A stretch of 57,047 nucleotides of DNA from a virus. Under the pieces are notes generated by a model. It had not been told where the DNA came from. It did no database searches and worked only from the letters and a program-made list of their open reading frames with translations. Below are positions 1 through 57,047 of the stretch, piece by piece; position 1 is the first letter of the stretch; each line of letters begins with the position of its first letter. A program made the translations under genes and the position numbers. The stretch spans positions 1 through 57,047 of IMG/VR virus record IMGVR_UViG_3300021077_000161; one strand, 5' to 3'.

Positions 1-273
1 AATGCTTGGGCCTTTGAGAACGCTCGGGTCTCTGATAACGCTCGGGTCTATGGGGATGCTTCGGTCTGTGGGGAGGCTCAGGTCTATGATAATGCTTCGG
101 TATCTGGGTATGTCGTAGTCAAAGATCAAACCCACCTAACCGAAGGGAACCATAGTGGTGAAGTTAGTAAAGAAAACCAAGCAGCCCCAACTGAAGAAGT
201 TGTCAAGTTGCGTCAAGAAGTTGTAGAACTAAAAGCTAAACTAAAGAAACTGTCGGATATTGTTAACAATTAA
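1..273 (+). CDS. Hexapeptide/beta-helix repeat protein, C-terminal part (start lies outside the window)
   Basis: The frame is open from the first base and ends with TAA at 271-273, giving 90 residues. The first ~45 residues are short repeats of the type NAxV-x-x-N/D/G-A-x-V, typical of left-handed beta-helix (YdcK-like) proteins. A linker with THLTEGNHSGEV follows, then a predicted coiled coil (KLRQEVVELKAKLKK). Two paralogues lie in the window, at 40002 (+) and at the right edge (-), and share the linker and coil. YdcK-like proteins have no firm biochemical role. An SD-like TAAGGAG follows the stop and serves the next small ORF. Confidence 0.75.
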   Translation, partial: NAWAFENARVSDNARVYGDASVCGEAQVYDNASVSGYVVVKDQTHLTEGNHSGEVSKENQAAPTEEVVKLRQEVVELKAKLKKLSDIVNN

Positions 274-281
274 GGAGAAAA

Positions 282-427
282 ATGGGAAAACGAGTTCGTT
301 AAGTCAACTTAAGAGAAATGACAAGGTGCGTAAATTTCCAGAACTTACGAAACCTCTGACAAAGGAAGATAAAGAAGCCCTGGATGTTTTACTAAAAACA
401 ATCCATCTAACTACAATTGATAACTAA
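282..427 (+). pseudogene. Small ORF interrupted by a probable one-base deletion
   Basis: An ATG at 282 sits 5 nt after a strong SD (TAAGGAG), but its frame closes after six codons (MGKRVR). The +1 frame that overlaps it stays open to TAA at 425-427 and reads KRNDKVRKFPELTKPLTKED and onward. Adding one A to the AAAA run at 287-290 would join the two into one 48-residue basic protein. It could be a frameshift, a sequencing error, or a 33-residue ORF starting at an internal GTG. Function unknown. Confidence 0.35.
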
Positions 428-434
428 GGAAAAC

Positions 435-632
435 ATGTCAAGAATTTCTGTGAAAGATGTGGAAAAACGAGAAGAAGAGTCTTTGGTTGCGTTTAGGAGC
501 GGCTCTAGTGTACGAAAGGTCAATGAAGCGCTTAAGCTGAAGTATGGGAAGACAATGTCTCTAAAGAGGTTATATGAATTAAAGAAAATGATTGATAGCG
601 AAAATTCAGAGGAACCAAAGGTGGAACAATGA
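435..632 (+). CDS. Small hypothetical protein, possible helix-turn-helix
   Basis: This 65-residue, highly charged protein starts at ATG 435, which is preceded by an AAGGA SD. An upstream in-frame TTG at 417 is less likely. Residues ~25-55 (RSGSSVRKVNEALKLKYGK, then SLKRLYELKKM) have the helical pattern of a small DNA-binding domain. I do not recognise a family. Its stop overlaps the ATG of the next gene (ATGA), so the two are translationally coupled. A role as a small regulator is inference only. Confidence 0.6.
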   Translation: MSRISVKDVEKREEESLVAFRSGSSVRKVNEALKLKYGKTMSLKRLYELKKMIDSENSEEPKVEQ

Positions 633-883
633 AAATGAAAAATGTAATTGTCCTGTGCGTCTTAGCGGCTATTTTGAATCTTGGGTGCGGCGAGCCAAGG
701 GTACTTGATGGAAAATATTTTCCTACCTATGGGCTTTTGAATAAGGAAGACAATAAAGATTCAACCGTTCAATATGAGGTTTCTTCTGGTAATATTTTCT
801 GGGCTGTTGTTCTTTCGGAAACTGTAGTTGCCCCGATTTATTTTCTTGGGTTTTCAATGTATAACCCAATCACTAAGAAGTAG
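629..883 (+). CDS. Small putative lipoprotein/membrane protein
   Basis: An 84-residue protein starting at ATG 629, overlapping the previous stop. The N-terminus is a lipoprotein-like signal: MKMKN, a hydrophobic stretch, then LNLGCG with Cys at about residue 20. Position -3 is Asn, so the lipobox is not perfect. A second hydrophobic segment lies near the C-terminus (FWAVVLSETVVAPIYFLGF). It is probably anchored in the cell envelope. Phage lipoproteins often act in superinfection exclusion or lysis, but nothing here shows which. The tRNA-like region begins 15 nt downstream. Confidence 0.6.
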   Translation: MKMKNVIVLCVLAAILNLGCGEPRVLDGKYFPTYGLLNKEDNKDSTVQYEVSSGNIFWAVVLSETVVAPIYFLGFSMYNPITKK

Positions 884-897
884 CTTATACTAAGCAT

Positions 898-1011
898 GCG
901 GCAGTGGCGAAAGTTATACGCAGCGTCCTTTAGGGGCGCTGGTAGACGGTAAGGAATACTAGTCAACTTCCGGGAAGATCTATCATGTAGGTTCGTATCC
1001 TACCTGCCGCA
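898..1011 (+). tRNA. Oversized tRNA-like RNA with good acceptor and T arms
   Basis: A perfect 7-bp acceptor stem pairs GCGGCAG (898-904) with CTGCCGC (1004-1010), followed by discriminator A. The T arm is canonical: GTAGG / TTCGTAT / CCTAC at 987-1003. The total of 114 nt is too long for a normal tRNA. An anticodon-like hairpin, GCGTC-CTTTAGG-GGCGC, would give anticodon UUA. A second hairpin, CTTC-CGG-GAAG, looks like a class II variable arm of tRNA-Leu. About 30 nt seem inserted between the D arm and the variable arm. The identity is unclear; it may be a degenerate or interrupted tRNA-Leu. No CCA is encoded. Confidence 0.45.
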
Positions 1012-1016
1012 CTGTG

Positions 1017-1183
1017 CTGAAACCCGAAGATACCGCTATTAGTTGCTAGCAAACTAATAATAGTTAAGAGGGACTTTTGTCTTAATAACTGCTTTAGTAT
1101 TGACAGGCCCAAGAAATTGGTAGTATCCAATCAAGAAACAGCAGGTAAACAACAAATTTGTAGGTGCAATTCCTACTTTCAGG
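1017..1183 (+). ncRNA. Second oversized tRNA-like structured RNA
   Basis: CTGAAA (1017-1022) can pair with TTTCAG (1177-1182). Just before the latter is a T-arm-like hairpin, GTAGG / TGCAATT / CCTAC (1160-1176). Between them lie a 7-bp hairpin with a 7-nt loop (ATTAGTT-GCTAGCA-AACTAAT, 1038-1058) and a TTAAGA/TCTTAA hairpin. The length of about 167 nt and the lack of U33 in the loop rule out an ordinary tRNA. A TTGACA at 1100-1105 with TAGTAT 15 nt downstream could be a weak promoter for the 1208 gene. Together with the preceding RNA this fills the gap 884-1207; no coding region is visible there. Confidence 0.3.
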
Positions 1184-1207
1184 ATTTTAAAAACAAAGGA
1201 GAATGTT

Positions 1208-1432
1208 ATGAAGAAAAGGCCGTATTGGATCATTGATTTTGACTATAATGTTCATTGGTGGGTGGATTCAGCAATTAACGCCAATGATGCGTTGTTGCAA
1301 TATTTAACTGAGCGTAACTTAAACGGAGATAAGGGAAGTACGACAATTCAGGTGGTTCCTGTGTCAAAATATTATGAGTTTTCTGTAGAGACCTTTCCTA
1401 AGGTTAAGATTGAGGAAAACGAAGTTGGTTAA
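1208..1432 (+). CDS. Hypothetical protein
   Basis: A 74-residue protein with a strong SD (AAAGGAG, 5-6 nt before ATG). It is rich in aromatic residues (YWIIDFDYNVHWWVDS) and has no membrane segment or metal motif. It overlaps the start region of the DUF3310 gene, so the two are likely co-translated. I do not recognise a family. A compact alpha/beta protein is plausible from composition. Confidence 0.65.
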   Translation: MKKRPYWIIDFDYNVHWWVDSAINANDALLQYLTERNLNGDKGSTTIQVVPVSKYYEFSVETFPKVKIEENEVG

Positions 1433-1877
1433 GTCTAAATTAACAAATAATCCTGTAGATCATCCTTCTCATTACACTACACACCCATCTGGCATTGAGG
1501 CAATTGAGGTGTGTGGTAGAATGGGTTTTTGCACGGGAAATGCCTTTAAATATGTTTTTCGCTTTAAAAATAAATGGAGCCCCCTAGAGGACCTAAAAAA
1601 AGCGATCTGGTACATAGACAGAGAGGCTTTTCAACGGGGAGTAAGCACAAAAGACAAACCTACTGTCTCGTCAAGAGTCTTAGCCGCCCATTGGAGAGTC
1701 GAAAGGGTCAAGACCGGAGAACTTATTGATAGAATTGTAGGGAGTCGGCCTGGAAACGCTGAGAAAGCTTTGTTTTATATATGGCTAGCAGATAATAATT
1801 CTGAAAATGGAACATTCCTTTTGTTAGCTAGAGCACACATTAATAAAAAAATTCTTGAATTAAAGAAGGTAAAATGA
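1425..1877 (+). CDS. DUF3310-family phage protein
   Basis: The N-terminal 60 residues match the DUF3310 signature: PVDHPSHYT, a GNAFKYVFRF block and EDLKKAIWYIDRE. This small domain is common in phage genomes and is sometimes annotated as nucleotide-kinase associated; its activity is not established. The C-terminal ~85 residues are an extension I do not recognise. The frame is open from a TTG at 1410, but the GAGG at 1412-1415 would serve the TTG at 1425, which I chose. The stop overlaps the ligase ATG, so the genes are coupled. Confidence 0.75.
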   Translation: MVKSKLTNNPVDHPSHYTTHPSGIEAIEVCGRMGFCTGNAFKYVFRFKNKWSPLEDLKKAIWYIDREAFQRGVSTKDKPTVSSRVLAAHWRVERVKTGELIDRIVGSRPGNAEKALFYIWLADNNSENGTFLLLARAHINKKILELKKVK

Positions 1878-3085
1878 CCCAAAAATTCCCTATTTTATAT
1901 AAAAAGACTAATCTCGGAGCAATGCAGCAATGGAGAGTCTGGGTAGAAGAAGCTACAATTCATACCGAGTTTGGCCAAGTTAACGGAAAGCTACAAACAA
2001 CAAAGGATACAATTTTAGAGGGGAAGAACGCTGGTAAGGCCAACGAAACGACTGTAATTGATCAAGCAGAAAAAGAGGCCGCTAGCAAGTTCCAAAAACA
2101 GCTTAAAAAGGGGTATTGCACATCGGAAGAGGATGCCTTAGCCAATAAAACGGATGCCGTTATTGAAGGTGGTATTTTTCCAATGCTTTCAATAAACAAA
2201 AGCCACCCCAAAGACCCTATCTTAAACAAATATTTAAAGTTTCCTTGTATCGTTCAAGCAAAACTGGACGGAGTATGCTGCATTGCAATGATTAAAGATG
2301 GTAAAGCTACTCTTTGGAGTCGTACTAGAAAATCTATTAAATCAATGCCGCATATTGTTGAAATTTTAGAAAGCAAATTCGGGGATAGGGGATACTTAGT
2401 TTTACACGGAGAGTTATACAACCACGATTACTGTGATCGTTTCCAAGATCTGATTTCAATTATTAGAAGCGACGAACCAGACGAAGAGGGGCTTTACAAA
2501 GAAGTTCAGTTTCATGTTTATGACTGTCCACAATCAGAAGAATTCAACATCGCCTATGAATCACCATATGAAGACAGATATCATGCCTACAGAACTCTGC
2601 TTGGTAAAACTGACAAGGGCAGTGTTTTACAATCAGTAAAAGGGTATTGGTGTGACAATCTACAAGAGCTTTTAACTTATTATGAAGGGTTTCTTTTAGA
2701 TGGGTACGAAGGGAGCATGGCAAAGAATGCTAGGGCTCCTTATGAAGCTGGGAAGAGAAGCTCAAACATTCTTAAGATGAAAGAATTTCAGGATGGCGAG
2801 GCTCTTATTGCAGGTATGGAAGTTGGTCGTGGTAAAGAATGTAACGCAGCGGCAAAGTTTGTTGTGCAATACAGTGTTGTTGATGGTGTCTGCGTTCCTC
2901 CAGCACAAGGCAAGGTTGTATATGAAGCAAAGCCTAGAATGAAATGTTCTTTTAAAGACAAGGTTCGGTATCTTAAAGAAAAAGATGCAATTGTTGGGAA
3001 AATAATCACCTTGGTGTTCAAGAGGTTTACTGACGACAACTCACTTTATATTCCTACAGGAAAAAGCATACGAGACTATGAGTAA
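1874..3085 (+). CDS. ATP-dependent DNA ligase with N-terminal WGR domain
   Basis: 403 residues. Residues ~5-80 form a WGR-like nucleic-acid-binding domain (WRVWVE...HTEFGQVNGKLQTT). The nucleotidyltransferase core follows: motif I KLDG with the adenylated Lys at 130, motif III HGELY around 178-182, motif IV DGYEGSM around 276-281, and motif V LKMKEF around 300-305. The C-terminus is an OB-type domain (KGKVVYEAKP...SIRDYE). The protein seals nicks in DNA using ATP, in phage replication or repair. WGR fusions are found in several large-phage ligases. It overlaps the DUF3310 stop by 4 nt. Confidence 0.92.
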   Translation: MTQKFPILYKKTNLGAMQQWRVWVEEATIHTEFGQVNGKLQTTKDTILEGKNAGKANETTVIDQAEKEAASKFQKQLKKGYCTSEEDALANKTDAVIEGGIFPMLSINKSHPKDPILNKYLKFPCIVQAKLDGVCCIAMIKDGKATLWSRTRKSIKSMPHIVEILESKFGDRGYLVLHGELYNHDYCDRFQDLISIIRSDEPDEEGLYKEVQFHVYDCPQSEEFNIAYESPYEDRYHAYRTLLGKTDKGSVLQSVKGYWCDNLQELLTYYEGFLLDGYEGSMAKNARAPYEAGKRSSNILKMKEFQDGEALIAGMEVGRGKECNAAAKFVVQYSVVDGVCVPPAQGKVVYEAKPRMKCSFKDKVRYLKEKDAIVGKIITLVFKRFTDDNSLYIPTGKSIRDYE

Positions 3086-3121
3086 CTTGACAAATGATTG
3101 AGTTAGGAGCACAATATCTAT

Positions 3122-3535
3122 ATGCCACTATCGAAAGGTAAACGACTAGCTATTTTGAAGGCAAGCGAGCTTAAAAGCCAAGAAATTTCTTCATCAGAAG
3201 ATGCTCAAAACTTTCAAAAAGATTACAACGAAATAATTACAGAATTAAACGAAAAGATTGAAAATAGGCTAGACAGTTTTACAAGCGAAGCAATTCCTAT
3301 TTTGAGAGAGGCATATCCATCGCGCCCTAGTGGGATTTTAGTAGTAATAAAAGAAGAAGTAGACAGAATTAGAGGACTTGCTCAAGAAGCAATGACTAAT
3401 TTAGAAGTAATCAAATACGCTCCTTTTAGGCAATGTGCGTCAGAGTGTATAAAAGATATTGTTGATATTTGTACTGAATCTATAATTAAACAATGCATAA
3501 AAGCAGATCTTAGAGCTGGAGTTAAGCAACAATGA
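3122..3535 (+). CDS. Hypothetical helical protein
   Basis: 137 residues, rich in Glu, Lys and Ile, predicted mostly helical, with several Cys near the C-terminus (CASECIKDIVDICTESIIKQC). An SD-like TTAGGAG lies 14 nt before the ATG, rather far. The stop overlaps the ATG of the next gene (ATGA). No family is recognised and there is no signal or membrane segment. Co-transcription with the ligase is likely because the gap is short. Confidence 0.6.
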   Translation: MPLSKGKRLAILKASELKSQEISSSEDAQNFQKDYNEIITELNEKIENRLDSFTSEAIPILREAYPSRPSGILVVIKEEVDRIRGLAQEAMTNLEVIKYAPFRQCASECIKDIVDICTESIIKQCIKADLRAGVKQQ

Positions 3536-4017
3536 CACAATACAGAGCTTTAGGCAATGAAGAACTCTTAAGGGACGGAGATGAGTGTCGTTATCTTTCA
3601 AAAACAGAGTGGAAAAAGGTAGATCTATGGCCAACAGAAGAGCGAACTCCCCGATCCTTACCAGAATACTCTTTTCGTCGCAGAATTCACAGAAAAGGAT
3701 CGGCTAAGAAGAAAGAGATTGAGAAAGTTCTTTCAGTTGACGGATATCGACTGCTTGATATTGGAGAAGAAATCAAAGAAGGTGATGAGTGGAGCAATCA
3801 TAATGGCAAAATATGGGATTTAACTGTCCTTGCTGGAGATAAATACAAGAGATTTCCTAATCAAATTTATCGTCGCAAGATGGATTCCTCAGAAGGACTT
3901 ACGTTCCTGAATGAACTAAAAACCTTGATTGAAAAATATAAAGACACTCCAGAAGTAGTTGCCCCTCTGTATAAACAATTGGTTGCGACCCTTACCCTTG
4001 TTGGTGAAAATGTCTAA
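3532..4017 (+). CDS. GDE-repeat protein (two copies)
   Basis: 161 residues with two copies of a ~45-residue unit recurring in this phage: YRxL..GExIxxGDE, a central Trp, then YRR or FRR. Copy 1 spans about residues 4-52 (YRALGNEELLRDGDECRY ... FRRRI). Copy 2 spans about 72-118 (YRLLDIGEEIKEGDEW ... YRRKM). The tail is helical. I do not know a named domain for it or its function. Paralogues lie at 6181, 14822, 15414 and 38348. The unit looks like a small beta-rich module with conserved Gly, Asp and Arg. The start is coupled to the preceding gene. Confidence 0.7.
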   Translation: MTQYRALGNEELLRDGDECRYLSKTEWKKVDLWPTEERTPRSLPEYSFRRRIHRKGSAKKKEIEKVLSVDGYRLLDIGEEIKEGDEWSNHNGKIWDLTVLAGDKYKRFPNQIYRRKMDSSEGLTFLNELKTLIEKYKDTPEVVAPLYKQLVATLTLVGENV

Positions 4018-4408
4018 ACGAAGTAGAACAAGGCCCGGCCATTCAAATCCTACTACAGAAAGAAGGCGAAGGACAATTAGGTCTTGGCGTGTGTTGGACA
4101 ACCCATATACCAATAAAATGGAAGCTAGGGATGTTCTATTGCTTGCGGCTATTGACGCTTTAAGACTTAACTACAGTTTTAAAGAAATAGAAAGGGTAGC
4201 TAAGCTCTGCCCTAATGTCACCCAAGCAAAATGGTATCAAACGGCTGGGCCATCTACAATTGCCTTGATAATTAAAGGCAAAGACGGCAAAGCTCCTGGC
4301 AATGGAACGATTTTTTATTGTGGTTCTTATGTAAAGAACGGTCTGCCTGCTGGCGTAACTTTACGTGTCGCTGGGAGTCTTAGCTCTAAGGCTTTTCAAA
4401 CGTTCTAG
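4010..4408 (+). CDS. Basic hypothetical protein
   Basis: 132 residues from ATG 4010, which overlaps the previous stop (ATGTCTAA). The N-terminus is strongly basic (MSKRSRTRPGHSNPTTERRR), suggesting nucleic-acid contact. The rest is mixed alpha/beta with no motif I recognise. The 3' end overlaps the convergent minus-strand gene by 48 nt. The frame also runs upstream to an ATG at 3959, but that would overlap the GDE gene extensively. Confidence 0.6.
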   Translation: MSKRSRTRPGHSNPTTERRRRTIRSWRVLDNPYTNKMEARDVLLLAAIDALRLNYSFKEIERVAKLCPNVTQAKWYQTAGPSTIALIIKGKDGKAPGNGTIFYCGSYVKNGLPAGVTLRVAGSLSSKAFQTF

Positions 4409-4846
4409 CAACTGAAGCGTTTTGTTTTCAGGAGGGGCTTCTGTCCCTGGAATCTCTACTTTAGGAACAAAGAATCCGTCGGCTTGGTGGGCTTTGAAAC
4501 TGTAGGGGTTCTTTTCAATGTTTTTAGCTCTATCCAATATTTCTTTGGAAGGGGTATCTGTTGGATTTAACCCTAAGTGTTTTACTGCTAAAGAATATGC
4601 CTGTCCATGTCTTTTAGCAGCTGGTTCGTGGCCGGTCGCTGTTGATGCGCGCATACCTAATAGATGATGTGCTGCACTGTCAATTGCATGATTTTTTAAA
4701 TAATCCTTATGAGCTTCCGATTCAGCCTGTTCTTTAGATAAACCGCCTCGAAACTCCTTGACACTACTGTTAGTATCTAATAAGTCATGGTCTTCTAAAG
4801 CAAGTACGGGATATGTGTTTCGCCATTTAGGAGTTTTATCGTCCAT
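4361..4846 (-). CDS. Hypothetical protein, possibly virion-associated
   Basis: 161 residues, soluble and mixed-charge. The central region AIDSAAHHLLGMRASTATGH and onward is conserved-looking and rich in His and Ala; the C-terminus is helical. It is the last gene of a three-gene minus-strand set (6092 to 4361) and overlaps the preceding gene by 11 nt. I recognise no family. Its placement with other minus-strand, late-like genes makes a virion or assembly role possible, but this is inference. Confidence 0.6.
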   Translation of the reverse strand: MDDKTPKWRNTYPVLALEDHDLLDTNSSVKEFRGGLSKEQAESEAHKDYLKNHAIDSAAHHLLGMRASTATGHEPAAKRHGQAYSLAVKHLGLNPTDTPSKEILDRAKNIEKNPYSFKAHQADGFFVPKVEIPGTEAPPENKTLQLLERLKSLRAKTPSDT

Positions 4847-5591
4847 TTTTAAACACTTCCACCAAGGTCAAATAGGCCTCTTGATCCCAGGTGTCATCGA
4901 ATGTAAGTTGCAGTGAGTCATTTAGAACATTTGTCTTTACGTTTTTTGCTAAGGGCTTGAAACAAATGCAGCCGATAAAGGTATTGCTAAAAAACATTTC
5001 CTGTCCACAAACCCCACACTTTTTTTGGCTTTCAGATTTTGTTATTTTAAGTGGCTTTGGGACTTGGTCAAAAGGCTTTTTTACTTTAGGGATTTTAAGT
5101 GGTTTTTTAGACTTTGTTTGAACTCGATTTGGTTCAGTTGCTGTTGGCGCTATTGGTTCATCAGGTTGAATGTTTGATGCGGTAGAGGTACGTTCATATT
5201 GATTAGCTGGAGCCTTTGGAGCCATTTTAACCAAAGCGTCAATGCTTTTAGCTAACTTGGCTAAATCAATGTCTTTAGTACCAGCTAGATCTATTTTTTG
5301 GTTTGACGCAACTGCAACTATTGCCGCAACATGTTCTTCTGTAGAGTTGTCAAATGAATAATTAAACCCATCAATATCCGCTACCCCAGAATACCCATAC
5401 CCACTTTTTGTTAACTTGCTTAAAGGACAAGGGCTAGGTGTTTTAATTTCTCCATAGTTCGATTGCCTAAGCCAACTTACAACAACCCTAGGGAAAACAT
5501 AGCTCCCCAAACTTTCACTTGATTTAACAAAGGTTTCCATGACAGAATACCCATGGACTCCTAGTATGTTTGCAAAAAATTTGGGAAGCAT
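4836..5591 (-). CDS. Hypothetical protein with C-terminal zinc-ribbon-like Cys cluster
   Basis: 251 residues from ATG 5591; a TTG directly before it is also in frame. Around residues 190-212 a CGVCG ... GCIC arrangement gives two Cys pairs, a possible zinc ribbon. The middle is a Pro/Lys-rich linker (KPLKIPKVKKPFDQVPKPLK). There is no membrane segment. It lies between two minus-strand genes with little or no spacing, suggesting one operon. The function is not recognised. Confidence 0.6.
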   Translation of the reverse strand: MLPKFFANILGVHGYSVMETFVKSSESLGSYVFPRVVVSWLRQSNYGEIKTPSPCPLSKLTKSGYGYSGVADIDGFNYSFDNSTEEHVAAIVAVASNQKIDLAGTKDIDLAKLAKSIDALVKMAPKAPANQYERTSTASNIQPDEPIAPTATEPNRVQTKSKKPLKIPKVKKPFDQVPKPLKITKSESQKKCGVCGQEMFFSNTFIGCICFKPLAKNVKTNVLNDSLQLTFDDTWDQEAYLTLVEVFKNGR

Positions 5592-5594
5592 CAA

Positions 5595-6092
5595 TTACTT
5601 TAGAATTAGAACGCTAACTACACCAACGATTACTCCAATAGCAACTAAAACAATTGCAGAAATCACAGGATGATCCTTGACTTCTTTTTGTTCTAATGCT
5701 ACAACTTTGTCGGCCTCTTTTTCTACAAATTTAACAACTTCTTTTACTTCACCTTCTGATACTTCAGCGAGTTTGCTAATAACAAGTTTAGTTTCAGCGG
5801 CTTTTTGCTCAAGTTCTTTTTCTAACTCGGCTTTAATTTCTTTAACTTTGCTTCTTGCGTCACTAAGGGCTTTTTCAGCGATTTTAACGCTTTGAATCGC
5901 AATTTCAGAATTTAAAAGCTTTTCAACTTCATTTATAGAAATTTTTTCAATTTTCACAGTAGTTTGTTCAACCGCTTTGGCCGCTGTTTCAACGCCTTGC
6001 GCTACCGTTTCTGCAACTTTTACGGTTTCTTGAGACACATCTTTTGCCATCGTCTCAACACTTTGGGTTACTGTTTCTACAATTTCAGACAT
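5595..6092 (-). CDS. Coiled-coil protein with C-terminal membrane anchor
   Basis: 165 residues. About residues 1-135 are an Ala/Glu/Lys/Val-rich heptad-like coil. The last ~25 residues (HPVISAIVLVAIGVIVGVVS) form one membrane segment. The layout resembles DUF883/ElaB-type tail-anchored proteins and some phage membrane proteins, without clear homology. The SD (GGAGG) lies 7 nt before the ATG. The boundary element (AGATTGTTGTTGAC on the + strand) sits just upstream, shared with the divergent 6181 gene. Another coil-plus-tail-anchor protein is at 11981. Confidence 0.65.
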   Translation of the reverse strand: MSEIVETVTQSVETMAKDVSQETVKVAETVAQGVETAAKAVEQTTVKIEKISINEVEKLLNSEIAIQSVKIAEKALSDARSKVKEIKAELEKELEQKAAETKLVISKLAEVSEGEVKEVVKFVEKEADKVVALEQKEVKDHPVISAIVLVAIGVIVGVVSVLILK

Positions 6093-6119
6093 TTTGCTTC
6101 CTCCATTAGGTATAAAATA

Positions 6120-6157
6120 TAGATTGTTGTTGACAGACGTTTCGTTTATGGTATATT
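6120..6157 (+). promoter_or_regulatory. Promoter with AGATTGTTGTTGAC boundary element
   Basis: TAGATTGTTGTTGACA at 6120-6135 contains the -35 TTGACA (6130-6135). After a 16-nt spacer comes TATATT (6152-6157). The 6181 ATG follows with an AGGAG SD. The same element faces the divergent gene at 6092. Other copies lie at about 8177, 10708, 15335, 20056, 25534, 32323, 37815, 39154, 49587, 51280 and 56666. Confidence 0.75.
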
Positions 6158-6180
6158 AGTTTTAACAAACAGGAGAAAAC

Positions 6181-6975
6181 ATGAGTGTAAATATCAAAGA
6201 GAAAACACATACTTATTGCGATCTTAATACAGGGATGACAATCACAGAAAAATTGCCTCCAGGAAGATTTCTTGAGCTAGGAGAAAAGCTTGAAAAAGGA
6301 GACCTTGCTTTAAACGACTATGAGAAGTCGTTTAAAACCCGAACTCTTCCAGGATCTCCAAGCGGAGGAGCTAAAAATTACTATCGCCCTTACCCCAAAG
6401 ACCATGTAGGAGTCGGATACCGTCTTATTGAAGATGGAGAGATTTTTCAAACAGGAGACGAGTGTTGTTCGCCACCAAACACAGTGTGGACTTCTTGTAA
6501 CTATATGAATGGATACGAAAAGGATGGCCTTGCCTGCCTTTATCGTCGTAAGATTGATCAGCCAGTAATAAATAAACGAACCTATTTTGTAACCGAGACG
6601 ATTACTAAAGAGGTTGAAGAGGTTTTATCTCCCGGCAGATATCTTGTCCCAGGAGATGTTCTTCGATCTGGAGACCTTTATGTTGCAGACAAAAACATGA
6701 AAGCAACTCCGGTTGTTGATTTCAATTTTGGGCTCAAGGTCAGTACAGGGCAATACGATATTAACGCATGGTATCGTCCAACCCCAGTAGAGCCACCTAA
6801 ATCTATCAAAACTAAGGCTAAAGCTAAGAAGACTTACAGTATTTTAAAGTGGGGGACAGCTCTTCAAAAAGGAGATCAGGTCTACAATTCAAAAACTAGA
6901 GGGTGGTCTAATATTTCGTATGGCATTATTGGCTGGATTTACTATACAGGAAAGTATCGCCGCCCAACTACTTAG
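6181..6975 (+). CDS. GDE-repeat protein (four copies)
   Basis: 264 residues made almost entirely of four units of the recurring domain. They start with GRFLELGEKLEKGDLAL, YRLIEDGEIFQTGDECC, GRYLVPGDVLRSGDLYV and YSILKWGTALQKGDQVY, and end in YRP, YRRK, YRP and YRRP respectively. Short K/P linkers join them. The strong promoter and AGGAG SD suggest early or high expression. Copies 1 and 3 (GRFL..GDL type) alternate with 2 and 4, as in the 38348 gene, so the pair is probably the unit of duplication. No known function. It overlaps the convergent 6968 gene by 8 nt. Confidence 0.7.
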   Translation: MSVNIKEKTHTYCDLNTGMTITEKLPPGRFLELGEKLEKGDLALNDYEKSFKTRTLPGSPSGGAKNYYRPYPKDHVGVGYRLIEDGEIFQTGDECCSPPNTVWTSCNYMNGYEKDGLACLYRRKIDQPVINKRTYFVTETITKEVEEVLSPGRYLVPGDVLRSGDLYVADKNMKATPVVDFNFGLKVSTGQYDINAWYRPTPVEPPKSIKTKAKAKKTYSILKWGTALQKGDQVYNSKTRGWSNISYGIIGWIYYTGKYRRPTT

Positions 6976-7795
6976 CTGTAAATTGACCGTCGGCAGGCCC
7001 CTCTTCAGAAGCCCTTGATCCAGAATCAGCTGCTTCGCTTTCAAAATAGTATTCACGATTTATCAAAGCTGACTGAGGGGCTTGCCGCATAGTTGTAATC
7101 CCTGTCACAAAGTTTTCTTGCTGTACCATCCTGATTTCATGAATTAATCGAACAACTATCCAGTAGGGTCTATAAACATAACGCATTGCATAGACACAGC
7201 CTTTTCCCGTATCTATTTCCTGTCCAGGTCTACGGTCTTTCCAAATGATCTGCCCACTTAAACCTATGTCAAAATCCTCAGATTGATGATATTCTAGTCC
7301 TTTAGAGTCAATGCAATCTAAGACTTCTACCACTGGGAATTTAGGTCTATCAATACCTGTAGGAGAGGCTTCGATTAGTTCGTGCCTAGTTACTAAAACT
7401 GATTCTTCTTTGAGCATCAGTTTATCATAAGGAGCTAAAAAGACTCTTTTCCCTGTATCCATATAAGTAATTAAAGGAGTAAATTGTGCAGTGCTTGAGT
7501 CTACCAAACCAGCGTCAGAAGCTTTTGTTTCTTTAGTGTTTCCAAGACAAAGCGCTTTTACAACCCCCGCTTTTGTATACACCATCCCATTGGTAGCTTT
7601 TGGTGTATCAGGGTTTGGTCGACGTGCGTCATGTTTTTCTATTAAACCAATCGGGTTACGCATTGCGCGATAGTGATAGAAAAATAACCCATGAGCTTTG
7701 ATAGCATCCTCAAATGCATCTAAATCAAAGGTTACACTTGTAGCTGTAGGAAAAAGTATGGGCTGAACTCTTGGATCAAGACCTGGGTTTGACAT
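6968..7795 (-). CDS. Putative virion structural protein
   Basis: 275 residues, soluble, no signal, and rich in beta-type sequence; for example FPVVEVLDCIDSKG, a GLSGQIIWKDRRPGQ stretch, and VYRPYWIVVRLIHEIRMVQQ. The composition and lack of catalytic motifs look like a phage neck or tail-completion protein, but I recognise no family. It overlaps the 7795 gene by one base (ATG within the stop region), so the two are coupled. Confidence 0.5.
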   Translation of the reverse strand: MSNPGLDPRVQPILFPTATSVTFDLDAFEDAIKAHGLFFYHYRAMRNPIGLIEKHDARRPNPDTPKATNGMVYTKAGVVKALCLGNTKETKASDAGLVDSSTAQFTPLITYMDTGKRVFLAPYDKLMLKEESVLVTRHELIEASPTGIDRPKFPVVEVLDCIDSKGLEYHQSEDFDIGLSGQIIWKDRRPGQEIDTGKGCVYAMRYVYRPYWIVVRLIHEIRMVQQENFVTGITTMRQAPQSALINREYYFESEAADSGSRASEEGPADGQFTAK

Positions 7796-8100
7796 TAACT
7801 TAATTTCTTTTGGGCTCTATCGACTACTTCAATCCAAAAAGGCAAAATGTCTTCTACGTCTCTAGGATCCACTTCGGCATGCTTCTCTAGAACTGACCAC
7901 TCGATATCTGGGTGCATTCTGCTGGCTGTCATCTTTGCTACAGCGCGGTGCGATCCGGCACCGATTACCTGTTTGCTTCCATCTTCAGAATGTGCCTCAA
8001 CTAAGTGCAGCCCACCAATAGTTCCGCACCCGTACAGTGTTTTTTTGCCCCATTTACCAATAATTGACTTATAGCAAAGTTCATCGGCTGGTATAATCAT
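7795..8100 (-). CDS. Hypothetical protein
   Basis: 101 residues, first gene of a two-gene minus-strand unit. The sequence has Gly-rich turns (GKKTLYGCGTIGGLHLVEAH) and a helical C-terminus (DVEDILPFWIEVVDRAQKK). The ~75-nt leader to the boundary element at 8177 contains no other gene. There is no recognised domain. Linkage to the 6968 gene suggests the same late-type function. Confidence 0.55.
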   Translation of the reverse strand: MIIPADELCYKSIIGKWGKKTLYGCGTIGGLHLVEAHSEDGSKQVIGAGSHRAVAKMTASRMHPDIEWSVLEKHAEVDPRDVEDILPFWIEVVDRAQKKLS

Positions 8101-8176
8101 CTTGCAATCCTATTTGTGTCCTTGGAAATATTTTAAGCGTCTTTAACGCAATTAGTCTTTATAAACCTATATTTAA

Positions 8177-8214
8177 TAGATTGTTGTTGACTTCTCCTTT
8201 ATTCATGATAAAGT
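8177..8214 (+). promoter_or_regulatory. Promoter with AGATTGTTGTTGAC boundary element
   Basis: TAGATTGTTGTTGAC spans 8177-8191, with -35 TTGACT at 8187-8192 and a -10-like TAAAGT at 8209-8214 after 16 nt. It drives the lipoprotein gene at 8237, which has an AAGGAG SD. The opposite strand leads to the 8100 gene. Confidence 0.65.
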
Positions 8215-8236
8215 CTTATCTAAAGGAGCAAAAACA

Positions 8237-8644
8237 ATGACAAAAATCTTCTTCATCTTTATTATTCTTTCAGGATGTTCAAACACGGCTTTCGTAGTAA
8301 AAGAGCCTATAGCTAGTTCTCCGTACAGGTGGAGAGATATAAGGTCTAAGGGAATGCTTGGAGACGACTTGCTGTTGTCGGTTGGCAGCCCTGTTGGTGT
8401 TTGTAACACTGCAGAATGTTACAGAAAGGTGTACAAGGAGCAATCCGCAAAAAACAAAAAAGCAAGTAAAGATCCATTTGAGGACTTTTCTCATAACGAT
8501 CTTGTTCTTGATGAGGCTTTTAGATCTGCAAACAAGGCGTCTAAAAAGAAAACTTTGGTATTTCCAGATGATGGACTTGAGGATCAGCTTCTGTTTGAAA
8601 ACATAGCTGGGCAGTTGGATCTTAGCCCCCTGGTTAAACCATAG
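8237..8644 (+). CDS. Phage lipoprotein
   Basis: 135 residues with a clear lipoprotein signal: MTKIFFIFIILSGC, where LSGC is a good lipobox and Cys14 would be lipidated. The mature part is charged, with one Cys pair (VCNTAEC), so an inner- or outer-membrane location in a Gram-negative host is expected. A strong promoter and SD precede it. Early phage lipoproteins often block superinfection by altering receptors or DNA entry; that role is inference here. No family is recognised. Confidence 0.7.
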   Translation: MTKIFFIFIILSGCSNTAFVVKEPIASSPYRWRDIRSKGMLGDDLLLSVGSPVGVCNTAECYRKVYKEQSAKNKKASKDPFEDFSHNDLVLDEAFRSANKASKKKTLVFPDDGLEDQLLFENIAGQLDLSPLVKP

Positions 8645-8653
8645 TCTTTTAGA

Positions 8654-8974
8654 ATGCTCTCACCTAGAAAAAGAAACTATCACGCTGAGTGGCTGAAGAC
8701 AAAATCTAGGCTTAACGTAAGGCGCAATTTTCTTATTATCAAGCTTGGTGGGCAATGTCGGCTTTGTAGATCTACTAAAAATCTAGAGCTAGACCATCCT
8801 GACGGAAAGAACTGGGAGGCAAGGAAGTTTAGTCCACAAATGAGAATGAAACGGTACGAAGAAGATTATGAAAACGGTCAATTAGATTTGCTGTGCAAGA
8901 GCTGTAATTGTAGAGACGGTGCGTTAAACAAAGATTTTTATGGCGCAGTAAGACATAATAAAGCTCCGTTTTGA
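8654..8974 (+). CDS. HNH-like nuclease/zinc protein
   Basis: 106 residues. A Cys pair (CRLC), then LELDHPDG (the HNH His), then a second Cys pair (LLCKSCN) form the zinc-and-catalysis layout of HNH/His-Me finger nucleases. Basic N- and C-termini fit DNA binding. The Asp-His and CN signature support the fold; activity is unproven. It may be a free-standing homing nuclease or a replication/packaging nuclease. The SD is weak, and its stop overlaps the next gene's possible TTG start. Confidence 0.7.
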   Translation: MLSPRKRNYHAEWLKTKSRLNVRRNFLIIKLGGQCRLCRSTKNLELDHPDGKNWEARKFSPQMRMKRYEEDYENGQLDLLCKSCNCRDGALNKDFYGAVRHNKAPF

Positions 8975-8982
8975 AAGACAAA

Positions 8983-9615
8983 ATGAACCGACCAAAAGAT
9001 ATAGAAAACCGAAAACTACCAGATAACCCTAAATGGATTAAGGATCATGTCATCTTTCTAACCGTATCAGGTAGTAAAAGTTACGGGACAGATATAGAAG
9101 GAAGTGACACTGATCTAAAAGGAGTTTGTACACTACCTCCTGACGTTGTTTTTGGGTTTCAAGAAAAATTCGAACAAGTACAAACGAAAACCCCAGACGA
9201 TTTAGAAATCTTTAGCCTGTTAAAGTTCGCCAAGCTTGCTGTAGATAACAACCCCAATATATTAGATATCCTGTTTGTCGACGATAGTTCTATACTGGTT
9301 TCTACTTCAGAGTGGAACAAAATCAGAGACATCAAAGAGAAGTTCTTGTCTAAACGAATTGCTTCTACCTTTGCTGGTTATGCAAGATCTCAGCTACATA
9401 AAATAAAAGGTCATAGAGGATATCTATTAAATCAGGTTAAAACAATTCCCACAAGGGAAGAGTTTGGCTTACCAGCTAGATGTTTAGTCCCAAAATTGCA
9501 TGCCGCTGACTCAGCTGTTCAAAAGCAGCTTGATAGTTTAGCTGGAGATTGGTCTATAGATAAAAACAAACAAATTGATCTATATAAAGATGTCGCTAAG
9601 GGCCTGGGGGTTTGA
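8983..9615 (+). CDS. COG3541-type nucleotidyltransferase, N-terminal part (frameshifted gene)
   Basis: Residues ~29-47 (SGSKSYGTDIEGSDTDLKGV) carry the polymerase-beta-type nucleotidyltransferase signature GS...GT...SDxD, with metal-binding Asp at 42 and 44. Such phage proteins transfer nucleotides to unknown targets. The frame closes at TGA 9613-9615 inside a region that should continue; the C-terminal half lies in the next frame at 9590-10021. Removing one G from the GGGGG run at 9605-9609 joins the two. I start at ATG 8983; an in-frame TTG exists at 8971. Confidence 0.75.
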   Translation: MNRPKDIENRKLPDNPKWIKDHVIFLTVSGSKSYGTDIEGSDTDLKGVCTLPPDVVFGFQEKFEQVQTKTPDDLEIFSLLKFAKLAVDNNPNILDILFVDDSSILVSTSEWNKIRDIKEKFLSKRIASTFAGYARSQLHKIKGHRGYLLNQVKTIPTREEFGLPARCLVPKLHAADSAVQKQLDSLAGDWSIDKNKQIDLYKDVAKGLGV

Positions 9616-10021
9616 TTCTAATTTTATAGAGCTTTTGTACAAAGAAAAGAAGTATGCTGTTTTGATAGCAGAGCAAGAAGCCTATAACAATTGGGCTAAG
9701 TCAAGGAACCCTAAGAGAAAAGCTTTAGAAGAAAAATACGGGTATGACACAAAGCATCTGATGCATCTTGTTAGAATCTATAGAGAATGCCTAGAATGCC
9801 TACAAACAGGGACACTTGAAGTAAAAAGACACGACGCTAAAGAGCTAGTGGAAATTCGACAAGGCGGTTGGCCATTTGAAAAAGTCGAGGCTTGGGCAAG
9901 TGACGCAGAGAAACAAGTTCAAATTGCCCTAAAAGAAACTAAATTACCTGCTAGACCTGACTTAGAAACAATAAATAGCGTAGTACAGCAAATAGTTAGA
10001 ACTGCTGCTACTAGGAATTAA
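9590..10021 (+). CDS. COG3541-type nucleotidyltransferase, C-terminal part
   Basis: The 143-residue frame carries the typical C-terminal half of COG3541 nucleotidyltransferases: EEKYGYDTKHLMHLVRI, then KELVEIRQGGWPFEKVE. It overlaps the upstream part by 26 nt in a +1 frame. There is no SD before the ATG at 9590, so independent translation looks unlikely. It is best read as the second half of one ~345-residue protein broken by a single base in a G run. Ribosomal slippage or sequencing error are both possible. Confidence 0.65.
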   Translation: MSLRAWGFDSNFIELLYKEKKYAVLIAEQEAYNNWAKSRNPKRKALEEKYGYDTKHLMHLVRIYRECLECLQTGTLEVKRHDAKELVEIRQGGWPFEKVEAWASDAEKQVQIALKETKLPARPDLETINSVVQQIVRTAATRN

Positions 10022-10703
10022 CCGTTTTGCACAAATTTTTACATGCTGCCAAATATGGAGTTAATTGAAAGGTTCCAGCTTTAAGCTCTTGTAATTTTTG
10101 GGAAAAGTATAATCTTACCCATTTTTTAAAAGGCCACATCCAGTAGTATGAAGAATCGCTAAAATTACCAACAATCCAATCCAGATAATCAGACTCATTC
10201 CCTAAGGTGCCCGACCAATAATCAACAGCAATTGACACAGTGTACCCTCTGATTTCAATATACGCTCTACCAAAGGCCGGGATGGGGGCCAAAAACAAAA
10301 GAGACAGCAACCCCCACAGCAACCACAAAGGCCCACCCAACAGCAAGATAGGAAGAATGGTGATAGAATAAAGGACCCCTAAGATACCTATTAGTTGAGG
10401 AAGCAAATATCCAACATCAAAAACAATATTAGATATTTTTTGGGCATCTTGGGCGTGTTGAATTTCATGTAATGCGATCTGCCAAATGTAAGGTTCGTTC
10501 CCTGTTAACCAAGCATCAGGAAAGGCAGTTGTTTGATGTATTGTGGTTCCGTAATTGGTCATGTAATCTTTATTACCTATCTTACTAAAGATCCACCCAA
10601 TTGTTTTATGTAACGTTGAGTTATTTTTAGGAACAATTTTATAGGTAGGGCAAAAGAGCTTACCTAAATCAATAGCTTTTTGGAGTTTTTCTTTTTCGAT
10701 CAT
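10011..10703 (-). CDS. Membrane-associated zinc-metalloprotease-like protein
   Basis: 230 residues from ATG 10703. ALHEIQHAQDA around residues 77-87 contains HExxH (79-83), the zinc site of metallopeptidases. A downstream Glu in AYIEIRGY (about 150) could be the third ligand. Between them lie two or three hydrophobic segments (about 95-142), so the protein is membrane-embedded. I recognise no exact peptidase family. No SD is visible; the boundary element CAATCTTTTG lies a few bases before the ATG. It converges with the nucleotidyltransferase. A lysis or host-takeover role is speculation. Confidence 0.55.
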   Translation of the reverse strand: MIEKEKLQKAIDLGKLFCPTYKIVPKNNSTLHKTIGWIFSKIGNKDYMTNYGTTIHQTTAFPDAWLTGNEPYIWQIALHEIQHAQDAQKISNIVFDVGYLLPQLIGILGVLYSITILPILLLGGPLWLLWGLLSLLFLAPIPAFGRAYIEIRGYTVSIAVDYWSGTLGNESDYLDWIVGNFSDSSYYWMWPFKKWVRLYFSQKLQELKAGTFQLTPYLAACKNLCKTVNS

Positions 10704-10707
10704 AAAC

Positions 10708-10747
10708 AAAAGATTGTGCTTGATTTAAAATTAAACCGGAGTATCCT
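10708..10747 (+). promoter_or_regulatory. Weak boundary-element promoter for the methyltransferase gene
   Basis: AAAAGATTGTGCTTGATT at 10708-10725 is a diverged boundary element. -35 TTGATT (10720-10725) is followed after 16 nt by TATCCT (10742-10747). The ATG at 10754 is only 6 nt past the -10, so the mRNA may be leaderless. The other strand leads to the 10703 gene. Confidence 0.5.
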
Positions 10748-10753
10748 ATAGAT

Positions 10754-11521
10754 ATGAGTCAAATTATCCTAAGTTCAGAAGCAAAAGACGTATTAAAGAA
10801 CGCTGTGATTGATAGCGTTAAAAATACGTTAACCTTACCAGAGGGGCAGTTGAATAGAAAGCTGTACCTAGAAATCAACGGTTTTCTAGAAGTTTTGGGA
10901 GGTAAGTGGAACAAGAAACAAAAATGCCATATCTACCCTAACGGAGATTGGATCCCTGTTTTTACTTCTTCTGTTAAAGAAAGTGAGATTGAGTACGTAG
11001 ACCTTAAGAAAGATCTAGAATTCTTTGAAACACCGCCAGAACTAGCCCAAGAAATGGTAGACTTAGCGGGAGTAGATAAAGACAGCCGCATTTTAGAGCC
11101 TAGCATTGGTATGGGAGGAATCGCGAAATTTTGCCCTAATAGGAATAACGTTGTCGGACTAGATATTCACCAACCATTTGTTGACGCAATGCTTAAGAAA
11201 GAATACAACGTCTATAATGTAGATTTCTTGACGCAAAGGGCCTCGGAGTTAGGCATGTTTGACGCAGTCTTAATGAACCCACCGTTTTCAAATGGACAGG
11301 ACGTTAAACACTGTACGCACGCTCTTAGTTTTCTGAAAGCTGGAGGGTTTGTAGTTGCCCTTACTTCTAAATCTTGGACGTTCAGAAAAGGGAAGGTGTG
11401 GGAGGAGTTTAGAAACTTAGTAAAGAAAGACGGCGTTTATAGCAGAGACATTCCAGAAGGTACATTTAAAGCAGCAGGAACCAACATAGGGACCGTTTTA
11501 TTGGTCATTAGGAAGAACTAG
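10754..11521 (+). CDS. Adenine-type DNA methyltransferase
   Basis: 255 residues. The class I methyltransferase core shows FFETPPELAQEMV (about 90-102, SAM-pocket region), motif I LEPSIGMGG (about 114-122) and the amino-methylase catalytic motif NPPF (175-178). The N-terminal ~85 residues are a separate domain without a known signature. Enzymes of this type methylate the exocyclic amine of adenine, or of cytosine, in DNA, often to evade host restriction. It has no visible target-recognition domain. The NADAR gene begins 2 nt downstream, suggesting joint expression and a joint anti-defence role. Confidence 0.8.
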   Translation: MSQIILSSEAKDVLKNAVIDSVKNTLTLPEGQLNRKLYLEINGFLEVLGGKWNKKQKCHIYPNGDWIPVFTSSVKESEIEYVDLKKDLEFFETPPELAQEMVDLAGVDKDSRILEPSIGMGGIAKFCPNRNNVVGLDIHQPFVDAMLKKEYNVYNVDFLTQRASELGMFDAVLMNPPFSNGQDVKHCTHALSFLKAGGFVVALTSKSWTFRKGKVWEEFRNLVKKDGVYSRDIPEGTFKAAGTNIGTVLLVIRKN

Positions 11522-11523
11522 CC

Positions 11524-11994
11524 GTGAATCAACAACTACAAGAAAAATGTGTAAAGGAACAGCTTAAAGATCCTGAAGTTATTAAGGGATTCTTTATCAA
11601 ATATTCGTTTTTAAGTAACTTTTACCTATGCCCGGTTTATTACGAAGGACTAACTTATCCTAGTTCAGAAAACGCGTTTCAGGCAGCTAAGTTCGATCCA
11701 GCGACGCGAGAGGCTTTCTGCAACATCTCTCCGTCTGAGGCTAAAAGGCTTGGAAAAGCACTGAAGATTAAGGATATTGCCACGTGGGAAAACACTAAGG
11801 ATATCGTAATGTACAGGGTTCTTCTTTTCAAGTTTTCTAAAAACAAAGATCTTAGAGCAAAGCTGGTAAATACAGCCCCTAAAAAACTACAAGAAACAAA
11901 CTGGTGGGGGGATAAATACTGGGGGATTTGTGACGGAGCGGGAGAAAATGCTCTCGGAAATATTTTGATGGAAGTGAGGGCTATTTTAATTTAA
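11524..11994 (+). CDS. NADAR (YbiA-like) domain protein
   Basis: 156 residues, nearly all one NADAR domain: FLSNFY, YPSSENAFQAAKF, and the C-terminal NWWGDKYWGICDGAGENALG block. Members hydrolyse N-glycosidic bonds in ADP-ribose-type or riboflavin intermediates. Some reverse ADP-ribosylation of guanine in DNA made by DarT1 toxins. It starts at GTG 11524, 2 nt after the methyltransferase stop. In a phage, DNA de-ADP-ribosylation as a counter-defence is a reasonable hypothesis; a metabolic role is the alternative. It overlaps the convergent 11981 gene by 14 nt. Confidence 0.85.
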   Translation: MNQQLQEKCVKEQLKDPEVIKGFFIKYSFLSNFYLCPVYYEGLTYPSSENAFQAAKFDPATREAFCNISPSEAKRLGKALKIKDIATWENTKDIVMYRVLLFKFSKNKDLRAKLVNTAPKKLQETNWWGDKYWGICDGAGENALGNILMEVRAILI

Positions 11995-12466
11995 GCCAGG
12001 TAATTATAGCCGCTGAAACAATACTTGCTATTGCTGTACCAGCTAAGGTAAAGATTCGATTGCGACGTTCTTTTTTGGCTACCCTGGCTTCTTCTAGAAC
12101 AGCTTCTGCTTTTATTCTGGATTCTTCTAAGACGGCTTCGGCTTTTAACTTAGCTTTTTCTAAATCTTCTAGTTCTTGAGTATCGTGCTTATTCGCCTTA
12201 CACTCTAAACTGCTAAGCCTAGTTCCATAATTCGATGTGTCAATTCTCATGGTTGTAAACCCGGCAACCATACCTTTTATATCAGCCTTCATGTCCTCGA
12301 ACCCAACATTTAAGTTGTCTACAGCCTCTGCTACTCTACCCAATATTGGTAACATTTGAGTTGTTTGCATCTCTAATCTCCCCAAACGTTTTATTGTATC
12401 TGACACAATAATTGAGTTAGTGTCTGAACTTTTGTCCTCTGACGTGCCTATCCGGTTGACGCCCAT
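11981..12466 (-). CDS. Coiled-coil tail-anchored protein with a transposon-derived N-terminus
   Basis: 161 residues. The first 7-8 residues (MGVNRIGT) are encoded by the right end of TnpB element A, and identical residues begin the ORF after element B. The rest is helical with an Ala/Glu/Lys coil (KLKAEAVLEESRIKAEAVLE) and ends in one membrane segment (IFTLAGTAIASIVSAAIITW). The original N-terminus may have been replaced by the insertion. The topology resembles the 5595 protein. Its ATG overlaps the TnpB stop (TAATG), so it may depend on TnpB transcription. Function unknown. Confidence 0.6.
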   Translation of the reverse strand: MGVNRIGTSEDKSSDTNSIIVSDTIKRLGRLEMQTTQMLPILGRVAEAVDNLNVGFEDMKADIKGMVAGFTTMRIDTSNYGTRLSSLECKANKHDTQELEDLEKAKLKAEAVLEESRIKAEAVLEEARVAKKERRNRIFTLAGTAIASIVSAAIITWLKLK

Positions 12467-12520
12467 TAGCTTACCCGGCTTTCGTCAACACGAGGCGCGG
12501 CACTGCGCCCGATCATGAGG
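12443..12520 (-). ncRNA. Guide-RNA (omega-RNA)-like right end of TnpB element A
   Basis: The 3' end of the TnpB gene and the following bases form a structured segment. A GGCGC/GCGCC hairpin is followed by a TCGT-GTTG-ACGA hairpin, AAAGC, then the end CCGGATAGGCACG (12443-12455 on the + strand, reverse-complemented). Elements B and the solo locus at 45 kb share the order and the end. In TnpB systems the guide is the sequence just outside this end, here starting TCAGAGGAC. That this RNA is made is inference. Confidence 0.6.
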
Positions 12521-13542
12521 ATGTTCCGGGCCGCGTTTACATCGCGGTCGTGGCTTGCGCCACAATCAGAACACACCCACTCTCTTATTCCAAGACCTGC
12601 GATACCTTTCGGCCTCGACTCGGGGCGTGAGCCACAAGTCGAACAGGTTTGGGTTGTAAAACTTTCGTCGACTTCTAGAAACGTAGCTCCGTGCCTGCTG
12701 GCTTTGTAGCGGAGCATGTCCCTGAACGTTGACCATCCCGCGTCAAGCACGGACTTTGCCATCCGTGTCTTCGCCAGGCCAGCCGCGTTCACGTTGCCGA
12801 CGACGATCAATCTGTTTGCGTCGGCCAGTTTGGCTGACGCCTTGTGTAAATAGTCCTTTCGTTGGTTCTTTATTTTTGTGTGAATAGCCTTTGCTCTTTT
12901 AGAATTATTTGCTCTTTGAGCTATCGACAATTTCTCTTCGAGCTTTCGATAGCTTGTTGGGTTTTCAATCTTCTCACCGTCACTTGTTGTTGCTAAGGTC
13001 TTCAGACCTAAATCAACCCCAACTTCTCCAACGCCAGTAGGCAACCCACCAACCTTAACATAAAAACAAACCCACCATTTACCAGAAGAATCTTCAACAA
13101 AACAGCCACCTGTAGCATTACTGGGAAGTGGACTGCGCTTCGCGCCAAAGAACTTATAGGTATGACCTAGATAGGTTATTGAATTCATTGATACTTGTCT
13201 AGATTGTTCTTTAAAAGGCACCCAACCTAAAGATCTCTTTGATCCTGAAGACTTACGAAACTTTGGACATTTTTTGTGTTGATCACGGCTCTTCGAGAAC
13301 TGTTCATCAACGCACTGTACCGTCTGAGCATGTAATCCAAGCTCTTTAGAAGTTCCTTTAGTTAATTTTTGTAAATCAAAGTGGCTTGGCCATTTCTTGT
13401 AAGATCCTAGTTTGTAAATTTCTTGGACCTTCCTCTGCGAAGCAGTACAGAAATTCCAGACCTGATTGACCGCCCAAGAAAATTCTCGAAGAGACCTAGC
13501 TACCCTATGGCCCTTGAGTCTATATTTATAAGTTAAAATCAT
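12466..13542 (-). CDS. tnpB: TnpB RNA-guided nuclease homologue, copy A
   Basis: 358 residues of the IS605 OrfB family. The N-terminal helix-turn domain contains AVNQVWNFCTASQRK. RuvC-I is GVDLGLKTLA (Asp177). The zinc finger is C300-C303 and C324-C327, and RuvC-III is HDRDVNAARN (Asp334). The usual RuvC-II Glu (IVVED..) is replaced: here IVVGNVNAAGL, Gly249. Possible alternative acidic residues are Glu290 and Glu293 in LEVDESFTTQTC. TnpB lineages with a relocated Glu are known, as are nuclease-dead derivatives. Copy B has the same change. The 3' end overlaps a guide-RNA-like structure. Confidence 0.9.
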   Translation of the reverse strand: MILTYKYRLKGHRVARSLREFSWAVNQVWNFCTASQRKVQEIYKLGSYKKWPSHFDLQKLTKGTSKELGLHAQTVQCVDEQFSKSRDQHKKCPKFRKSSGSKRSLGWVPFKEQSRQVSMNSITYLGHTYKFFGAKRSPLPSNATGGCFVEDSSGKWWVCFYVKVGGLPTGVGEVGVDLGLKTLATTSDGEKIENPTSYRKLEEKLSIAQRANNSKRAKAIHTKIKNQRKDYLHKASAKLADANRLIVVGNVNAAGLAKTRMAKSVLDAGWSTFRDMLRYKASRHGATFLEVDESFTTQTCSTCGSRPESRPKGIAGLGIREWVCSDCGASHDRDVNAARNILMIGRSAAPRVDESRVS

Positions 13543-13552
13543 AATTTGTTAC

Positions 13553-14047
13553 CTAACCGGAGAAGTATGTGCTATTGTAGAGAGCGTTTATCTTTAAAAT
13601 GTCTTGCTGCGAAATTTGTTCCGGTGAGTCGCAACTTTCTATATAACTAACCCCTAACAAATGACAAATTTCTTCAAGGGTTACTTGTAGCGTTAAGCAA
13701 GGGCTAGTTTCCGACTCAGGAAGCTCCACAATTGCTGATATAGGGGATTCGTCTTCTTTGTAGAAGGTAACGACTCCCTTTGTTGCGTTGTGTTGTTTGC
13801 AGTCCTTTATGTAGACAACGCCTTTAGGGGGTATCAGGCCTTCCCTTTCTATACCTACAGCTAATTTGTTTGTGGCCTCTTGCGGCTCCCTTAGTATCTT
13901 TTTGTGGCCCGCCGAGTTAACCTGATAGCAGCAACAGGAAAAAGCAGCTCTAAACCTAAGCCTTAAAATTGGGCTGTAAAGGACTGTTAAAGGCAGGAGT
14001 TCATTAGCCCAAATACGGCCAAGGCTATCTTGAGTAGTTCCAATCAC
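13553..14047 (-). CDS. Hypothetical protein, 3' end altered by element A
   Basis: 164 residues, soluble, with an acidic C-terminal half (SETSPCLTLQVTLEEICHLL). The last codons (TYFSG, stop TAG) lie in the left end of TnpB element A, so the native C-terminus may be lost. The N-terminus has several Cys (AFSCCCYQVNSAG). I recognise no family. It is part of a minus-strand group with the rubredoxin-like and DnaJ-like genes upstream. Confidence 0.55.
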   Translation of the reverse strand: MIGTTQDSLGRIWANELLPLTVLYSPILRLRFRAAFSCCCYQVNSAGHKKILREPQEATNKLAVGIEREGLIPPKGVVYIKDCKQHNATKGVVTFYKEDESPISAIVELPESETSPCLTLQVTLEEICHLLGVSYIESCDSPEQISQQDILKINALYNSTYFSG

Positions 14048-14074
14048 TTTCTATAGATTGGATTGGGGTGGATA

Positions 14075-14239
14075 CTAATGGCTATTGATTGTGCCGTGAT
14101 TGGGACACGTTTCAGGAGGATTAATCCCATATCCAGAAACAACCAAACCACACCTAGCACATTCCCATTTAGGATCTGGTTTGTTTTTGCTAACTGCGTT
14201 ATCTTTTGAAAAATCTACGTAAAAAATCCAACCATCCAT
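14075..14239 (-). CDS. Rubredoxin-like small zinc/iron protein
   Basis: 54 residues, starting ATG 14239 with a GGAG SD 7 nt upstream. WECARCG (Cys27, Cys30) followed by PPETCPNHG (Cys45) gives a CxxC...CP arrangement like rubredoxin or a small zinc ribbon; His48 may be the fourth ligand. The stop is TAG at 14075-14077. It could bind zinc or iron. The function in the phage is unknown. It follows the decayed Dam gene by 2 nt. Confidence 0.6.
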   Translation of the reverse strand: MDGWIFYVDFSKDNAVSKNKPDPKWECARCGLVVSGYGINPPETCPNHGTINSH

Positions 14240-14241
14240 AT

Positions 14242-14564
14242 CTAACTCCTATCTTGGATAACTACGTATCCTAATTTTGAGAAATGTTGTTTAAACCGTT
14301 TTTCTTCTATTCCAAAATAAACCAAAGCGCAGTCAAACGTACCTCCACTAATTTTTCCGTCTAGGCCTTTACAGGGGCTTCCGTTTTCCCAAAATAGAAC
14401 CATTTCTCTTTAAGCCCATCTTGAGGTAGAATTATTTCTTTCTCGGCTTTTACTAAACTGTATTCGTTGCTACAAGGGTCTAAATCGATTTTACCTACCC
14501 AAAACTCCTTTATAGGTTGGACTAATTCAGGTGGGGTGTTAAAACTGTTGTTTTGGTTTGACAT
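14242..14564 (-). pseudogene. Decayed phage DNA N6-adenine (Dam-type) methyltransferase
   Basis: The N-terminal part (FNTPPELVQPIKEFW, IDLDPCSNEYSLVKA, ILPQDGL) is diagnostic of phage Dam-type methylases and ends in a shifted frame at 14361. After that the typical C-terminus continues in another frame: GKISGGTFDCALVYFG, then FKQHFSKLGYVV, stop TAG 14242-14244. The catalytic DPPY/NPPY region between the halves is absent. So the gene has an internal deletion plus a frame change and cannot be an active methylase. An active amino-methylase is encoded at 10754. Confidence 0.75.
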
Positions 14565-14829
14565 TTTCGTGTTTTTGCTTTAATTGGTGTTCTAACTCCG
14601 ATATTCTATCTGCGTCAAACGAAGATAGAAACCCCAAGAAACTTTTGTCTTCAGTATCTACAACTTTAATTTCATTGTCAACTGTTTCCATATAAACGAT
14701 TTCTCTTGTAGAACATCTTTCGATAATTGCAAGACAGGTGGGTGGATAGATTTGTAAAAGCCCTTCGTTGTCATAGGCGATTCTAACGTCTGGCTCACAG
14801 GGGCAAATTTGAATGATTTTTTCAGACAT
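14539..14829 (-). CDS. Small hypothetical protein
   Basis: 96 residues from ATG 14829, which overlaps the stop of the upstream zinc protein (ATGTCTGA). A longer frame to 14856 has no SD. The sequence begins MSEKIIQICPCEPDVRIAY and ends in a helical, charged tail (ISELEHQLKQKHENVKPK). No family is recognised. It overlaps the decayed Dam gene by 26 nt, so the three genes form one compact operon. Confidence 0.55.
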   Translation of the reverse strand: MSEKIIQICPCEPDVRIAYDNEGLLQIYPPTCLAIIERCSTREIVYMETVDNEIKVVDTEDKSFLGFLSSFDADRISELEHQLKQKHENVKPKQQF

Positions 14830-15271
14830 TGAAATCAGCAAAAGGGTAATTTTCACGCTTTATAATAGAAAAGGGACTTGGGTTTGACCTAACGGTCCAG
14901 TCTTTAATATTGCTTGAAGCCCAAGTATACGGATAATATGTAGGATATGTAGGATATGTAGGATATGTGTCTTCCACTTCAGTTCCCCAAACGATTCCTG
15001 TCCCCTTACAGGACCTACATTTTTCTTTTGTTTTAGGGATTGAACGACGATAGTACCCTACAAAAACATCACGAACCGACGTTCCAACACTGTTGGCTCT
15101 AATCCAGTCGTCCCCTAAAATCTTGTCTCCGGCGTTATATTCGTCCCCCTCTTTTATAATTTCTCCTACTTCTAAAAACCGATAGGTTGTTTCTTGTAAG
15201 TCTTTAGAAAAAGAATCTTCGCCGGTTCCATGACACACTGGGCAAGCATATGGGATCATTTTTGTTACCAT
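14822..15271 (-). CDS. DnaJ-like zinc-finger protein with an inserted GDE repeat
   Basis: 149 residues. Two DnaJ-type CxxCxGxG motifs (CPVCHGTG about 10-17, CRSCKGTG about 84-91) frame one GDE repeat (YRFLEVGEIIKEGDEYNAGD to YYRRS). The motif pair would normally bind one zinc ion. The C-terminus has TYP-type repeats encoded by near-perfect GGATATGTA tandem copies at about 14940-14968. The SD (AGGAG) is good. A role in protein folding or nucleic-acid binding is possible. The arrangement, with the repeat between zinc motifs, is unusual. Confidence 0.65.
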   Translation of the reverse strand: MVTKMIPYACPVCHGTGEDSFSKDLQETTYRFLEVGEIIKEGDEYNAGDKILGDDWIRANSVGTSVRDVFVGYYRRSIPKTKEKCRSCKGTGIVWGTEVEDTYPTYPTYPTYYPYTWASSNIKDWTVRSNPSPFSIIKRENYPFADFNV

Positions 15272-15334
15272 TTGTTCTCCTATTTTATAGTTGTTTTTAA
15301 GATTGCTTTCTTAAACAAACAGTATATCATCGTC

Positions 15335-15389
15335 TTAAAGATTGTCAATCTAAAATAACAGTTGACAAAGAACAAAAGTCTGGTAAAAT
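15335..15389 (+). promoter_or_regulatory. Promoter with palindromic boundary element
   Basis: TTAAAGATTGTCAATC at 15335-15350 contains the palindrome AGATTG-T-CAATCT. It is followed by -35 TTGACA (15362-15367) and TAAAAT (15384-15389) after 16 nt. It drives the 15414 gene (AAGGAG SD). A second element-like sequence at about 15298-15310 faces the 15271 gene. Confidence 0.65.
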
Positions 15390-15413
15390 TCTTAAACAAC
15401 CAAGGAGAAACGA

Positions 15414-16463
15414 ATGCAATATCAAATGTTCAAGAACCTAAAAAACGATGACGTAATTCAAGCTGGAGACGAGATAGTAGGAGGGTATATCAACAAATGG
15501 ACCTCTCTAGAACCTGGGGCAAACGCTATAAATTACAAGGCCTCTTTTTACGACAAAACTTCTTTTAGATTTCGTCGGAAGGTAGATTCCGCCCCCAAAT
15601 TTAAACAGCACGATACCGTTAAGATTTGCAATAAAGATTCTAAGTTTTTTGGAGTTACCGGAAGGATCGTTGGTATTCGATTTGAACCACTAGGGTTTGT
15701 GTATCGCATTAAGTATGACGTTCCACAAGATGTAGAGCAATATAAATATTCTTGGTACATTGAGTCAGAATTAGATAATATTTATTATGATCCTCGTAAC
15801 ATTAAGTTAGGGCAAAGAGTTAGAGTAAACAGTCTTGCTCCCATCTTTAAAGGCAGGGAAGGGGAAATTGCTAAAGTCGATTGTAAGGCGTTTGACTATT
15901 GTGTGTCTTTTGGGGATTCTTCAAACGGAGGACCTATTTGTTTCAATGAGAATGAACTAGATCTAATTGAGGAAACGAAATTAAACTTTAAAGTTGGGCA
16001 GAGGGTTGTCATTTCAAAACAGATATGGCTTCCTACGCAAGGTGACAGCCATTCAGGAGTAATTGAACGAACCCTAGGTAACGGAGAGCGCCTTTGGGAT
16101 TATGTTGTAAGACTTGATAACGGAATGAATGCCCCTTTTAAAGAAAACGAAATCGAACTTGAGGTTAGTTTCTTTGAAGGGCTAAGCAAAGACCTGGAAG
16201 AGGCGACAAAAAGACTGACCAAAAAAATTAACAAATTGTACTGGGAACAAACTCCGGCATACGTCCCCATTAATTTGAATCTAAACGTAAAATACGCAGA
16301 CCTACCCGTAAGTAAATACCGCTATCTTAAAATTGGGGAAAAAATTCAAAAGGGAGACGAATATAACTCTATTCTCTGCGGATGGATTCCTAGCCTTTTT
16401 GTTGGAGGAGCTGTTACTTCATATGACGACAAAAATAATGTGTATAGAAGGAAGACTGCTTAG
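15414..16463 (+). CDS. GDE-repeat protein with internal SH3-like repeats
   Basis: 349 residues. A GDE unit sits at each end: residues ~9-60 (DVIQAGDEIVGGYINKW ... FRRKV) and the C-terminal ~50 (YRYLKIGEKIQKGDEY ... YRRKT). Between them are about three SH3-like beta repeats of the type GQRVxV...GxxGxI...YxVxxD...ENELEL (around residues 62-245). A short helical linker follows. Such repeats bind peptides or nucleic acids in other proteins. A strong promoter and SD suggest early, high expression. Function unknown. Confidence 0.65.
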   Translation: MQYQMFKNLKNDDVIQAGDEIVGGYINKWTSLEPGANAINYKASFYDKTSFRFRRKVDSAPKFKQHDTVKICNKDSKFFGVTGRIVGIRFEPLGFVYRIKYDVPQDVEQYKYSWYIESELDNIYYDPRNIKLGQRVRVNSLAPIFKGREGEIAKVDCKAFDYCVSFGDSSNGGPICFNENELDLIEETKLNFKVGQRVVISKQIWLPTQGDSHSGVIERTLGNGERLWDYVVRLDNGMNAPFKENEIELEVSFFEGLSKDLEEATKRLTKKINKLYWEQTPAYVPINLNLNVKYADLPVSKYRYLKIGEKIQKGDEYNSILCGWIPSLFVGGAVTSYDDKNNVYRRKTA

Positions 16464-16469
16464 CCGTTA

Positions 16470-16886
16470 ATGAAACCCAAATCCGAAAAACGCAAGAAAA
16501 TATACCAAAAATTCGGTGGTAGATGTGCTTATTGCGGGCATCTACCACCGGAACTTACTTTAGACCACATAAAACCTGTATCTAAAGGAGGGACCTGGAG
16601 ACTAGAGAATCTTTACCCAGCGTGTTATGATTGCAACAAAGCAAAAAGCAGCTTGTCAATCGAACAATTTAGAGAAGCGATAAATTCTAATTTAATTAAG
16701 AAAAACAAACGCTTAAACAGACACTGGGAAGTCACTTTAAATAGATTTAACTGCCCAGTTTATTTTTATTTTGAGAGACCTTTTGGTACTTTTAAAGAAG
16801 ATAAGGTAAAATTAACAAAATATTGCTCGATGGGTGGGTTTGGTTGTGTAGAGCGGGATTTGTTTGATAAATGTGTACTATTTTAA
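16470..16886 (+). CDS. HNH endonuclease
   Basis: 138 residues. CAYCG (zinc pair 1), LTLDHIKPVSKGG (catalytic His), ENLYPACYDCNKAKS (second zinc pair with HNH Asn) form a complete HNH domain in the first ~70 residues. The C-terminal part is unrelated and contains aromatic residues. HNH genes of this size are often free-standing homing endonucleases that move within phage genomes. It starts 6 nt after the 15414 gene, without a clear SD. It lies next to the G+C-rich tail-fibre island. Confidence 0.85.
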   Translation: MKPKSEKRKKIYQKFGGRCAYCGHLPPELTLDHIKPVSKGGTWRLENLYPACYDCNKAKSSLSIEQFREAINSNLIKKNKRLNRHWEVTLNRFNCPVYFYFERPFGTFKEDKVKLTKYCSMGGFGCVERDLFDKCVLF

Positions 16887-16988
16887 AATAGCCTTATCTA
16901 AACAAGAATCCAGCGTGGGCGCGTGCATGCTCTCGCCGATCAATGCGACGGCGCCGTGAAGGCCGGGGTCGTGACCGAGGAAGATCAT
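16878..16988 (-). pseudogene. N-terminal remnant of a RuvC-like resolvase gene
   Basis: 36 residues: MIFLGHDPGLHGAVALIGES and onward. GHDPGLHGAVAL matches the first motif of RuvC-type Holliday-junction resolvases (DPGxxGAV). The G+C-rich reading frame stops being G+C-rich at about 16910, where it joins A+T-rich phage DNA and soon ends (TAG). It looks like the cut-off start of a gene carried in with the tail-fibre island. It overlaps the HNH gene's end by 9 nt. Confidence 0.55.
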
Positions 16989-19640
16989 GCTGAATAACTG
17001 ACAATTACTATGGAATCATTTGCGACATGGTACGAATGGTCACGTCTTGATTGACAACATATTCCAAAAACTCGACCAAATCATATTGATTGATTTCTTG
17101 CCCACTGGACGCAGTAGTAACCACGTTGTGAAGATTGAAAATCCCCCAATGCCTACCCGCTTTTATAGCATCGATCCACGCGTGTCGTGAGCCCACTGAA
17201 TTCCCGTTATAAGACAACGCGACGAGCTTTCCCGGAGACACTGGCGGGTACATCTCCCAAAATGCAGCTGTTGATGTGTACATGCCATATGTGGTTCGAC
17301 CGTATAGCCCCGCTGACAAAACAGAGGCCACAGTCGGTCCATCGAATCTACCTTCAGGATAAGCACAGTGTCGAGTGTCCCATCCGCGTGCTGCATGAAA
17401 CGCAACGGACCGAGCCAGCATGGCATCACGGTCAGTAGGAGACATAGCCACCCATCCTGACACATGAGCAGCGTACTCGCCATGAATCGCGGCGTCCCAT
17501 CCATTGGCCACCATTTCATTGACGTGCGCGGTGGTCACAAAACCATCGGTATCGATCACGTCGTTAATCAGAAACGCAGTGGCCGCGATGTTTCGCGACG
17601 CGAAGATAGGGAAGGCTCGCGAATATACGTTTGACAATCCGTCGTCAAGGCAGAACGTGACAACGCCGTTTGGAAATTCTTGCTTTGTATCCCTGGCAAT
17701 CCCGACAAAACCCACCCTTACTTGAGCCTGTGCTACTGGGTTTCCTGAAATCCAAGCGTCGTTCAGGCGGAATCGAATGGCTTTGATCGACGTCCAATCA
17801 ATTGTACCGAAAGCAGCATCATATGTGTTCCGATACAGTGACAGCAAAATCCACGTTCCGTCTGGACCGATCCATCTCTGCGTGGACACATCGTTGGTGT
17901 TTCCGATAGACCAAGACACTCCATTGGTATACGCGGAAGCGTTGGTATCTGATCCGGCATAGACGGTGGCCCACGCAAAGGGCACGGTTCCGTTATTTTT
18001 CAAAGCTGTGGTGTCCGTCACCTTGACAGCTATCACCAGGTGAGAGTTAGAGAGATCCCACGGTTTCCCGGTGTAGGCGGGAGAGTTGATGTACGGAGCA
18101 CCTCCCGTTCCGCTCGAAGTGATTACCGCGCAGTCAGTTCCAGAACCGTAGTGATCGGGATCGTTGAGCGCAATACTAGCTGCCCCTGTGATGCCGCCCG
18201 TGGACCACGTGGATACGGCGGCAGAAGTTGAGCTGAAGCCGCGTTCGATGGGCAACGGCGTCAACACACGCGCTCGGCGGGCCGTAAAATCTGACGTCTG
18301 AAACCTGCGCATCCCCGGAGAGCTAGCAATTCCGTCGATTATCGCTTCCTTAATTGTCGCCCCGCCTGAAGCAATCGCTTGGGCGTTGGTTTTCGTCGCG
18401 TCGTCTAGGTAGCGTCTGTCTGCGCTGTCTGTGATGTCGGAAGTAGTTGCGTCTGCCCCTCCGGTGACGAGTCCTTTTGCGTCGTAGGTGACCTTGGTCT
18501 TGGTGGCCCCGGTGATCGCTGAGTTGGCCGCGACGCCTCCAAGCTGGGAAAGGGTCGGAGCGGACGGGTAAATCATCTGGAGCCAAGACCCGATCTGCGT
18601 TGGGTCGGCGCCAACAATGGTCCATATCGTGCCCGAGTCAGAGCGCGAGCAGAAATCTCCCTTCTGTCCCGTCAATCCGAGCATCGCCACCTGACTTGAG
18701 ACTGATCCAAGATAGTCTTGGATCGCGATGTCTGGCACTTGCGAAGCGGTTAACTTCCCATCGCTCCCAAGAGTAGCAGCTCCGTTTGGAGCCCCAAGCG
18801 CAGCGCTGGCCACTACCCCACCGTGCGCTGCAGTAGTTAGTCCAGCGTGCGTGTCTAGGTGGCCCTGGACGACAGACGCAGCGCCAGCCGCATCGAAATC
18901 AGTAGCCGCGTGAGTTGCAGCCGTACCGAGTGTAGCGATGGCAGCAGCAGCGGCAGCGACCGGGGCGTCTCCTGTCGCCACGGTGCTCGACGTTGTACCT
19001 GTGGGAAGTTGTGCGACAGGAACCTTAATGTCTGTTCCAAGCGAGGCTACGCCACTAGCCGCGCCCTTCTGCGCTGATGGGATGGCAGCGTTGGCCGTGG
19101 ACTGCGCGGACGAAGCAGCTGACGCCGCCGAGCTAGCAGCGTCCCGCGCCGTTTGGTCAATGGCTGCGGAATACGCAAGATCGTTCCATGTCGTGGACCC
19201 GTCTCCTACCTTCCTTTTTTTCGTGTCTGTCTCGTAGCCTTCTTCACCGGCCAGAAGTACCAAGTTTGCTGCTGTCCACTGCGCGGCCGTGCCGCGAGAC
19301 AATCGAATATGTACGGTTTCAATCGACATTAGAGAGATCCTCCATCAAGGGTGTTGGCTTCGCTGTAGTCCGTTCCAGGTCCACCACCATCAAACACGTC
19401 CGCGCTCACGTAATCGATTCCGGGGCCACCTCCATCCAGGATGCGGCTAAGCCCTTCACTTCCCGCGTCCATGAACGCCATTTTCCCGCCTGCAACCCTG
19501 GTCAATACTTGTCCAGGCGTCGACACCCTTGACCCCGACATGACAACGGTCTCCATGGGAGTAGCCAGCGCCGTCGCAAGCCCGTCTCCTCTAGGCCCCT
19601 GGTTAATTACCACTGTTTTTATTAGAGCTGCCTCTACTTT
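16908..19640. other. G+C-rich recombination island 1 (tail-fibre module)
   Basis: By eye this stretch is much richer in G and C than the DNA on either side, with many GCG, GCC and CGC codons. It contains the RuvC remnant, the whole deacetylase tail fibre and the C-terminal part of the 19329 gene. Both borders fall inside reading frames, which suggests exchange by recombination with a high-G+C phage. The exact ends are approximate. Confidence 0.65.
17008..19329 (-). CDS. Tail fibre with C-terminal polysaccharide deacetylase (NodB) domain
   Basis: 773 residues. The N-terminal ~50 (IRLSRGTAAQWTAANLVLLAG to KVGDGSTTWNDL) resemble the virion-attachment domain of Mtd-type and other tail fibres. 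An Ala/Ser-rich coiled shaft follows, then a beta domain. From about residue 550 there is a NodB-type deacetylase: VVTFCLDDG (metal Asp), AIHGEYAAH and CAYPEGRFD. The enzyme would remove acetyl groups from a surface polysaccharide receptor. The HxxxH motif is not classical (HGEYAAH), so activity needs testing. It is G+C-rich, unlike its neighbours. Confidence 0.8.
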   Translation of the reverse strand: MSIETVHIRLSRGTAAQWTAANLVLLAGEEGYETDTKKRKVGDGSTTWNDLAYSAAIDQTARDAASSAASAASSAQSTANAAIPSAQKGAASGVASLGTDIKVPVAQLPTGTTSSTVATGDAPVAAAAAAIATLGTAATHAATDFDAAGAASVVQGHLDTHAGLTTAAHGGVVASAALGAPNGAATLGSDGKLTASQVPDIAIQDYLGSVSSQVAMLGLTGQKGDFCSRSDSGTIWTIVGADPTQIGSWLQMIYPSAPTLSQLGGVAANSAITGATKTKVTYDAKGLVTGGADATTSDITDSADRRYLDDATKTNAQAIASGGATIKEAIIDGIASSPGMRRFQTSDFTARRARVLTPLPIERGFSSTSAAVSTWSTGGITGAASIALNDPDHYGSGTDCAVITSSGTGGAPYINSPAYTGKPWDLSNSHLVIAVKVTDTTALKNNGTVPFAWATVYAGSDTNASAYTNGVSWSIGNTNDVSTQRWIGPDGTWILLSLYRNTYDAAFGTIDWTSIKAIRFRLNDAWISGNPVAQAQVRVGFVGIARDTKQEFPNGVVTFCLDDGLSNVYSRAFPIFASRNIAATAFLINDVIDTDGFVTTAHVNEMVANGWDAAIHGEYAAHVSGWVAMSPTDRDAMLARSVAFHAARGWDTRHCAYPEGRFDGPTVASVLSAGLYGRTTYGMYTSTAAFWEMYPPVSPGKLVALSYNGNSVGSRHAWIDAIKAGRHWGIFNLHNVVTTASSGQEINQYDLVEFLEYVVNQDVTIRTMSQMIP

Positions 19641-19694
19641 TACATTAATTGTGTCAGGAGGCTGTATTGCCACATTAAATTCTTTTACGTCCAA
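19329..19694 (-). CDS. Chimeric tail-fibre-associated protein
   Basis: 121 residues. The N-terminal part (EFNVAIQPPDTINVKVEAAL) is A+T-rich and the remainder (GPRGDGLATALATPME and onward) is G+C-rich, so the recombination border lies in this gene near 19600. The C-terminus has two or three copies of DGGGPGTDY-type repeats. It overlaps the 19685 gene by 10 nt and ends at the start of the deacetylase fibre. It is probably a connector or small fibre protein. No exact family is recognised. Confidence 0.6.
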   Translation of the reverse strand: MDVKEFNVAIQPPDTINVKVEAALIKTVVINQGPRGDGLATALATPMETVVMSGSRVSTPGQVLTRVAGGKMAFMDAGSEGLSRILDGGGPGIDYVSADVFDGGGPGTDYSEANTLDGGSL

Positions 19695-20050
19695 TGCGTT
19701 ACTCCTGCTTCTACAATTACGTCACCTTTAATGATCTTATAAACCTTAGATTTATCTGAATTACCAATAAGAACATCCCAAGTAGGCAAAGGAGGTTTGG
19801 GAGGCAAGGCAGTAGATGTAGGTTTTAGTAAAGCAGTTTGTTCTAAAGGAATAAATATTTTTAATTGACCAGCAGCAGCGTCTATGATTGTGATTACTGG
19901 AGTGGCCAATACTGTAGCTCCATCGGCTGTTTTTATTTGACTTTCCCCAGTATAATCGAGAAGATTAAATGGGGTTCCGTCCGCTTGCGTTATAGTTATA
20001 GTAGCTTCCCACGTTGCATTATTTTGTATAGTAGGAGAATACGAAGCCAT
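19685..20050 (-). CDS. BppU-N-like virion protein
   Basis: 121 residues, beta-rich. The pattern NATWEATITITQADGTPFNL, DYTGESQIKTADGATVLATP, then AAAGQLKIFIPLEQTA resembles the N-terminal domain of phage baseplate upper proteins (BppU-N type) and related neck-appendage proteins. It probably attaches the fibre to the tail. The boundary element (AACAATCTTTAAAAT) directly precedes the ATG, with no SD, on the minus strand. First gene of the fibre unit 20050-16878. Confidence 0.6.
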   Translation of the reverse strand: MASYSPTIQNNATWEATITITQADGTPFNLLDYTGESQIKTADGATVLATPVITIIDAAAGQLKIFIPLEQTALLKPTSTALPPKPPLPTWDVLIGNSDKSKVYKIIKGDVIVEAGVTHWT

Positions 20051-20055
20051 ATTTT

Positions 20056-20094
20056 AAAGATTGTTATTGACAAAAGAAAAATAAATGTTAATGT
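20056..20094 (+). promoter_or_regulatory. Divergent promoter with AAAGATTGTTATTGAC element
   Basis: The element spans 20056-20071, with -35 TTGACA 20067-20072 and a weak -10 (TAATGT, 20089-20094) after 16 nt. The ATG at 20100 lies only 5 nt past the -10, suggesting a leaderless mRNA. On the other strand the same element is 5 nt from the ATG of the 20050 gene. Confidence 0.6.
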
Positions 20095-20099
20095 AAAGC

Positions 20100-20381
20100 A
20101 TGTCCGATACAAATCTATATAAATGTCACACCTATGATGGAGGCGGTACCTTAAACTTTGTCGACGTGTGTCAAACTGTATTTACATCTCCAAATGCATT
20201 AGAGATGATGAGCTGGGCCATTTTACGCAATGAGTTTGGCCCTAAGACGGCTCAAAAATTTACGGAAAAGTTTGCCGAGTATTTGACTTCTAGATCAACT
20301 CCTGAATTTATCTTAACCTCTGGATTGATTGCTTTTATTATTAATAGATTGGAAAGAAATGAATACAGCTCAAAAGCTTAA
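20100..20381 (+). CDS. Hypothetical protein
   Basis: 93 residues, soluble. The N-terminal part has TYDGGGTLNFVDVCQTVFTS; the rest is helical (AILRNEFGPKTAQKFTEKFAEYL). No SD precedes the ATG, which is just behind the promoter's -10. No family is recognised. It overlaps the next frame (20359), so the two could be co-expressed. Confidence 0.55.
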   Translation: MSDTNLYKCHTYDGGGTLNFVDVCQTVFTSPNALEMMSWAILRNEFGPKTAQKFTEKFAEYLTSRSTPEFILTSGLIAFIINRLERNEYSSKA

Positions 20382-20712
20382 CGCAATGGCTAAAAAGACA
20401 ACAGAAGACACTAATTCTAAAACCAAAAGTATATTAAATACTGGACTTCCGAAATCTTGACACAATGCAAAAAAAGAAGCTAAAGACGGAAAATTTAATA
20501 CAAAAATCTTTTTAAGGCAAGATCTACAATCGTTTTGGCTTACTCCCATTTATATCAGTAACGAAGCGGCTCAAAAAGCTGTTTTGAAAATAAAAGAAAA
20601 TCTTGAGAATGATGGGTTCGTTTTTGTTGAAATTAAAGACGGTTTTATGATTCCTTGTATTTTTGAATATATGGCAAGATTTAATATGGCAAGATTTAAA
20701 ATCTCTTGGTAA
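20359..20712 (+). pseudogene. Gene with in-frame TGA stop
   Basis: From ATG 20359 the frame reads MNTAQKLNAMAKKTTED and on to an in-frame TGA at 20458-20460. It then stays open to TAA at 20710-20712, 118 codons in all. The part after TGA (KKEAKDGKFNTKIFLRQDLQ, then FVFVEIKDGFMIPCIFEYM) reads like a normal folded protein. A point mutation from TGG or CGA is simplest. UGA readthrough or a sequencing error are alternatives. Near the end a 15-bp in-frame tandem duplication (ATATGGCAAGATTTA twice) gives MARFNMARF. Function unknown. Confidence 0.5.
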
Positions 20713-20714
20713 AC

Positions 20715-21512
20715 ATGACTGATTTAGAACTTTTTACCCCACCTAAAGATATAACCGTTTTAAACTTACCGTTCCCTAAGGGCAGGCTAATCGCTATAGG
20801 AGACGTTCATGGTTGCTTAGAGGAACTTAACTCACTTTTAGCAAATCTTCAAATAACAAATAATGATACTGTTGTTTTTTTGGGTGATTTAGTAGATCGA
20901 GGGCCAGACCCTGAAGGCGTAGTCCAAAAGATCCTACACCTTGCTAACTATTATAGTTTTTATAACGTATTGGGTAACCATGATGAAAAGCTTCTAAGAT
21001 ACCATTATCATTCACTAAAAAAGCATGTTGACCCAAATTACAAAATTCCTATGAGAGTTAACTCAACTTATAGCCAAATGAGTCAAACAAGTTTAGAGTT
21101 TTTAGCAAAATGCCCTCATGCAATCTTTTTTGATAATAAAGGAACTGAAGAGCTGTATCCAGTAGTTTGCGTTCATGCGGGGCTTGCACCTTCTTTATTT
21201 AAACAAGATCCAAAAGCGTTTATACGTAACAGGTATTTTACTAAAAACGTAAAAGACAACAAGTTAACTCCTGTAAAGTCAATTGAAATTAACGGGGTGT
21301 GGCATGTTCCTGAAAACTCTTACCCATGGAGTCATTTTTGGGATGGTCGCTACACGGTCGTATATGGTCATGCAGTTTATCCTCAACCAGAAATAGTCAA
21401 TAATACAATAGGGTGTGATGGAGGATGCTGTTTTGGAGGCGTATTAAGGGCTTGGGTTAAACCTAGCGGATTAAATTCTTTTTTTGTTGAAATCAAATCA
21501 AATTTAAGGTAA
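20715..21512 (+). CDS. PP1/PP2A-like Ser/Thr protein phosphatase (metallophosphatase)
   Basis: 265 residues. All signature blocks are present: GDVHG (about 29-33), GDLVDRGPD (about 57-65), VLGNHDEKLLR (about 84-94), CVHAGL and VYGHAVYPQ. This is the calcineurin-like fold with a binuclear metal site, closest in pattern to the lambda phosphatase and PrpA/B group, which dephosphorylate proteins. It might counter host kinase signalling. I start at ATG 20715; TTG 20706 is also in frame. No strong SD is seen. Confidence 0.88.
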   Translation: MTDLELFTPPKDITVLNLPFPKGRLIAIGDVHGCLEELNSLLANLQITNNDTVVFLGDLVDRGPDPEGVVQKILHLANYYSFYNVLGNHDEKLLRYHYHSLKKHVDPNYKIPMRVNSTYSQMSQTSLEFLAKCPHAIFFDNKGTEELYPVVCVHAGLAPSLFKQDPKAFIRNRYFTKNVKDNKLTPVKSIEINGVWHVPENSYPWSHFWDGRYTVVYGHAVYPQPEIVNNTIGCDGGCCFGGVLRAWVKPSGLNSFFVEIKSNLR

Positions 21513-21521
21513 GGTGTAAGT

Positions 21522-21795
21522 ATGAATAGAAAACAACTAATATATGTGACTTCGGGTATAAACCTGTTTGGTATGCTAACCGTTCTTTTCCTACCAGGTA
21601 TCCTACTATCAGAAAAGTGGGCAATCGTAGCGGTACAGTTTTTTATGCGTTGCGTTTGATGGAATTTTACAAAGAAACCAAACCATAGAAGATCAAGAAA
21701 ACGAAATTAAAAAGCTAAGCAAAGCCCTGGAGGTTTCTACGTGGACGATTTGCGCTCTAAGGCAAACCTCAGCTTTTAAACGCAAAAGATGTTGA
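21522..21795 (+). pseudogene. Small membrane/coiled-coil protein gene with a frameshift in a T run
   Basis: ATG 21522, with an AAGGTG SD, opens a 45-residue frame with two hydrophobic segments (LIYVTSGINLFGMLTVLFLP; KWAIVAVQFF) that stops at TGA 21657. Reading one fewer T in the TTTTTT run just before ATGCGT continues as QFLCVAFDGILQRNQTIEDQ, then a coil ENEIKKLSKALEV, to TGA 21793-21795. The intact protein would be about 90 residues with one or two membrane segments and a coil, like some phage spanin or holin partners. The change could be a sequencing error or slippage. Confidence 0.5.
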
Positions 21796-21827
21796 GTTTG
21801 GAGAAGAACTTCTTAAAAAGGTCAACC

Positions 21828-22073
21828 ATGAATAATTTGAAACATACCTATGGTAAAAATAGACACCCACCACTTCCAATCATAAAGGGTCATTTTGTTA
21901 GGCCCACTGCCCCAGCTGAATTAAAACCGTCTTTGTGGGAATCAGAAATGTGTCTACACCCAGAACATAAATTTCCAAGCATGATGTATGTTCCTCCAGG
22001 CAAGACTTACGAACATGTCTGCCCTGGATGTGGAACTAAATTTTATTGCAAAGGCAGCTCTATTGTTTGTTGA
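21828..22073 (+). CDS. Small zinc-ribbon-like phage protein
   Basis: 81 residues from ATG 21828, chosen because AAAAAGG lies 5 nt upstream; an in-frame ATG at 21789 lacks an SD. The C-terminal half has CLHPEHKFPSMMYVPPGKTY, then EHVCPGCGTKFYC: Cys/His at four positions suit a zinc-binding site. Small proteins with the VPPGKTYEHVCPGCG block occur in several phages. No activity is known. Confidence 0.6.
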   Translation: MNNLKHTYGKNRHPPLPIIKGHFVRPTAPAELKPSLWESEMCLHPEHKFPSMMYVPPGKTYEHVCPGCGTKFYCKGSSIVC

Positions 22074-22083
22074 GGCAAAAGCA

Positions 22084-22287
22084 ATGAAAGTTAAAGATCT
22101 AAAAGAAATTCTTTCTACATGCGATGATAACGCGGAAATTGTTGTTTATTCTGACTCAAACAGTCGAGACAATGAAGTCACTGGTTATAGAAAAATCCCG
22201 TTAGGATCTTGCTACTTTGGTGGTTCAGAACCAGATTCTCCATTAGATGAAGACTGTTTGATCTTAGAAATTTTTGTAGAGGCATAA
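22084..22287 (+). CDS. Small acidic phage protein
   Basis: 67 residues, starting at ATG 22084 with GAGG 9 nt upstream. MKVKDLKEILSTCDDNAEIV resembles the widespread small phage and bacterial proteins of the 'MKVKDLIEKLKxLPPDAEVVV' type, which carry no assigned function. The rest is a compact beta region. A longer frame beginning at 21988 overlaps the zinc-ribbon gene and is less likely. Confidence 0.65.
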   Translation: MKVKDLKEILSTCDDNAEIVVYSDSNSRDNEVTGYRKIPLGSCYFGGSEPDSPLDEDCLILEIFVEA

Positions 22288-22476
22288 ATGTTTCCTATTC
22301 GTTCTTTTAACAAAAAATTAGCCTCAAAACTAAGACGAGACATTTACTTATACGGAGTCTGTTTTGTAGAAATTATAACAATTAACGAAAAGCTTAACTT
22401 AAGACAGGTTACGTACAAACATCCGTCAAAAATGATCTATGACTTAGAAACGCGTCAATTCAAAGCCATAGAATAA
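22288..22476 (+). CDS. Small hypothetical protein
   Basis: 62 residues starting directly after the previous TAA (TAAATG overlap). RRDIYLYGVCFVEIITINEK then LNLRQVTYKHPSKMIYDLET shows a faint likeness to the portal-protein segment 'ELRxIDPxKI', but it is too short to be a portal. Its end overlaps the large convergent baseplate gene by 22 nt. No SD is seen; coupling to the upstream gene is likely. Confidence 0.5.
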   Translation: MFPIRSFNKKLASKLRRDIYLYGVCFVEIITINEKLNLRQVTYKHPSKMIYDLETRQFKAIE

Positions 22477-25091
22477 GACAAAGGTAGTGGGGCAGTTGTT
22501 CCAGCTACCAAAGCACTTAGGTCTATACTCACTGCACTACCGTTTTGTTTTACTGAGACTTTATCTATTCTACTGAACATAGAGCTTTGGGTAAGTTGTG
22601 TTCTTATTGCGTTTACAACGTCTTGGGCGTTAAAGTCAGCCAAACTCAACCCAATTGAAAGAGGCATACCTATAGTTCTGTGTTGGACCAATTCGCCTTT
22701 TTCAATTGACAGTACGGTTTTGACCCACTGTATAATATTAGCTAAACCAACGGCATAACGCAAATCGTCATTGACTAAAATCAAGTCCATATCAGATCCC
22801 AAAAGTAGATCTACCCCACCAATGCTAACCATGGGGTCCATTGCATTTATTCCTGGAATGTCTTTGGTTATGACTGAATCTAAATCTAATGGCTCTATGT
22901 CACTGGGTATCCAAACAAGGTTCCTAGAGCAAATGGTGCCACTCAGGAACGCTTCTAAGACTGCGTTGTCAGCTACCCGGTAACTATCTACCGATGAGTC
23001 CATTTTAAGATATGACACACCGTTTAAAGTTCGTATGCTTTCTACCGTAAACTGAACTCGATTTGCTGCGTTAGATGACAACCAGATCTTCTTACCTACG
23101 AATAAATCATCTGATTGGTTCACAACAACAGTTTTTTCTTTACCGTTGACTAAGATAGGGATAGAATACCCGATTTCATCAATATATGGAGAGCGTAGCC
23201 CGTTTAAAGCTATTATCTCCATATATCTATTTGGATCCTTTAGGTAACTAGAAGCAAGTCCCTCTAAAGTAGCTCCAAAGGGGAATGGAATGGCAAATTT
23301 AGATATTGGTTGTTTCCACGCAATCCCAGAAGAAACAGCTAGTCCACCAAATCTTTCTAAGAAAGTCGGTTGTTCTGCGGGTTCTCCGTCAGCTGTAGCG
23401 GCAAATTGCTGTAAAACAATAACCGATTCATTTAACGCGTTAAGACTATCCCAATCACTTTGGGTAGGGGTTTCTTTAATTGGTGCTATGTTTATTCCAT
23501 AGGTTTCAGCGTAAGTAGGATCTCCAGCTCCTACTAGAAAAGCTATTTTATCGGCTGTGTTTCTAATTGTGTTAGCGTAGTCTTCAAAATCTTTCCTACG
23601 TAGGGTCCTAACTCTAGAAATATCACTTAAAATATCTTTTTTGACATCTTGAGGCAATGAAAGAGCCGAGATCGGTATTTGACTTGCTAAATCATCAGGA
23701 ATGTCTTTTAGCGCCAGTTTATTTGACTTGCCCCCCATAGGAGTTGTCGTTGCCGCTCTATTTGTTCCCTGCCCAGACGTAGTTGTATTCACCCTTCCCG
23801 CCATAGAAGTATCTTGATAATGAGAAGAATTGTCTAATGAGTATTTAACAGCCTTTATGGAAGAATCAGAGGTTTGTCCAGAGGATAACTGGTTCCATAA
23901 TTGAGAACTATTGTTTTTTAGATCTAAAACGTTTATTGTTACTCTGTCTTTTACGGCTTGAGGGATATCTGACAAAGACATCGACGCACCAAGCAAATCC
24001 TTACCCAAAAGAATGGTGTCGTGGAATGGTTTGAACAAATAATCAACATCCCCCAACACTGCTTGCTTCAACGTCCCAATTTTTTGTACTGCCTGCCTAG
24101 CCGCCGTTAATGTATTTATAGCTCTTGCAATTAAATTAGGACTGTGCCTAATAGGGGTAACTACAACATCATCTAAATTACCTGCTTCTAAACTTATTCT
24201 TTTCCAAGCTTTAAAATCTAGCGAATATTTGTATTCTAAAGGAGAAGAAACATCTTTAGATACAACAAATGAGGCTGGACTGACTAAAAATACTTGGCTC
24301 TCTTTCCAAATAGCAACGGCCAATCTAAGGCCTTTAGCTTCATCGTCGTTTAACTTCTTCTTTGCTACATAAGATTCTAAAAAATCTCTCAACAAAGCTA
24401 TTTGTTTGAATCCAGTTGTTTGAGCTAGATTTTTATCATAGTTAGGTAGGTCTGTATTAAACTCAGCTTCTTGATGAACGTTATAGGCCTTAGGAGCGTT
24501 GTTTAAAGCAGACCCAATGGCTTTTTGAGCACTGCTATAGGCAGATCTAGCCGTGTTTACAGTACCGGCAAATATAGATACAGCTTGATCTTCTAATTTG
24601 CTTAAAGCCCCTGTTCCAGACCTAGAAGCTCCAGAAGATCGATATGGTAAAAATCCTGTAGTACCATGGAAAGAAATGTACCTTATAGGCGCTGCATTAT
24701 GTTCTTCAACTATGCCACCAAGCGTTACAGTCGTCTGAACAGCAAAAGGAGTTGAAATAGACATTGACTCAGGGGGTAGCGGTAAAGTATACTTCCAGTC
24801 TTTGTATTGCTTGTAATAAACAGCTCCCGTATCGCTTTTGTTCGTATTGACTACAAGAAGTTCGTAGGGGCAATACTTATCCCATTTTTTTATATCTAGA
24901 TTAGGTCTAAGCCAAAACCCGTCTTCTACATAGCTTTTTTGTTCGTTTAAAGCCGCTTGGGTTAAGTTCTGCTCAATACTAATAGGTCCCTGAATAGGCA
25001 GGTCACCTTCATTTGTTTCAGGTTCTTGGGACAGAGCAGACGCAGACGCAGCTTGAAAATTAACCACACCAGCTGTGTTAAAAATACCCAC
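22455..25091 (-). CDS. Large baseplate protein with gp25-like C-terminus
   Basis: 878 residues. The N-terminal part contains a beta region (WKYTLPLPPESMSISTPFAV, then a VTLGGIVEEHNAAPIRYISF block) of the kind seen in tail and baseplate proteins. The middle (PFGATLEGLASSYLKDPNRY, then IIALNGLRSPYIDEIGYSIP) is LysM-like. The C-terminal ~125 residues (DLILVNDDLRYAVGLANIIQ, then GELVQHRTIGMPLSIGLSLA) resemble the GPW/gp25 baseplate wedge domain. It is the last gene of the tail operon, in line with a baseplate role. The domain reading is by pattern only. Confidence 0.65.
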   Translation of the reverse strand: MGIFNTAGVVNFQAASASALSQEPETNEGDLPIQGPISIEQNLTQAALNEQKSYVEDGFWLRPNLDIKKWDKYCPYELLVVNTNKSDTGAVYYKQYKDWKYTLPLPPESMSISTPFAVQTTVTLGGIVEEHNAAPIRYISFHGTTGFLPYRSSGASRSGTGALSKLEDQAVSIFAGTVNTARSAYSSAQKAIGSALNNAPKAYNVHQEAEFNTDLPNYDKNLAQTTGFKQIALLRDFLESYVAKKKLNDDEAKGLRLAVAIWKESQVFLVSPASFVVSKDVSSPLEYKYSLDFKAWKRISLEAGNLDDVVVTPIRHSPNLIARAINTLTAARQAVQKIGTLKQAVLGDVDYLFKPFHDTILLGKDLLGASMSLSDIPQAVKDRVTINVLDLKNNSSQLWNQLSSGQTSDSSIKAVKYSLDNSSHYQDTSMAGRVNTTTSGQGTNRAATTTPMGGKSNKLALKDIPDDLASQIPISALSLPQDVKKDILSDISRVRTLRRKDFEDYANTIRNTADKIAFLVGAGDPTYAETYGINIAPIKETPTQSDWDSLNALNESVIVLQQFAATADGEPAEQPTFLERFGGLAVSSGIAWKQPISKFAIPFPFGATLEGLASSYLKDPNRYMEIIALNGLRSPYIDEIGYSIPILVNGKEKTVVVNQSDDLFVGKKIWLSSNAANRVQFTVESIRTLNGVSYLKMDSSVDSYRVADNAVLEAFLSGTICSRNLVWIPSDIEPLDLDSVITKDIPGINAMDPMVSIGGVDLLLGSDMDLILVNDDLRYAVGLANIIQWVKTVLSIEKGELVQHRTIGMPLSIGLSLADFNAQDVVNAIRTQLTQSSMFSRIDKVSVKQNGSAVSIDLSALVAGTTAPLPLSYSMALN

Positions 25092-25520
25092 TTATTTAAC
25101 TTGTAGAGTTACGGTTTCTTTAGTAGTTTCTTCGGTCTTTTTGGTGACTTCAATTTCATCAGGATCGTCTAGAAACTTATCTTTAACTCCAATTGCACTT
25201 GAAAGTCTTTTAATAATAGCATGGTAAACGGCTAAACTAATACCACTTGCAATAATGCCTATGATCAATCTGTCAAAGTATCTAGTTCCAACCAAATAAG
25301 TTTTAGGAATAGCAGCAAGGAAGCCTCCTATTAGATAAGAAAGAGTGAACCAACCGTGGGTACTAGACTTACTATAAAAAGTAGGAGAAAATTGACTCGT
25401 TGCTCTCTTAAGTGTCAAGATTAAAATAGCTAGACACAGACAACAGGAAATAAACGACCAATTGTAAAGAGGTGCCCACATACTTGGATGAATTTTGTCT
25501 ATAATATTTTGAGTTTCCAT
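25092..25520 (-). CDS. Membrane protein, holin candidate
   Basis: 142 residues with about three hydrophobic segments (SFISCCLCLAILILTL; WFTLSYLIGGFLAAIP; LIIGIIASGISLAVYHAII) and a charged C-terminal tail ending in Thr/Glu/Lys repeats. The size and topology fit a phage holin. No lysin gene is identified next to it, so the call is uncertain. The SD (AGGAG) is good. A variant boundary element (AGTAATCTTAA) lies upstream at 25534-25548. Confidence 0.5.
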   Translation of the reverse strand: METQNIIDKIHPSMWAPLYNWSFISCCLCLAILILTLKRATSQFSPTFYSKSSTHGWFTLSYLIGGFLAAIPKTYLVGTRYFDRLIIGIIASGISLAVYHAIIKRLSSAIGVKDKFLDDPDEIEVTKKTEETTKETVTLQVK

Positions 25521-25542
25521 TTGTATCTCCTAGTTAAGATTA

Positions 25543-26346
25543 CTATTCTTTTATGTTTCTTTGGTAAATTAAAGGCGGGTTAGAACCTGAAAACATCACT
25601 TGAAAATAACGCCCCGTATCAACAAAATCATTAGCGTTTAAATACTGGGTGTCTAAAAGCGGCACTCCATTTGTTTTAGGAGCCCTAGTTCTGTGTTCTA
25701 ACCCACCTCCAGAATGACCATACATGACCACATCTGCTGTTTCGTCTACAACCTCAAACAAATCATTTGCGTCCTGTAACTCCATTACCTTGTTTTCAGG
25801 AAACGACAAGGGGAACGGCCTATGATGACAATAAACCAATTTAGGTAGGTCCATATTGGTAGATTTGTTAAAAACCTCTCTAACTTTGTCTAGCTGATCT
25901 TCTCCAATCATTCCACAAGCAAAATCAAAGTTTTTGTATGTCAAAAGGCAGCTGTTCAACCCCATAGTCAAAACCTTTGTGTCTTTGTATTCTAATAGAA
26001 TTTCTACGGGGTTTTTAGTTGTATAGTCAACATTATTAATAGTAAAAGGCTGAAAATATTTCTTCCAGTAATTGATAGAATCAGGGCTGTACAAATTGCC
26101 TAAGATTCCACAGTCATGATTCCCTAAGGATAGTAGTAATTTGTGGGAAAAAGGGGCTAGTATCTTTTGGGCCTTTTGATACTGAAACTCTAACGCGCTG
26201 TCTACAATATCTCCAGTAACCGCTAAATAGACGCCTTGAGCGTTGTTAAAGTGCCTGTTGTAAATTTTGGTTAATAATTGAGATACAGTTTTATCACTAT
26301 CATTGCCTTTTATATGAGTATCTGAGATATGTATTATTTGTATCAT
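25543..26346 (-). CDS. Calcineurin-like phosphoesterase (CpdA-like)
   Basis: 267 residues. Metal-site motifs: SDTH (8-11), TGDIVD, SLGNHDCG, CHHRPFP and MYGHSGG. The pattern matches class III cyclic-nucleotide phosphodiesterases and other metallophosphoesterases. It might degrade a nucleotide second messenger, perhaps a defence signal; this is inference. Its ATG overlaps the stop of the small upstream membrane protein (ATGA). This is a second phosphoesterase besides those at 20715 and 45143 (SbcD). Confidence 0.82.
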   Translation of the reverse strand: MIQIIHISDTHIKGNDSDKTVSQLLTKIYNRHFNNAQGVYLAVTGDIVDSALEFQYQKAQKILAPFSHKLLLSLGNHDCGILGNLYSPDSINYWKKYFQPFTINNVDYTTKNPVEILLEYKDTKVLTMGLNSCLLTYKNFDFACGMIGEDQLDKVREVFNKSTNMDLPKLVYCHHRPFPLSFPENKVMELQDANDLFEVVDETADVVMYGHSGGGLEHRTRAPKTNGVPLLDTQYLNANDFVDTGRYFQVMFSGSNPPLIYQRNIKE

Positions 26347-26462
26347 TTGTTCTTCTTACAAAATTGGGTTGTTGGTGGTCGCTTAATAGGATTCCCCGCG
26401 ACCACCCACACGAAAACGGCCAGGGCGGCGAGGGCTAGGATGGTTGCGGGGACGGTTGGCAT
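26343..26462 (-). CDS. Small single-span membrane protein
   Basis: 39 residues: MPTVPATILALAALAVFVWV, then VAGNPIKRPPTTQ and a basic tail. One membrane segment followed by positive charge gives an N-out or N-in topology typical of small phage membrane proteins. It starts 2 nt after the adhesin stop and overlaps the phosphoesterase start (ATGA). Its 5' two-thirds are G+C-rich and its 3' end is A+T-rich, so the island border (about 26390) is inside this gene. Confidence 0.5.
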   Translation of the reverse strand: MPTVPATILALAALAVFVWVVAGNPIKRPPTTQFCKKNK

Positions 26463-29400
26463 GGTCAGAACTTGCTTGCGGTCAGGACGGCGTTGTTAAC
26501 ATCGACCGTGCATGTTCCGCCGTCTCCCGTGACGGGTTCATCTGCGGCCATCTGCAGCTCTATGGTGCTACTAGTCCCCACGGAGCCAACGCGGCTAAGC
26601 GACCATCTTTTGCGATATAGATTTTCCAGCTGACTAACATCTATTTCTATCTGCGGTCCTACCAGGGAGCCGGCCACGAGAATACGTGCGTAGACGCGAA
26701 ATGGTGACGAGCTTGTGGCAAACGTGCAAAAGAAAGTGGCATCCCCGGTAATGTGCATATACGCTCCCGCCGCCGTGTACGAAGCCACCGTTACCCAGCC
26801 TGAGCTGTGATGAATGCTTGTTGCGGAGGCAGGGCCTGTGTACATCACAGGCAGCGGTCCTCCGCTCAACGACACTTGCACCTGCCTGTTTGGCGCGCTT
26901 CCTATGATATTTGTCGATATCCCCGCACCGGCTACGACGCGGTTGTAGAGCACGTCAGGAGTATCACCTGACACGGCAACCACCTTTCCGGCGACTGCGG
27001 CCAGATTACTCTGCACCGCCGCCGCTGCACCTGACTGGTCCGCTCCCACGCTTGACCACGTTGGGGCCGCGACGCCCTCTATATGTGTCGTGTCTGTGAA
27101 ACGCGCCCAATTTCCATATGTGCAAGCCCCGCCGCTGCATCCGATGCCGGAGACTGTACCGTTGGTCACGCAAGTAGGAACGCCATTGTCAGTTAGGTAG
27201 GTCATTACCTGCCCAGTGGCGCAAACCGAAGTTGGTTTCCATAGATCCGCAATTCCGTGGCCAGCAAGCGTCAAATTTGGTGCGCTTATGGGTTGATTAA
27301 ACTCAGAGTAGGTATCAGTTATGCGCAAGAATCCGATGCCGCCCTGAAGGTATAGACCAGATGCACTAAACAACTGCAATGCTTTCAGTGTGCGCGTTCC
27401 AAAATCCTCTGCAATTATTTTTGCAGTGTCGTCACTCGCGTACACAAGCACCAGGCGCTTCCCTACGGTCGGGAACGCGTCTGTCCCTTCGCCGATGGCT
27501 ACCGCAGCTTCCACATCAACCCCAGTGCTTGGGTTGTCTTTGATAGAACCCGTCCGCAGCCCGAGTAATCCATTGAACACGGCAACGCTGTCAGCACTGC
27601 CCGTGCCCGTGAGCGTATTGGTCGCCGTGTTCGTCACCGTCGAGCTGATGCCCGTCAGCGAGCCCAGCGCCGTGTTGGTAGTCGTCGACGTTGCTGTCCC
27701 AGTGCCGATTACGCCGATGATACCTCCGCCGAACGTGAGTGTCTGCGTATTCGTCACGGTGCCATTAGCCGAGATTGGCATCTGCGGGCCAAGCACAATC
27801 GCCGTGGTCGTGACCGTGCCGGTGGTCGTCTGCGTGTACGTCATCGACTGCGTGCCAGTCACCGTCTGCGTGCCCGTGGCTGTGTAGGTGTTCGAGGCAG
27901 TGTGCGTGCTTGTCGTCGTCACGGTGCCCGTGCTAGTTGCGGTGCCGGTCACGGTCTGGGTGACTGTGCCTGTGGCCGTGTAGGTGCTGGTCGTTGTGCC
28001 TGTAGCCGTCTGGGTGATCGTGCCTGTCTGTGTCCCGGTCGACGTGGTCGTCCCTGTCTCCGTATGGGTTGAGGTCGAAGTCCATGTTCCCGTGAGTGTC
28101 TGAGTTCCCAGCGCGGTGGCTGTCCAGGTGCTGGTGTCTGTTTGGGTGACGGTGATCGTGTCGGTGCCCAATGCGGTAGATGTGGCCGTGCCCGTCGAAG
28201 TAGTCGTAACAGTAGCCGTGGACGATGACGTGACTGTTGCCGTGCTGATGGCAGTCTGCGTGCCGGTTTGATACGCGGTCCCTGCGCCAGCAGCGACCAC
28301 GCCATTGAGGACCCCCGCGCCCGTTGCTGGTGTCCTGCTGACCCAAGTAGCGCCGCTGTCACCGCTCGTCTGGATTGCAGCTGTGTTGTCCGTGTTCATA
28401 CCGACGGCTACGCAATTGGTCCGCGTGGTGTCGCAGGCGACACCGATGAAGTACCCCGCGCCCGTTGCTGGTGTCCTGCTGACCCAAGTTGCTCCACCGT
28501 CACCGCTCGTCTGGATTGCAGCAGCTGTGTTGTCCGTGTTGTGCCCGACGGCGACGCAAACCCCTCCATCAGTTGTTGTCTGTGTGAGGCTACCTGTCGC
28601 GGTGTAGGTGCTGGTACCTAGTGCAGTGCTGGTCTGCAAGGCTGTCGACGTTTGAATTGCAGTTGAGGTATCCGTCCCCAACGCTGTCCACGTATACGTC
28701 CAAGTGCCAGTACCCGTTCCCGTCCCAGAAATGCTCGCCGCTGTCATAGATGCCGTCGCCGTTACCGTGGCTAGGAATGTGATGTCTGTTGATGTCGAGG
28801 TTCGCGTGACGGTGAAGGTACCACTCCCAGCGTTGGTTTTTAGGTAGGTGGCAGTCATAGTGTGCGTCGCAGTGTTCGTGTTGCTGCCCGTGCCACTCGC
28901 GGTGGCGGTTCCTGTGACTGTTCCCGACACGGTTCCTGTCCCGGTGTCTGTCCCCGTAGCTGTTCCCGTTCCAGTCCCCGTCATTGTGGCTCCAAGGGCT
29001 CCGGTGCCGCTGGCCGTTGCACTCGCCGTTCCTGACAGGGTTGCAGTGGCCGTGATCGTAGCTGTTAATGTGACCGTCGAGACGTTGGTTTTTGTCGTCG
29101 AGACTGTGGCGGTTCCGCTGCCTGTGAATGTACCAGACCGTGAAACGGTAGCGACTGCCGTTGCGGTGGCACTTCCGGTGTTTGTGCCATCTGCAGTGAC
29201 CGAGCCGGTCCCTGTTGCGGTGGATGTGCTGGTAAGGGTATTGGACACCGTGATGGTTGACGAATTTGTGACAGTTGACGAATTGGTAAGGGTATTGGAC
29301 TGAGTCACCGTTCCGGTGAGTGTGACGGTTTCGGTCACCGTACTGACTGCCGTCTCGGTGAATGTTGGCGTCGCGGTCTGCGTTTCCGTGCTTGTATTTG

Positions 29401-30085
29401 TCACCGTCTGCGTAGTGGTGACTGTACTCGTGCCAATTGCAGTCGCTGTGTGTGAGCTGGTCGAGGTGGACGAATTGGTAACAGTGACCGTGTCGTTGTG
29501 GGTGCTCGTGTTGGTCACAGTCGTGGTCGGGGTGTTGGTGACGGTCTGGGTGTTCGTCACCGTGTTAGTCACGGTCGGCGTTGTGGTGCTCGTGACCGTG
29601 TTTGTTGCCGTCAAGGTGTTGGTCACGGTTGGGGTTGTGGTGTTCGTGACCGTGTTGGTGTTCGTGACCGTGTTGGTGGCGGTAGTGGTAGGCGTCGTCG
29701 TTTCGGTGTTGGTATTCGTGACCGTCGAAGTATTGGTCACCGTGCTAGTGCTCGTTAGCGTACTGGTGTTAGTTTGTGAGCCCACGCCCTGCGTGGCACA
29801 AGCCAGGGGGGCGGCGCAGCCTATGGTCGGGTCTGGGAGCATCGTCTGGGGCCAAGCGCCCGATGGAGGCACGCAGGCAATTTGTCCTGGAGTAGGCGTG
29901 CTAGGGCAGTAGTCCGTGTCTGTCTCCGTAGCCGTCCCGCTCGCCGAAAGCGTTTGGACCGTGCCCCGTGGGGTGATGCGGTGGACATCGCGCTGCTGGA
30001 TTGGATCGATCTTGCCGTCTGCCGAGCACAGGTCAGCCGGGTTGCCGTATTCTCCACCGGGGCAGGTCTGCGTCCAAGCAACGCT
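26390..30085. other. G+C-rich recombination island 2 (adhesin passenger)
   Basis: The DNA of the adhesin after its signal sequence is distinctly G+C-rich, whereas the signal-peptide codons (30085-30142) and both flanks are A+T-rich. The left border falls in the small 26343 gene and the right border just after the signal peptide. It looks like a passenger domain grafted by recombination onto a resident export signal. The borders are approximate. Confidence 0.6.
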
Positions 30086-30142
30086 TCCCCAACTTAAAGA
30101 AACCAAAAGCAACCCAACGATAATACACTTTACCTTATTCAT
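26465..30142 (-). CDS. Secreted or surface Thr/Ser-rich repeat adhesin or tail fibre
   Basis: 1225 residues. The start MNKVKCIIVGLLLVSLSWGS is a typical signal peptide (cut likely near SVAWT). Residues ~125-500 and ~605-870 are low-complexity Thr-rich repeats (TNTxTVTNT-like). Between them (about 515-610) lie two BNR/Asp-box-like copies (TSGDGGATWVSR). The C-terminal ~350 residues resemble a tail-fibre tip (SGLYLQGGIGFLRI, then NQPISAPNLTLAGHG). The position between tail genes suggests a virion fibre, but the signal peptide points to export. GAGG SD. The opposite-strand Val-rich frames are artefacts of the repeat. Confidence 0.7.
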   Translation of the reverse strand: MNKVKCIIVGLLLVSLSWGSVAWTQTCPGGEYGNPADLCSADGKIDPIQQRDVHRITPRGTVQTLSASGTATETDTDYCPSTPTPGQIACVPPSGAWPQTMLPDPTIGCAAPLACATQGVGSQTNTSTLTSTSTVTNTSTVTNTNTETTTPTTTATNTVTNTNTVTNTTTPTVTNTLTATNTVTSTTTPTVTNTVTNTQTVTNTPTTTVTNTSTHNDTVTVTNSSTSTSSHTATAIGTSTVTTTQTVTNTSTETQTATPTFTETAVSTVTETVTLTGTVTQSNTLTNSSTVTNSSTITVSNTLTSTSTATGTGSVTADGTNTGSATATAVATVSRSGTFTGSGTATVSTTKTNVSTVTLTATITATATLSGTASATASGTGALGATMTGTGTGTATGTDTGTGTVSGTVTGTATASGTGSNTNTATHTMTATYLKTNAGSGTFTVTRTSTSTDITFLATVTATASMTAASISGTGTGTGTWTYTWTALGTDTSTAIQTSTALQTSTALGTSTYTATGSLTQTTTDGGVCVAVGHNTDNTAAAIQTSGDGGATWVSRTPATGAGYFIGVACDTTRTNCVAVGMNTDNTAAIQTSGDSGATWVSRTPATGAGVLNGVVAAGAGTAYQTGTQTAISTATVTSSSTATVTTTSTGTATSTALGTDTITVTQTDTSTWTATALGTQTLTGTWTSTSTHTETGTTTSTGTQTGTITQTATGTTTSTYTATGTVTQTVTGTATSTGTVTTTSTHTASNTYTATGTQTVTGTQSMTYTQTTTGTVTTTAIVLGPQMPISANGTVTNTQTLTFGGGIIGVIGTGTATSTTTNTALGSLTGISSTVTNTATNTLTGTGSADSVAVFNGLLGLRTGSIKDNPSTGVDVEAAVAIGEGTDAFPTVGKRLVLVYASDDTAKIIAEDFGTRTLKALQLFSASGLYLQGGIGFLRITDTYSEFNQPISAPNLTLAGHGIADLWKPTSVCATGQVMTYLTDNGVPTCVTNGTVSGIGCSGGACTYGNWARFTDTTHIEGVAAPTWSSVGADQSGAAAAVQSNLAAVAGKVVAVSGDTPDVLYNRVVAGAGISTNIIGSAPNRQVQVSLSGGPLPVMYTGPASATSIHHSSGWVTVASYTAAGAYMHITGDATFFCTFATSSSPFRVYARILVAGSLVGPQIEIDVSQLENLYRKRWSLSRVGSVGTSSTIELQMAADEPVTGDGGTCTVDVNNAVLTASKF
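27590..29790 (-). repeat. Degenerate short repeats encoding Thr-rich stalk
   Basis: Many imperfect copies of GTGTTGGTCACGGT-like units (coding strand: ACNGTNACNAACACN) fill about 27590-28260 and 28590-29790. They are interrupted at 28300-28580 by the non-repeat Asp-box part. The pattern would allow length change by recombination or slippage. These are coding repeats, not a CRISPR array: unit length and spacing are not constant. Confidence 0.75.
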
Positions 30143-30161
30143 ATATAATACCTCGCGTTAA

Positions 30162-32210
30162 TTATGTAGCAATTGGGTAACTTTGATAGCTAACCAATCT
30201 CCATCTGTTTTCAGTTAAATCCAAGCGATAAACAAGTTCTGTAGGATATTTAAAACCATGCATTTTACCTGTCCCAGAAGGATCAACGTCATTAGCTAAG
30301 GGCAAATAATTACTATAACCTGGGGTATTAGATCCACTATGAACGTTTATAAGATTGTTAGGGGCTGCGTTTATTATGTAAACCCCCATAGTAAAGCCAT
30401 CTGGTATACTTGTTCCATCTGACCATTTTTTAGAAATTCCATAAAAATCATTTGAAGCCGCAGTAAGTCGTATGTAGTCAGAATAGTCCCCATTTGTCTT
30501 TAAACTAGGAACCAACCACCCTCCAGACACATCTGATGCGTCAATCGCTGAATAAAGAGAACTGTTAGGATGCTGTAAGACAAAGCTTCTATGGCTTAGT
30601 TGATCATGGGCTCCTGTAGCGATTCCAGTGATGGGCATCTGGAATGGGACAGTAATTTTTGATCCCCAGTTTGGTCCACCAATTTTTGCGTGAATCGTAA
30701 CAGAGTCTGTACAAGTAGAACTTAGCTCAACCGTAGCAATTAGTTGATCCGTAGTAGATATAGCGTATGAAGCACCTAAAAACGTAAACGATATAGGGTT
30801 AGGCATTATACTGTAAATAGGAGAAGATGAAGCTTCGAATAACAATGACGTTCCAGAGCCCCAATATCGCCTTATTGCTACTTTTAAGAAAACACTCCCA
30901 TTAGGGGGATATGAATCAAGTAAAACAGACTCAAAATCAAATAGCCAAGGTCCTGCTGGAATTACGTTTACGCCAGGAGTGCCTATAATAGTTGTAAAAT
31001 CTTTAAGAATAAAGTTGTCATTGGTAACCGTTCCAGTCGCGTCATAGGTGTTTTTAGCCCCAAGAGCAGTTAACTGTGAACGAGTACATAAATCATAAAC
31101 GGGATCTATTCCAGGTGGTGCAGAATCTGAAACGGTCCAGGATTGCTCCGTTCCACCATCCTCTAAATAAACAGGCGGAGCGCTGTTAAACGTAATATAT
31201 TTGTTTCCGTATACATTACCTGTTGCAATGTAAAAAGTAAGGCCTTTAACAAATGCACTTCCCGTTATATATCCAGGCATTCTGCGTATTCGAGCATGAG
31301 TATTAACCTGAGCGTAATATGGGGTGCCGTCATCTGCTACGCGGCGCTCCATATGCAGACCTATGTCTTCTATTGTATAAGGACCGAATCTTGGTGTATC
31401 GTACTGCAAGGGCGGCGATTGCGGAGGCAGCTCATAGCCCATAAAATTTAGGCCAACAAGATTACAGCCTGTATTATCTATTACGGGAGTTATTCCATCC
31501 AAATCATCTAAGGTTAAAGCCCCTATAATAGAACGTTCATACACGCCTGGTTGGCTGGGTACAATACTCCAACCGACATCACTGCTAACAGCAGAATTAA
31601 GGTTAACAACACAAGTAAGTTTGCCTCCATAATTAGGATTGTCTAATTCAGCATAAAAAAGCTCTGTGGCCGCCTGTTCTGGGGTTATTATTTTTTCTGG
31701 ATGTTGATGTTTTGCATCACTTACTTCACCTGAATTACCAGGATCCCCAACCCCTCCATCTGTTGTAGGGATCAAATCACTTATTTTGGGCGAAGTTATC
31801 CTTACTAAAGGCTTTGCATTAGAAGAATCAACGTCTATAGTCGTCCCCCCAGACCCTTCTAATTCGTTAAATAAAGGGCCATGGGTAGTATCTGTTGAAG
31901 TGGCCTTTACTTCATGATCGTCAATACCTAAAACTAGTTGATCGATAGTTTCTAGGGTTTTTTGAACATCTGTATCTAAAATATTTAAATTTTTAGTAAA
32001 TACGGTTGAGTCTACACTAATAGCGGTAGATGGATGTTGGTCAGGTAAATCTCGGTTTATTAATTGACTATGGTCTCCTGAACCGTCATCCCAGATTAAC
32101 GCCTTAGCCACTTCCATCCAATAGCTTTGACTTCGTATGCCAGTGTCAAAACCGCCAGCGGACAAAAAATACAAGATACGTTTTGCAAGTGTTACAGGAT
32201 CCATATGCAT
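30162..32210 (-). CDS. Tail fibre or appendage protein
   Basis: 682 residues with no signal peptide. The N-terminal ~130 are helical with QLINRDLPDQHPSTAISV, a pattern seen in fibre proteins that pair with 'HxQLxxRDLPDQHP' motifs. Next is a Gly/Asp/Ser-rich beta part and a DDGTPYYAQVNTHARI block. The C-terminus holds many beta strands. Another GAHDQLSHRSFVLQHP copy of the His motif lies in the C-terminal half. It follows the small ORF at 32317 by 2 nt with a GAGG SD. Located directly upstream of the adhesin in the operon. Confidence 0.65.
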   Translation of the reverse strand: MHMDPVTLAKRILYFLSAGGFDTGIRSQSYWMEVAKALIWDDGSGDHSQLINRDLPDQHPSTAISVDSTVFTKNLNILDTDVQKTLETIDQLVLGIDDHEVKATSTDTTHGPLFNELEGSGGTTIDVDSSNAKPLVRITSPKISDLIPTTDGGVGDPGNSGEVSDAKHQHPEKIITPEQAATELFYAELDNPNYGGKLTCVVNLNSAVSSDVGWSIVPSQPGVYERSIIGALTLDDLDGITPVIDNTGCNLVGLNFMGYELPPQSPPLQYDTPRFGPYTIEDIGLHMERRVADDGTPYYAQVNTHARIRRMPGYITGSAFVKGLTFYIATGNVYGNKYITFNSAPPVYLEDGGTEQSWTVSDSAPPGIDPVYDLCTRSQLTALGAKNTYDATGTVTNDNFILKDFTTIIGTPGVNVIPAGPWLFDFESVLLDSYPPNGSVFLKVAIRRYWGSGTSLLFEASSSPIYSIMPNPISFTFLGASYAISTTDQLIATVELSSTCTDSVTIHAKIGGPNWGSKITVPFQMPITGIATGAHDQLSHRSFVLQHPNSSLYSAIDASDVSGGWLVPSLKTNGDYSDYIRLTAASNDFYGISKKWSDGTSIPDGFTMGVYIINAAPNNLINVHSGSNTPGYSNYLPLANDVDPSGTGKMHGFKYPTELVYRLDLTENRWRLVSYQSYPIAT

Positions 32211-32212
32211 GG

Positions 32213-32317
32213 TTAGCCTGCCTCTTGTGTTTTATGGTTTGAGGTGTAGAGTTTAGAACAAACCTTTAACACAACGCTTTCTAACAAAGCAGTTTGTTCT
32301 ATAAGAGCCTCGCACAT
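32213..32317 (-). CDS. Small ORF (34 residues)
   Basis: Starts at ATG 32317, embedded in the boundary element (CAACAATCTTACGGGTATG). It reads MCEALIEQTALLESVVLKVC and ends TAA at 32213-32215. The downstream fibre gene ATG is 2 nt later, suggesting coupling. It is helical, of unknown function. It fills the gap between the spike and fibre genes, so it is kept with modest confidence. Confidence 0.45.
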   Translation of the reverse strand: MCEALIEQTALLESVVLKVCSKLYTSNHKTQEAG

Positions 32318-32334
32318 ACCCGTAAGATTGTTGC

Positions 32335-33246
32335 TTAAGCTACTTTAACGCTAGGAGACAAAACAGAAATCAAAGAGCCAGAAGCGGCTGATAACGCGGC
32401 TTGTTGTGGAGGGGTGGGGAGTGTTGGTGCTATAATTCCAAAAGCCAACCCTAACACCTGTACTAAAGATTCACCCAAAACAGCAGATTGAGAAGCATTA
32501 GACCCTATATTAGTGCTTGTAGAGTTTAGGTTGGTTACGCTTGAGTTTACGTTTACGGTGTCAGCTTCTATATTTGCTTCTTTGGTTTTTACTGTAACCG
32601 AACTAGAGCTATCAATAGTTATAGAACCTTCTTTATGATTCACCAAGACAGAACACTTGTCATTAGGAGTGCTTACTTTAAAATTTCCATTAGCTTCTAC
32701 TTTAACAGTAGTACCAGAGCCTTCTTTGTCTGCGTTTTTGTCTAAGTCGCCTAAGTTGTCGGTTTTTCCCTTATTAACAATAGACCAAGACCCATCATCA
32801 AAAACCTGGAAGTTAACTCCATTGAATTCAAGTTCTTTATGAATTCCTGTAGAAGCATCTTTTCTTTGTTGAGGTCCACCGATTATAATAGCTCTAGCGT
32901 CATTGCCTTCTACGCAAAGTATAAAAACCCTAGAACCATTACCTAATTTAAAGTCTTGTTTGTCAGAAACTCTAAGGGCTGTATCTGAGTGATCTGCTAA
33001 CCCACAAAGGGAATTAAGGACCATACAGTGATGATACGTACGATGCGTTGCGCTACCACCTTCATAATGCTGCACAAGGACTTCGTATTCTCTATACAGC
33101 TTAGAATAAGACTCTTTGTCAGTAGGTAATATTTCTCTCTTGACTTCGCCAAACCTTAGCTTTATATTTCCGTTGGGTAAATTGCCACCTATAGGAATAT
33201 CCCCTAAAATATGTGTTGTGTAAATAGATGATACTGTTTCAGGCAT
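32335..33246 (-). CDS. Baseplate spike (gpV/gp5-like) protein
   Basis: 303 residues. The first ~140 read as an OB-fold type domain (GDIPIGGNLPNGNIKLRF, then RVFILCVEGNDARAIIIGGP), as in tail-spike gpV/gp5 proteins. The following region is a repetitive beta-helix (NHKEGSITIDSSSSVTVKTK, then TVNVNSSVTNLNSTSTNIGS). The C-terminus is a hydrophobic, Ala/Ser/Pro-rich end. This is the usual membrane-piercing spike architecture at the tip of contractile tails. The gene abuts the hub gene at 33246. Confidence 0.7.
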   Translation of the reverse strand: MPETVSSIYTTHILGDIPIGGNLPNGNIKLRFGEVKREILPTDKESYSKLYREYEVLVQHYEGGSATHRTYHHCMVLNSLCGLADHSDTALRVSDKQDFKLGNGSRVFILCVEGNDARAIIIGGPQQRKDASTGIHKELEFNGVNFQVFDDGSWSIVNKGKTDNLGDLDKNADKEGSGTTVKVEANGNFKVSTPNDKCSVLVNHKEGSITIDSSSSVTVKTKEANIEADTVNVNSSVTNLNSTSTNIGSNASQSAVLGESLVQVLGLAFGIIAPTLPTPPQQAALSAASGSLISVLSPSVKVA

Positions 33247-35198
33247 TAACTATTCTCCACAACCATGCCAGGGTTCAGTTTAGTAGAAAACAAGTCGTCT
33301 CCAGCTTGTTTTACACCATTGGCAAAACTCAAAGGTTTCATTCCGGCATATCTAGGAGACACTGAATTACCCTCTCCTTGGTCTACTGGGATTCCGTGAG
33401 TAACATTCAAGGTTGTGTTAAAGTATTTGATTCCTCCGTTTACTCCACAAGTATGACTCAAGCTGTTAATATGAAGAGCTATTCCATCAATTTCAATATT
33501 ATCGCCTTCAGCAATCGGGCTTTGGATTCCAAAACAATTAACAGTCCCATTTAAGGTATATTGAACCCCCATGTTCCAGTCCGCTATAGCTTCCATCCAT
33601 GCAGTTCCACGCCCTTCGGTCATAACGTCTGTAATAGATTGCATTACAGAGTGCATGTATGGCTTGATACCCGATCTAGCCATATCAACAACATCTGCTA
33701 TTGGTGGGTTATGGCTCATTTGTGCTGGAATACTATATTCTTGTTCTTGGTGATAAATATCTAAATTGCCATAAACGTGGATAAAATTCCAGTGCGCTGT
33801 GTTAGAACGCCCAAGGTCTAAATTAGTCACAAGTGCAGAAGGTATTTTCCATCTAGGCATTGACAAAAACCTAGTTAATGGCATACTAGGGTCTTCTTGT
33901 ATTGCGTTTGAACTAAAAGGTATCTGCCTAAAAACTATCGTAGGCGTTATATCGCCCCACACATCTGGTCTAAGACACGTATACATCTCATTGATAGTTG
34001 GGTTCTTAAAGGTGTTTAAAAAACCCCAGAGAGGAGTGTTTACAAATGACTGTTCAATAGGAATATAAGTGCCTTTAATTCTTTCGTGACACATAAGGCG
34101 GTTTTTAAACGACTTATAAAAGTCAATGTCTGGAACAAACCCATGGTGGAACTGATCGTCTGTGGGGCTATATTTTTGAACCCCTGTAAGTAAAGTTAAT
34201 AAATCACCGTACCCATAAGCTTGATGCCCAAACCCATCTCCCTTACGCTCATCTACAGCAGTTCTCCCTAGCGTAGTTGCTACGTTTAAGGGAACTAAAT
34301 AAGCGTAAGGAGCTTCGCCGTTTTGTTGAGGTGAGGGTTTTAGATTAGATCCTATAATTTCCGAAGGCTTGTTGACTATAGGATTCTTTGCTTTTCCAAC
34401 AACTAAATCTAAAAACCCCGTTAGAAGAGCCTCTGCATTATCTTTTATTTGCCCTGCGCTAGAATTTAGATTGCTTAACCAAGAGTTTACATCTTGGCCT
34501 ATTTGTCCCATGAACTGCCAGATATCAGTTAATGACTCTACGCTTCCTAATGCTGGATCGTAAAAGAAAATAGTTGACAATTCATCAAAACCAACTCCTT
34601 GTAAACTATAGGTAACAGTTTTTACCCCATTGGTATCTACTCTTAGGTTCTTTCTTATATCGTGAACCCTACCAACAAATTTAAGACCTGAATTAAAATC
34701 ATTGGCGGCTTCACCTTTTTGGAGAGCTTTTATAATTTTAGCAGTATCGTTGGGATTTGTGTGCATCCAGGACATTAACCAATCTCCAGGGAGCATTGCG
34801 TTAGCTGAGAGGTAGTTGGTGTCGCCCTTTAAAATAGCATTCAATGTTTTAACGCAACTGTCCTTAGCTCCAGATACTGACATTTGAATACAGTCAGAAG
34901 TAATAATAAGAGGAGGAGACTTCCTAGATATTGCCCCAGATATAGGAGTCACTGAAGAAAGAGAGCCCCTTTCTAGCCTAGAGTAGGTAATCGGACTCCC
35001 TAATCTAAAAACCGCAATACACCAAGATGGGCTAGCGTCAAATTCTTGCCCCCCCTCGTTTTTGTAATCTTTGCCGATATCATAGACAACCCCACCCTCA
35101 ACAGACGTTATTGTTTCACTGCCATCTATATCAGGCGTGTCGCTTCTAAGGTTTTCTAGAAAAAAATCTTCGCTCTCTACATCTAAAGGTATTGCCAT
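33246..35198 (-). CDS. Baseplate hub-like tail protein
   Basis: 650 residues, beta-rich, with no membrane segment. SPPLIITSDCIQMSVSGAKD and PGDWLMSWMHTNP are like segments of gp27/gpD-type hub proteins and of phage 'tail protein' families of similar size. The C-terminal part ends GEGNSVSPRYAGMKPLSF. The start overlaps the tape-measure stop by one base, and the stop overlaps the spike start by one base. Order (tape measure, hub, spike) fits tail modules. The exact family is not confirmed. Confidence 0.6.
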   Translation of the reverse strand: MAIPLDVESEDFFLENLRSDTPDIDGSETITSVEGGVVYDIGKDYKNEGGQEFDASPSWCIAVFRLGSPITYSRLERGSLSSVTPISGAISRKSPPLIITSDCIQMSVSGAKDSCVKTLNAILKGDTNYLSANAMLPGDWLMSWMHTNPNDTAKIIKALQKGEAANDFNSGLKFVGRVHDIRKNLRVDTNGVKTVTYSLQGVGFDELSTIFFYDPALGSVESLTDIWQFMGQIGQDVNSWLSNLNSSAGQIKDNAEALLTGFLDLVVGKAKNPIVNKPSEIIGSNLKPSPQQNGEAPYAYLVPLNVATTLGRTAVDERKGDGFGHQAYGYGDLLTLLTGVQKYSPTDDQFHHGFVPDIDFYKSFKNRLMCHERIKGTYIPIEQSFVNTPLWGFLNTFKNPTINEMYTCLRPDVWGDITPTIVFRQIPFSSNAIQEDPSMPLTRFLSMPRWKIPSALVTNLDLGRSNTAHWNFIHVYGNLDIYHQEQEYSIPAQMSHNPPIADVVDMARSGIKPYMHSVMQSITDVMTEGRGTAWMEAIADWNMGVQYTLNGTVNCFGIQSPIAEGDNIEIDGIALHINSLSHTCGVNGGIKYFNTTLNVTHGIPVDQGEGNSVSPRYAGMKPLSFANGVKQAGDDLFSTKLNPGMVVENS

Positions 35199-37795
35199 TA
35201 TCTAGTACCTTGAGCCTCTTTAGGGGCTCTTTGTTTGATAGCACTAGCCAAATTAGAAGCTGCCTTTACGAAAGCGTCTGACAAAGAGCTTAGGTCATTG
35301 CCTGCTCCACGTTCTTTTATGATTTTGTCAACTTCTTTTGCCCCATACTTCTCTTCTAATTTTGCTTTGGTATCTGGATCTAGGTTCCCGCCATGTTCAG
35401 CTAGAGCTTCTTGAACCGCTTTTACCCTAGCAAGCTCCAATGCCTCTTTGCCTCCGGGAGCAGTGGCGTGTGCCCCTCTACCACTAGGCATTACAAGATC
35501 GTCCGTTGTCCTTAAGAACTCTAGTGAAAGCTTACCTGCATTAGCTAATTTATCGCCACCTAAAAATCCTCCTAAAAATTGGGCAGTTTCCCACTCCGCA
35601 TCTCTCCATTTTTTACCACCAACCTTACCTAGTGATTTGTCGGACAGCCTCTCTCTAAAAACAGCGTTAGGGTCGTTATTGTTTTCCCTAATTGTCCTTA
35701 AAGCAGCAGCATGTTTTGGAGCGTCTTGCCACTGACTGTCAACCACCTGAGCAAACGACCTGGTACGCATTGAATCGAAATACTTGACAGCTGATTCTTT
35801 GTTTATCAACTCGTCTGCCCAAAAAGGAACCTTTGCTCCCCCATAAGCAATAGAGGCAAGTAGATTCGGATCAGTTCCAGCCATTTCTTGTAATCTAATT
35901 GTACTAGCGTTAAACCTACCTCCAGTAGCATAAATAGAGTCTTGCCACGACGCAGCTTTATCAAAAGGAGACCTGGATCCAGAAGTGTATGTCTGTTCTA
36001 AGGCAGATCCTCTACTGTAAGCCATTGCTAGCCGTTGTTGCCCCGCCACATCGGCCCCTCCACCATACACGTAAGAAGCCATTTGAGAGGTAACGTACTC
36101 CAAATTACTGGCCCCATACATTCCAGACCCGACAGCACCTTGAGCTATGTTTTGGAATAAATCTCTAGCCACAGCAACGTCTAACCCACCAGTTCCTGTA
36201 AGACCGTTTTTACCGTTTATTAACTGTCTGTATGCGTTAGCGCCTTGTAGATCTCCTCCAACAACGCCCATACTCTTAACAAGCTGTCCTAAATTTCCAA
36301 ACCCCTCTATACCAGCCGAAATCAATTCATGCCCACCAAAAACCTTTCGATACCCCCTACCAATAGAAAGGAGTTGTTGATACTCTGACGCATCGTCTCC
36401 TAAATCCCACCCCCCAGCCGTATCCCTAGATTGATAGTATTCATAAGCAGACATAGGCTTTCCTTTTACCATTACGTCCGCTGTGCTTCTGCCAGACATT
36501 CTAAGGGATTTAACCCTAGACATTGCCCCGCCGCCCCCCATTGCGTTTAAAAAATACTGATCCCCGGCAGTTAGCTGAGCTTCTTTCGCTTCAGCTAGAT
36601 CTCTTAGCGCAGCCGCTTGTTTGGGGCCTATTCCTTGCTTTATTTCCGCTTCTGTCATTGCAAAGTTAGAAGGCATTTCTCCAGCTCCTAAAGCCCATTT
36701 TTTAGTTTCTAGAACAGCTGGATTAATCTTACCTCCACTAAACAGGTCTAAGGAAGAGCCGCTCATACTCATTCCAGGAACTACGCCATGTGCCAGTCCA
36801 ACTATTGACGGGCCAATGCCGCTAAACTTAGCCTTTGCTGCTCCTGTAAGGGTATTTATTCCAAGCTTTGTTTCTATTGTTTCTTTCCATAAATCCTGAC
36901 GAACTAAGTTTTTAAAAGCAGGATCCTGTAGAGCTTGCTCCATTCCATATTGCCCTACTAAGTTCCTACCAATAGTATTTTGGCCGTATGCTTTAAATGG
37001 AGAAAGAACACTTGACGCAGCTTGTTGTTGTTGAATTGGGAAGTTAATAGCAAATTGCTGTTCTCTCCCATACAAGTTATTTACGTAATTACCAGCCGCG
37101 TCAGCAATTTTATACCCACCGTAAGCAACAGCCCCGGCAATACCCAATCTACCAACAGTTGATCCCAAAAAACCACCAAGATTGCCAGCGGCTAAAGCTT
37201 CAAAGCCCCCCGCAACGCCGCCAATAGTTGGGCCATTCCATCCGCCGCCACCTTTTCCACCACCTTTTCCACCACCTCCAGGATTAGTTACAGGGACGAT
37301 AGGGTTCGAAGGTGCTCCAGAAGGGGTAAAACTACTACCAGGCAACCCACCAAACCCATTGGGGGCAGGGCCAGTAAACCCAGAAGACTGGCCTCCGGCA
37401 GAAGCCCAAGCCTTTTCCTCCATTGCGTATATTGCCTTAGAGGCCCATCCTTCACCACCGCCCATAGCTTTGGCGGTATTACCCATTCTAGCCGCTCTTT
37501 GTTCTAAGCGATCAAAACTTTTAATTATTCTGTCAGTAGCTCTTTCAGCTTGACTTGGGTCGCCAATAATCGCACCCGAAATCCCAGTAGCTGAACTTTG
37601 AGGGTTAGCTTTAATAGATCCGGGTCTGCTTTGGCCACTTTGGCTTCCAGTGTTAATTTTGTTGACGCTTTGAGATACACGGTCAGTAGCTTTGTTTAAT
37701 TTGTCAGCTAGCGTCAGCAACCCCTTAAAAGCGTTTTCAGCAACTCTTACCGAAGATGCATCTATACTTGTAGAAATTCTAATATCTTGCGGCAT
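35198..37795 (-). CDS. Tape-measure-like protein
   Basis: 865 residues. The N-terminal ~70 (RISTSIDASSVRVAENAFKG, LLTLADKLNKATDRVSQSVN) form a coiled helix start typical of tape measures. A Gly-rich region (about 160-200, GGGGKGGGKGGGGW) and hydrophobic segments (LGIAGAVAYGGYKIADAAGN) follow. The C-terminus is helical and charged. A tape measure sets tail length and helps DNA entry. The start has a GAGGGG SD, and the boundary element with GGGTATG lies just upstream (37815-37830). Confidence 0.65.
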   Translation of the reverse strand: MPQDIRISTSIDASSVRVAENAFKGLLTLADKLNKATDRVSQSVNKINTGSQSGQSRPGSIKANPQSSATGISGAIIGDPSQAERATDRIIKSFDRLEQRAARMGNTAKAMGGGEGWASKAIYAMEEKAWASAGGQSSGFTGPAPNGFGGLPGSSFTPSGAPSNPIVPVTNPGGGGKGGGKGGGGWNGPTIGGVAGGFEALAAGNLGGFLGSTVGRLGIAGAVAYGGYKIADAAGNYVNNLYGREQQFAINFPIQQQQAASSVLSPFKAYGQNTIGRNLVGQYGMEQALQDPAFKNLVRQDLWKETIETKLGINTLTGAAKAKFSGIGPSIVGLAHGVVPGMSMSGSSLDLFSGGKINPAVLETKKWALGAGEMPSNFAMTEAEIKQGIGPKQAAALRDLAEAKEAQLTAGDQYFLNAMGGGGAMSRVKSLRMSGRSTADVMVKGKPMSAYEYYQSRDTAGGWDLGDDASEYQQLLSIGRGYRKVFGGHELISAGIEGFGNLGQLVKSMGVVGGDLQGANAYRQLINGKNGLTGTGGLDVAVARDLFQNIAQGAVGSGMYGASNLEYVTSQMASYVYGGGADVAGQQRLAMAYSRGSALEQTYTSGSRSPFDKAASWQDSIYATGGRFNASTIRLQEMAGTDPNLLASIAYGGAKVPFWADELINKESAVKYFDSMRTRSFAQVVDSQWQDAPKHAAALRTIRENNNDPNAVFRERLSDKSLGKVGGKKWRDAEWETAQFLGGFLGGDKLANAGKLSLEFLRTTDDLVMPSGRGAHATAPGGKEALELARVKAVQEALAEHGGNLDPDTKAKLEEKYGAKEVDKIIKERGAGNDLSSLSDAFVKAASNLASAIKQRAPKEAQGTR

Positions 37796-37814
37796 GTCCC
37801 CTCAAATTCATACC

Positions 37815-38306
37815 CTAAAGATTGTTGTCAAATCTAAGGCTGTCTCCAAAATCCAAGGCAAACCCCTCATCTACCGTTTGAGGAATTTTACCTAATGCTT
37901 CTCCTAATTCTTTAACGCTATCAGCTAATTTATTGCTTATGCTGGCTAGTTCTTTTTTAGGAGTTTTCTTCTTTTCTTTTAATGCCTGGTTCTGTAGAAT
38001 AGCTTCTTTCTCAAGCTTGTCCATATCGCTGTCTGAAGCTGATTTCTCTAAAGCTCTTTGTAATTCGTCTTGAGGCTGTAGGACTTCTTCGAGTTCTTTG
38101 TTTAATTCAGCTTCACCTAACCCTTCGTAATGTTCGCTAAAGTAAGCTCTATAGACATCAAGCCTTGGAAGGTCATCTACTAAATGTAACGGTGTGGCGA
38201 ATGTCTTACTGTACCAACGTGACACATAATACCATTCTTCATCAGGAGTATATTTTTCAATTACATTCCTGAGAGCTATCAGCTTTAAATTACGAATATG
38301 GTCGAT
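37815..38306 (-). CDS. Tail assembly chaperone-like protein (second of a pair), atypical start
   Basis: The frame reads IDHIRNLKLIALRNVIEKYT, then PDEEWYYVSRWYSKTFATPL and on, giving about 163 residues and ending just before the tape measure. It is uninterrupted back to a TAG at 38307-38309. It has no ATG; a GTG at 38225 (136 residues) lacks an SD. An AUC at 38306 sits 9 nt after TTAGGAG, so I propose that start. The position upstream of the tape measure, next to the 39113 gene, suggests the G/GT-type tail chaperone pair. Confidence 0.5.
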   Translation of the reverse strand: MDHIRNLKLIALRNVIEKYTPDEEWYYVSRWYSKTFATPLHLVDDLPRLDVYRAYFSEHYEGLGEAELNKELEEVLQPQDELQRALEKSASDSDMDKLEKEAILQNQALKEKKKTPKKELASISNKLADSVKELGEALGKIPQTVDEGFALDFGDSLRFDNNL

Positions 38307-38311
38307 TTTAG

Positions 38312-38340
38312 TTGACTCCTAAACAATTTAACGATAGGAT
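38312..38340 (+). promoter_or_regulatory. Promoter for the 38348 gene
   Basis: -35 TTGACT (38312-38317), 17-nt spacer, -10 TAGGAT (38335-38340). Upstream GATTTTA resembles the GATTGTT half of the boundary element. The ATG at 38348 is 7 nt past the -10. AGGA at 38336-38339 could act as an SD for a longer transcript. On the opposite strand the same bases carry the SD of the 38306 gene. Confidence 0.55.
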
Positions 38341-38347
38341 TTAAATT

Positions 38348-38725
38348 ATGAAACACACATATCGAAATGCAAAAGGAAAGACCATTGCCGAAATTCTACC
38401 TAATGGACGGTTTCTTAAAATTGGAGAAAGGGTAGAAAAGGGAGATTTGAGGATTTGGGACAACGATAAATACAACGTTATATCGCCTTATCGTTATTCC
38501 TGGTGGATTAAAGAAACTGTTCCCTCAAGCTATCGCAATTCCTTCTACAGACCAACCAAACCCAAGTATCGAATTCTTAAGTCAAATGAAATTATCCGAA
38601 AGGGCGATCAAGCTTATTCCCCACATACTAGAGGTTGGGGAAAGTGTGTCAAGTCAATTGGGTTTAATGTAGGCGACTATACTACTTTGTCTATTTGTAC
38701 AAGAATCCGTCGCCCCATTAAGTAG
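38348..38725 (+). CDS. GDE-repeat protein (two copies), inserted between tail genes
   Basis: 125 residues with two units: GRFLKIGERVEKGDLRIW (ending YRP) and YRILKSNEIIRKGDQAYSPH (ending RRP). The layout matches copies 1 and 4 of the 6181 protein. It lies on the plus strand inside a minus-strand tail operon, with its own promoter and an 8-nt overlap with the 38718 gene's stop. This is a 'moron'-like position. Function unknown. Confidence 0.7.
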   Translation: MKHTYRNAKGKTIAEILPNGRFLKIGERVEKGDLRIWDNDKYNVISPYRYSWWIKETVPSSYRNSFYRPTKPKYRILKSNEIIRKGDQAYSPHTRGWGKCVKSIGFNVGDYTTLSICTRIRRPIK

Positions 38726-39113
38726 CCGCTACGTCTTTCTTTAGGATATCTTCTGCTTTTTTAGCTTCATCAGCTAACTTCTTATATTCTGCGTCAATAA
38801 CTTCTTGAGCTTTGTTGTTAACTTCTGCAATTAGATTAACATCATCGCACTCTAGGCCCCCTTGCAGTTTCTTCCACCAATCAGGGCTTACAATGACGTG
38901 GGTAGCTAAATAAGAAATAGCTGCTGCAATGTTCCTAGAATTAGACGCAGCGTTACTAGGATCAGGTCCTATAATAGACCGATAAATTTCATCTTGCTTT
39001 AAGGTCTCTCTCATAGACAAAGATGTCTTTACTGTAAACGTACCTGAGTATTTGTTTCCAGTAATTTCGCCCACTACATCAACTGCAAAGTCAACCTGTG
39101 ATTTTAACGCCAT
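38718..39113 (-). CDS. Tail assembly chaperone-like protein (first of a pair)
   Basis: 131 residues. KYSGTFTVKTSLSMRETLKQ, then SNSRNIAAAISYLATHVIVS and PDWWKKLQGGLECDDVNLIA, follow the pattern of phage tail assembly chaperones (the gpG type), with a P-x-WW motif and acidic helical end. Chaperones of this kind load the tape measure and are often linked by a programmed frameshift to a second product. Here the expected second gene (37815) is separated by the inserted 38348 gene. AGAGG SD. Confidence 0.6.
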   Translation of the reverse strand: MALKSQVDFAVDVVGEITGNKYSGTFTVKTSLSMRETLKQDEIYRSIIGPDPSNAASNSRNIAAAISYLATHVIVSPDWWKKLQGGLECDDVNLIAEVNNKAQEVIDAEYKKLADEAKKAEDILKKDVAAT

Positions 39114-39202
39114 TCTTTACCTCTTTCTATTTGACAAGTCCAATTTCTTAACCTAAGATTGTTATTCAACTTTTGTATCTGGAAAACTAAAGGAGACCAA
39201 AA

Positions 39203-39406
39203 ATGCCCCTAAACACACCTGTCATCTTTCAGATCTTTAGCAAGTCAGGAAACTCTATTGCCCTAGCTCAATGCGACTATAATGAACTAGAGAGCGTAGA
39301 GCCTAGAATTAAGGAAGCTTGCGTTAAAAAGAACCTTACTTACAAAATGACCGTTCCTCATACCACTTACAGCCTCTTGAAGTTTTTGGAGACAGCTAAT
39401 GCCTGA
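39203..39406 (+). CDS. Small hypothetical protein
   Basis: 67 residues, soluble; MPLNTPVIFQIFSKSGNSIA then CDYNELESVEPRIKEACVKK. AAAGGAG SD 8 nt upstream. It lies behind the boundary element at 39154, divergent from the tail chaperone. No family recognised. It overlaps the next gene by 8 nt. Confidence 0.6.
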   Translation: MPLNTPVIFQIFSKSGNSIALAQCDYNELESVEPRIKEACVKKNLTYKMTVPHTTYSLLKFLETANA

Positions 39407-39593
39407 AAGCCCATTCCCTAAACTCAGTCCCGTAGATCAATGTTTACATGATATGAGCCATGATGTTTTTACCGCTTATCATCGGACTGAGGGGAAAGAC
39501 GCTTTTAACAACGAAAAACTAGACCAAGCGTCAACCATTACTTGGGACGCTTATGTTGCGTTGCGTAGTCTGTTAGGAGATATCATTAAGTAG
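39399..39593 (+). CDS. Small hypothetical protein
   Basis: 64 residues, acidic, helical (DQCLHDMSHDVFTAYHRTEG, then ITWDAYVALRSLLGDIIK). It starts within the 3' end of the 39203 gene (TAATGCCTGA), so it is likely translationally coupled. No domain is recognised. It is part of a small plus-strand early-type cluster (39203-40425). Confidence 0.55.
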   Translation: MPESPFPKLSPVDQCLHDMSHDVFTAYHRTEGKDAFNNEKLDQASTITWDAYVALRSLLGDIIK

Positions 39594-39615
39594 GTTTGTT
39601 AAACAGGAGAATAGA

Positions 39616-39912
39616 ATGAAAAAGAAAGATTTTATTATTGATATGGAAGGGTTTGATGTAGACTCTCGGGTTTCGTTTAACATTGACGGAACTGAAGAGC
39701 TTACAGGTACAGGAAAGATTTTGGGAAAGGGTATTGAAGGTTTTATGCCAATGTTTATCGTTCTATTAGATAAGCCTATTGCTGGACAAAAAGCGCTTCT
39801 AATCCAAAGATCACTAATTAAGAAAGCTGAACTAAAAATGAAAAACATATGCACAAATCCAAACCGCTCTTGCACAAATGGCGTTCATTGCGTCAAGAAA
39901 ATGAAGACCTAA
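39616..39912 (+). CDS. Hypothetical protein with odd C-terminus
   Basis: 98 residues. A strong SD (CAGGAG) precedes ATG 39616. The main body (about 1-75) is beta-type: DSRVSFNIDGTEELTGTGKI, then FMPMFIVLLDKPIAGQKALL. After AELK the frame becomes unusual (NICTNPNRSCTNGVHCVKK), while another frame (39849-39977) carries the coiled coil shared with the beta-helix paralogues. The real C-terminus may therefore lie elsewhere. Confidence 0.55.
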   Translation: MKKKDFIIDMEGFDVDSRVSFNIDGTEELTGTGKILGKGIEGFMPMFIVLLDKPIAGQKALLIQRSLIKKAELKMKNICTNPNRSCTNGVHCVKKMKT

Positions 39913-39977
39913 AAGCGAAGCTAGAAAGTCGACTTGAAATAACACTTGACAACCTCTTACTATTAAGCTATACCTAA
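39849..39977 (+). CDS. Small ORF with the shared LRQE coiled-coil tail
   Basis: 42 residues: MHKSKPLLHKWRSLRQENED, then LKAKLESRLEITLDNLLLL. The LRQENEDLKAKL part copies the C-terminal coil of the three beta-helix paralogues. There is no SD, and the 3' end lies under the promoter of the 40002 gene. It may be the remnant of another paralogue tail. Kept at low confidence. Confidence 0.3.
   Translation: MHKSKPLLHKWRSLRQENEDLKAKLESRLEITLDNLLLLSYT
39946..39974 (+). promoter_or_regulatory. Promoter for the beta-helix gene
   Basis: -35 TTGACA (39946-39951), 17-nt spacer, -10 TATACC (39969-39974). The ATG at 40002 follows with an AAGGAG SD. A near-consensus sigma70-type promoter. Confidence 0.7.
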
Positions 39978-40001
39978 CAAATCAAATCAAGGAGCCCTAA
40001 A

Positions 40002-40425
40002 ATGACCAACCAAAAATACAAATTCACAAAAGAAACCCTACATTTTAACAAACACATCCTTCACCGAATTGTCGCTACGCGTGATTTCGGTTATATTAAG
40101 AAAGGTGACCTAGGCGGGTGGATTGAAAATGAAAACAACCTAAGTCATGAAGGTAATTGTTGGGTCTCTGATAACGCTCGGGTCTTTGATAATGCTTGGG
40201 TCTTTGGAAAGGCTCAGGTCTATGGGGGCGCTCAGGTCTTTGGGGATGCTCAGGTCTGTGGGAAGGCTGAAATCAAAAGTACAACCCACCTAACCAAAGG
40301 AGACCATAGCGGTGAAGTTGTAAAAGCCCCCCCAAACAAGCCTAAGTGAAGAAGTTACCAAGCTGCGTCAAGAAATAAAAGAATTGAAAGCGAAGCTACA
40401 GAGGTTTCTAAATGTAGCGGATTAA
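40002..40425 (+). CDS. Hexapeptide/beta-helix (YdcK-like) protein, frameshifted at a C7 run
   Basis: The annotated frame gives 115 residues and stops at 40347-40349. N-terminus: FNKHILHRIVATRDFGYIKK, then GDLGGWIENENNLSHEGNCW, followed by tandem NARVFDNAWVFGKAQVYGG-type units. At CCCCCCC (about 40329-40335) removal of one C would continue as KAPQTSLSEEVTKLRQEIKE and end at TAA 40423-40425. That tail matches the paralogue at 1-273 and the one at the right edge. So a full product of about 140 residues is likely. The change could be a slip or an error. Function unknown. Confidence 0.7.
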
Positions 40426-40443
40426 ATCGCTCGTTAAAAACAG

Positions 40444-40471
40444 TTGACAGTTTTTAAAAGTATGTTAGACT
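40444..40471 (+). promoter_or_regulatory. Promoter before the structured RNA
   Basis: -35 TTGACA (40444-40449), 16-nt spacer, extended -10 TGTTAGACT (TAGACT 40466-40471). The transcript would start at about 40478, where the first RNA stem begins. This supports an RNA gene between the 40002 gene and sbcC. Confidence 0.65.
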
Positions 40472-40478
40472 AGTTTTG

Positions 40479-40706
40479 TGCTTGTGGAGATAATGATTAT
40501 TTAAGTTGATTCCTTGAATAATCGTCCCAAGAGACTTCACAAGCATATTTGACTGGGTTGGTGAATTGGCATAGCTAGTTCCAAAGGATCGAAACCTTTC
40601 CTGGTCGCTCAGGTGATAGTTTAAATAAAAACGTTGGCACCGTTGCCCAAAGATGTGGTAGATCCTACGTACCTTTATGGGCGTAATTCGATTCCATGAT
40701 CCTGAC
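40479..40706 (+). ncRNA. Structured non-coding RNA with tRNA-like parts
   Basis: No gene is visible between 40426 and 40771, but paired elements are. TGCTTGTG (40479-40486) pairs with CACAAGCA (40538-40545). Inside is an 11-bp hairpin with a 7-nt loop (40495-40523). From 40583 a hairpin AAAGG-ATCGAAA-CCTTT looks like a tRNA-Ser(CGA) anticodon arm, followed by CCTG...CAGG as a variable arm. A T-loop (TTCGATT) with CCATG occurs at 40687-40698, split from its ATGG partner by six bases. A GCCC/GGGC stem encloses 40650-40683. The whole does not form a standard cloverleaf; identity is open. Confidence 0.4.
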
Positions 40707-40771
40707 CAATTCAAATTTATTAAACAAAAGAAACAATATATTTTGAGAGTAATAAGTAATAAGTAGGGGTA

Positions 40772-42865
40772 ATGTTTTTGAACTTAATTTCGCTTAAAAG
40801 ACTTACTTTAAACAATTTTGGCCCTTTTGTAGGAACACATGTGGTAGAGTTCCCTACATCGGGCCTTTGTTTAATAAAAGGAAAGGTTCTGGAAACAGGC
40901 GATGGTTCTGGATCAGGTAAGAGCTATCTACTAAAAGCTATTTCACATTTGTTTGGTGGATGCCCAGATCCTGCTACAGAAATTCAAAGTTGGTTTTCAG
41001 AAGAACCACCAGAAGTTTCAGCAATTATTGAAACTCCTAATGGAGAAATTACCGTAAAGCGTCGTAAGGGGCTTTCTATATCTGGGGCTAGTTACAAAGA
41101 AATTCTTAAAGGTAAGTCAGCCGAGCCAGAACTAGATAAAATCTTTGGTATAGATGAACGGTCTAGGGCTATCATAACTTATAGAGGACAGCGTCAGCCC
41201 GGTCTTTTTCTATCTTTGAATGATGAAAAGAAAAAGAGTTTCCTTTGGGGGCTGTTAGATTTAAGCCCTTACGAAAAGGTAGCTAAAGAGGCTCAAGATA
41301 AAGCGGGCAGACTTGAAGAAGAGGTAACGTCTCTAACTCAGCAAGTTAGTTTTATTTACTCGAATCTTGAAACAGCAAAGACGTCTCTTCAAAGGGCTGA
41401 AAAAGAACTTGAAGAAACTCCTGCCAAAGAATTTGACGCTACTAGTTGTAAAAAAAGAATTATTGAAATTAAGACCAACATAAAAAACCTTCAGTCTGAT
41501 ATAGAAGCCCTAAGAAAAGCCTCTCAGAATGAGCTGGATGCTGTTCTAGGAACGATTAAGAGTAAGTCTAAGTTAGTGTACCAAAAGCAGGAACCGATTG
41601 AAGTAACCGCTTTAAGATCTGAATTAGAAAAACAGCGCAAGCAGTTAGAGAGTTTAAAAGAGAAAGATGCTGCGCTAAGACTAGAAGCTGAGAAGAAGCG
41701 CAATGAGTTAAGAATAGTTATACAGGCCAATCAAAAAGATATTTCTAGAAAGCCTAAACTATTAGCAGATCTTGCCTCCGCTAAAAAGAGAGAAACCCTT
41801 TTAGTTGAACAAAAATGTTCTGAGTGTAAACGAGAGTGGGTCGGGGCAGAAGCTGAAAAGACTCTAGTTACTGTCAGAGAGTTTATTGAGTCAGCCAACT
41901 TTCAGCTAGAAACTATTGTGTCTATGGAAGAAAGCGTAAGGGAGAAAACTTTACAACTACAAAGAATAAAAGATCCTGAAGTTAGTCCGTTAACAAAAGA
42001 AACACAAGATAAGATTGTTTCTATTAACGCAGATATAAAAACAAAAGTAGAAGCCTTCGAGTCCAAGAAGCGTCAGGCGATTAACGTACTAGACCAAGAA
42101 GAAAAAACAACTAAAAAGCAGTTTCAAGATAAACTGGCATTAGATTTGCAAGAGTTTAGTAAAGAGGGACAATCTCTACAAGCTGAACTAGATCGCGATT
42201 TAAAAGATGAAAAAGACTTCTTGGAAGCTCAAGCTCAGCTAAAGGCAAAACATGCTGTAGTTGAAGAACGAAGAAAACAGGTATCTAATACTGAGGTTTC
42301 TTATAAAGACACTTTGAGTAGGAAGCTTGAGGTAGAAAAAGCTTGGAATCTAGAAAAAGACATAATTGCCCTAGTAGGCCGTAGTGGGTTCTTAGGGACA
42401 ATAATTGAAGAAGTGTTAAATGAAATTTCTTCTGTGGCAAATGATATATTGGGTCAAATTGCCAACGTGCGGCATCTTTCGTTGGATTTTGAAACTGAAA
42501 AAGTGTCTAAAACTACAGACAATACCCAAGTTAAAATTACTCCTGTTATTTACAGTAGAGGTCGTAGAGTTAGTTTGACTTCGGGTATTTCTGGAGGTAT
42601 GCAAGTGGCCATTGAGTTGTCCGTGGACCTAGCTGTAGGAGAGGTAATTTCTAGACGCAGAGGAACGTATCCTGGATGGATTGTTTTAGACGAATGCTTT
42701 GATGGATTGGGGAGTATTGCTAAAGAAGCGGTTCTTGAGATGTTAAAAAACCATGCTGGAGACAGGCTAGTTTTGGTTGTAGACCATGACGCTACGTTCC
42801 AAGCCCTTTTCGATACGGTTATAAACGTAGAGATGTCTGACGGAAAATCAAATATTGTGGTATAG
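40772..42865 (+). CDS. sbcC: SbcC/Rad50-like ATPase
   Basis: 697 residues. Walker A GDGSGSGKS (about 43-51), a long coiled coil interrupted near 349-352 by the zinc-hook motif CSEC, the ABC signature SGISGGMQVA, Walker B GWIVLDECFDG and the H-loop VVDHD. With SbcD (45143) it would process DNA ends and hairpins in replication or recombination, like T4 gp46/gp47. The ATG is close to GGGG, so a later TTG start is possible. The TnpB element B begins 12 nt after its stop. Confidence 0.88.
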   Translation: MFLNLISLKRLTLNNFGPFVGTHVVEFPTSGLCLIKGKVLETGDGSGSGKSYLLKAISHLFGGCPDPATEIQSWFSEEPPEVSAIIETPNGEITVKRRKGLSISGASYKEILKGKSAEPELDKIFGIDERSRAIITYRGQRQPGLFLSLNDEKKKSFLWGLLDLSPYEKVAKEAQDKAGRLEEEVTSLTQQVSFIYSNLETAKTSLQRAEKELEETPAKEFDATSCKKRIIEIKTNIKNLQSDIEALRKASQNELDAVLGTIKSKSKLVYQKQEPIEVTALRSELEKQRKQLESLKEKDAALRLEAEKKRNELRIVIQANQKDISRKPKLLADLASAKKRETLLVEQKCSECKREWVGAEAEKTLVTVREFIESANFQLETIVSMEESVREKTLQLQRIKDPEVSPLTKETQDKIVSINADIKTKVEAFESKKRQAINVLDQEEKTTKKQFQDKLALDLQEFSKEGQSLQAELDRDLKDEKDFLEAQAQLKAKHAVVEERRKQVSNTEVSYKDTLSRKLEVEKAWNLEKDIIALVGRSGFLGTIIEEVLNEISSVANDILGQIANVRHLSLDFETEKVSKTTDNTQVKITPVIYSRGRRVSLTSGISGGMQVAIELSVDLAVGEVISRRRGTYPGWIVLDECFDGLGSIAKEAVLEMLKNHAGDRLVLVVDHDATFQALFDTVINVEMSDGKSNIVV

Positions 42866-42905
42866 TTGAAAGCATGCTTATCCGGTTGATGCCCACAGAA
42901 CCCAA

Positions 42906-43985
42906 ATGATTATCACCTACAAATACCGTCTCAAAGGATCTCGCGTTGCGAGAACGTTGAGGCACCATGCATGGGCAGTCAACCAAGTGTGGAATTTCTG
43001 CACGGCATCCCAACGGAAAGCTCAGGAAATCTACCGTCTGGGTTCCACTAGTAAGTGGCCGTCTCGGTACGCTTTACAGGGTCTAGCCAATGGCACTTCC
43101 AAAGAACTCGGGGTACACGCCCAGACCGTTCAAGGTGCCTGTGAGCGCTTCGCGCGTAGCCGCGACCAACACAAGAAGTGTCCTAAGTTTCGTCGCTCTT
43201 CGGGATCGAAACGATCTCTAGGCTGGGTTCCCTTTCAAGAACAGTCCCGTCAAATCACGCCTTCTTCGGTAACCTACCTAGGACGCACTTACCGATTCTT
43301 CGGAGCAAAGCGGCGTCCGCTTCCTAGCAACGCAAAGGGTGGTTGTTTTGCCGAGGATTCTTCCGGGAAGTGGTACGCGTGTTTTCAGGTTGAGGTAGGT
43401 ACCCTTCCTACCGGCACCGGCCAGGTCGGAATCGACCTTGGGCTGAAAACCCTCGCCACTACTAGCGACGGGGAGAAGATAGCGCATCCGGCTTTCTTCC
43501 GAGCTACCGAAGAGAATCTCGCAATCGCCCAAAGGGCTCACAACACTTCCAGAGTCAAAGCACTTCATGCGAAGGCTAAGAATCAACGAAAGGACTACCT
43601 ACACAAAGTATCGGCGAAGCTCGCCGACGCAAACCGTTTGATCGTAGTTGGCAACGTGTCGGCATCAAAACTGGCGAAGACAAGCATGGCAAAGTCCGTA
43701 CTTGATGCCGGTTGGAGTATGCTGAGAGGGTTTCTTGCTTATAAAGCCAGTAGGCATCAAGCGACCTTCATCGAAGTCAATGAAGCATTTACGACCCAAA
43801 CCTGTTCCGCTTGTGGGGATCGATCCTCCGAGGGGAGGCCGAAAGGTATCGCAGGGCTTGGAATAAGAGAGTGGAGATGTTCAGCTTGTGGGGTGACCCA
43901 CGACCGTGATCGTAACGCGGCCCTGAATATCTTGAATCTCGGGCTGAGTGCTCAGCCTCGTGTTGACGAAAGCCGGGCCGCCTAA
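42906..43985 (+). CDS. tnpB: TnpB RNA-guided nuclease homologue, copy B
   Basis: 359 residues, closely similar to copy A (12466) along its length. RuvC-I GIDLGLKTLA, zinc finger CSACGD and CSACG, RuvC-III HDRDRNAALN. As in copy A the RuvC-II site lacks Glu: IVVGNVSASKLAKT, Gly in place of the canonical acid, with EVNEAFTTQTC as candidate alternative. Copy B is more uniform in base composition than copy A. The 3' end contains hairpins that match a guide-RNA structure. The stop TAATG overlaps the next ORF. Confidence 0.9.
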   Translation: MIITYKYRLKGSRVARTLRHHAWAVNQVWNFCTASQRKAQEIYRLGSTSKWPSRYALQGLANGTSKELGVHAQTVQGACERFARSRDQHKKCPKFRRSSGSKRSLGWVPFQEQSRQITPSSVTYLGRTYRFFGAKRRPLPSNAKGGCFAEDSSGKWYACFQVEVGTLPTGTGQVGIDLGLKTLATTSDGEKIAHPAFFRATEENLAIAQRAHNTSRVKALHAKAKNQRKDYLHKVSAKLADANRLIVVGNVSASKLAKTSMAKSVLDAGWSMLRGFLAYKASRHQATFIEVNEAFTTQTCSACGDRSSEGRPKGIAGLGIREWRCSACGVTHDRDRNAALNILNLGLSAQPRVDESRAA

Positions 43986-44008
43986 TGGGCGTCAACCGGA
44001 TAGGCACG
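43935..44008 (+). ncRNA. Guide-RNA (omega-RNA)-like right end of TnpB element B
   Basis: GGCTGAG-TG-CTCAGCC (43942-43957) then TCGT-GTTG-ACGA (43958-43969), AAAGC, and the end ACCGGATAGGCACG. Compared with element A the first stem changes in sequence but keeps pairing, a covariation. The guide would begin at about 44009 (GTTGGTGCCC). Transcription is inferred from other TnpB systems. Confidence 0.65.
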
Positions 44009-44188
44009 GTTGGTGCCCTTACCGAAGCTGAGAATCCTAAGGTTAAGGAATATGCAGACCAGCGTCGTGAAGAAATGAAGAACCCGGTTGATGAACACAG
44101 TAAAAATTATCATGAACGAAGGTTAAATAAAAATAAAACTGAAGCAAAAGCGTCATTGATTAGACAAATTAAAGGAGAAACAGAATGA
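43985..44188 (+). CDS. Small ORF starting in the TnpB right end
   Basis: 67 residues beginning MGVNRIGTVGALTEAENPKV, the first 8 encoded by the transposon end as in the 11981 ORF. The rest (EYADQRREEMKNPVDEHSKN) is highly charged and helical. It was probably a phage gene before insertion; its real N-terminus may be lost. The stop overlaps the ATG of the 44185 gene (ATGA). Confidence 0.5.
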   Translation: MGVNRIGTVGALTEAENPKVKEYADQRREEMKNPVDEHSKNYHERRLNKNKTEAKASLIRQIKGETE

Positions 44189-44535
44189 GTGTAGAAAAAG
44201 ACAAACGACAAAAGCAACTGGAAAAATGGGGAAAGAAACTTCCTGATGAATGGCGTCAAAACCAACTCGGTGCATCAACCCCAGACCTTTACAAGTCAAT
44301 TCTAAAATCAGCTATCAATATTGTTCAGCTGGCTATGGCAAAGGAATTAGATCAAGACTTAGCCAATCTAAAAGAACAGGTTAAAACAGCTGGGGCTCAG
44401 TATTCAGAAGGTGCCAAGCAAAATCATCTACAAATTGAGTTTTTGGTAGACATTTTGAGAGGCCGAGGAGAAGACGTTCCTGATCCAGAGGATTTTCTTC
44501 GTAAGGCAGCCAACGGTGAGATTGTTTCTGAATAA
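44185..44535 (+). CDS. Hypothetical helical protein
   Basis: 116 residues, charged (MSVEKDKRQKQLEKWGKKLP, then DEWRQNQLGASTPDLYKSIL), with a C-terminal EFLVDILRGRGEDVPDPEDF. AAAGGAG SD 8 nt upstream. No family recognised. Lies between TnpB B and SbcD, so a DNA-processing role is possible but unproven. Confidence 0.6.
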   Translation: MSVEKDKRQKQLEKWGKKLPDEWRQNQLGASTPDLYKSILKSAINIVQLAMAKELDQDLANLKEQVKTAGAQYSEGAKQNHLQIEFLVDILRGRGEDVPDPEDFLRKAANGEIVSE

Positions 44536-44544
44536 GGAGAAAAG

Positions 44545-44925
44545 ATGTCAGTAAAAACGATTAATAATAAAGTGGCCTGTTATCCGTTTGAGCCAGGGCA
44601 AATCACAGACATTAGTAAAAAGAAACTGGCTACAGTCACAGGGGAATCTAAGGTCGTAGAGCTTTTTGTTTGTTATGAGACAGAGCTTACCGACGGGCTA
44701 TATGTTGGTGAAAATGATGTGATTTTTGTCAAGACAGCTAGCATTAACTCTCCTTGGGCTAAAGAAAAATTTACTTTTCAAGGGGTAGAGGGTAGTGTAG
44801 AGTTTATTTTGGTGCCCATTAACGAAATTGTTCTAATTGATCGTAACGGAGCCTCGTGTAGTGAAGTGTGCGATGAATGCAAAGCTAAGGAAGAGGCAAA
44901 GAAAGAGCCCCCAAAGGTAAATTAA
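44545..44925 (+). CDS. Beta-rich protein, faint GroES-like pattern
   Basis: 126 residues. KTINNKVACYPFEPGQITDI, GLYVGENDVIFVKTASINSP and FILVPINEIVLIDRNGASC have the order of a co-chaperonin-like barrel (a GDxVxF-like strand and a final EI-type strand). The C-terminus has a Cys pair and charged end (CSEVCDECKAKEEAKKEPPK). The likeness to GroES or T4 gp31 is weak and by eye. SD AAGGAG. Confidence 0.45.
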   Translation: MSVKTINNKVACYPFEPGQITDISKKKLATVTGESKVVELFVCYETELTDGLYVGENDVIFVKTASINSPWAKEKFTFQGVEGSVEFILVPINEIVLIDRNGASCSEVCDECKAKEEAKKEPPKVN

Positions 44926-44934
44926 AAGATCTCT

Positions 44935-45142
44935 AGTTACTACAAAGGATACATATTCCAACAGGAAACCTTTGTAACTTAACGAAAAGATTAGGGTTTT
45001 CTTAATCTAACTCTTTATAAAAGTAGCCGAAAGGCAATGCTAGGTTAAAATAAGGGCAATTTAAATGCCCGAGCGGAGTGTCACGCTTCTTGTAGAAGAA
45101 AGCTGGTGAAGTTAAAATAGTAACTAACCGGATAGGCACGGA
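44935..45142 (+). ncRNA. Stand-alone TnpB-type guide RNA (omega-RNA) relic or solo element
   Basis: A 208-nt gene-free stretch with several paired segments and no long ORF. It ends AACCGGATAGGCACG (45126-45140), identical for 14 bases to the right ends of TnpB A and B. Before it are AGCG...CGCT with a GAGTG loop, CTTCTTGTAGAAG and AAAGC, the same order as in A and B but with different bases that still pair. Further upstream, ACAAAGG pairs with CCTTTGT and GGGCA with TGCCC. The following bases GAGTGGATAAAACG would be the guide. No tnpB lies within it. The SbcD GTG start overlaps its end. Confidence 0.65.
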
Positions 45143-46117
45143 GTGGATAAAACGTTAGTTGTAGGTGATGTGCATGCGGTTCCACAGGAGCTTCCTGATT
45201 GTGAGGCTCTTGTGGAACTTATTGTCGATAGTGTAAAAAAGCATAAATGTGAAACCGTTTTGTTTTTAGGAGATAGCTTTCACACTCACGACATTTTGAA
45301 TAGTCGCGTTATTGATTTTTGGCTCAGAGCGTTTAAAAGAATGTGTAGTAGTGGGGTTAACGTTATAACCATTTGCGGCAATCATGACCAGCTCACTCCT
45401 ACAATCAGAAGCCCTCATGCGCTAGAAGCTTTTAAAAATTCGTGCATCGTTGTTGATTCTCCAATTCAACATAACGATTGCTGCTTTATGCCATACTATT
45501 GGAACCCGGAAGAGTTTGTAGAAGAAGCAGTAAAGCTAAAAGATCAAAATCCAGATGTAGACACTTTGTTTTGTCACCAGACCTTTATGGGAGTAGGATA
45601 CCTGTCTAAAGACTCTGTAGAACCTTCTGCTGTGCCGTTTAAACGTGTCTTAAGTGGCCATATCCACACTCCTATGAAGCTAGGTAAAGTGTGGTATATT
45701 GGGGCTCCTCGTTGGCGTACACTATCCGATGCAGACATAGAAACAAGAAACCTGTATGTTTTAGAGCAGGGCAAAGCTCCTGTAGCAATCCCTACAAATA
45801 CACATTGTGTTAAAATTTATAAGTTTGAGGATTCTGAAGAACAACCTCTTAGCATTAACTTGACTCAAGACGAATTAACTAGGTCTGATATTAGAATAAC
45901 CATAAATGGTAGCTCAGCTTACATCTCTAAACGTATGCTTGAGTTAAAAGCACAATACAACGCAAAGTGTCGTGGGGTTCCTATTAGAAATAAATTAGCC
46001 AAAGCCTCAGAGTCAGAAGGTATTCAAAACGCCTTTATTCGCTTTGGAAGTAATTTCAACCCACCGAATGGAACAGATAGAGAGTTTTTGTTGAAGGAAA
46101 CTTATGGAAGAATGTAG
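45143..46117 (+). CDS. sbcD: SbcD/Mre11-like nuclease
   Basis: 324 residues, GTG start. Phosphoesterase motifs: VVGDVHA (7-12), GDSFHTHD (about 43-50), GNHDQ (about 79-83), and SGHIHTP. These are the metal-site blocks of Mre11/SbcD/T4 gp47 nucleases. It would partner the SbcC homologue at 40772. The C-terminal ~90 residues form the capping or DNA-binding part. The start lies at the end of the guide-RNA-like locus, and no SD is evident because of it. Confidence 0.82.
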   Translation: MDKTLVVGDVHAVPQELPDCEALVELIVDSVKKHKCETVLFLGDSFHTHDILNSRVIDFWLRAFKRMCSSGVNVITICGNHDQLTPTIRSPHALEAFKNSCIVVDSPIQHNDCCFMPYYWNPEEFVEEAVKLKDQNPDVDTLFCHQTFMGVGYLSKDSVEPSAVPFKRVLSGHIHTPMKLGKVWYIGAPRWRTLSDADIETRNLYVLEQGKAPVAIPTNTHCVKIYKFEDSEEQPLSINLTQDELTRSDIRITINGSSAYISKRMLELKAQYNAKCRGVPIRNKLAKASESEGIQNAFIRFGSNFNPPNGTDREFLLKETYGRM

Positions 46118-46119
46118 TA

Positions 46120-46320
46120 ATGCTTAAAAAAATTGAAAATGGCGAATTTGTTCAAGATGAAGACAGAAAGAACGTTGTTGTAGTTATTTATGATAGCGAC
46201 ATTGAAGATACCATGGAAGACGTACAAGAAGCGTTAGATTCGATTGGGGCAGGTGTTCGAATTACCATTCTTGCCTCTGACAGAGAACGCACTGATTTTA
46301 TTTTTGAAAAGGCAAGGTAA
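46120..46320 (+). CDS. Small hypothetical protein
   Basis: 66 residues, alpha/beta: NVVVVIYDSDIEDTMEDVQE then ALDSIGAGVRITILASDRER. The start follows the SbcD stop by 2 nt and the stop abuts the next ATG. No family is recognised. Part of the plus-strand operon leading into the terminase genes. Confidence 0.55.
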   Translation: MLKKIENGEFVQDEDRKNVVVVIYDSDIEDTMEDVQEALDSIGAGVRITILASDRERTDFIFEKAR

Positions 46321-46758
46321 ATGACAGACAATAAACCCAAGCCTCTTGACTGGTCTGCGCAGCTAGTTTTACTTCGAGGGCTTACACAGCGCTTTGGTTC
46401 TTTACATTCCGCTCAAGTGTTACAGTTGCGCCTTTGGCCGTTCGTAGTTGACTCTTCTCTAGATAAAACAGAAGCCCATGTAGACATTGAAGGCAAATTT
46501 GTTAATTTTATTTGGATTGGTTCTAAGAAAAAGATTGACGCAAAATACCAATATAGACTTAAGACTTTGGACTCTAACGTTAAATTTTTGCTAGGTGAGG
46601 ACTGGTCTATGTCGGTTGTTTGTGACGGTGTAACAATCTTTCCTTTGGATACAAATAATGGAACCCGAAATAATCGAAGCCGAAGTGGTAAGCCAAGAGT
46701 CAACAAAAATAGAAAAACAAGAACCAAAAAATCAAGAGCTAACAGAAAGAAAAAATAA
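46321..46758 (+). CDS. Hypothetical protein with basic, overprinted C-terminus
   Basis: 145 residues. The body (WSAQLVLLRGLTQRFGSLHS, then DWSMSVVCDGVTIFPLD) is an ordinary fold. The last ~35 residues (TRNNRSRSGKPRVNKNRKTR) are extremely basic. They lie in the 101-nt overlap with the small terminase gene, so their composition is partly set by the other frame. They could bind DNA. Family unknown. Confidence 0.5.
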   Translation: MTDNKPKPLDWSAQLVLLRGLTQRFGSLHSAQVLQLRLWPFVVDSSLDKTEAHVDIEGKFVNFIWIGSKKKIDAKYQYRLKTLDSNVKFLLGEDWSMSVVCDGVTIFPLDTNNGTRNNRSRSGKPRVNKNRKTRTKKSRANRKKK

Positions 46759-47371
46759 GGTAACTTGGCTTAGTGAGTCAGAAAACCACGCTTTAGAGTA
46801 TTTTAGAAACAATAAAGCCGGAGATCTAAAACTAGGTAGCAATTCGTTTTCTATAGCCCCTTCAGTTCAAGCCCAGCTGTTTGCTTTGTATCTAAACGGT
46901 AAGTCTTGTACTGAAATCAGAAAACTGAACCCTAATTTTTCTTTAGGACAAGTTGTTGACGCAGCTGTTCAAGGAGACTGGGAAACTCAAAAACAAGAAT
47001 ACCTAAATGGCTTAATGAAAAAAGCCAGAGACCGCCTACAACAAACTGGATGCGAAGCCATAAGCTTCCTTGCAGATCAATTAGCCGCTGCGCACAAAAT
47101 GCATGGTGATTCAGTAGCTAAATATCTACAAACTGGCGATCCAGCTGACCTAGGTTCGTTTGGCATTGGGTCTATGAAACAATATAGAGATGCGTTAGAG
47201 TTATTGCTTAGTGCGTCAGGAGCTAACAAAACCTCTACACTCAACGTTCAAGGTGAAGTCTTACATACCTCTAACATGAATACCCCTCCAGCTTCTTCGG
47301 TTTCTACTGGTAATCCTGGGTTGTCTTTGAGAGAATTAGCTGCTCAAAAGAAAAACAAAGAGGTTAAGTAA
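46658..47371 (+). CDS. Terminase small subunit
   Basis: 237 residues. The N-terminal 45 residues are acidic and disordered. A helix-turn-helix region lies about 60-100 (APSVQAQLFALYLNGKSCTE, then LNPNFSLGQVVDAAVQGDWE), followed by helices (ISFLADQLAAAHKMHGDSVA). Gene order directly before the large subunit supports the call. Small terminases recognise the packaging site and stimulate the ATPase. The stop is TAATG with the following HNH gene. Confidence 0.72.
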   Translation: MEPEIIEAEVVSQESTKIEKQEPKNQELTERKNKVTWLSESENHALEYFRNNKAGDLKLGSNSFSIAPSVQAQLFALYLNGKSCTEIRKLNPNFSLGQVVDAAVQGDWETQKQEYLNGLMKKARDRLQQTGCEAISFLADQLAAAHKMHGDSVAKYLQTGDPADLGSFGIGSMKQYRDALELLLSASGANKTSTLNVQGEVLHTSNMNTPPASSVSTGNPGLSLRELAAQKKNKEVK

Positions 47372-47583
47372 TGGAAGAAGTAAAAACAAAGAAGTGTGCT
47401 ATTTGCGGAATTCAGGTTGAGGGGAGATTTGTTCACATAGATCACAATCACGTTACAGGCATGATAAGAGGAGTCCTTTGTAGATCTTGCAATATTGGAA
47501 TAGGAGCCTTCAAGGACTCTTCCCAAACAATAAGGAAAGCTTTTTCTTATTTGAGCACGTATGGTGAAGGTAATGCCAATTAA
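47371..47583 (+). CDS. Endonuclease VII-like HNH protein
   Basis: 70 residues. CAICG, then FVHIDHNHVTGMIRGVLCRS with CN, matches the recombination endonuclease VII (T4 gp49) core: zinc Cys pairs and the catalytic DH. The gene overlaps the large-terminase start by 23 nt. HNH/endoVII proteins next to terminases often assist DNA packaging, and T4 gp49 resolves branches for packaging. A larger two-domain homologue is at 49606. Confidence 0.82.
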   Translation: MEEVKTKKCAICGIQVEGRFVHIDHNHVTGMIRGVLCRSCNIGIGAFKDSSQTIRKAFSYLSTYGEGNAN

Positions 47584-49585
47584 TTTATCTTCAGAAGAAG
47601 AAGCTTTAAGACGCCTTTTATTTAAGCCATGTACTACAATCCAAGAGCTTCATGACTGGGTGTATATATATTGTGACGTAGATCTCCCTGGATGTCACGT
47701 TGATCCTGATTCTACAGGCAGTCCTTTAGAGATGTGTTATGAGACCTATGATTTGTTAGTTAATGGCGGGCCTGAAAACATCAGTAGGGTTTTGTACTAT
47801 GCTAGCCGAGGCGGTTTCAAGACTCTTGTAGAAAGTATCGTAGAGGTTCTTTTGTTGCTTCACTTTAGAAGCAATGTTATTCATTTGAGTGCAATCGAGG
47901 AGCAAAGTAAAAACTGTCAAGAGTATTTAAAGAACTTTTTTGCTTTTCCAGCTCTTAGAGGGTTTGTTGAAGGAGATAACAAGAGAGCTACTTCAACTGT
48001 TTTTTACGAACCTCTTGATAAAAATGGACTGAACCTTACTAAAGCAGAATGGAAAGACCTCCCTTGGAATGAGCAACAACAGTATAAATTAGTAACAAAT
48101 AAGGTAGAAGTTATTGTTGCTACAGTCAAGAGTACAAATGGGAAGCATGGCGTCATGTTTTTGGACGAGCTTGATATTATTGACTCTCCTCGTGTTTTAG
48201 CTCAAACAGTTAATATTCCAACTCCTTGTAGAAGGGCAAATGGAGAAGTAGCGTTACCCGTTACGGTGATCACGTCCACAAGGAAGACTAGCCATGGCCC
48301 AGTGCAGGATGCTATTAACAAGGCCGATAAAACAGGACTGTTAATACGTCACTGGAATGCAATTGATGTTACTGAAAGGTGTCCTAAGACTAGACATAGA
48401 CCAGATCTTCCTCGTATAACTGTATATCGTTCTGATGAATTGGTATCTGCTATTACTGAAGAAAACTATAATGCTCTACCTAAAAAAGATCAAGAGCCCT
48501 ACGTAAAAGATGAGTGCTATTCGGGGTGCCTAAAAAATTGCTCTTTGTTTGCTGCTTGTAAAGGAAATCTAATTGACAAGCAGACTTCTGATTCAAAACT
48601 TCTTAAGCCAATCAGTTTTCAGATAAATCAGTTTAAAGACAGCCCTCTAGATATTGTTCAATCTGAACTTTTGTGCAGAAAACCTTCATCTGAAGGGCTT
48701 ATATATCCAAGATTAGATAAAGTGAAACATTTGTTAACCCCTGCTCAAGCATATGAAAAGATATCGGGGGAAAGGTGTCCATTACGTAATTTTAGTAAAG
48801 CAGAACTAGTAGAGTGGCTAATGGGTAAGGGTGAATGGTATGGTGCATTAGACTGGGGTTGGAGCCATTTTTTCGCATATTGTCAAGGAATAGACATAAA
48901 CAATGTTATGTATATAATTTTTTCGTTTGCCGGATCTGAGTTAGAACGATCTCAACAACTTGAGGAGATGGAAAAATTTAGAAGATTTGAGCCTACTATT
49001 TGGCCAGATTTGGAAGATCCATTAGCTGTTAGGGAATTTAAAAAAGCTGGATTTAGATTAAAAACATGGAATAAAAACCAAGGGAGTGTTGTTGGAGGAA
49101 TAAATATAGTTAGAAAAAAACTAAGCCCAACGTTAGGAAGACCTCCTGAGTTATATTTTGTTAGGGACCTAGGCAAAGATCCTCATATAGATCTTTTATT
49201 TCAACACCTTAGCGAACACCACTGGAAATTGGGAGCAACCGGAGAGCCTACCAATCAAGTGTCAGATACTAAGAAAGACTTGCCCGACTCATTGCGCTAT
49301 TTAGTGATGAATAAGTACTCAGATAAAGGCTCCTTTGCAATATCTCAAGAAGCTGAAAGTCAACCAAAGATATTGTCTCAAGATGGGCAGCCGGTTTATC
49401 ATGCTGGAAGTTGGATGTCTCAAAAAATAAGTGAATTAACTGGAGGGGAGATCCGCCCCCCACAAACTAGTAGACCTTTAATGACCATTGAAGAAATCGG
49501 GCACAGCTATTACGGTGAAGTCAATGAGAAAGAGAAAAAAGACCGTAAAGGAAAATCTAGAAATATCGTATGGGACTTTGAATAA
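47561..49585 (+). CDS. Terminase large subunit
   Basis: 674 residues. Walker A-like ASRGGFKT (about 81-88), Walker B VMFLDELDII (about 197-206), and a nuclease-type Asp in WYGALDWGWSHFF (about 427). The N-terminal ATPase translocates DNA and the C-terminal nuclease cuts it. A Cys cluster, CYSGCLKNCSLFAAC (about 322-336), lies between the two domains and is less common. Start: ATG 47561; the GAAGG before ATG 47573 makes that a good alternative. Confidence 0.88.
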   Translation: MVKVMPINLSSEEEALRRLLFKPCTTIQELHDWVYIYCDVDLPGCHVDPDSTGSPLEMCYETYDLLVNGGPENISRVLYYASRGGFKTLVESIVEVLLLLHFRSNVIHLSAIEEQSKNCQEYLKNFFAFPALRGFVEGDNKRATSTVFYEPLDKNGLNLTKAEWKDLPWNEQQQYKLVTNKVEVIVATVKSTNGKHGVMFLDELDIIDSPRVLAQTVNIPTPCRRANGEVALPVTVITSTRKTSHGPVQDAINKADKTGLLIRHWNAIDVTERCPKTRHRPDLPRITVYRSDELVSAITEENYNALPKKDQEPYVKDECYSGCLKNCSLFAACKGNLIDKQTSDSKLLKPISFQINQFKDSPLDIVQSELLCRKPSSEGLIYPRLDKVKHLLTPAQAYEKISGERCPLRNFSKAELVEWLMGKGEWYGALDWGWSHFFAYCQGIDINNVMYIIFSFAGSELERSQQLEEMEKFRRFEPTIWPDLEDPLAVREFKKAGFRLKTWNKNQGSVVGGINIVRKKLSPTLGRPPELYFVRDLGKDPHIDLLFQHLSEHHWKLGATGEPTNQVSDTKKDLPDSLRYLVMNKYSDKGSFAISQEAESQPKILSQDGQPVYHAGSWMSQKISELTGGEIRPPQTSRPLMTIEEIGHSYYGEVNEKEKKDRKGKSRNIVWDFE

Positions 49586-49605
49586 CGAACAACAATCTTT
49601 AAGGT

Positions 49606-50427
49606 ATGTTCAAAATTGTCGAAGATTCTAAAATAAAGATGTGCAGTAGGTGCGGCAGAGGTTTGCCATTGACGGAATTTAGTAAGGCAAACAACTACAA
49701 AGGTGGCGTTCGTTCTTGGTGCAAAGAGTGTGTTGTCGACTATACTATGGTTTTGTACGAAAAGAACAAAGCTAGAAAAATTATAATTATCCCAGAATTA
49801 AAAACGTGTGCTGGTTGCAAGATTAAAAAACCGGGAGTAGATTTTAGTAAAAATAACGGAGCTAAGGACGGTCTTCAGGTCTATTGTAAAAAATGCAAGG
49901 TTATTGAAAAGAGGTGTTTAAGATATGGTGTCACCGAAGAGTGGTGTCAGACAACTTTAAGGGCTCAAGGCGGGGCTTGTGCAATATGCAAGTGGATACC
50001 TGGACCTGGAGATAAGGCTTTAGATTTGGATCATAGACACGGTGGGGGTCCTAGAGGTTTTTTAGACAACAAATGTAATTTTGGTATTGGGCTCTTCAAA
50101 GATGATGTGGAGATTATTCGTAAGGCGATAGAATATATGAACGGTCCAACAACTGGTATACTATATAAGAAAACGTGGGGTAAGCATGGAGTTCCGGAAT
50201 TAGTAAGGGATAAAATATTGATTGATCAAAATTACATGTGCAAAATCTGTTCTACTGACTTGCACAACAAGAAGATTTGTATTGATCACGACCATCTTAC
50301 GATGGCAATTAGAGGTGCCTTGTGTCATTTTTGCAATGTAGGGCTGGGTAAGTTTGACGATTCTGTAGAGTTGTTAGCTAACGCAATTCGCTATTTAATA
50401 TCAACATCTCTGCCATTAACCGATTGA
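49606..50427 (+). CDS. Tandem endonuclease VII-like protein with zinc ribbons
   Basis: 273 residues. Two N-terminal zinc-ribbon units (CSRCGRGLPLTEFSKANNYK, then CKEC; CAGCKIKKPGVDFSKNNGAK, then CKKC). Then two endoVII cores: CAICK with LDLDHRHGG and NKCN (one Cys of the usual CxxCN missing), and CKIC with CIDHDHLTMAIRGALCHFCN (complete). The first core may be inactive. No SD, but the boundary element CAACAATCTTTAAGG ends 1 nt before ATG. Confidence 0.8.
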   Translation: MFKIVEDSKIKMCSRCGRGLPLTEFSKANNYKGGVRSWCKECVVDYTMVLYEKNKARKIIIIPELKTCAGCKIKKPGVDFSKNNGAKDGLQVYCKKCKVIEKRCLRYGVTEEWCQTTLRAQGGACAICKWIPGPGDKALDLDHRHGGGPRGFLDNKCNFGIGLFKDDVEIIRKAIEYMNGPTTGILYKKTWGKHGVPELVRDKILIDQNYMCKICSTDLHNKKICIDHDHLTMAIRGALCHFCNVGLGKFDDSVELLANAIRYLISTSLPLTD

Positions 50428-50441
50428 TGCTTGACTTTAAG

Positions 50442-50885
50442 TTACATAAGACCCAGCTTAACTAAAAGCTTGTAACCTGAGAGCATAAGAAGTAAGTGGA
50501 AGGTATTATCTACAACGCAATAAACCAAAGAAGTAAACCCGCCTCTCAAAATTCTATAGTTACCAATGTGATTCCCTTTGATGCTTGTAGGTATGTTTTT
50601 GTGTCCGTAGTTCAGGAAGCCTGCCAAAGTTCTTCCTTCGATTAGTTTTAGCCATTTGTCAGCAAGATAGTACCTGTCTACGGGGAAATGAGAAATAAAG
50701 ACGACAAGAGCCCAATAGAAGTTAAAGCCTTTAGAAACCGAAATACAAAGACACAGCGTGTAAATTAAGCAATGGACAACGCAAGGCAACAAAGAGGAAC
50801 CCTTACGTTGAGCCATCCAAGAATTTTGAAAAACATAATCCCCTGCAAGGTGCCCTAATAGAATAGACTCAAAGACAGTTAGCAT
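50442..50885 (-). CDS. DUF3307-family membrane protein
   Basis: 147 residues starting ATG 50885. LGHLAGDYVFQNSWMAQRKG, VVHCLIYTLCLCISV, and FISHFPVDRYYLADKW carry the conserved His/Asp pattern of DUF3307, a predicted integral membrane family of unknown role. Several hydrophobic segments are present. A longer frame to 50942 overlaps the upstream small gene, and the ATG at 50885 is within 3 nt of that gene's stop, so I use it. It is third in a small minus-strand operon. Confidence 0.72.
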   Translation of the reverse strand: MLTVFESILLGHLAGDYVFQNSWMAQRKGSSLLPCVVHCLIYTLCLCISVSKGFNFYWALVVFISHFPVDRYYLADKWLKLIEGRTLAGFLNYGHKNIPTSIKGNHIGNYRILRGGFTSLVYCVVDNTFHLLLMLSGYKLLVKLGLM

Positions 50886-50887
50886 TG

Positions 50888-51061
50888 TTAAATCCTTTCT
50901 ACTTTGACACGATAGTCTATCGGTTTGTCTTTTCGTCCCCATGGAGGGATATCTAACATGGTATGTCCGACTGAGTTATCAATTGCGTCTTCTAGAGTTG
51001 ATTCAACTCCGTCTACATGATCGTTGTAATCAACTTCAATCGTAATTTTGTAAGTTTTCAT
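50888..51061 (-). CDS. Small acidic protein
   Basis: 57 residues: MKTYKITIEVDYNDHVDGVE, then STLEDAIDNSVGHTMLDIPP. Stop TAA at 50888-50890, 2 nt before the DUF3307 ATG. A small beta-alpha protein similar in style to many early phage proteins; no family is recognised. Confidence 0.55.
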   Translation of the reverse strand: MKTYKITIEVDYNDHVDGVESTLEDAIDNSVGHTMLDIPPWGRKDKPIDYRVKVERI

Positions 51062-51068
51062 GTTTTCA

Positions 51069-51248
51069 TTATGTTTGCGTTTTTAGATTGGACATTGTGT
51101 CAAGAACCACAGCTTTAAGTTGTTTTAGTCTATTGAACCTTCCAGCATCACACCAACGTTCTTGTAGCATTTTGATAGCTTCTTTGTCTAGCTCTTTCCC
51201 TACTTCGACTAGTTTCTCTATGGCTTGTTCGAAAATTTGTTTGTTCAT
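51069..51248 (-). CDS. Small helical protein
   Basis: 59 residues: MNKQIFEQAIEKLVEVGKEL, then DKEAIKMLQERWCDAGRFNR, ending AVVLDTMSNLKTQT. First gene of a three-gene minus-strand operon (51248 to 50442). AAAAGGA SD 3 nt before ATG. A promoter with the boundary element lies just upstream. Confidence 0.6.
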   Translation of the reverse strand: MNKQIFEQAIEKLVEVGKELDKEAIKMLQERWCDAGRFNRLKQLKAVVLDTMSNLKTQT

Positions 51249-51255
51249 ATCCTTT

Positions 51256-51298
51256 TAAATACCACAGATACAAATTTCGTCAACAACAATCTTTAAAG
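51256..51298 (-). promoter_or_regulatory. Divergent promoter with AAAGATTGTTGTTGAC element
   Basis: On the minus strand: element TTAAAGATTGTTGTTGAC (about 51295-51279), -35 TTGACG (51283-51278), 16-nt spacer, -10 TATTTA (51261-51256), SD AGGA and ATG 51248. On the plus strand the reverse of the same element sits 3-4 nt before the 51301 ATG, which has no SD. Confidence 0.7.
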
Positions 51299-51300
51299 CA

Positions 51301-52281
51301 ATGTCTACTCTATCAGTTACAAATCGCTTTTTAGCGTACGAAGATCAAAGCTCTACTAATAACCCACAGCAAAGACCTTTTGATTGGTCTCGTCAGATGC
51401 AGGGAGTTCCCATCGACAACCCTGCCTGTGATCCTTATAGAATCCAACCCCTTAAAAATATTCAGGTTTTTGATGGCTCTAGAACGCTTTCTTATGACAG
51501 TTTAACCCAATATTCTATTGAGCCGTTAAACACTGCGTCTAATAGATATCGGCTTAAGTGGACTGGGGTAGGGGCTTCGCCTGTTTTCAGGATTGATAGA
51601 GCTGTAGGTTTTGCTTCTGGAACGGTGACGATAACCCCTCAATTAAACCAGTGTGTGGTGGTTACAGCTTCTGCTGGAGCGATTTTTGGTAGTGTTGTGG
51701 CTGGGGACGTTGTCTATGTTCCAGGCTTGTCTACAGGTGATTCTGCTTCGGTTTTTGATCCTATGAATGAAGGGATTTGGTCTGTATTAAGTGCGACTAG
51801 TACGACTTTGGTTTTAGGTAGGAATCCTGGGGTAGTTTATTCTTCTTTAGCACAAACTGTTACTGTATCTAACAATGCTTTGTTCCAGGTTTTTTCGTCT
51901 GATGGGGTTCAGCTTGATGACACACTGAACCTTTTAGAAGGATTTTCCCCTGTGATGCAGCAGATGTATGAAATTGTAGGTGTAACCGCTACATCTATTG
52001 ATTTTGTTTCAGGAGTCACACTTCCACCTACATCAACTGTTGTTCCAGGTCTTAATTCAATCGTTATTTTTGAAAATGCTAAATCTTGGATTGCCCTCGA
52101 AACAGATCAAAACATAAATGTAGCTATTAACGGTTCGATTACCTCTTTTACAGTTGAACCTATCTTAGCTGGCGACCCAAACAAGGTAGGTTTCTTTCAG
52201 TTGATGGGTACTATTTATTCTTTGAACATTACTAACAAGTCAACTCTTCCAGCAACAATTAGAGTTTTAAGCGCTGAGTAA
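51301..52281 (+). CDS. Virion structural protein
   Basis: 326 residues, beta-rich, no signal. SRYRLKWTGVG-like strand patterns and repeats of the type TVTITPQLNQCVVVTASAGA and TSTTLVLGRN suggest a capsid or neck decoration protein. It precedes the portal gene by 3 nt. No SD; the boundary element (AACAACAATCTTTAAAGC) lies directly upstream. Position between terminase and portal fits a head or neck protein. Confidence 0.6.
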   Translation: MSTLSVTNRFLAYEDQSSTNNPQQRPFDWSRQMQGVPIDNPACDPYRIQPLKNIQVFDGSRTLSYDSLTQYSIEPLNTASNRYRLKWTGVGASPVFRIDRAVGFASGTVTITPQLNQCVVVTASAGAIFGSVVAGDVVYVPGLSTGDSASVFDPMNEGIWSVLSATSTTLVLGRNPGVVYSSLAQTVTVSNNALFQVFSSDGVQLDDTLNLLEGFSPVMQQMYEIVGVTATSIDFVSGVTLPPTSTVVPGLNSIVIFENAKSWIALETDQNINVAINGSITSFTVEPILAGDPNKVGFFQLMGTIYSLNITNKSTLPATIRVLSAE

Positions 52282-52284
52282 AAA

Positions 52285-55200
52285 ATGCGTAAAACTAACA
52301 AAACTTCTAGAATTTGCTATGGTCTTGGTGAGGGCGAGGCTGAATTTCAAGAACAACTAGCTAAATCAATGGTCGAGGTCAGAACTGGCAAAGATTCTGA
52401 TAAACCAACACTTACCAAGTCTATTTTAAATATTCTTGATGGTGGCGATAATAGCAACATCTCTAGATTAGCGTTTGAAACTGATCCAAGTCAAGTTAAT
52501 AATTTTGCCGGTGTTTATCATGCTAAGTTAAGGCTGGTCCCAGATTCAGTTCTTAAACGCATTGCAATACAAGATTCATTAGTTGCGTCAATTGTAAGAG
52601 CTAGGCAAAACCATTTAACTTCCTTCGGTAGACCTAGACCAGATAGATTTAGCTCTGGTTTTATTATTAAGCCAAATACTGGCACTCTTGATAAATTAGA
52701 CGCAGAAGGTAAAAAGGAATTTGCTAAAAAAGTTGAAAGAGCAATTAAACTTCTAAATACCTGTGGGCATACCGAAGGCGTCCAAACAGAACATCAAAGA
52801 ACCTTTGCTGAATACCTAGGCCTGTCTGCTAGAAGCGCAGTTGTTTGTGGCCGTATCGCTACTGAAATTGTTTATGTAAAAGATGCCACAACTGATCAAG
52901 ATAGATTCAGCCACTTCGTTTGTACAGATGCTGGAACTATTTATAGAGCTACTATAGACAAAAGTGGACAAGAATCAATTCGTAAAGACGCTTACCACCT
53001 ACTCTGTAAATTAACTGGGAAAAAACTAGTTCCTGAACGCTGGAACGACAATGAAGAATACGCTTGGGTTCAGGTAATAGAAGGTACCCCAAAGCAGGTT
53101 TTTACCAAAGACGAAATGAAGGTTTACAATTTCTATCCAGTTCCAGACGTTGAACTAGATGGTTACCCTGTAACGCCTATTGATACCGTTATTACAGCCA
53201 TAACTACCCATATTAACATAACTACCCACAACAAGCTTTATTTTCAAAGCGGTAGAGCTACAAGGGGTATGTTAATTCTAAAATCTGATGATGCTTCACC
53301 TCAAATGATTCATCAGATTAAACAAAATTTTAACGCTTGTATAAACGGATCTAACGCATCGTGGCGTATGCCGGTTTTTGGTGTGCCTACTGATGGTGAA
53401 ATAACCTGGCAACCCATTGATACCGGTGGTGGTAGGGATATGGAGTTCCAGTACCTAACTGACATGAACGCTAGGGAGATACTTACTTCGTTCATGATGT
53501 CCCCTGATGAATTGCCAGGATGGTCTTATCTCTCTAGGGGGACAGCGTCTCAGGCGTTGTCGGAATGCGTTGCGGCTGAGTCAAGAATCGTTACGTCTAG
53601 TGGACAAATCGGTATAGGCGATTTCGTAGGCCCTGTTAAAGAAAGGGAGGGTGTGTTTTGGACTGGAACAGATTGGGGGAGGGGCCGTGCTTTTAGATCT
53701 GGAGTTAAGAAGTTAGTTGAAACCGAATTAGGGTGTGGGGTTGTTTTAAGAACCTCTCCAGATCATAGATTTAGGGTTATTAATGACAACGGGGGACTTG
53801 ATTGGAAACATCAATCAGAGCTTAAGGTTGATGATAGGGTTTTGGTCAACAAAAAGCCTATAGAGGGAAATGAAGAACTAGTTCCATCTTTTAAGGGAAG
53901 AAGGCTAACCCCTGAAGTTACAGAAGTGTTAGGGTGGATGATAGGGGATGGGTGTTTAGTTGCGGATAAAGTTAGAACCGGAGCTAAACTTCATTTATTT
54001 TACCATCCCGAGGTCGAAGAGGCTGAATGGATTCAACAGAGTGAGACCTTATCAGGTTTTGGGTTAACTGTTCATCAGGAAGAGACCTTACTTAGTGATG
54101 AAGAACGAGAGGAAGAGAAAAACCGTTATGGATTTAAGAGTATTGCTTACAGAAGGCTTCGCAATACCGTATATGACACTGACTTTTATCGTTGGTTGAT
54201 AGATCTTGGTTTTTCTCCATCAAGTAGGGGAGAGATTGGGAAGACCATTCCCTCTATTTTTCACGTTTTACCTATAAAATATAGACAAGCGTTTTTAAGG
54301 GGGCTGTTTTCTGCCGATGGAGGGAAAGTAAATGAGACTGGCGGTGTTGCTTTAACTATACAAAACGGTCGGCTTAGAGATCAGGTAAGACAGATGTTGT
54401 TGGGGCTAGGGGTTAGGACTTTGCCTTGTAAAGGGATAAAAAGGCCAAAGGACAATAGGATTTCTTTTGGATCGTCTGATTATAGCTACAAGCTTTTTAT
54501 CAAAGATCGTTTTGCTTTTTGGAATTTGATTGGTTTTATTCAGCCTCATAAACAGTTATCTAAACCTCCTCAAAGATGGAGTATTGATAGGCCCCCTATG
54601 GGAGTTATTAAAAAATGTCTAATTCCTTGTAAAGAGTCTTTAGAATTCAAGAAATTAGACAAAGTACATCGGGATATGATTAACGCAATGCTTAACGGGA
54701 AGCCTTGTTCTTACAATTCTCTGGCCTCTCTTATGTCTATGTGTAACGTTGCTCCTCCATCTTGGTTTAATGATTATCATCTTGAACCAGTTTTAGCTAT
54801 CAGAGATCTTGAGAAAAACGTTGAGATGTATGACGTTGAAATGTATGACGACGTGCATGCTTTTTTGGTAGAAGGCGTTGTAACGCACAATAGCAACGGA
54901 GAATATAAGCTCACCGCAGCACGTGATGTAGGAATTAGGCCTTTATTAGCCTCATTTGAAGATTTTATTAATAGCGAACTTTTCCCACTTATAGATCTTG
55001 AGTTATCTAAACAAGCAAGAATAAGTTTGGTAGGGTTGGACGCCAATACTCCTGAAAAAGAAAACACTGAACTACAAACATCGTCAGCGGTTTATTTAAC
55101 GTTTGATGACATTCTTCAAAAAGTAGAAAAAGAACCAGTCGGTAAATCTTGGGGTGGGCAGTTACCTTTGAACCCGGTCTTTAAGTCTTATTTAGACCAA

Positions 55201-55707
55201 TATTTTACAGTTGGAGAGATAAAAGAACATTTTATGGGTATAGCTGGGGCCTCAAAAGATCCTAACTGGGCTTTTCCTATGAATCCGTTATACTTTCAAA
55301 ACCAGCAGTTATTACAGGCAGCTCAACAAGCTCAAGCGCAGGCTCAGCAACCACAGGGAGGGCCATCAGGAGGAGCGCCGCAAGGTGGTGGGCAGGAGCA
55401 ACCAGGAGAGGGGCAAGACGAGCCAACTAGAACTAATCCGCAAGATGATGCTACTGAAAAGCAACGAAGCGATCAACCCGAGGCGTCACAGCCAGCCCCT
55501 AAAGCAACTGAGTTGGGGAAGGCATTGGATCAAGCTTTTGACTTAATGCAGAAATCTGAAAATAACTTACCGCCTGAAAAACGCAGGATCTTAGATCAAC
55601 ACAAAAAAACGGTTAGTTATTTTGTTGATGGTTTTAAAAGGGACACTTACGAAGCTACAAGAGAGATTTTGGACATAGCGCGTCAACTCTCCCCTAAAGA
55701 GAAGTAA
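52285..55707 (+). CDS. Portal protein containing an intein
   Basis: 1140 residues encoded, of which 428-869 are an intein, leaving a 698-residue portal. N-terminal portal features: DSLVASIVRARQNHLTSFGR, ITTHINITTHNKLYFQ. The splice site lies in a conserved portal motif (GTASQALSE / SNGEYKL). The C-terminal tail is Gln/Gly/Pro-rich (about 1005-1075). The portal forms the ring through which DNA enters. Intein insertion in an essential gene requires splicing for growth. The stop overlaps the next ATG. Confidence 0.85.
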   Translation: MRKTNKTSRICYGLGEGEAEFQEQLAKSMVEVRTGKDSDKPTLTKSILNILDGGDNSNISRLAFETDPSQVNNFAGVYHAKLRLVPDSVLKRIAIQDSLVASIVRARQNHLTSFGRPRPDRFSSGFIIKPNTGTLDKLDAEGKKEFAKKVERAIKLLNTCGHTEGVQTEHQRTFAEYLGLSARSAVVCGRIATEIVYVKDATTDQDRFSHFVCTDAGTIYRATIDKSGQESIRKDAYHLLCKLTGKKLVPERWNDNEEYAWVQVIEGTPKQVFTKDEMKVYNFYPVPDVELDGYPVTPIDTVITAITTHINITTHNKLYFQSGRATRGMLILKSDDASPQMIHQIKQNFNACINGSNASWRMPVFGVPTDGEITWQPIDTGGGRDMEFQYLTDMNAREILTSFMMSPDELPGWSYLSRGTASQALSECVAAESRIVTSSGQIGIGDFVGPVKEREGVFWTGTDWGRGRAFRSGVKKLVETELGCGVVLRTSPDHRFRVINDNGGLDWKHQSELKVDDRVLVNKKPIEGNEELVPSFKGRRLTPEVTEVLGWMIGDGCLVADKVRTGAKLHLFYHPEVEEAEWIQQSETLSGFGLTVHQEETLLSDEEREEEKNRYGFKSIAYRRLRNTVYDTDFYRWLIDLGFSPSSRGEIGKTIPSIFHVLPIKYRQAFLRGLFSADGGKVNETGGVALTIQNGRLRDQVRQMLLGLGVRTLPCKGIKRPKDNRISFGSSDYSYKLFIKDRFAFWNLIGFIQPHKQLSKPPQRWSIDRPPMGVIKKCLIPCKESLEFKKLDKVHRDMINAMLNGKPCSYNSLASLMSMCNVAPPSWFNDYHLEPVLAIRDLEKNVEMYDVEMYDDVHAFLVEGVVTHNSNGEYKLTAARDVGIRPLLASFEDFINSELFPLIDLELSKQARISLVGLDANTPEKENTELQTSSAVYLTFDDILQKVEKEPVGKSWGGQLPLNPVFKSYLDQYFTVGEIKEHFMGIAGASKDPNWAFPMNPLYFQNQQLLQAAQQAQAQAQQPQGGPSGGAPQGGGQEQPGEGQDEPTRTNPQDDATEKQRSDQPEASQPAPKATELGKALDQAFDLMQKSENNLPPEKRRILDQHKKTVSYFVDGFKRDTYEATREILDIARQLSPKEK
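53566..54891 (+). other. Intein with LAGLIDADG homing endonuclease
   Basis: 442 residues. First residue Cys (CVAAESRIVTSSG), last residues VTHN followed by Ser+1, as in class 1 inteins. Block B-like CGVVLRTSPDHRF. LAGLIDADG motifs VTEVLGWMIGDG and FLRGLFSADGG. Block F-like DVEMYDDVHAFLVEGVV. All parts needed for splicing and DNA cleavage seem present. Confidence 0.85.
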
Positions 55708-56492
55708 TGTTAAACTTTTTTCTAAGTAAAAAAGCTGTAAAATCTATATCACAGGCGGTGCGAGCCGTCTTTTTTAGGGCTAGAAAGCGCTTCCTAAATA
55801 CTCCTGTAGAAGAAAAAGGAATTAGGTTTGGGGTCAAGCTTCCTCAAAGAGCTGCGGATAACAGAGAAGATCTGAGTCTTAAAGGAATTTTTGATGCAGG
55901 CGCTAAAAGCGAAGGTATGGTCCCCAATCCAAAATTATATGAATCTGTAGAACGAGGTGTTTCGGATTTGTTAGAAGCTCACGAAAAACTAGCTATAGCA
56001 AGAATCTTGAACTCTGTCCAGTCCTATTTATCTGATTCTGACCTAGGAAGCTCTACCGCCAATCCAGAAAAAGAACTCGGAAAAGTCTTGCAAGACAATT
56101 TTGAGAAAGTGACTCAAGATGTTGAAAAAGTGGTAAACACAGAGGCTAATAAAGCCAAGAATATCAGTACGTTAGATGCTATTTCTAAGATATCAGCAAC
56201 TATAGGGGTTGAAGACCCTGCATTGTACTTTGCTGGACCCGTAGATAGCAATACATGTAAGAGTTGTTTAAAGATGTATTTTTTGGAAGATCAAGTAACT
56301 CCAAGGGTATGGAAGACATCGGAGTTAAAGTCGGGATATTTTAAAAGGGGTGACACTTGTCCTTGTATAGGATCTCTTCATACGAATTGCCGTCACGCAT
56401 TATGTTCTGTAATGCCCGGTTATGGTTTTAAAAACGGGAAGTTAGCTTACATAAATCCAGGGTACAGCGTCATAGACGCCCAAAGGGGATAA
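55707..56492 (+). CDS. Head morphogenesis (gp7/MuF-like) protein
   Basis: 261 residues. Helical N-terminal ~150. From about 175: YFAGPVDSNTCKSCLKMYFL, then CPCIGSLHTNCRHALCSV, the D.TC..C ... H.NCRC layout of phage Mu gpF/SPP1 gp7-like domains, which join the portal and scaffold. Position after the portal is typical. The stop is followed by two minus-strand tRNAs. Confidence 0.75.
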   Translation: MLNFFLSKKAVKSISQAVRAVFFRARKRFLNTPVEEKGIRFGVKLPQRAADNREDLSLKGIFDAGAKSEGMVPNPKLYESVERGVSDLLEAHEKLAIARILNSVQSYLSDSDLGSSTANPEKELGKVLQDNFEKVTQDVEKVVNTEANKAKNISTLDAISKISATIGVEDPALYFAGPVDSNTCKSCLKMYFLEDQVTPRVWKTSELKSGYFKRGDTCPCIGSLHTNCRHALCSVMPGYGFKNGKLAYINPGYSVIDAQRG

Positions 56493-56494
56493 TT

Positions 56495-56574
56495 TGGTTG
56501 GCCGATGGGATTTTGAACCTACGTAGCCGAAGCAGCTAGTTTACAGCCAGCCCCATTTGACCTCTTTGGCACCT
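56495..56574 (-). tRNA. tRNA-Tyr (GTA), imperfect
   Basis: The minus strand has GCTGG-CTGTAAA-CTAGC, an anticodon arm with GTA (Tyr), and a TGCTTCGGCTACG-like variable region. The 3' end reads AACCA. The T arm is GTAGG TTCAAAAT CCCAT with one mismatch and an eight-base loop, and the acceptor pairing is poor. One extra A in the loop could be an indel. The tRNA may be degenerate or misread. Confidence 0.55.
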
Positions 56575-56587
56575 ATCAGTAATTTGT

Positions 56588-56659
56588 CAGAGTGGGAAGA
56601 TTTGAACTTCCGACTTTCTGTTTCCAAAACAGAAGCGCTACCAGGCTGCGCTACACTCT
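56588..56659 (-). tRNA. tRNA-Pro (TGG)
   Basis: On the minus strand the acceptor AGAGTGT pairs with CCACTCT with one mismatch. The D arm is GCGCAGCCTGGTAGCGC, the anticodon arm TTCTGT-TTTGGAA-ACAGAA with anticodon TGG (Pro). The T arm GGAAG TTCAAAT CTTCC is perfect. CCA is not encoded. The boundary element at 56666-56683 lies upstream on the same strand and may serve as promoter. Confidence 0.85.
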
Positions 56660-56679
56660 AGTGTTTTAAAGATTGTTAT

Positions 56680-57045
56680 TTAAATTGTATCTCGTTCAGT
56701 CCCACAAGTTACAGCAGAGCATTCAGCTAGATTTATAATATGCTTAGTCCCTCTAGCGTCAGTAACTCTAACTAAGTTATATGGATATTTTAGCAGACAG
56801 TCATAAGTGTCTTTTCTTAGGTCCAAGCAAATGACATGATTGTCTGGTTTGATTAAAAAAGAAGCTGTCACATAGGTTAGTTTTTCTTGATTGACGTTGT
56901 CGTCGCAATTTGCTTTCAGCTCTTCATTTTCTTGATGCAATCGGGTCACTTTTTTAGTTAGGTCTGTTTGGGAGCTTTTTGGTTCTTTGCCATTATGGGT
57001 TCCTTCGGTTAGGTAGGTTGTACCTTTGATTTCAGCCTTCCCACA
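56680..57045 (-). CDS. Beta-helix paralogue, C-terminal part (start outside the window)
   Basis: The frame is open from the window end. It begins CGKAEIKGTTYLTEGTHNGK, matching the beta-helix tails at 1-273 and 40002, then the coil VTRLHQENEELKANC, and a new C-terminal domain (YVTASFLIKPDNHVICLDLR, then YDCLLKYPYNLVRVTDARGT). The apparent GTG start at 56949 is internal to this frame. Stop at 56680. Function unknown. The boundary element lies at its 3' end, facing the tRNAs. Confidence 0.7.
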   Translation of the reverse strand, partial: CGKAEIKGTTYLTEGTHNGKEPKSSQTDLTKKVTRLHQENEELKANCDDNVNQEKLTYVTASFLIKPDNHVICLDLRKDTYDCLLKYPYNLVRVTDARGTKHIINLAECSAVTCGTERDTI

Positions 57046-57047
57046 AA

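What the first reader, a model, noticed from the sequence alone, without database searches (positions are those of the whole stretch)
44935..45142. Stand-alone TnpB-type guide RNA locus without a tnpB gene
The last 14 bases (ACCGGATAGGCACG) match the right ends of both TnpB elements. The upstream hairpins occur in the same order (GAGTG-loop stem, short hairpin, AAAGC) with compensatory changes. No nuclease gene is inside. The locus sits between sbcC and sbcD genes and could supply a guide in trans to the two TnpB proteins, or be a decayed element.
Basis: partly seen in the sequence, partly recalled or inferred. Interest (0 to 1): 0.8.

Follow-up and report, generated by a model that had tools for sequence, protein, structure and literature searches.

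The report
Stand-alone TnpB guide-RNA mini-element in phage

Summary
A covariance model built without this locus scores it at 53 bits (E=6e-13); bare transposon ends score 16-25. Six of six base pairs changed on both sides stay paired. No tnpB lies inside.

(1) The locus belongs to a family: one 117-kb phage contig has 12 stand-alone copies, 8 with both ends, 5 of those flanked by perfect 8-bp target duplications. (2) Their ends match the terminal inverted repeats of IS1595-family DDE elements in the same and other phages, so the guide scaffold's 3' end doubles as a cut-and-paste transposon end. (3) In relatives the upstream gene abuts or overlaps sbcD; here 217 nt intervene. It is an inserted mini-element, more like the stand-alone family than like this phage's own tnpB elements, and its left terminus is lost while the guide RNA and right end are intact.

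Best reading: an immobilised omegaRNA-only element, probably still chargeable in trans by the phage's two TnpBs, with a guide reading the start of sbcD. Folding and ancestry are shown; loading, target and present function are inferred. An inert relic is the main rival. New variant of a known kind.

The parts
44926..45142 (+). Insert between the small ORF 44545-44925 and sbcD 45143-46117
   Evidence: Homologues of both genes abut or overlap (about -8 to +15 nt in most) in related phage contigs; none has an omegaRNA there
44934..44942 (+). TAGTTACTA, remnant of the left inverted repeat; the outer 13-14 nt (CATGCTTATCCGG in relatives) are missing
   Evidence: Read from sequence; exact inverse of 45118-45126. 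Could also be part of the local hairpin 44935-44978
44935..45008 (+). Two 5' hairpins of unknown role (AGUUACUACAAAGG../CCUUUGUAACU and GAUUAGGG../UUAAUC)
   Evidence: Fold of 44935-45015 z = -3.2
45025..45055 (+). 5' part of the omegaRNA core: stem AGC/GCU around CGAAAGGCAAU, then AATAAGG
   Evidence: Same motif in stand-alone elements and in tnpB genes; one compensatory pair
45054..45070 (+). Short middle hairpin GGGCA-AUUUAAA-UGCCC, replacing about 90 nt of tnpB coding sequence
   Evidence: Same register as GGTCCA/TGGATC of the mini-elements, two double compensations
45068..45140 (+). 3' domain of the omegaRNA: helix 1 (45072-45075/45084-45087), helix 2 (45089-45091/45096-45098), GAAAGCUGG with CUGG (45103-45106) pairing CCGG (45128-45131), hairpin 3 (45110-45114/45121-45125)
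   Evidence: Covariance model without this locus: 53.3 bits, E=6e-13; pair counts; folds
45127..45140 (+). Right end ACCGGATAGGCACG: 3' end of the guide scaffold and also an IS1595-type inverted repeat
45141..45160 (+). Presumed guide, GAGTGGATAAAACGTTAGTT, covering the GTG start (45143) of sbcD
   Evidence: Position by analogy with TnpB right ends; no other match in the window
42873..44008 (+). TnpB1 element: LE CATGCTTATCCGGTTGATGCCCA, tnpB 42906-43985, omegaRNA, RE GCACG; possible trans partner
   Evidence: Pfam PF07282 and PF01385, NCBIfam guided_TnpB; 98% identical copies at another site in two other phage contigs
12443..13569 (-). TnpB2 element, tnpB 12466-13542; possible trans partner
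   Evidence: 75% identical to TnpB1
45143..46117 (+). sbcD-like metallophosphoesterase gene, start codon 2 nt after the right end
   Evidence: Pfam Metallophos; N-terminus aligns with Myxococcus phage Mx1 from residue 1

Best explanation
The locus is a stand-alone TnpB guide RNA (omegaRNA/reRNA) that arrived as a mini-element: a TnpB element stripped to its guide RNA, with ends resembling IS1595-family inverted repeats, which inserted between a small gene and sbcD of a Myxococcus-phage-Mx1-like phage (shown by comparison). It has since lost its left terminus, so it is probably immobile, but keeps the whole RNA fold and the right end (shown). Inferred mechanism: the RNA is transcribed with the sbcD operon, is bound and trimmed by TnpB1 or TnpB2 made elsewhere in the genome, and its 3' extension (GAGTGGATAAAACGTT...) directs cleavage of the same stretch in co-infecting or sister genomes that lack the insert and carry a suitable TAM. 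That would spread or protect this allele as a trans-powered gene drive. Its own copy is spared because CACG, not the presumed TAM (CATG-like, inferred), precedes the guide.
For: A covariance model without the locus detects it. The 3' fold shows covariation beyond all shuffles and slid controls. Against the nearest mini-element, 19 of 22 pairs are kept through 17 substitutions and 6 of 6 double changes are compensatory, p = 2e-4 with random positions and 4e-3 with the same positions. The family exists: 12 stand-alone copies in contig G001, 8 with both ends and 5 of those with perfect 8-bp duplications, alongside an IS1595 element with the same ends and duplication ATCGGGAT. Insertion is shown by synteny. 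Two full-length tnpB genes lie in the same record, each with RuvC aspartates and the alternative glutamate six residues before the zinc finger (criterion in PMC10711439). All 13 distinct omegaRNA-bearing right ends read CACG against 8 of 82 other ends of this repeat family. TnpB acting as a gene drive against copies lacking the element is documented for plasmids (PMC11870625).
Against: There is no RNA evidence. No uninserted sibling was found, so target and TAM at this site are unknown. Mini-elements with target duplications sit at sites with no common motif, so many of their guides would not match a fixed TAM. Compensatory changes prove past, not present, selection. Trans loading by TnpB1/2 was not tested; the locus is closer to stand-alone relatives than to the omegaRNAs of TnpB1/2.
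Confidence: 0.55

Rival explanations
1. Inert relic: the same mini-element, no longer transcribed or used, decaying in place after losing its left end. The conserved RNA fold is inherited from the time when the lineage was mobile.
For: The left terminus is gone; 3 of 22 pairs are broken; a single copy; no sibling shows retention; in G001, 4 of 12 copies also lack an intact left end.
Against: All long invariant motifs and the 14-nt right end are intact after the locus drifted to 37% GC, close to its AT-rich surroundings (42% window), which argues for long residence without structural decay.
Confidence: 0.3
2. Cis-regulatory leader of sbcD: the retained RNA and right end serve translation or processing of the sbcD mRNA (GGATAGG lies 6-12 nt before the GTG start), with TnpB processing, if any, tuning sbcD.
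For: The right end ends 2 nt before the sbcD start codon; the insertion separated sbcD from a gene it abuts or overlaps elsewhere, so a new ribosome site is needed.
Against: The ribosome-site match is weak; it does not explain conservation of the helices and of GCCGAAAGG/AATAAGG far upstream.
Confidence: 0.1
3. Recent internal-deletion product of the window's TnpB1 or TnpB2 element.
For: Identical 14-nt right end; both elements are in the same record.
Against: Differs in the middle hairpin and TGTAGARGARAGCYGG block, which match the stand-alone family instead; 53 bits against 82-93 for the TnpB ends.
Confidence: 0.04
4. Chance resemblance, or only a shared transposon end.
For: A 14-mer with up to 3 mismatches is expected by chance about twice in the window.
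Against: E=6e-13, and about 30 bits above sequences that carry only the end.
Confidence: 0.01

Closest known systems
TnpB reRNA/omegaRNA of IS200/IS605 elements (ISDra2 type)
   Same: Guide scaffold at the element's right end, guide supplied by flanking DNA; two homologous TnpBs in the same phage
   Different: No tnpB in the element; the coding middle is replaced by a short hairpin; the ends are long inverted repeats shared with IS1595
PATEs and other non-autonomous IS605 derivatives (Haloquadratum, PMC3119063)
   Same: Transposase-free short elements derived from TnpB-bearing elements by core deletion, more numerous than full copies
   Different: PATEs have no terminal inverted repeats and cause no target duplication; here the relatives have both
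IS1595-family insertion sequences and their MITEs
   Same: Terminal repeats CATGCTTATCCGGTTGAYRCCCA and 8-bp target duplications
   Different: Interior is an omegaRNA; the right terminus reads CACG rather than CATG; locus 3 itself lacks the left terminus and a duplication
Fanzor1 / Fanzor2* elements in eukaryotic DDE transposons (PMC10711439)
   Same: RNA-guided nuclease lineage moved into cut-and-paste transposons whose inverted repeats form part of the guide scaffold; alternative RuvC glutamate
   Different: Prokaryotic virus; DLG not DPG at RuvC1; stand-alone RNA with no nuclease gene
Stand-alone trans-acting omegaRNAs reported for IscB (own knowledge: Altae-Tran et al. 2021; not readable here)
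   Same: Guide RNA loci away from the nuclease gene
   Different: Different nuclease family; no IS1595-type ends known to me
TldR, phage-encoded nuclease-dead TnpB regulators (abstract seen, PMC13418256)
   Same: Phage-borne TnpB-family guide use
   Different: The TnpBs here keep a plausible catalytic triad; no guide match to a host promoter was tested

Membership tests
TnpB omegaRNA/reRNA | Sequence and structure homology to the right-end RNA of a tnpB gene | tested here: met
   53.3 bits, E=6e-13 with a model lacking the locus; covariation
TnpB omegaRNA/reRNA | Scaffold ends at the element boundary, flanking DNA is the guide | tested here: inconclusive
   Right boundary inferred from 13 distinct right ends and 5 duplications; RNA 3' end not measured
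TnpB omegaRNA/reRNA | Transcribed and bound by TnpB | not testable with these tools
   Needs RNA and protein experiments
TnpB omegaRNA/reRNA | A TnpB encoded in cis (usual for the family) | tested here: not met
   No tnpB between 44926 and 45142; nearest is TnpB1 at 42906-43985
IS1595-type MITE | Terminal inverted repeats of an IS1595 element | tested here: not met
   For locus 3 only the right repeat is present, plus a 9-bp subterminal match on the left; met by 8 of 12 stand-alone relatives in G001
IS1595-type MITE | 8-bp target duplication | tested here: not met
   None at locus 3; 5 of 8 relatives with both ends, and IS1595 elements with the same ends, have it
IS1595 family (partner element) | DDE_Tnp_IS1595 transposase between the same repeats | tested here: met
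   PF12762 E=1e-34 and NF033547 above cut-off for the encoded proteins; one such element in G001
PATE | No terminal inverted repeats, no target duplication | tested here: not met
   Relatives have both; locus 3 itself has lost its left end
Fanzor / pro-Fanzor (for the TnpB partners) | DPG at RuvC1 and alternative glutamate | tested here: not met
   Alternative glutamate present, but RuvC1 is DLG in TnpB1 and TnpB2

The most novel reading that the evidence does not exclude
Phages host a class of guide-writing mini-transposons: omegaRNA-only elements mobilised by an IS1595 DDE transposase, each jump writing a new guide from the landing site, all served in trans by a few TnpB copies. Locus 3 is a domesticated member whose fixed guide is aimed at the sbcD allele of rival phages.
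Probability: 0.22. Interest if true: 0.9.

Novelty: new variant of a known kind. Interest (0 to 1): 0.7.

Why it matters
It shows a TnpB guide RNA decoupled from its nuclease gene in a virus, with the 3' end of the guide scaffold also serving as the terminal repeat of a DDE transposon. That is a prokaryotic parallel to how Fanzors came to live in eukaryotic cut-and-paste transposons, and a multi-guide, one-nuclease arrangement reminiscent of a step towards CRISPR arrays. It is directly testable: small-RNA sequencing, plus a plasmid-interference assay with TnpB1/2 and this RNA.

Tried and rejected
Rfam found only a tRNA-Pro in the window, so neither a known group I intron nor a curated omegaRNA family matches. 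The sbcD protein used alone as a query found no relative in IMG/VR; the alignment with Mx1 SbcD did. No empty site was found for the L004/L005 TnpB1 copy. No mini-element in GenBank phages or PLSDB plasmids at blastn sensitivity. No second match to the guide in the window or fetched loci, and only weak chance-level hits in GenBank phages. The GTDB genome scan with TnpB1 gave only distant Bacillus/Paenibacillus TnpBs. The broader viral pattern added no convincing new stand-alone members; its new hits showed no omegaRNA context by eye. TnpB-bearing elements show no target duplication although their ends match IS1595; a CATG insertion rule like IS605 was considered and is noted as an inference only. 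No paper found linking TnpB with IS1595 elements (search; the five papers holding both words were judged by title and abstract only).

Full report
WHAT IS THERE. The 14-mer ACCGGATAGGCACG lies exactly at the right ends of TnpB1 (44008 +) and TnpB2 (12443 -) and at 45127-45140. The three loci also share AAAGCYGG at the same distance. A covariance model of the 3' domain built from nine relatives without this locus gives 53.3 bits, E=6e-13, while sequences sharing only the terminal repeat score 16-25 bits.

RNA-LEVEL CONSERVATION. On 14 distinct sequences the 18-pair structure is 92% paired; the covariation score is 0.305 against 0.120 in shuffles (0/500 as high) and at most 0.076 when the partners are slid. 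The alignment was fitted to the model, which leans towards the structure, but helices 1 and 2 sit between invariant anchors. Locus 3 supplies unique pair types, A-U in helix 1 and U-A in helix 2. Compared with the nearest mini-element at registers fixed by that element, 19 of 22 pairs are canonical after 17 substitutions, and all six pairs changed on both sides are canonical (p about 2e-4 with random positions, 4e-3 with the observed positions). The alignment for that test was made by eye.

THE FAMILY. A pattern scan for the short spacing typical of the stand-alone form hit three other IMG/VR contigs. One, IMGVR_UViG_3300050119_000104 (117 kb, G001), has 12 stand-alone omegaRNAs and several tnpB genes. 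Eight of the 12 have both ends; five of those eight are flanked by perfect 8-bp direct repeats (AAACATAA, AAGAGACC, CAACAAAG, CACTGGAG, GAAGGCTT). The terminal repeat TGCYTATCCGGTTGAYRCCCA occurs in 60 IMG/VR stretches. Many are elements of about 1.5-2.6 kb with perfect 8-bp duplications; the proteins examined from these are IS1595-family transposases (PF12762, NF033547). G001 carries one such IS, at 8172-10421, with duplication ATCGGGAT. Thus the 3' end of the guide scaffold coincides with an IS1595-type inverted repeat, and stand-alone omegaRNAs move, or moved, with target duplications, presumably by IS1595 transposase in trans (inference).

THE INSERTION IN THE WINDOW. The phage resembles Myxococcus phage Mx1 (SbcD 34% identical). 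In relatives found with an SbcD alignment, homologues of the small ORF 44545-44925 abut or overlap sbcD, and none carries the omegaRNA. In the window 217 nt separate the two genes. The right end lies 2 nt before the sbcD GTG start, whose N-terminus aligns with Mx1 from residue 1. The left terminal repeat is missing except for a 9-bp subterminal match, TAGTTACTA/TAGTAACTA. In G001 four of the 12 stand-alone copies likewise lack an intact left end while keeping the right end and the RNA.

THE POSSIBLE PARTNERS. TnpB1 and TnpB2 are full-length members of the RNA-guided TnpB family. The canonical RuvC-II glutamate is replaced (IVVGNV), but a glutamate lies six residues before the zinc finger, and DLG and HDRD motifs are present. 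This is the alternative-glutamate arrangement described for Fanzors and a clade of TnpBs (PMC10711439), so they are probably active nucleases (inference).

A POSSIBLE TAM. All 13 distinct omegaRNA-bearing right ends read CACG, whereas 66 of 82 other ends of this repeat family read CATG and 8 read CACG (Fisher p = 6e-11; the elements are related, so this is not a true probability). A right end reading CATG would put the left-end tetranucleotide directly before the guide. Removing the TnpB1 element but keeping CATG restores an ATG start to a 60-aa ORF (MVGALTEAENPK...). Both fit a CATG-like TAM in the way ISDra2 uses TTGAT (PMC8612924), but neither proves it. The stand-alone copies with duplications have no common motif before the guide, so for them the TAM logic is unresolved.

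MECHANISM. Most likely the locus is an immobilised omegaRNA-only element whose RNA can still be charged in trans by TnpB1/2; its guide reads the sbcD start and would act against genomes without the insert, as TnpB does for plasmids (PMC11870625). Shown: homology, fold, family, insertion. Inferred: transcription, loading, target, benefit. The main rival is an inert relic that still looks well folded because the family was constrained until recently.

NOVELTY. Non-autonomous IS605 derivatives (PATEs, PMC3119063) lack inverted repeats and duplications. Fanzor1 and Fanzor2* show nuclease and guide RNA inside eukaryotic DDE transposons, with the inverted repeats in the scaffold. No paper found in the library links TnpB to IS1595 elements. 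Stand-alone omegaRNAs are known for IscB (own knowledge). The combination here is a new variant of a known kind.

Noticed in passing
G001 = IMGVR_UViG_3300050119_000104 (L057-L062): A phage contig with 12 stand-alone omegaRNAs, five tnpB-like genes (three with the same ends) and an IS1595 element; one mini-element sits inside the left end of a tnpB element with duplication GAAGGCTT.
   Followed up: partly
window 12443-13569 (TnpB2): Mosaic composition: the first about 700 nt are 34-46% GC, the last about 400 nt 53-61% GC and closer to TnpB1, suggesting RNA constraint or gene conversion.
   Followed up: partly
window 42873-44008; L004 9803-10938; L005 8842-9977: TnpB1 is 98% identical in two other phage contigs at a different site, at 54% GC in a 42% GC genome: recent spread between phages, without target duplications.
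   Followed up: partly
window 44009-44188: TnpB1 sits exactly at the start of a 60-aa ORF; joining the flanks with CATG restores its ATG.
   Followed up: yes
L063-L114: A phage-borne IS1595 group with repeats CATGCTTATCCGGTTGACACCCA, 8-bp duplications, MITEs and additional ORFs (one resembles a DNA methyltransferase by eye).
   Followed up: partly
window 45143-49585: Order sbcD, two small ORFs, long ORF (674 aa) parallels Mx1 (sbcD, two hypotheticals, terminase large subunit); the contig looks like a fragment of an Mx1-like phage. tRNA-Pro at 56587-56660.
   Followed up: no
G001 orphan ends at 6528, 18707, 19208, 115967, 111442: All orphan ends noted are right ends (5 right, 0 left), hinting at selective retention of the omegaRNA end.
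   Followed up: no
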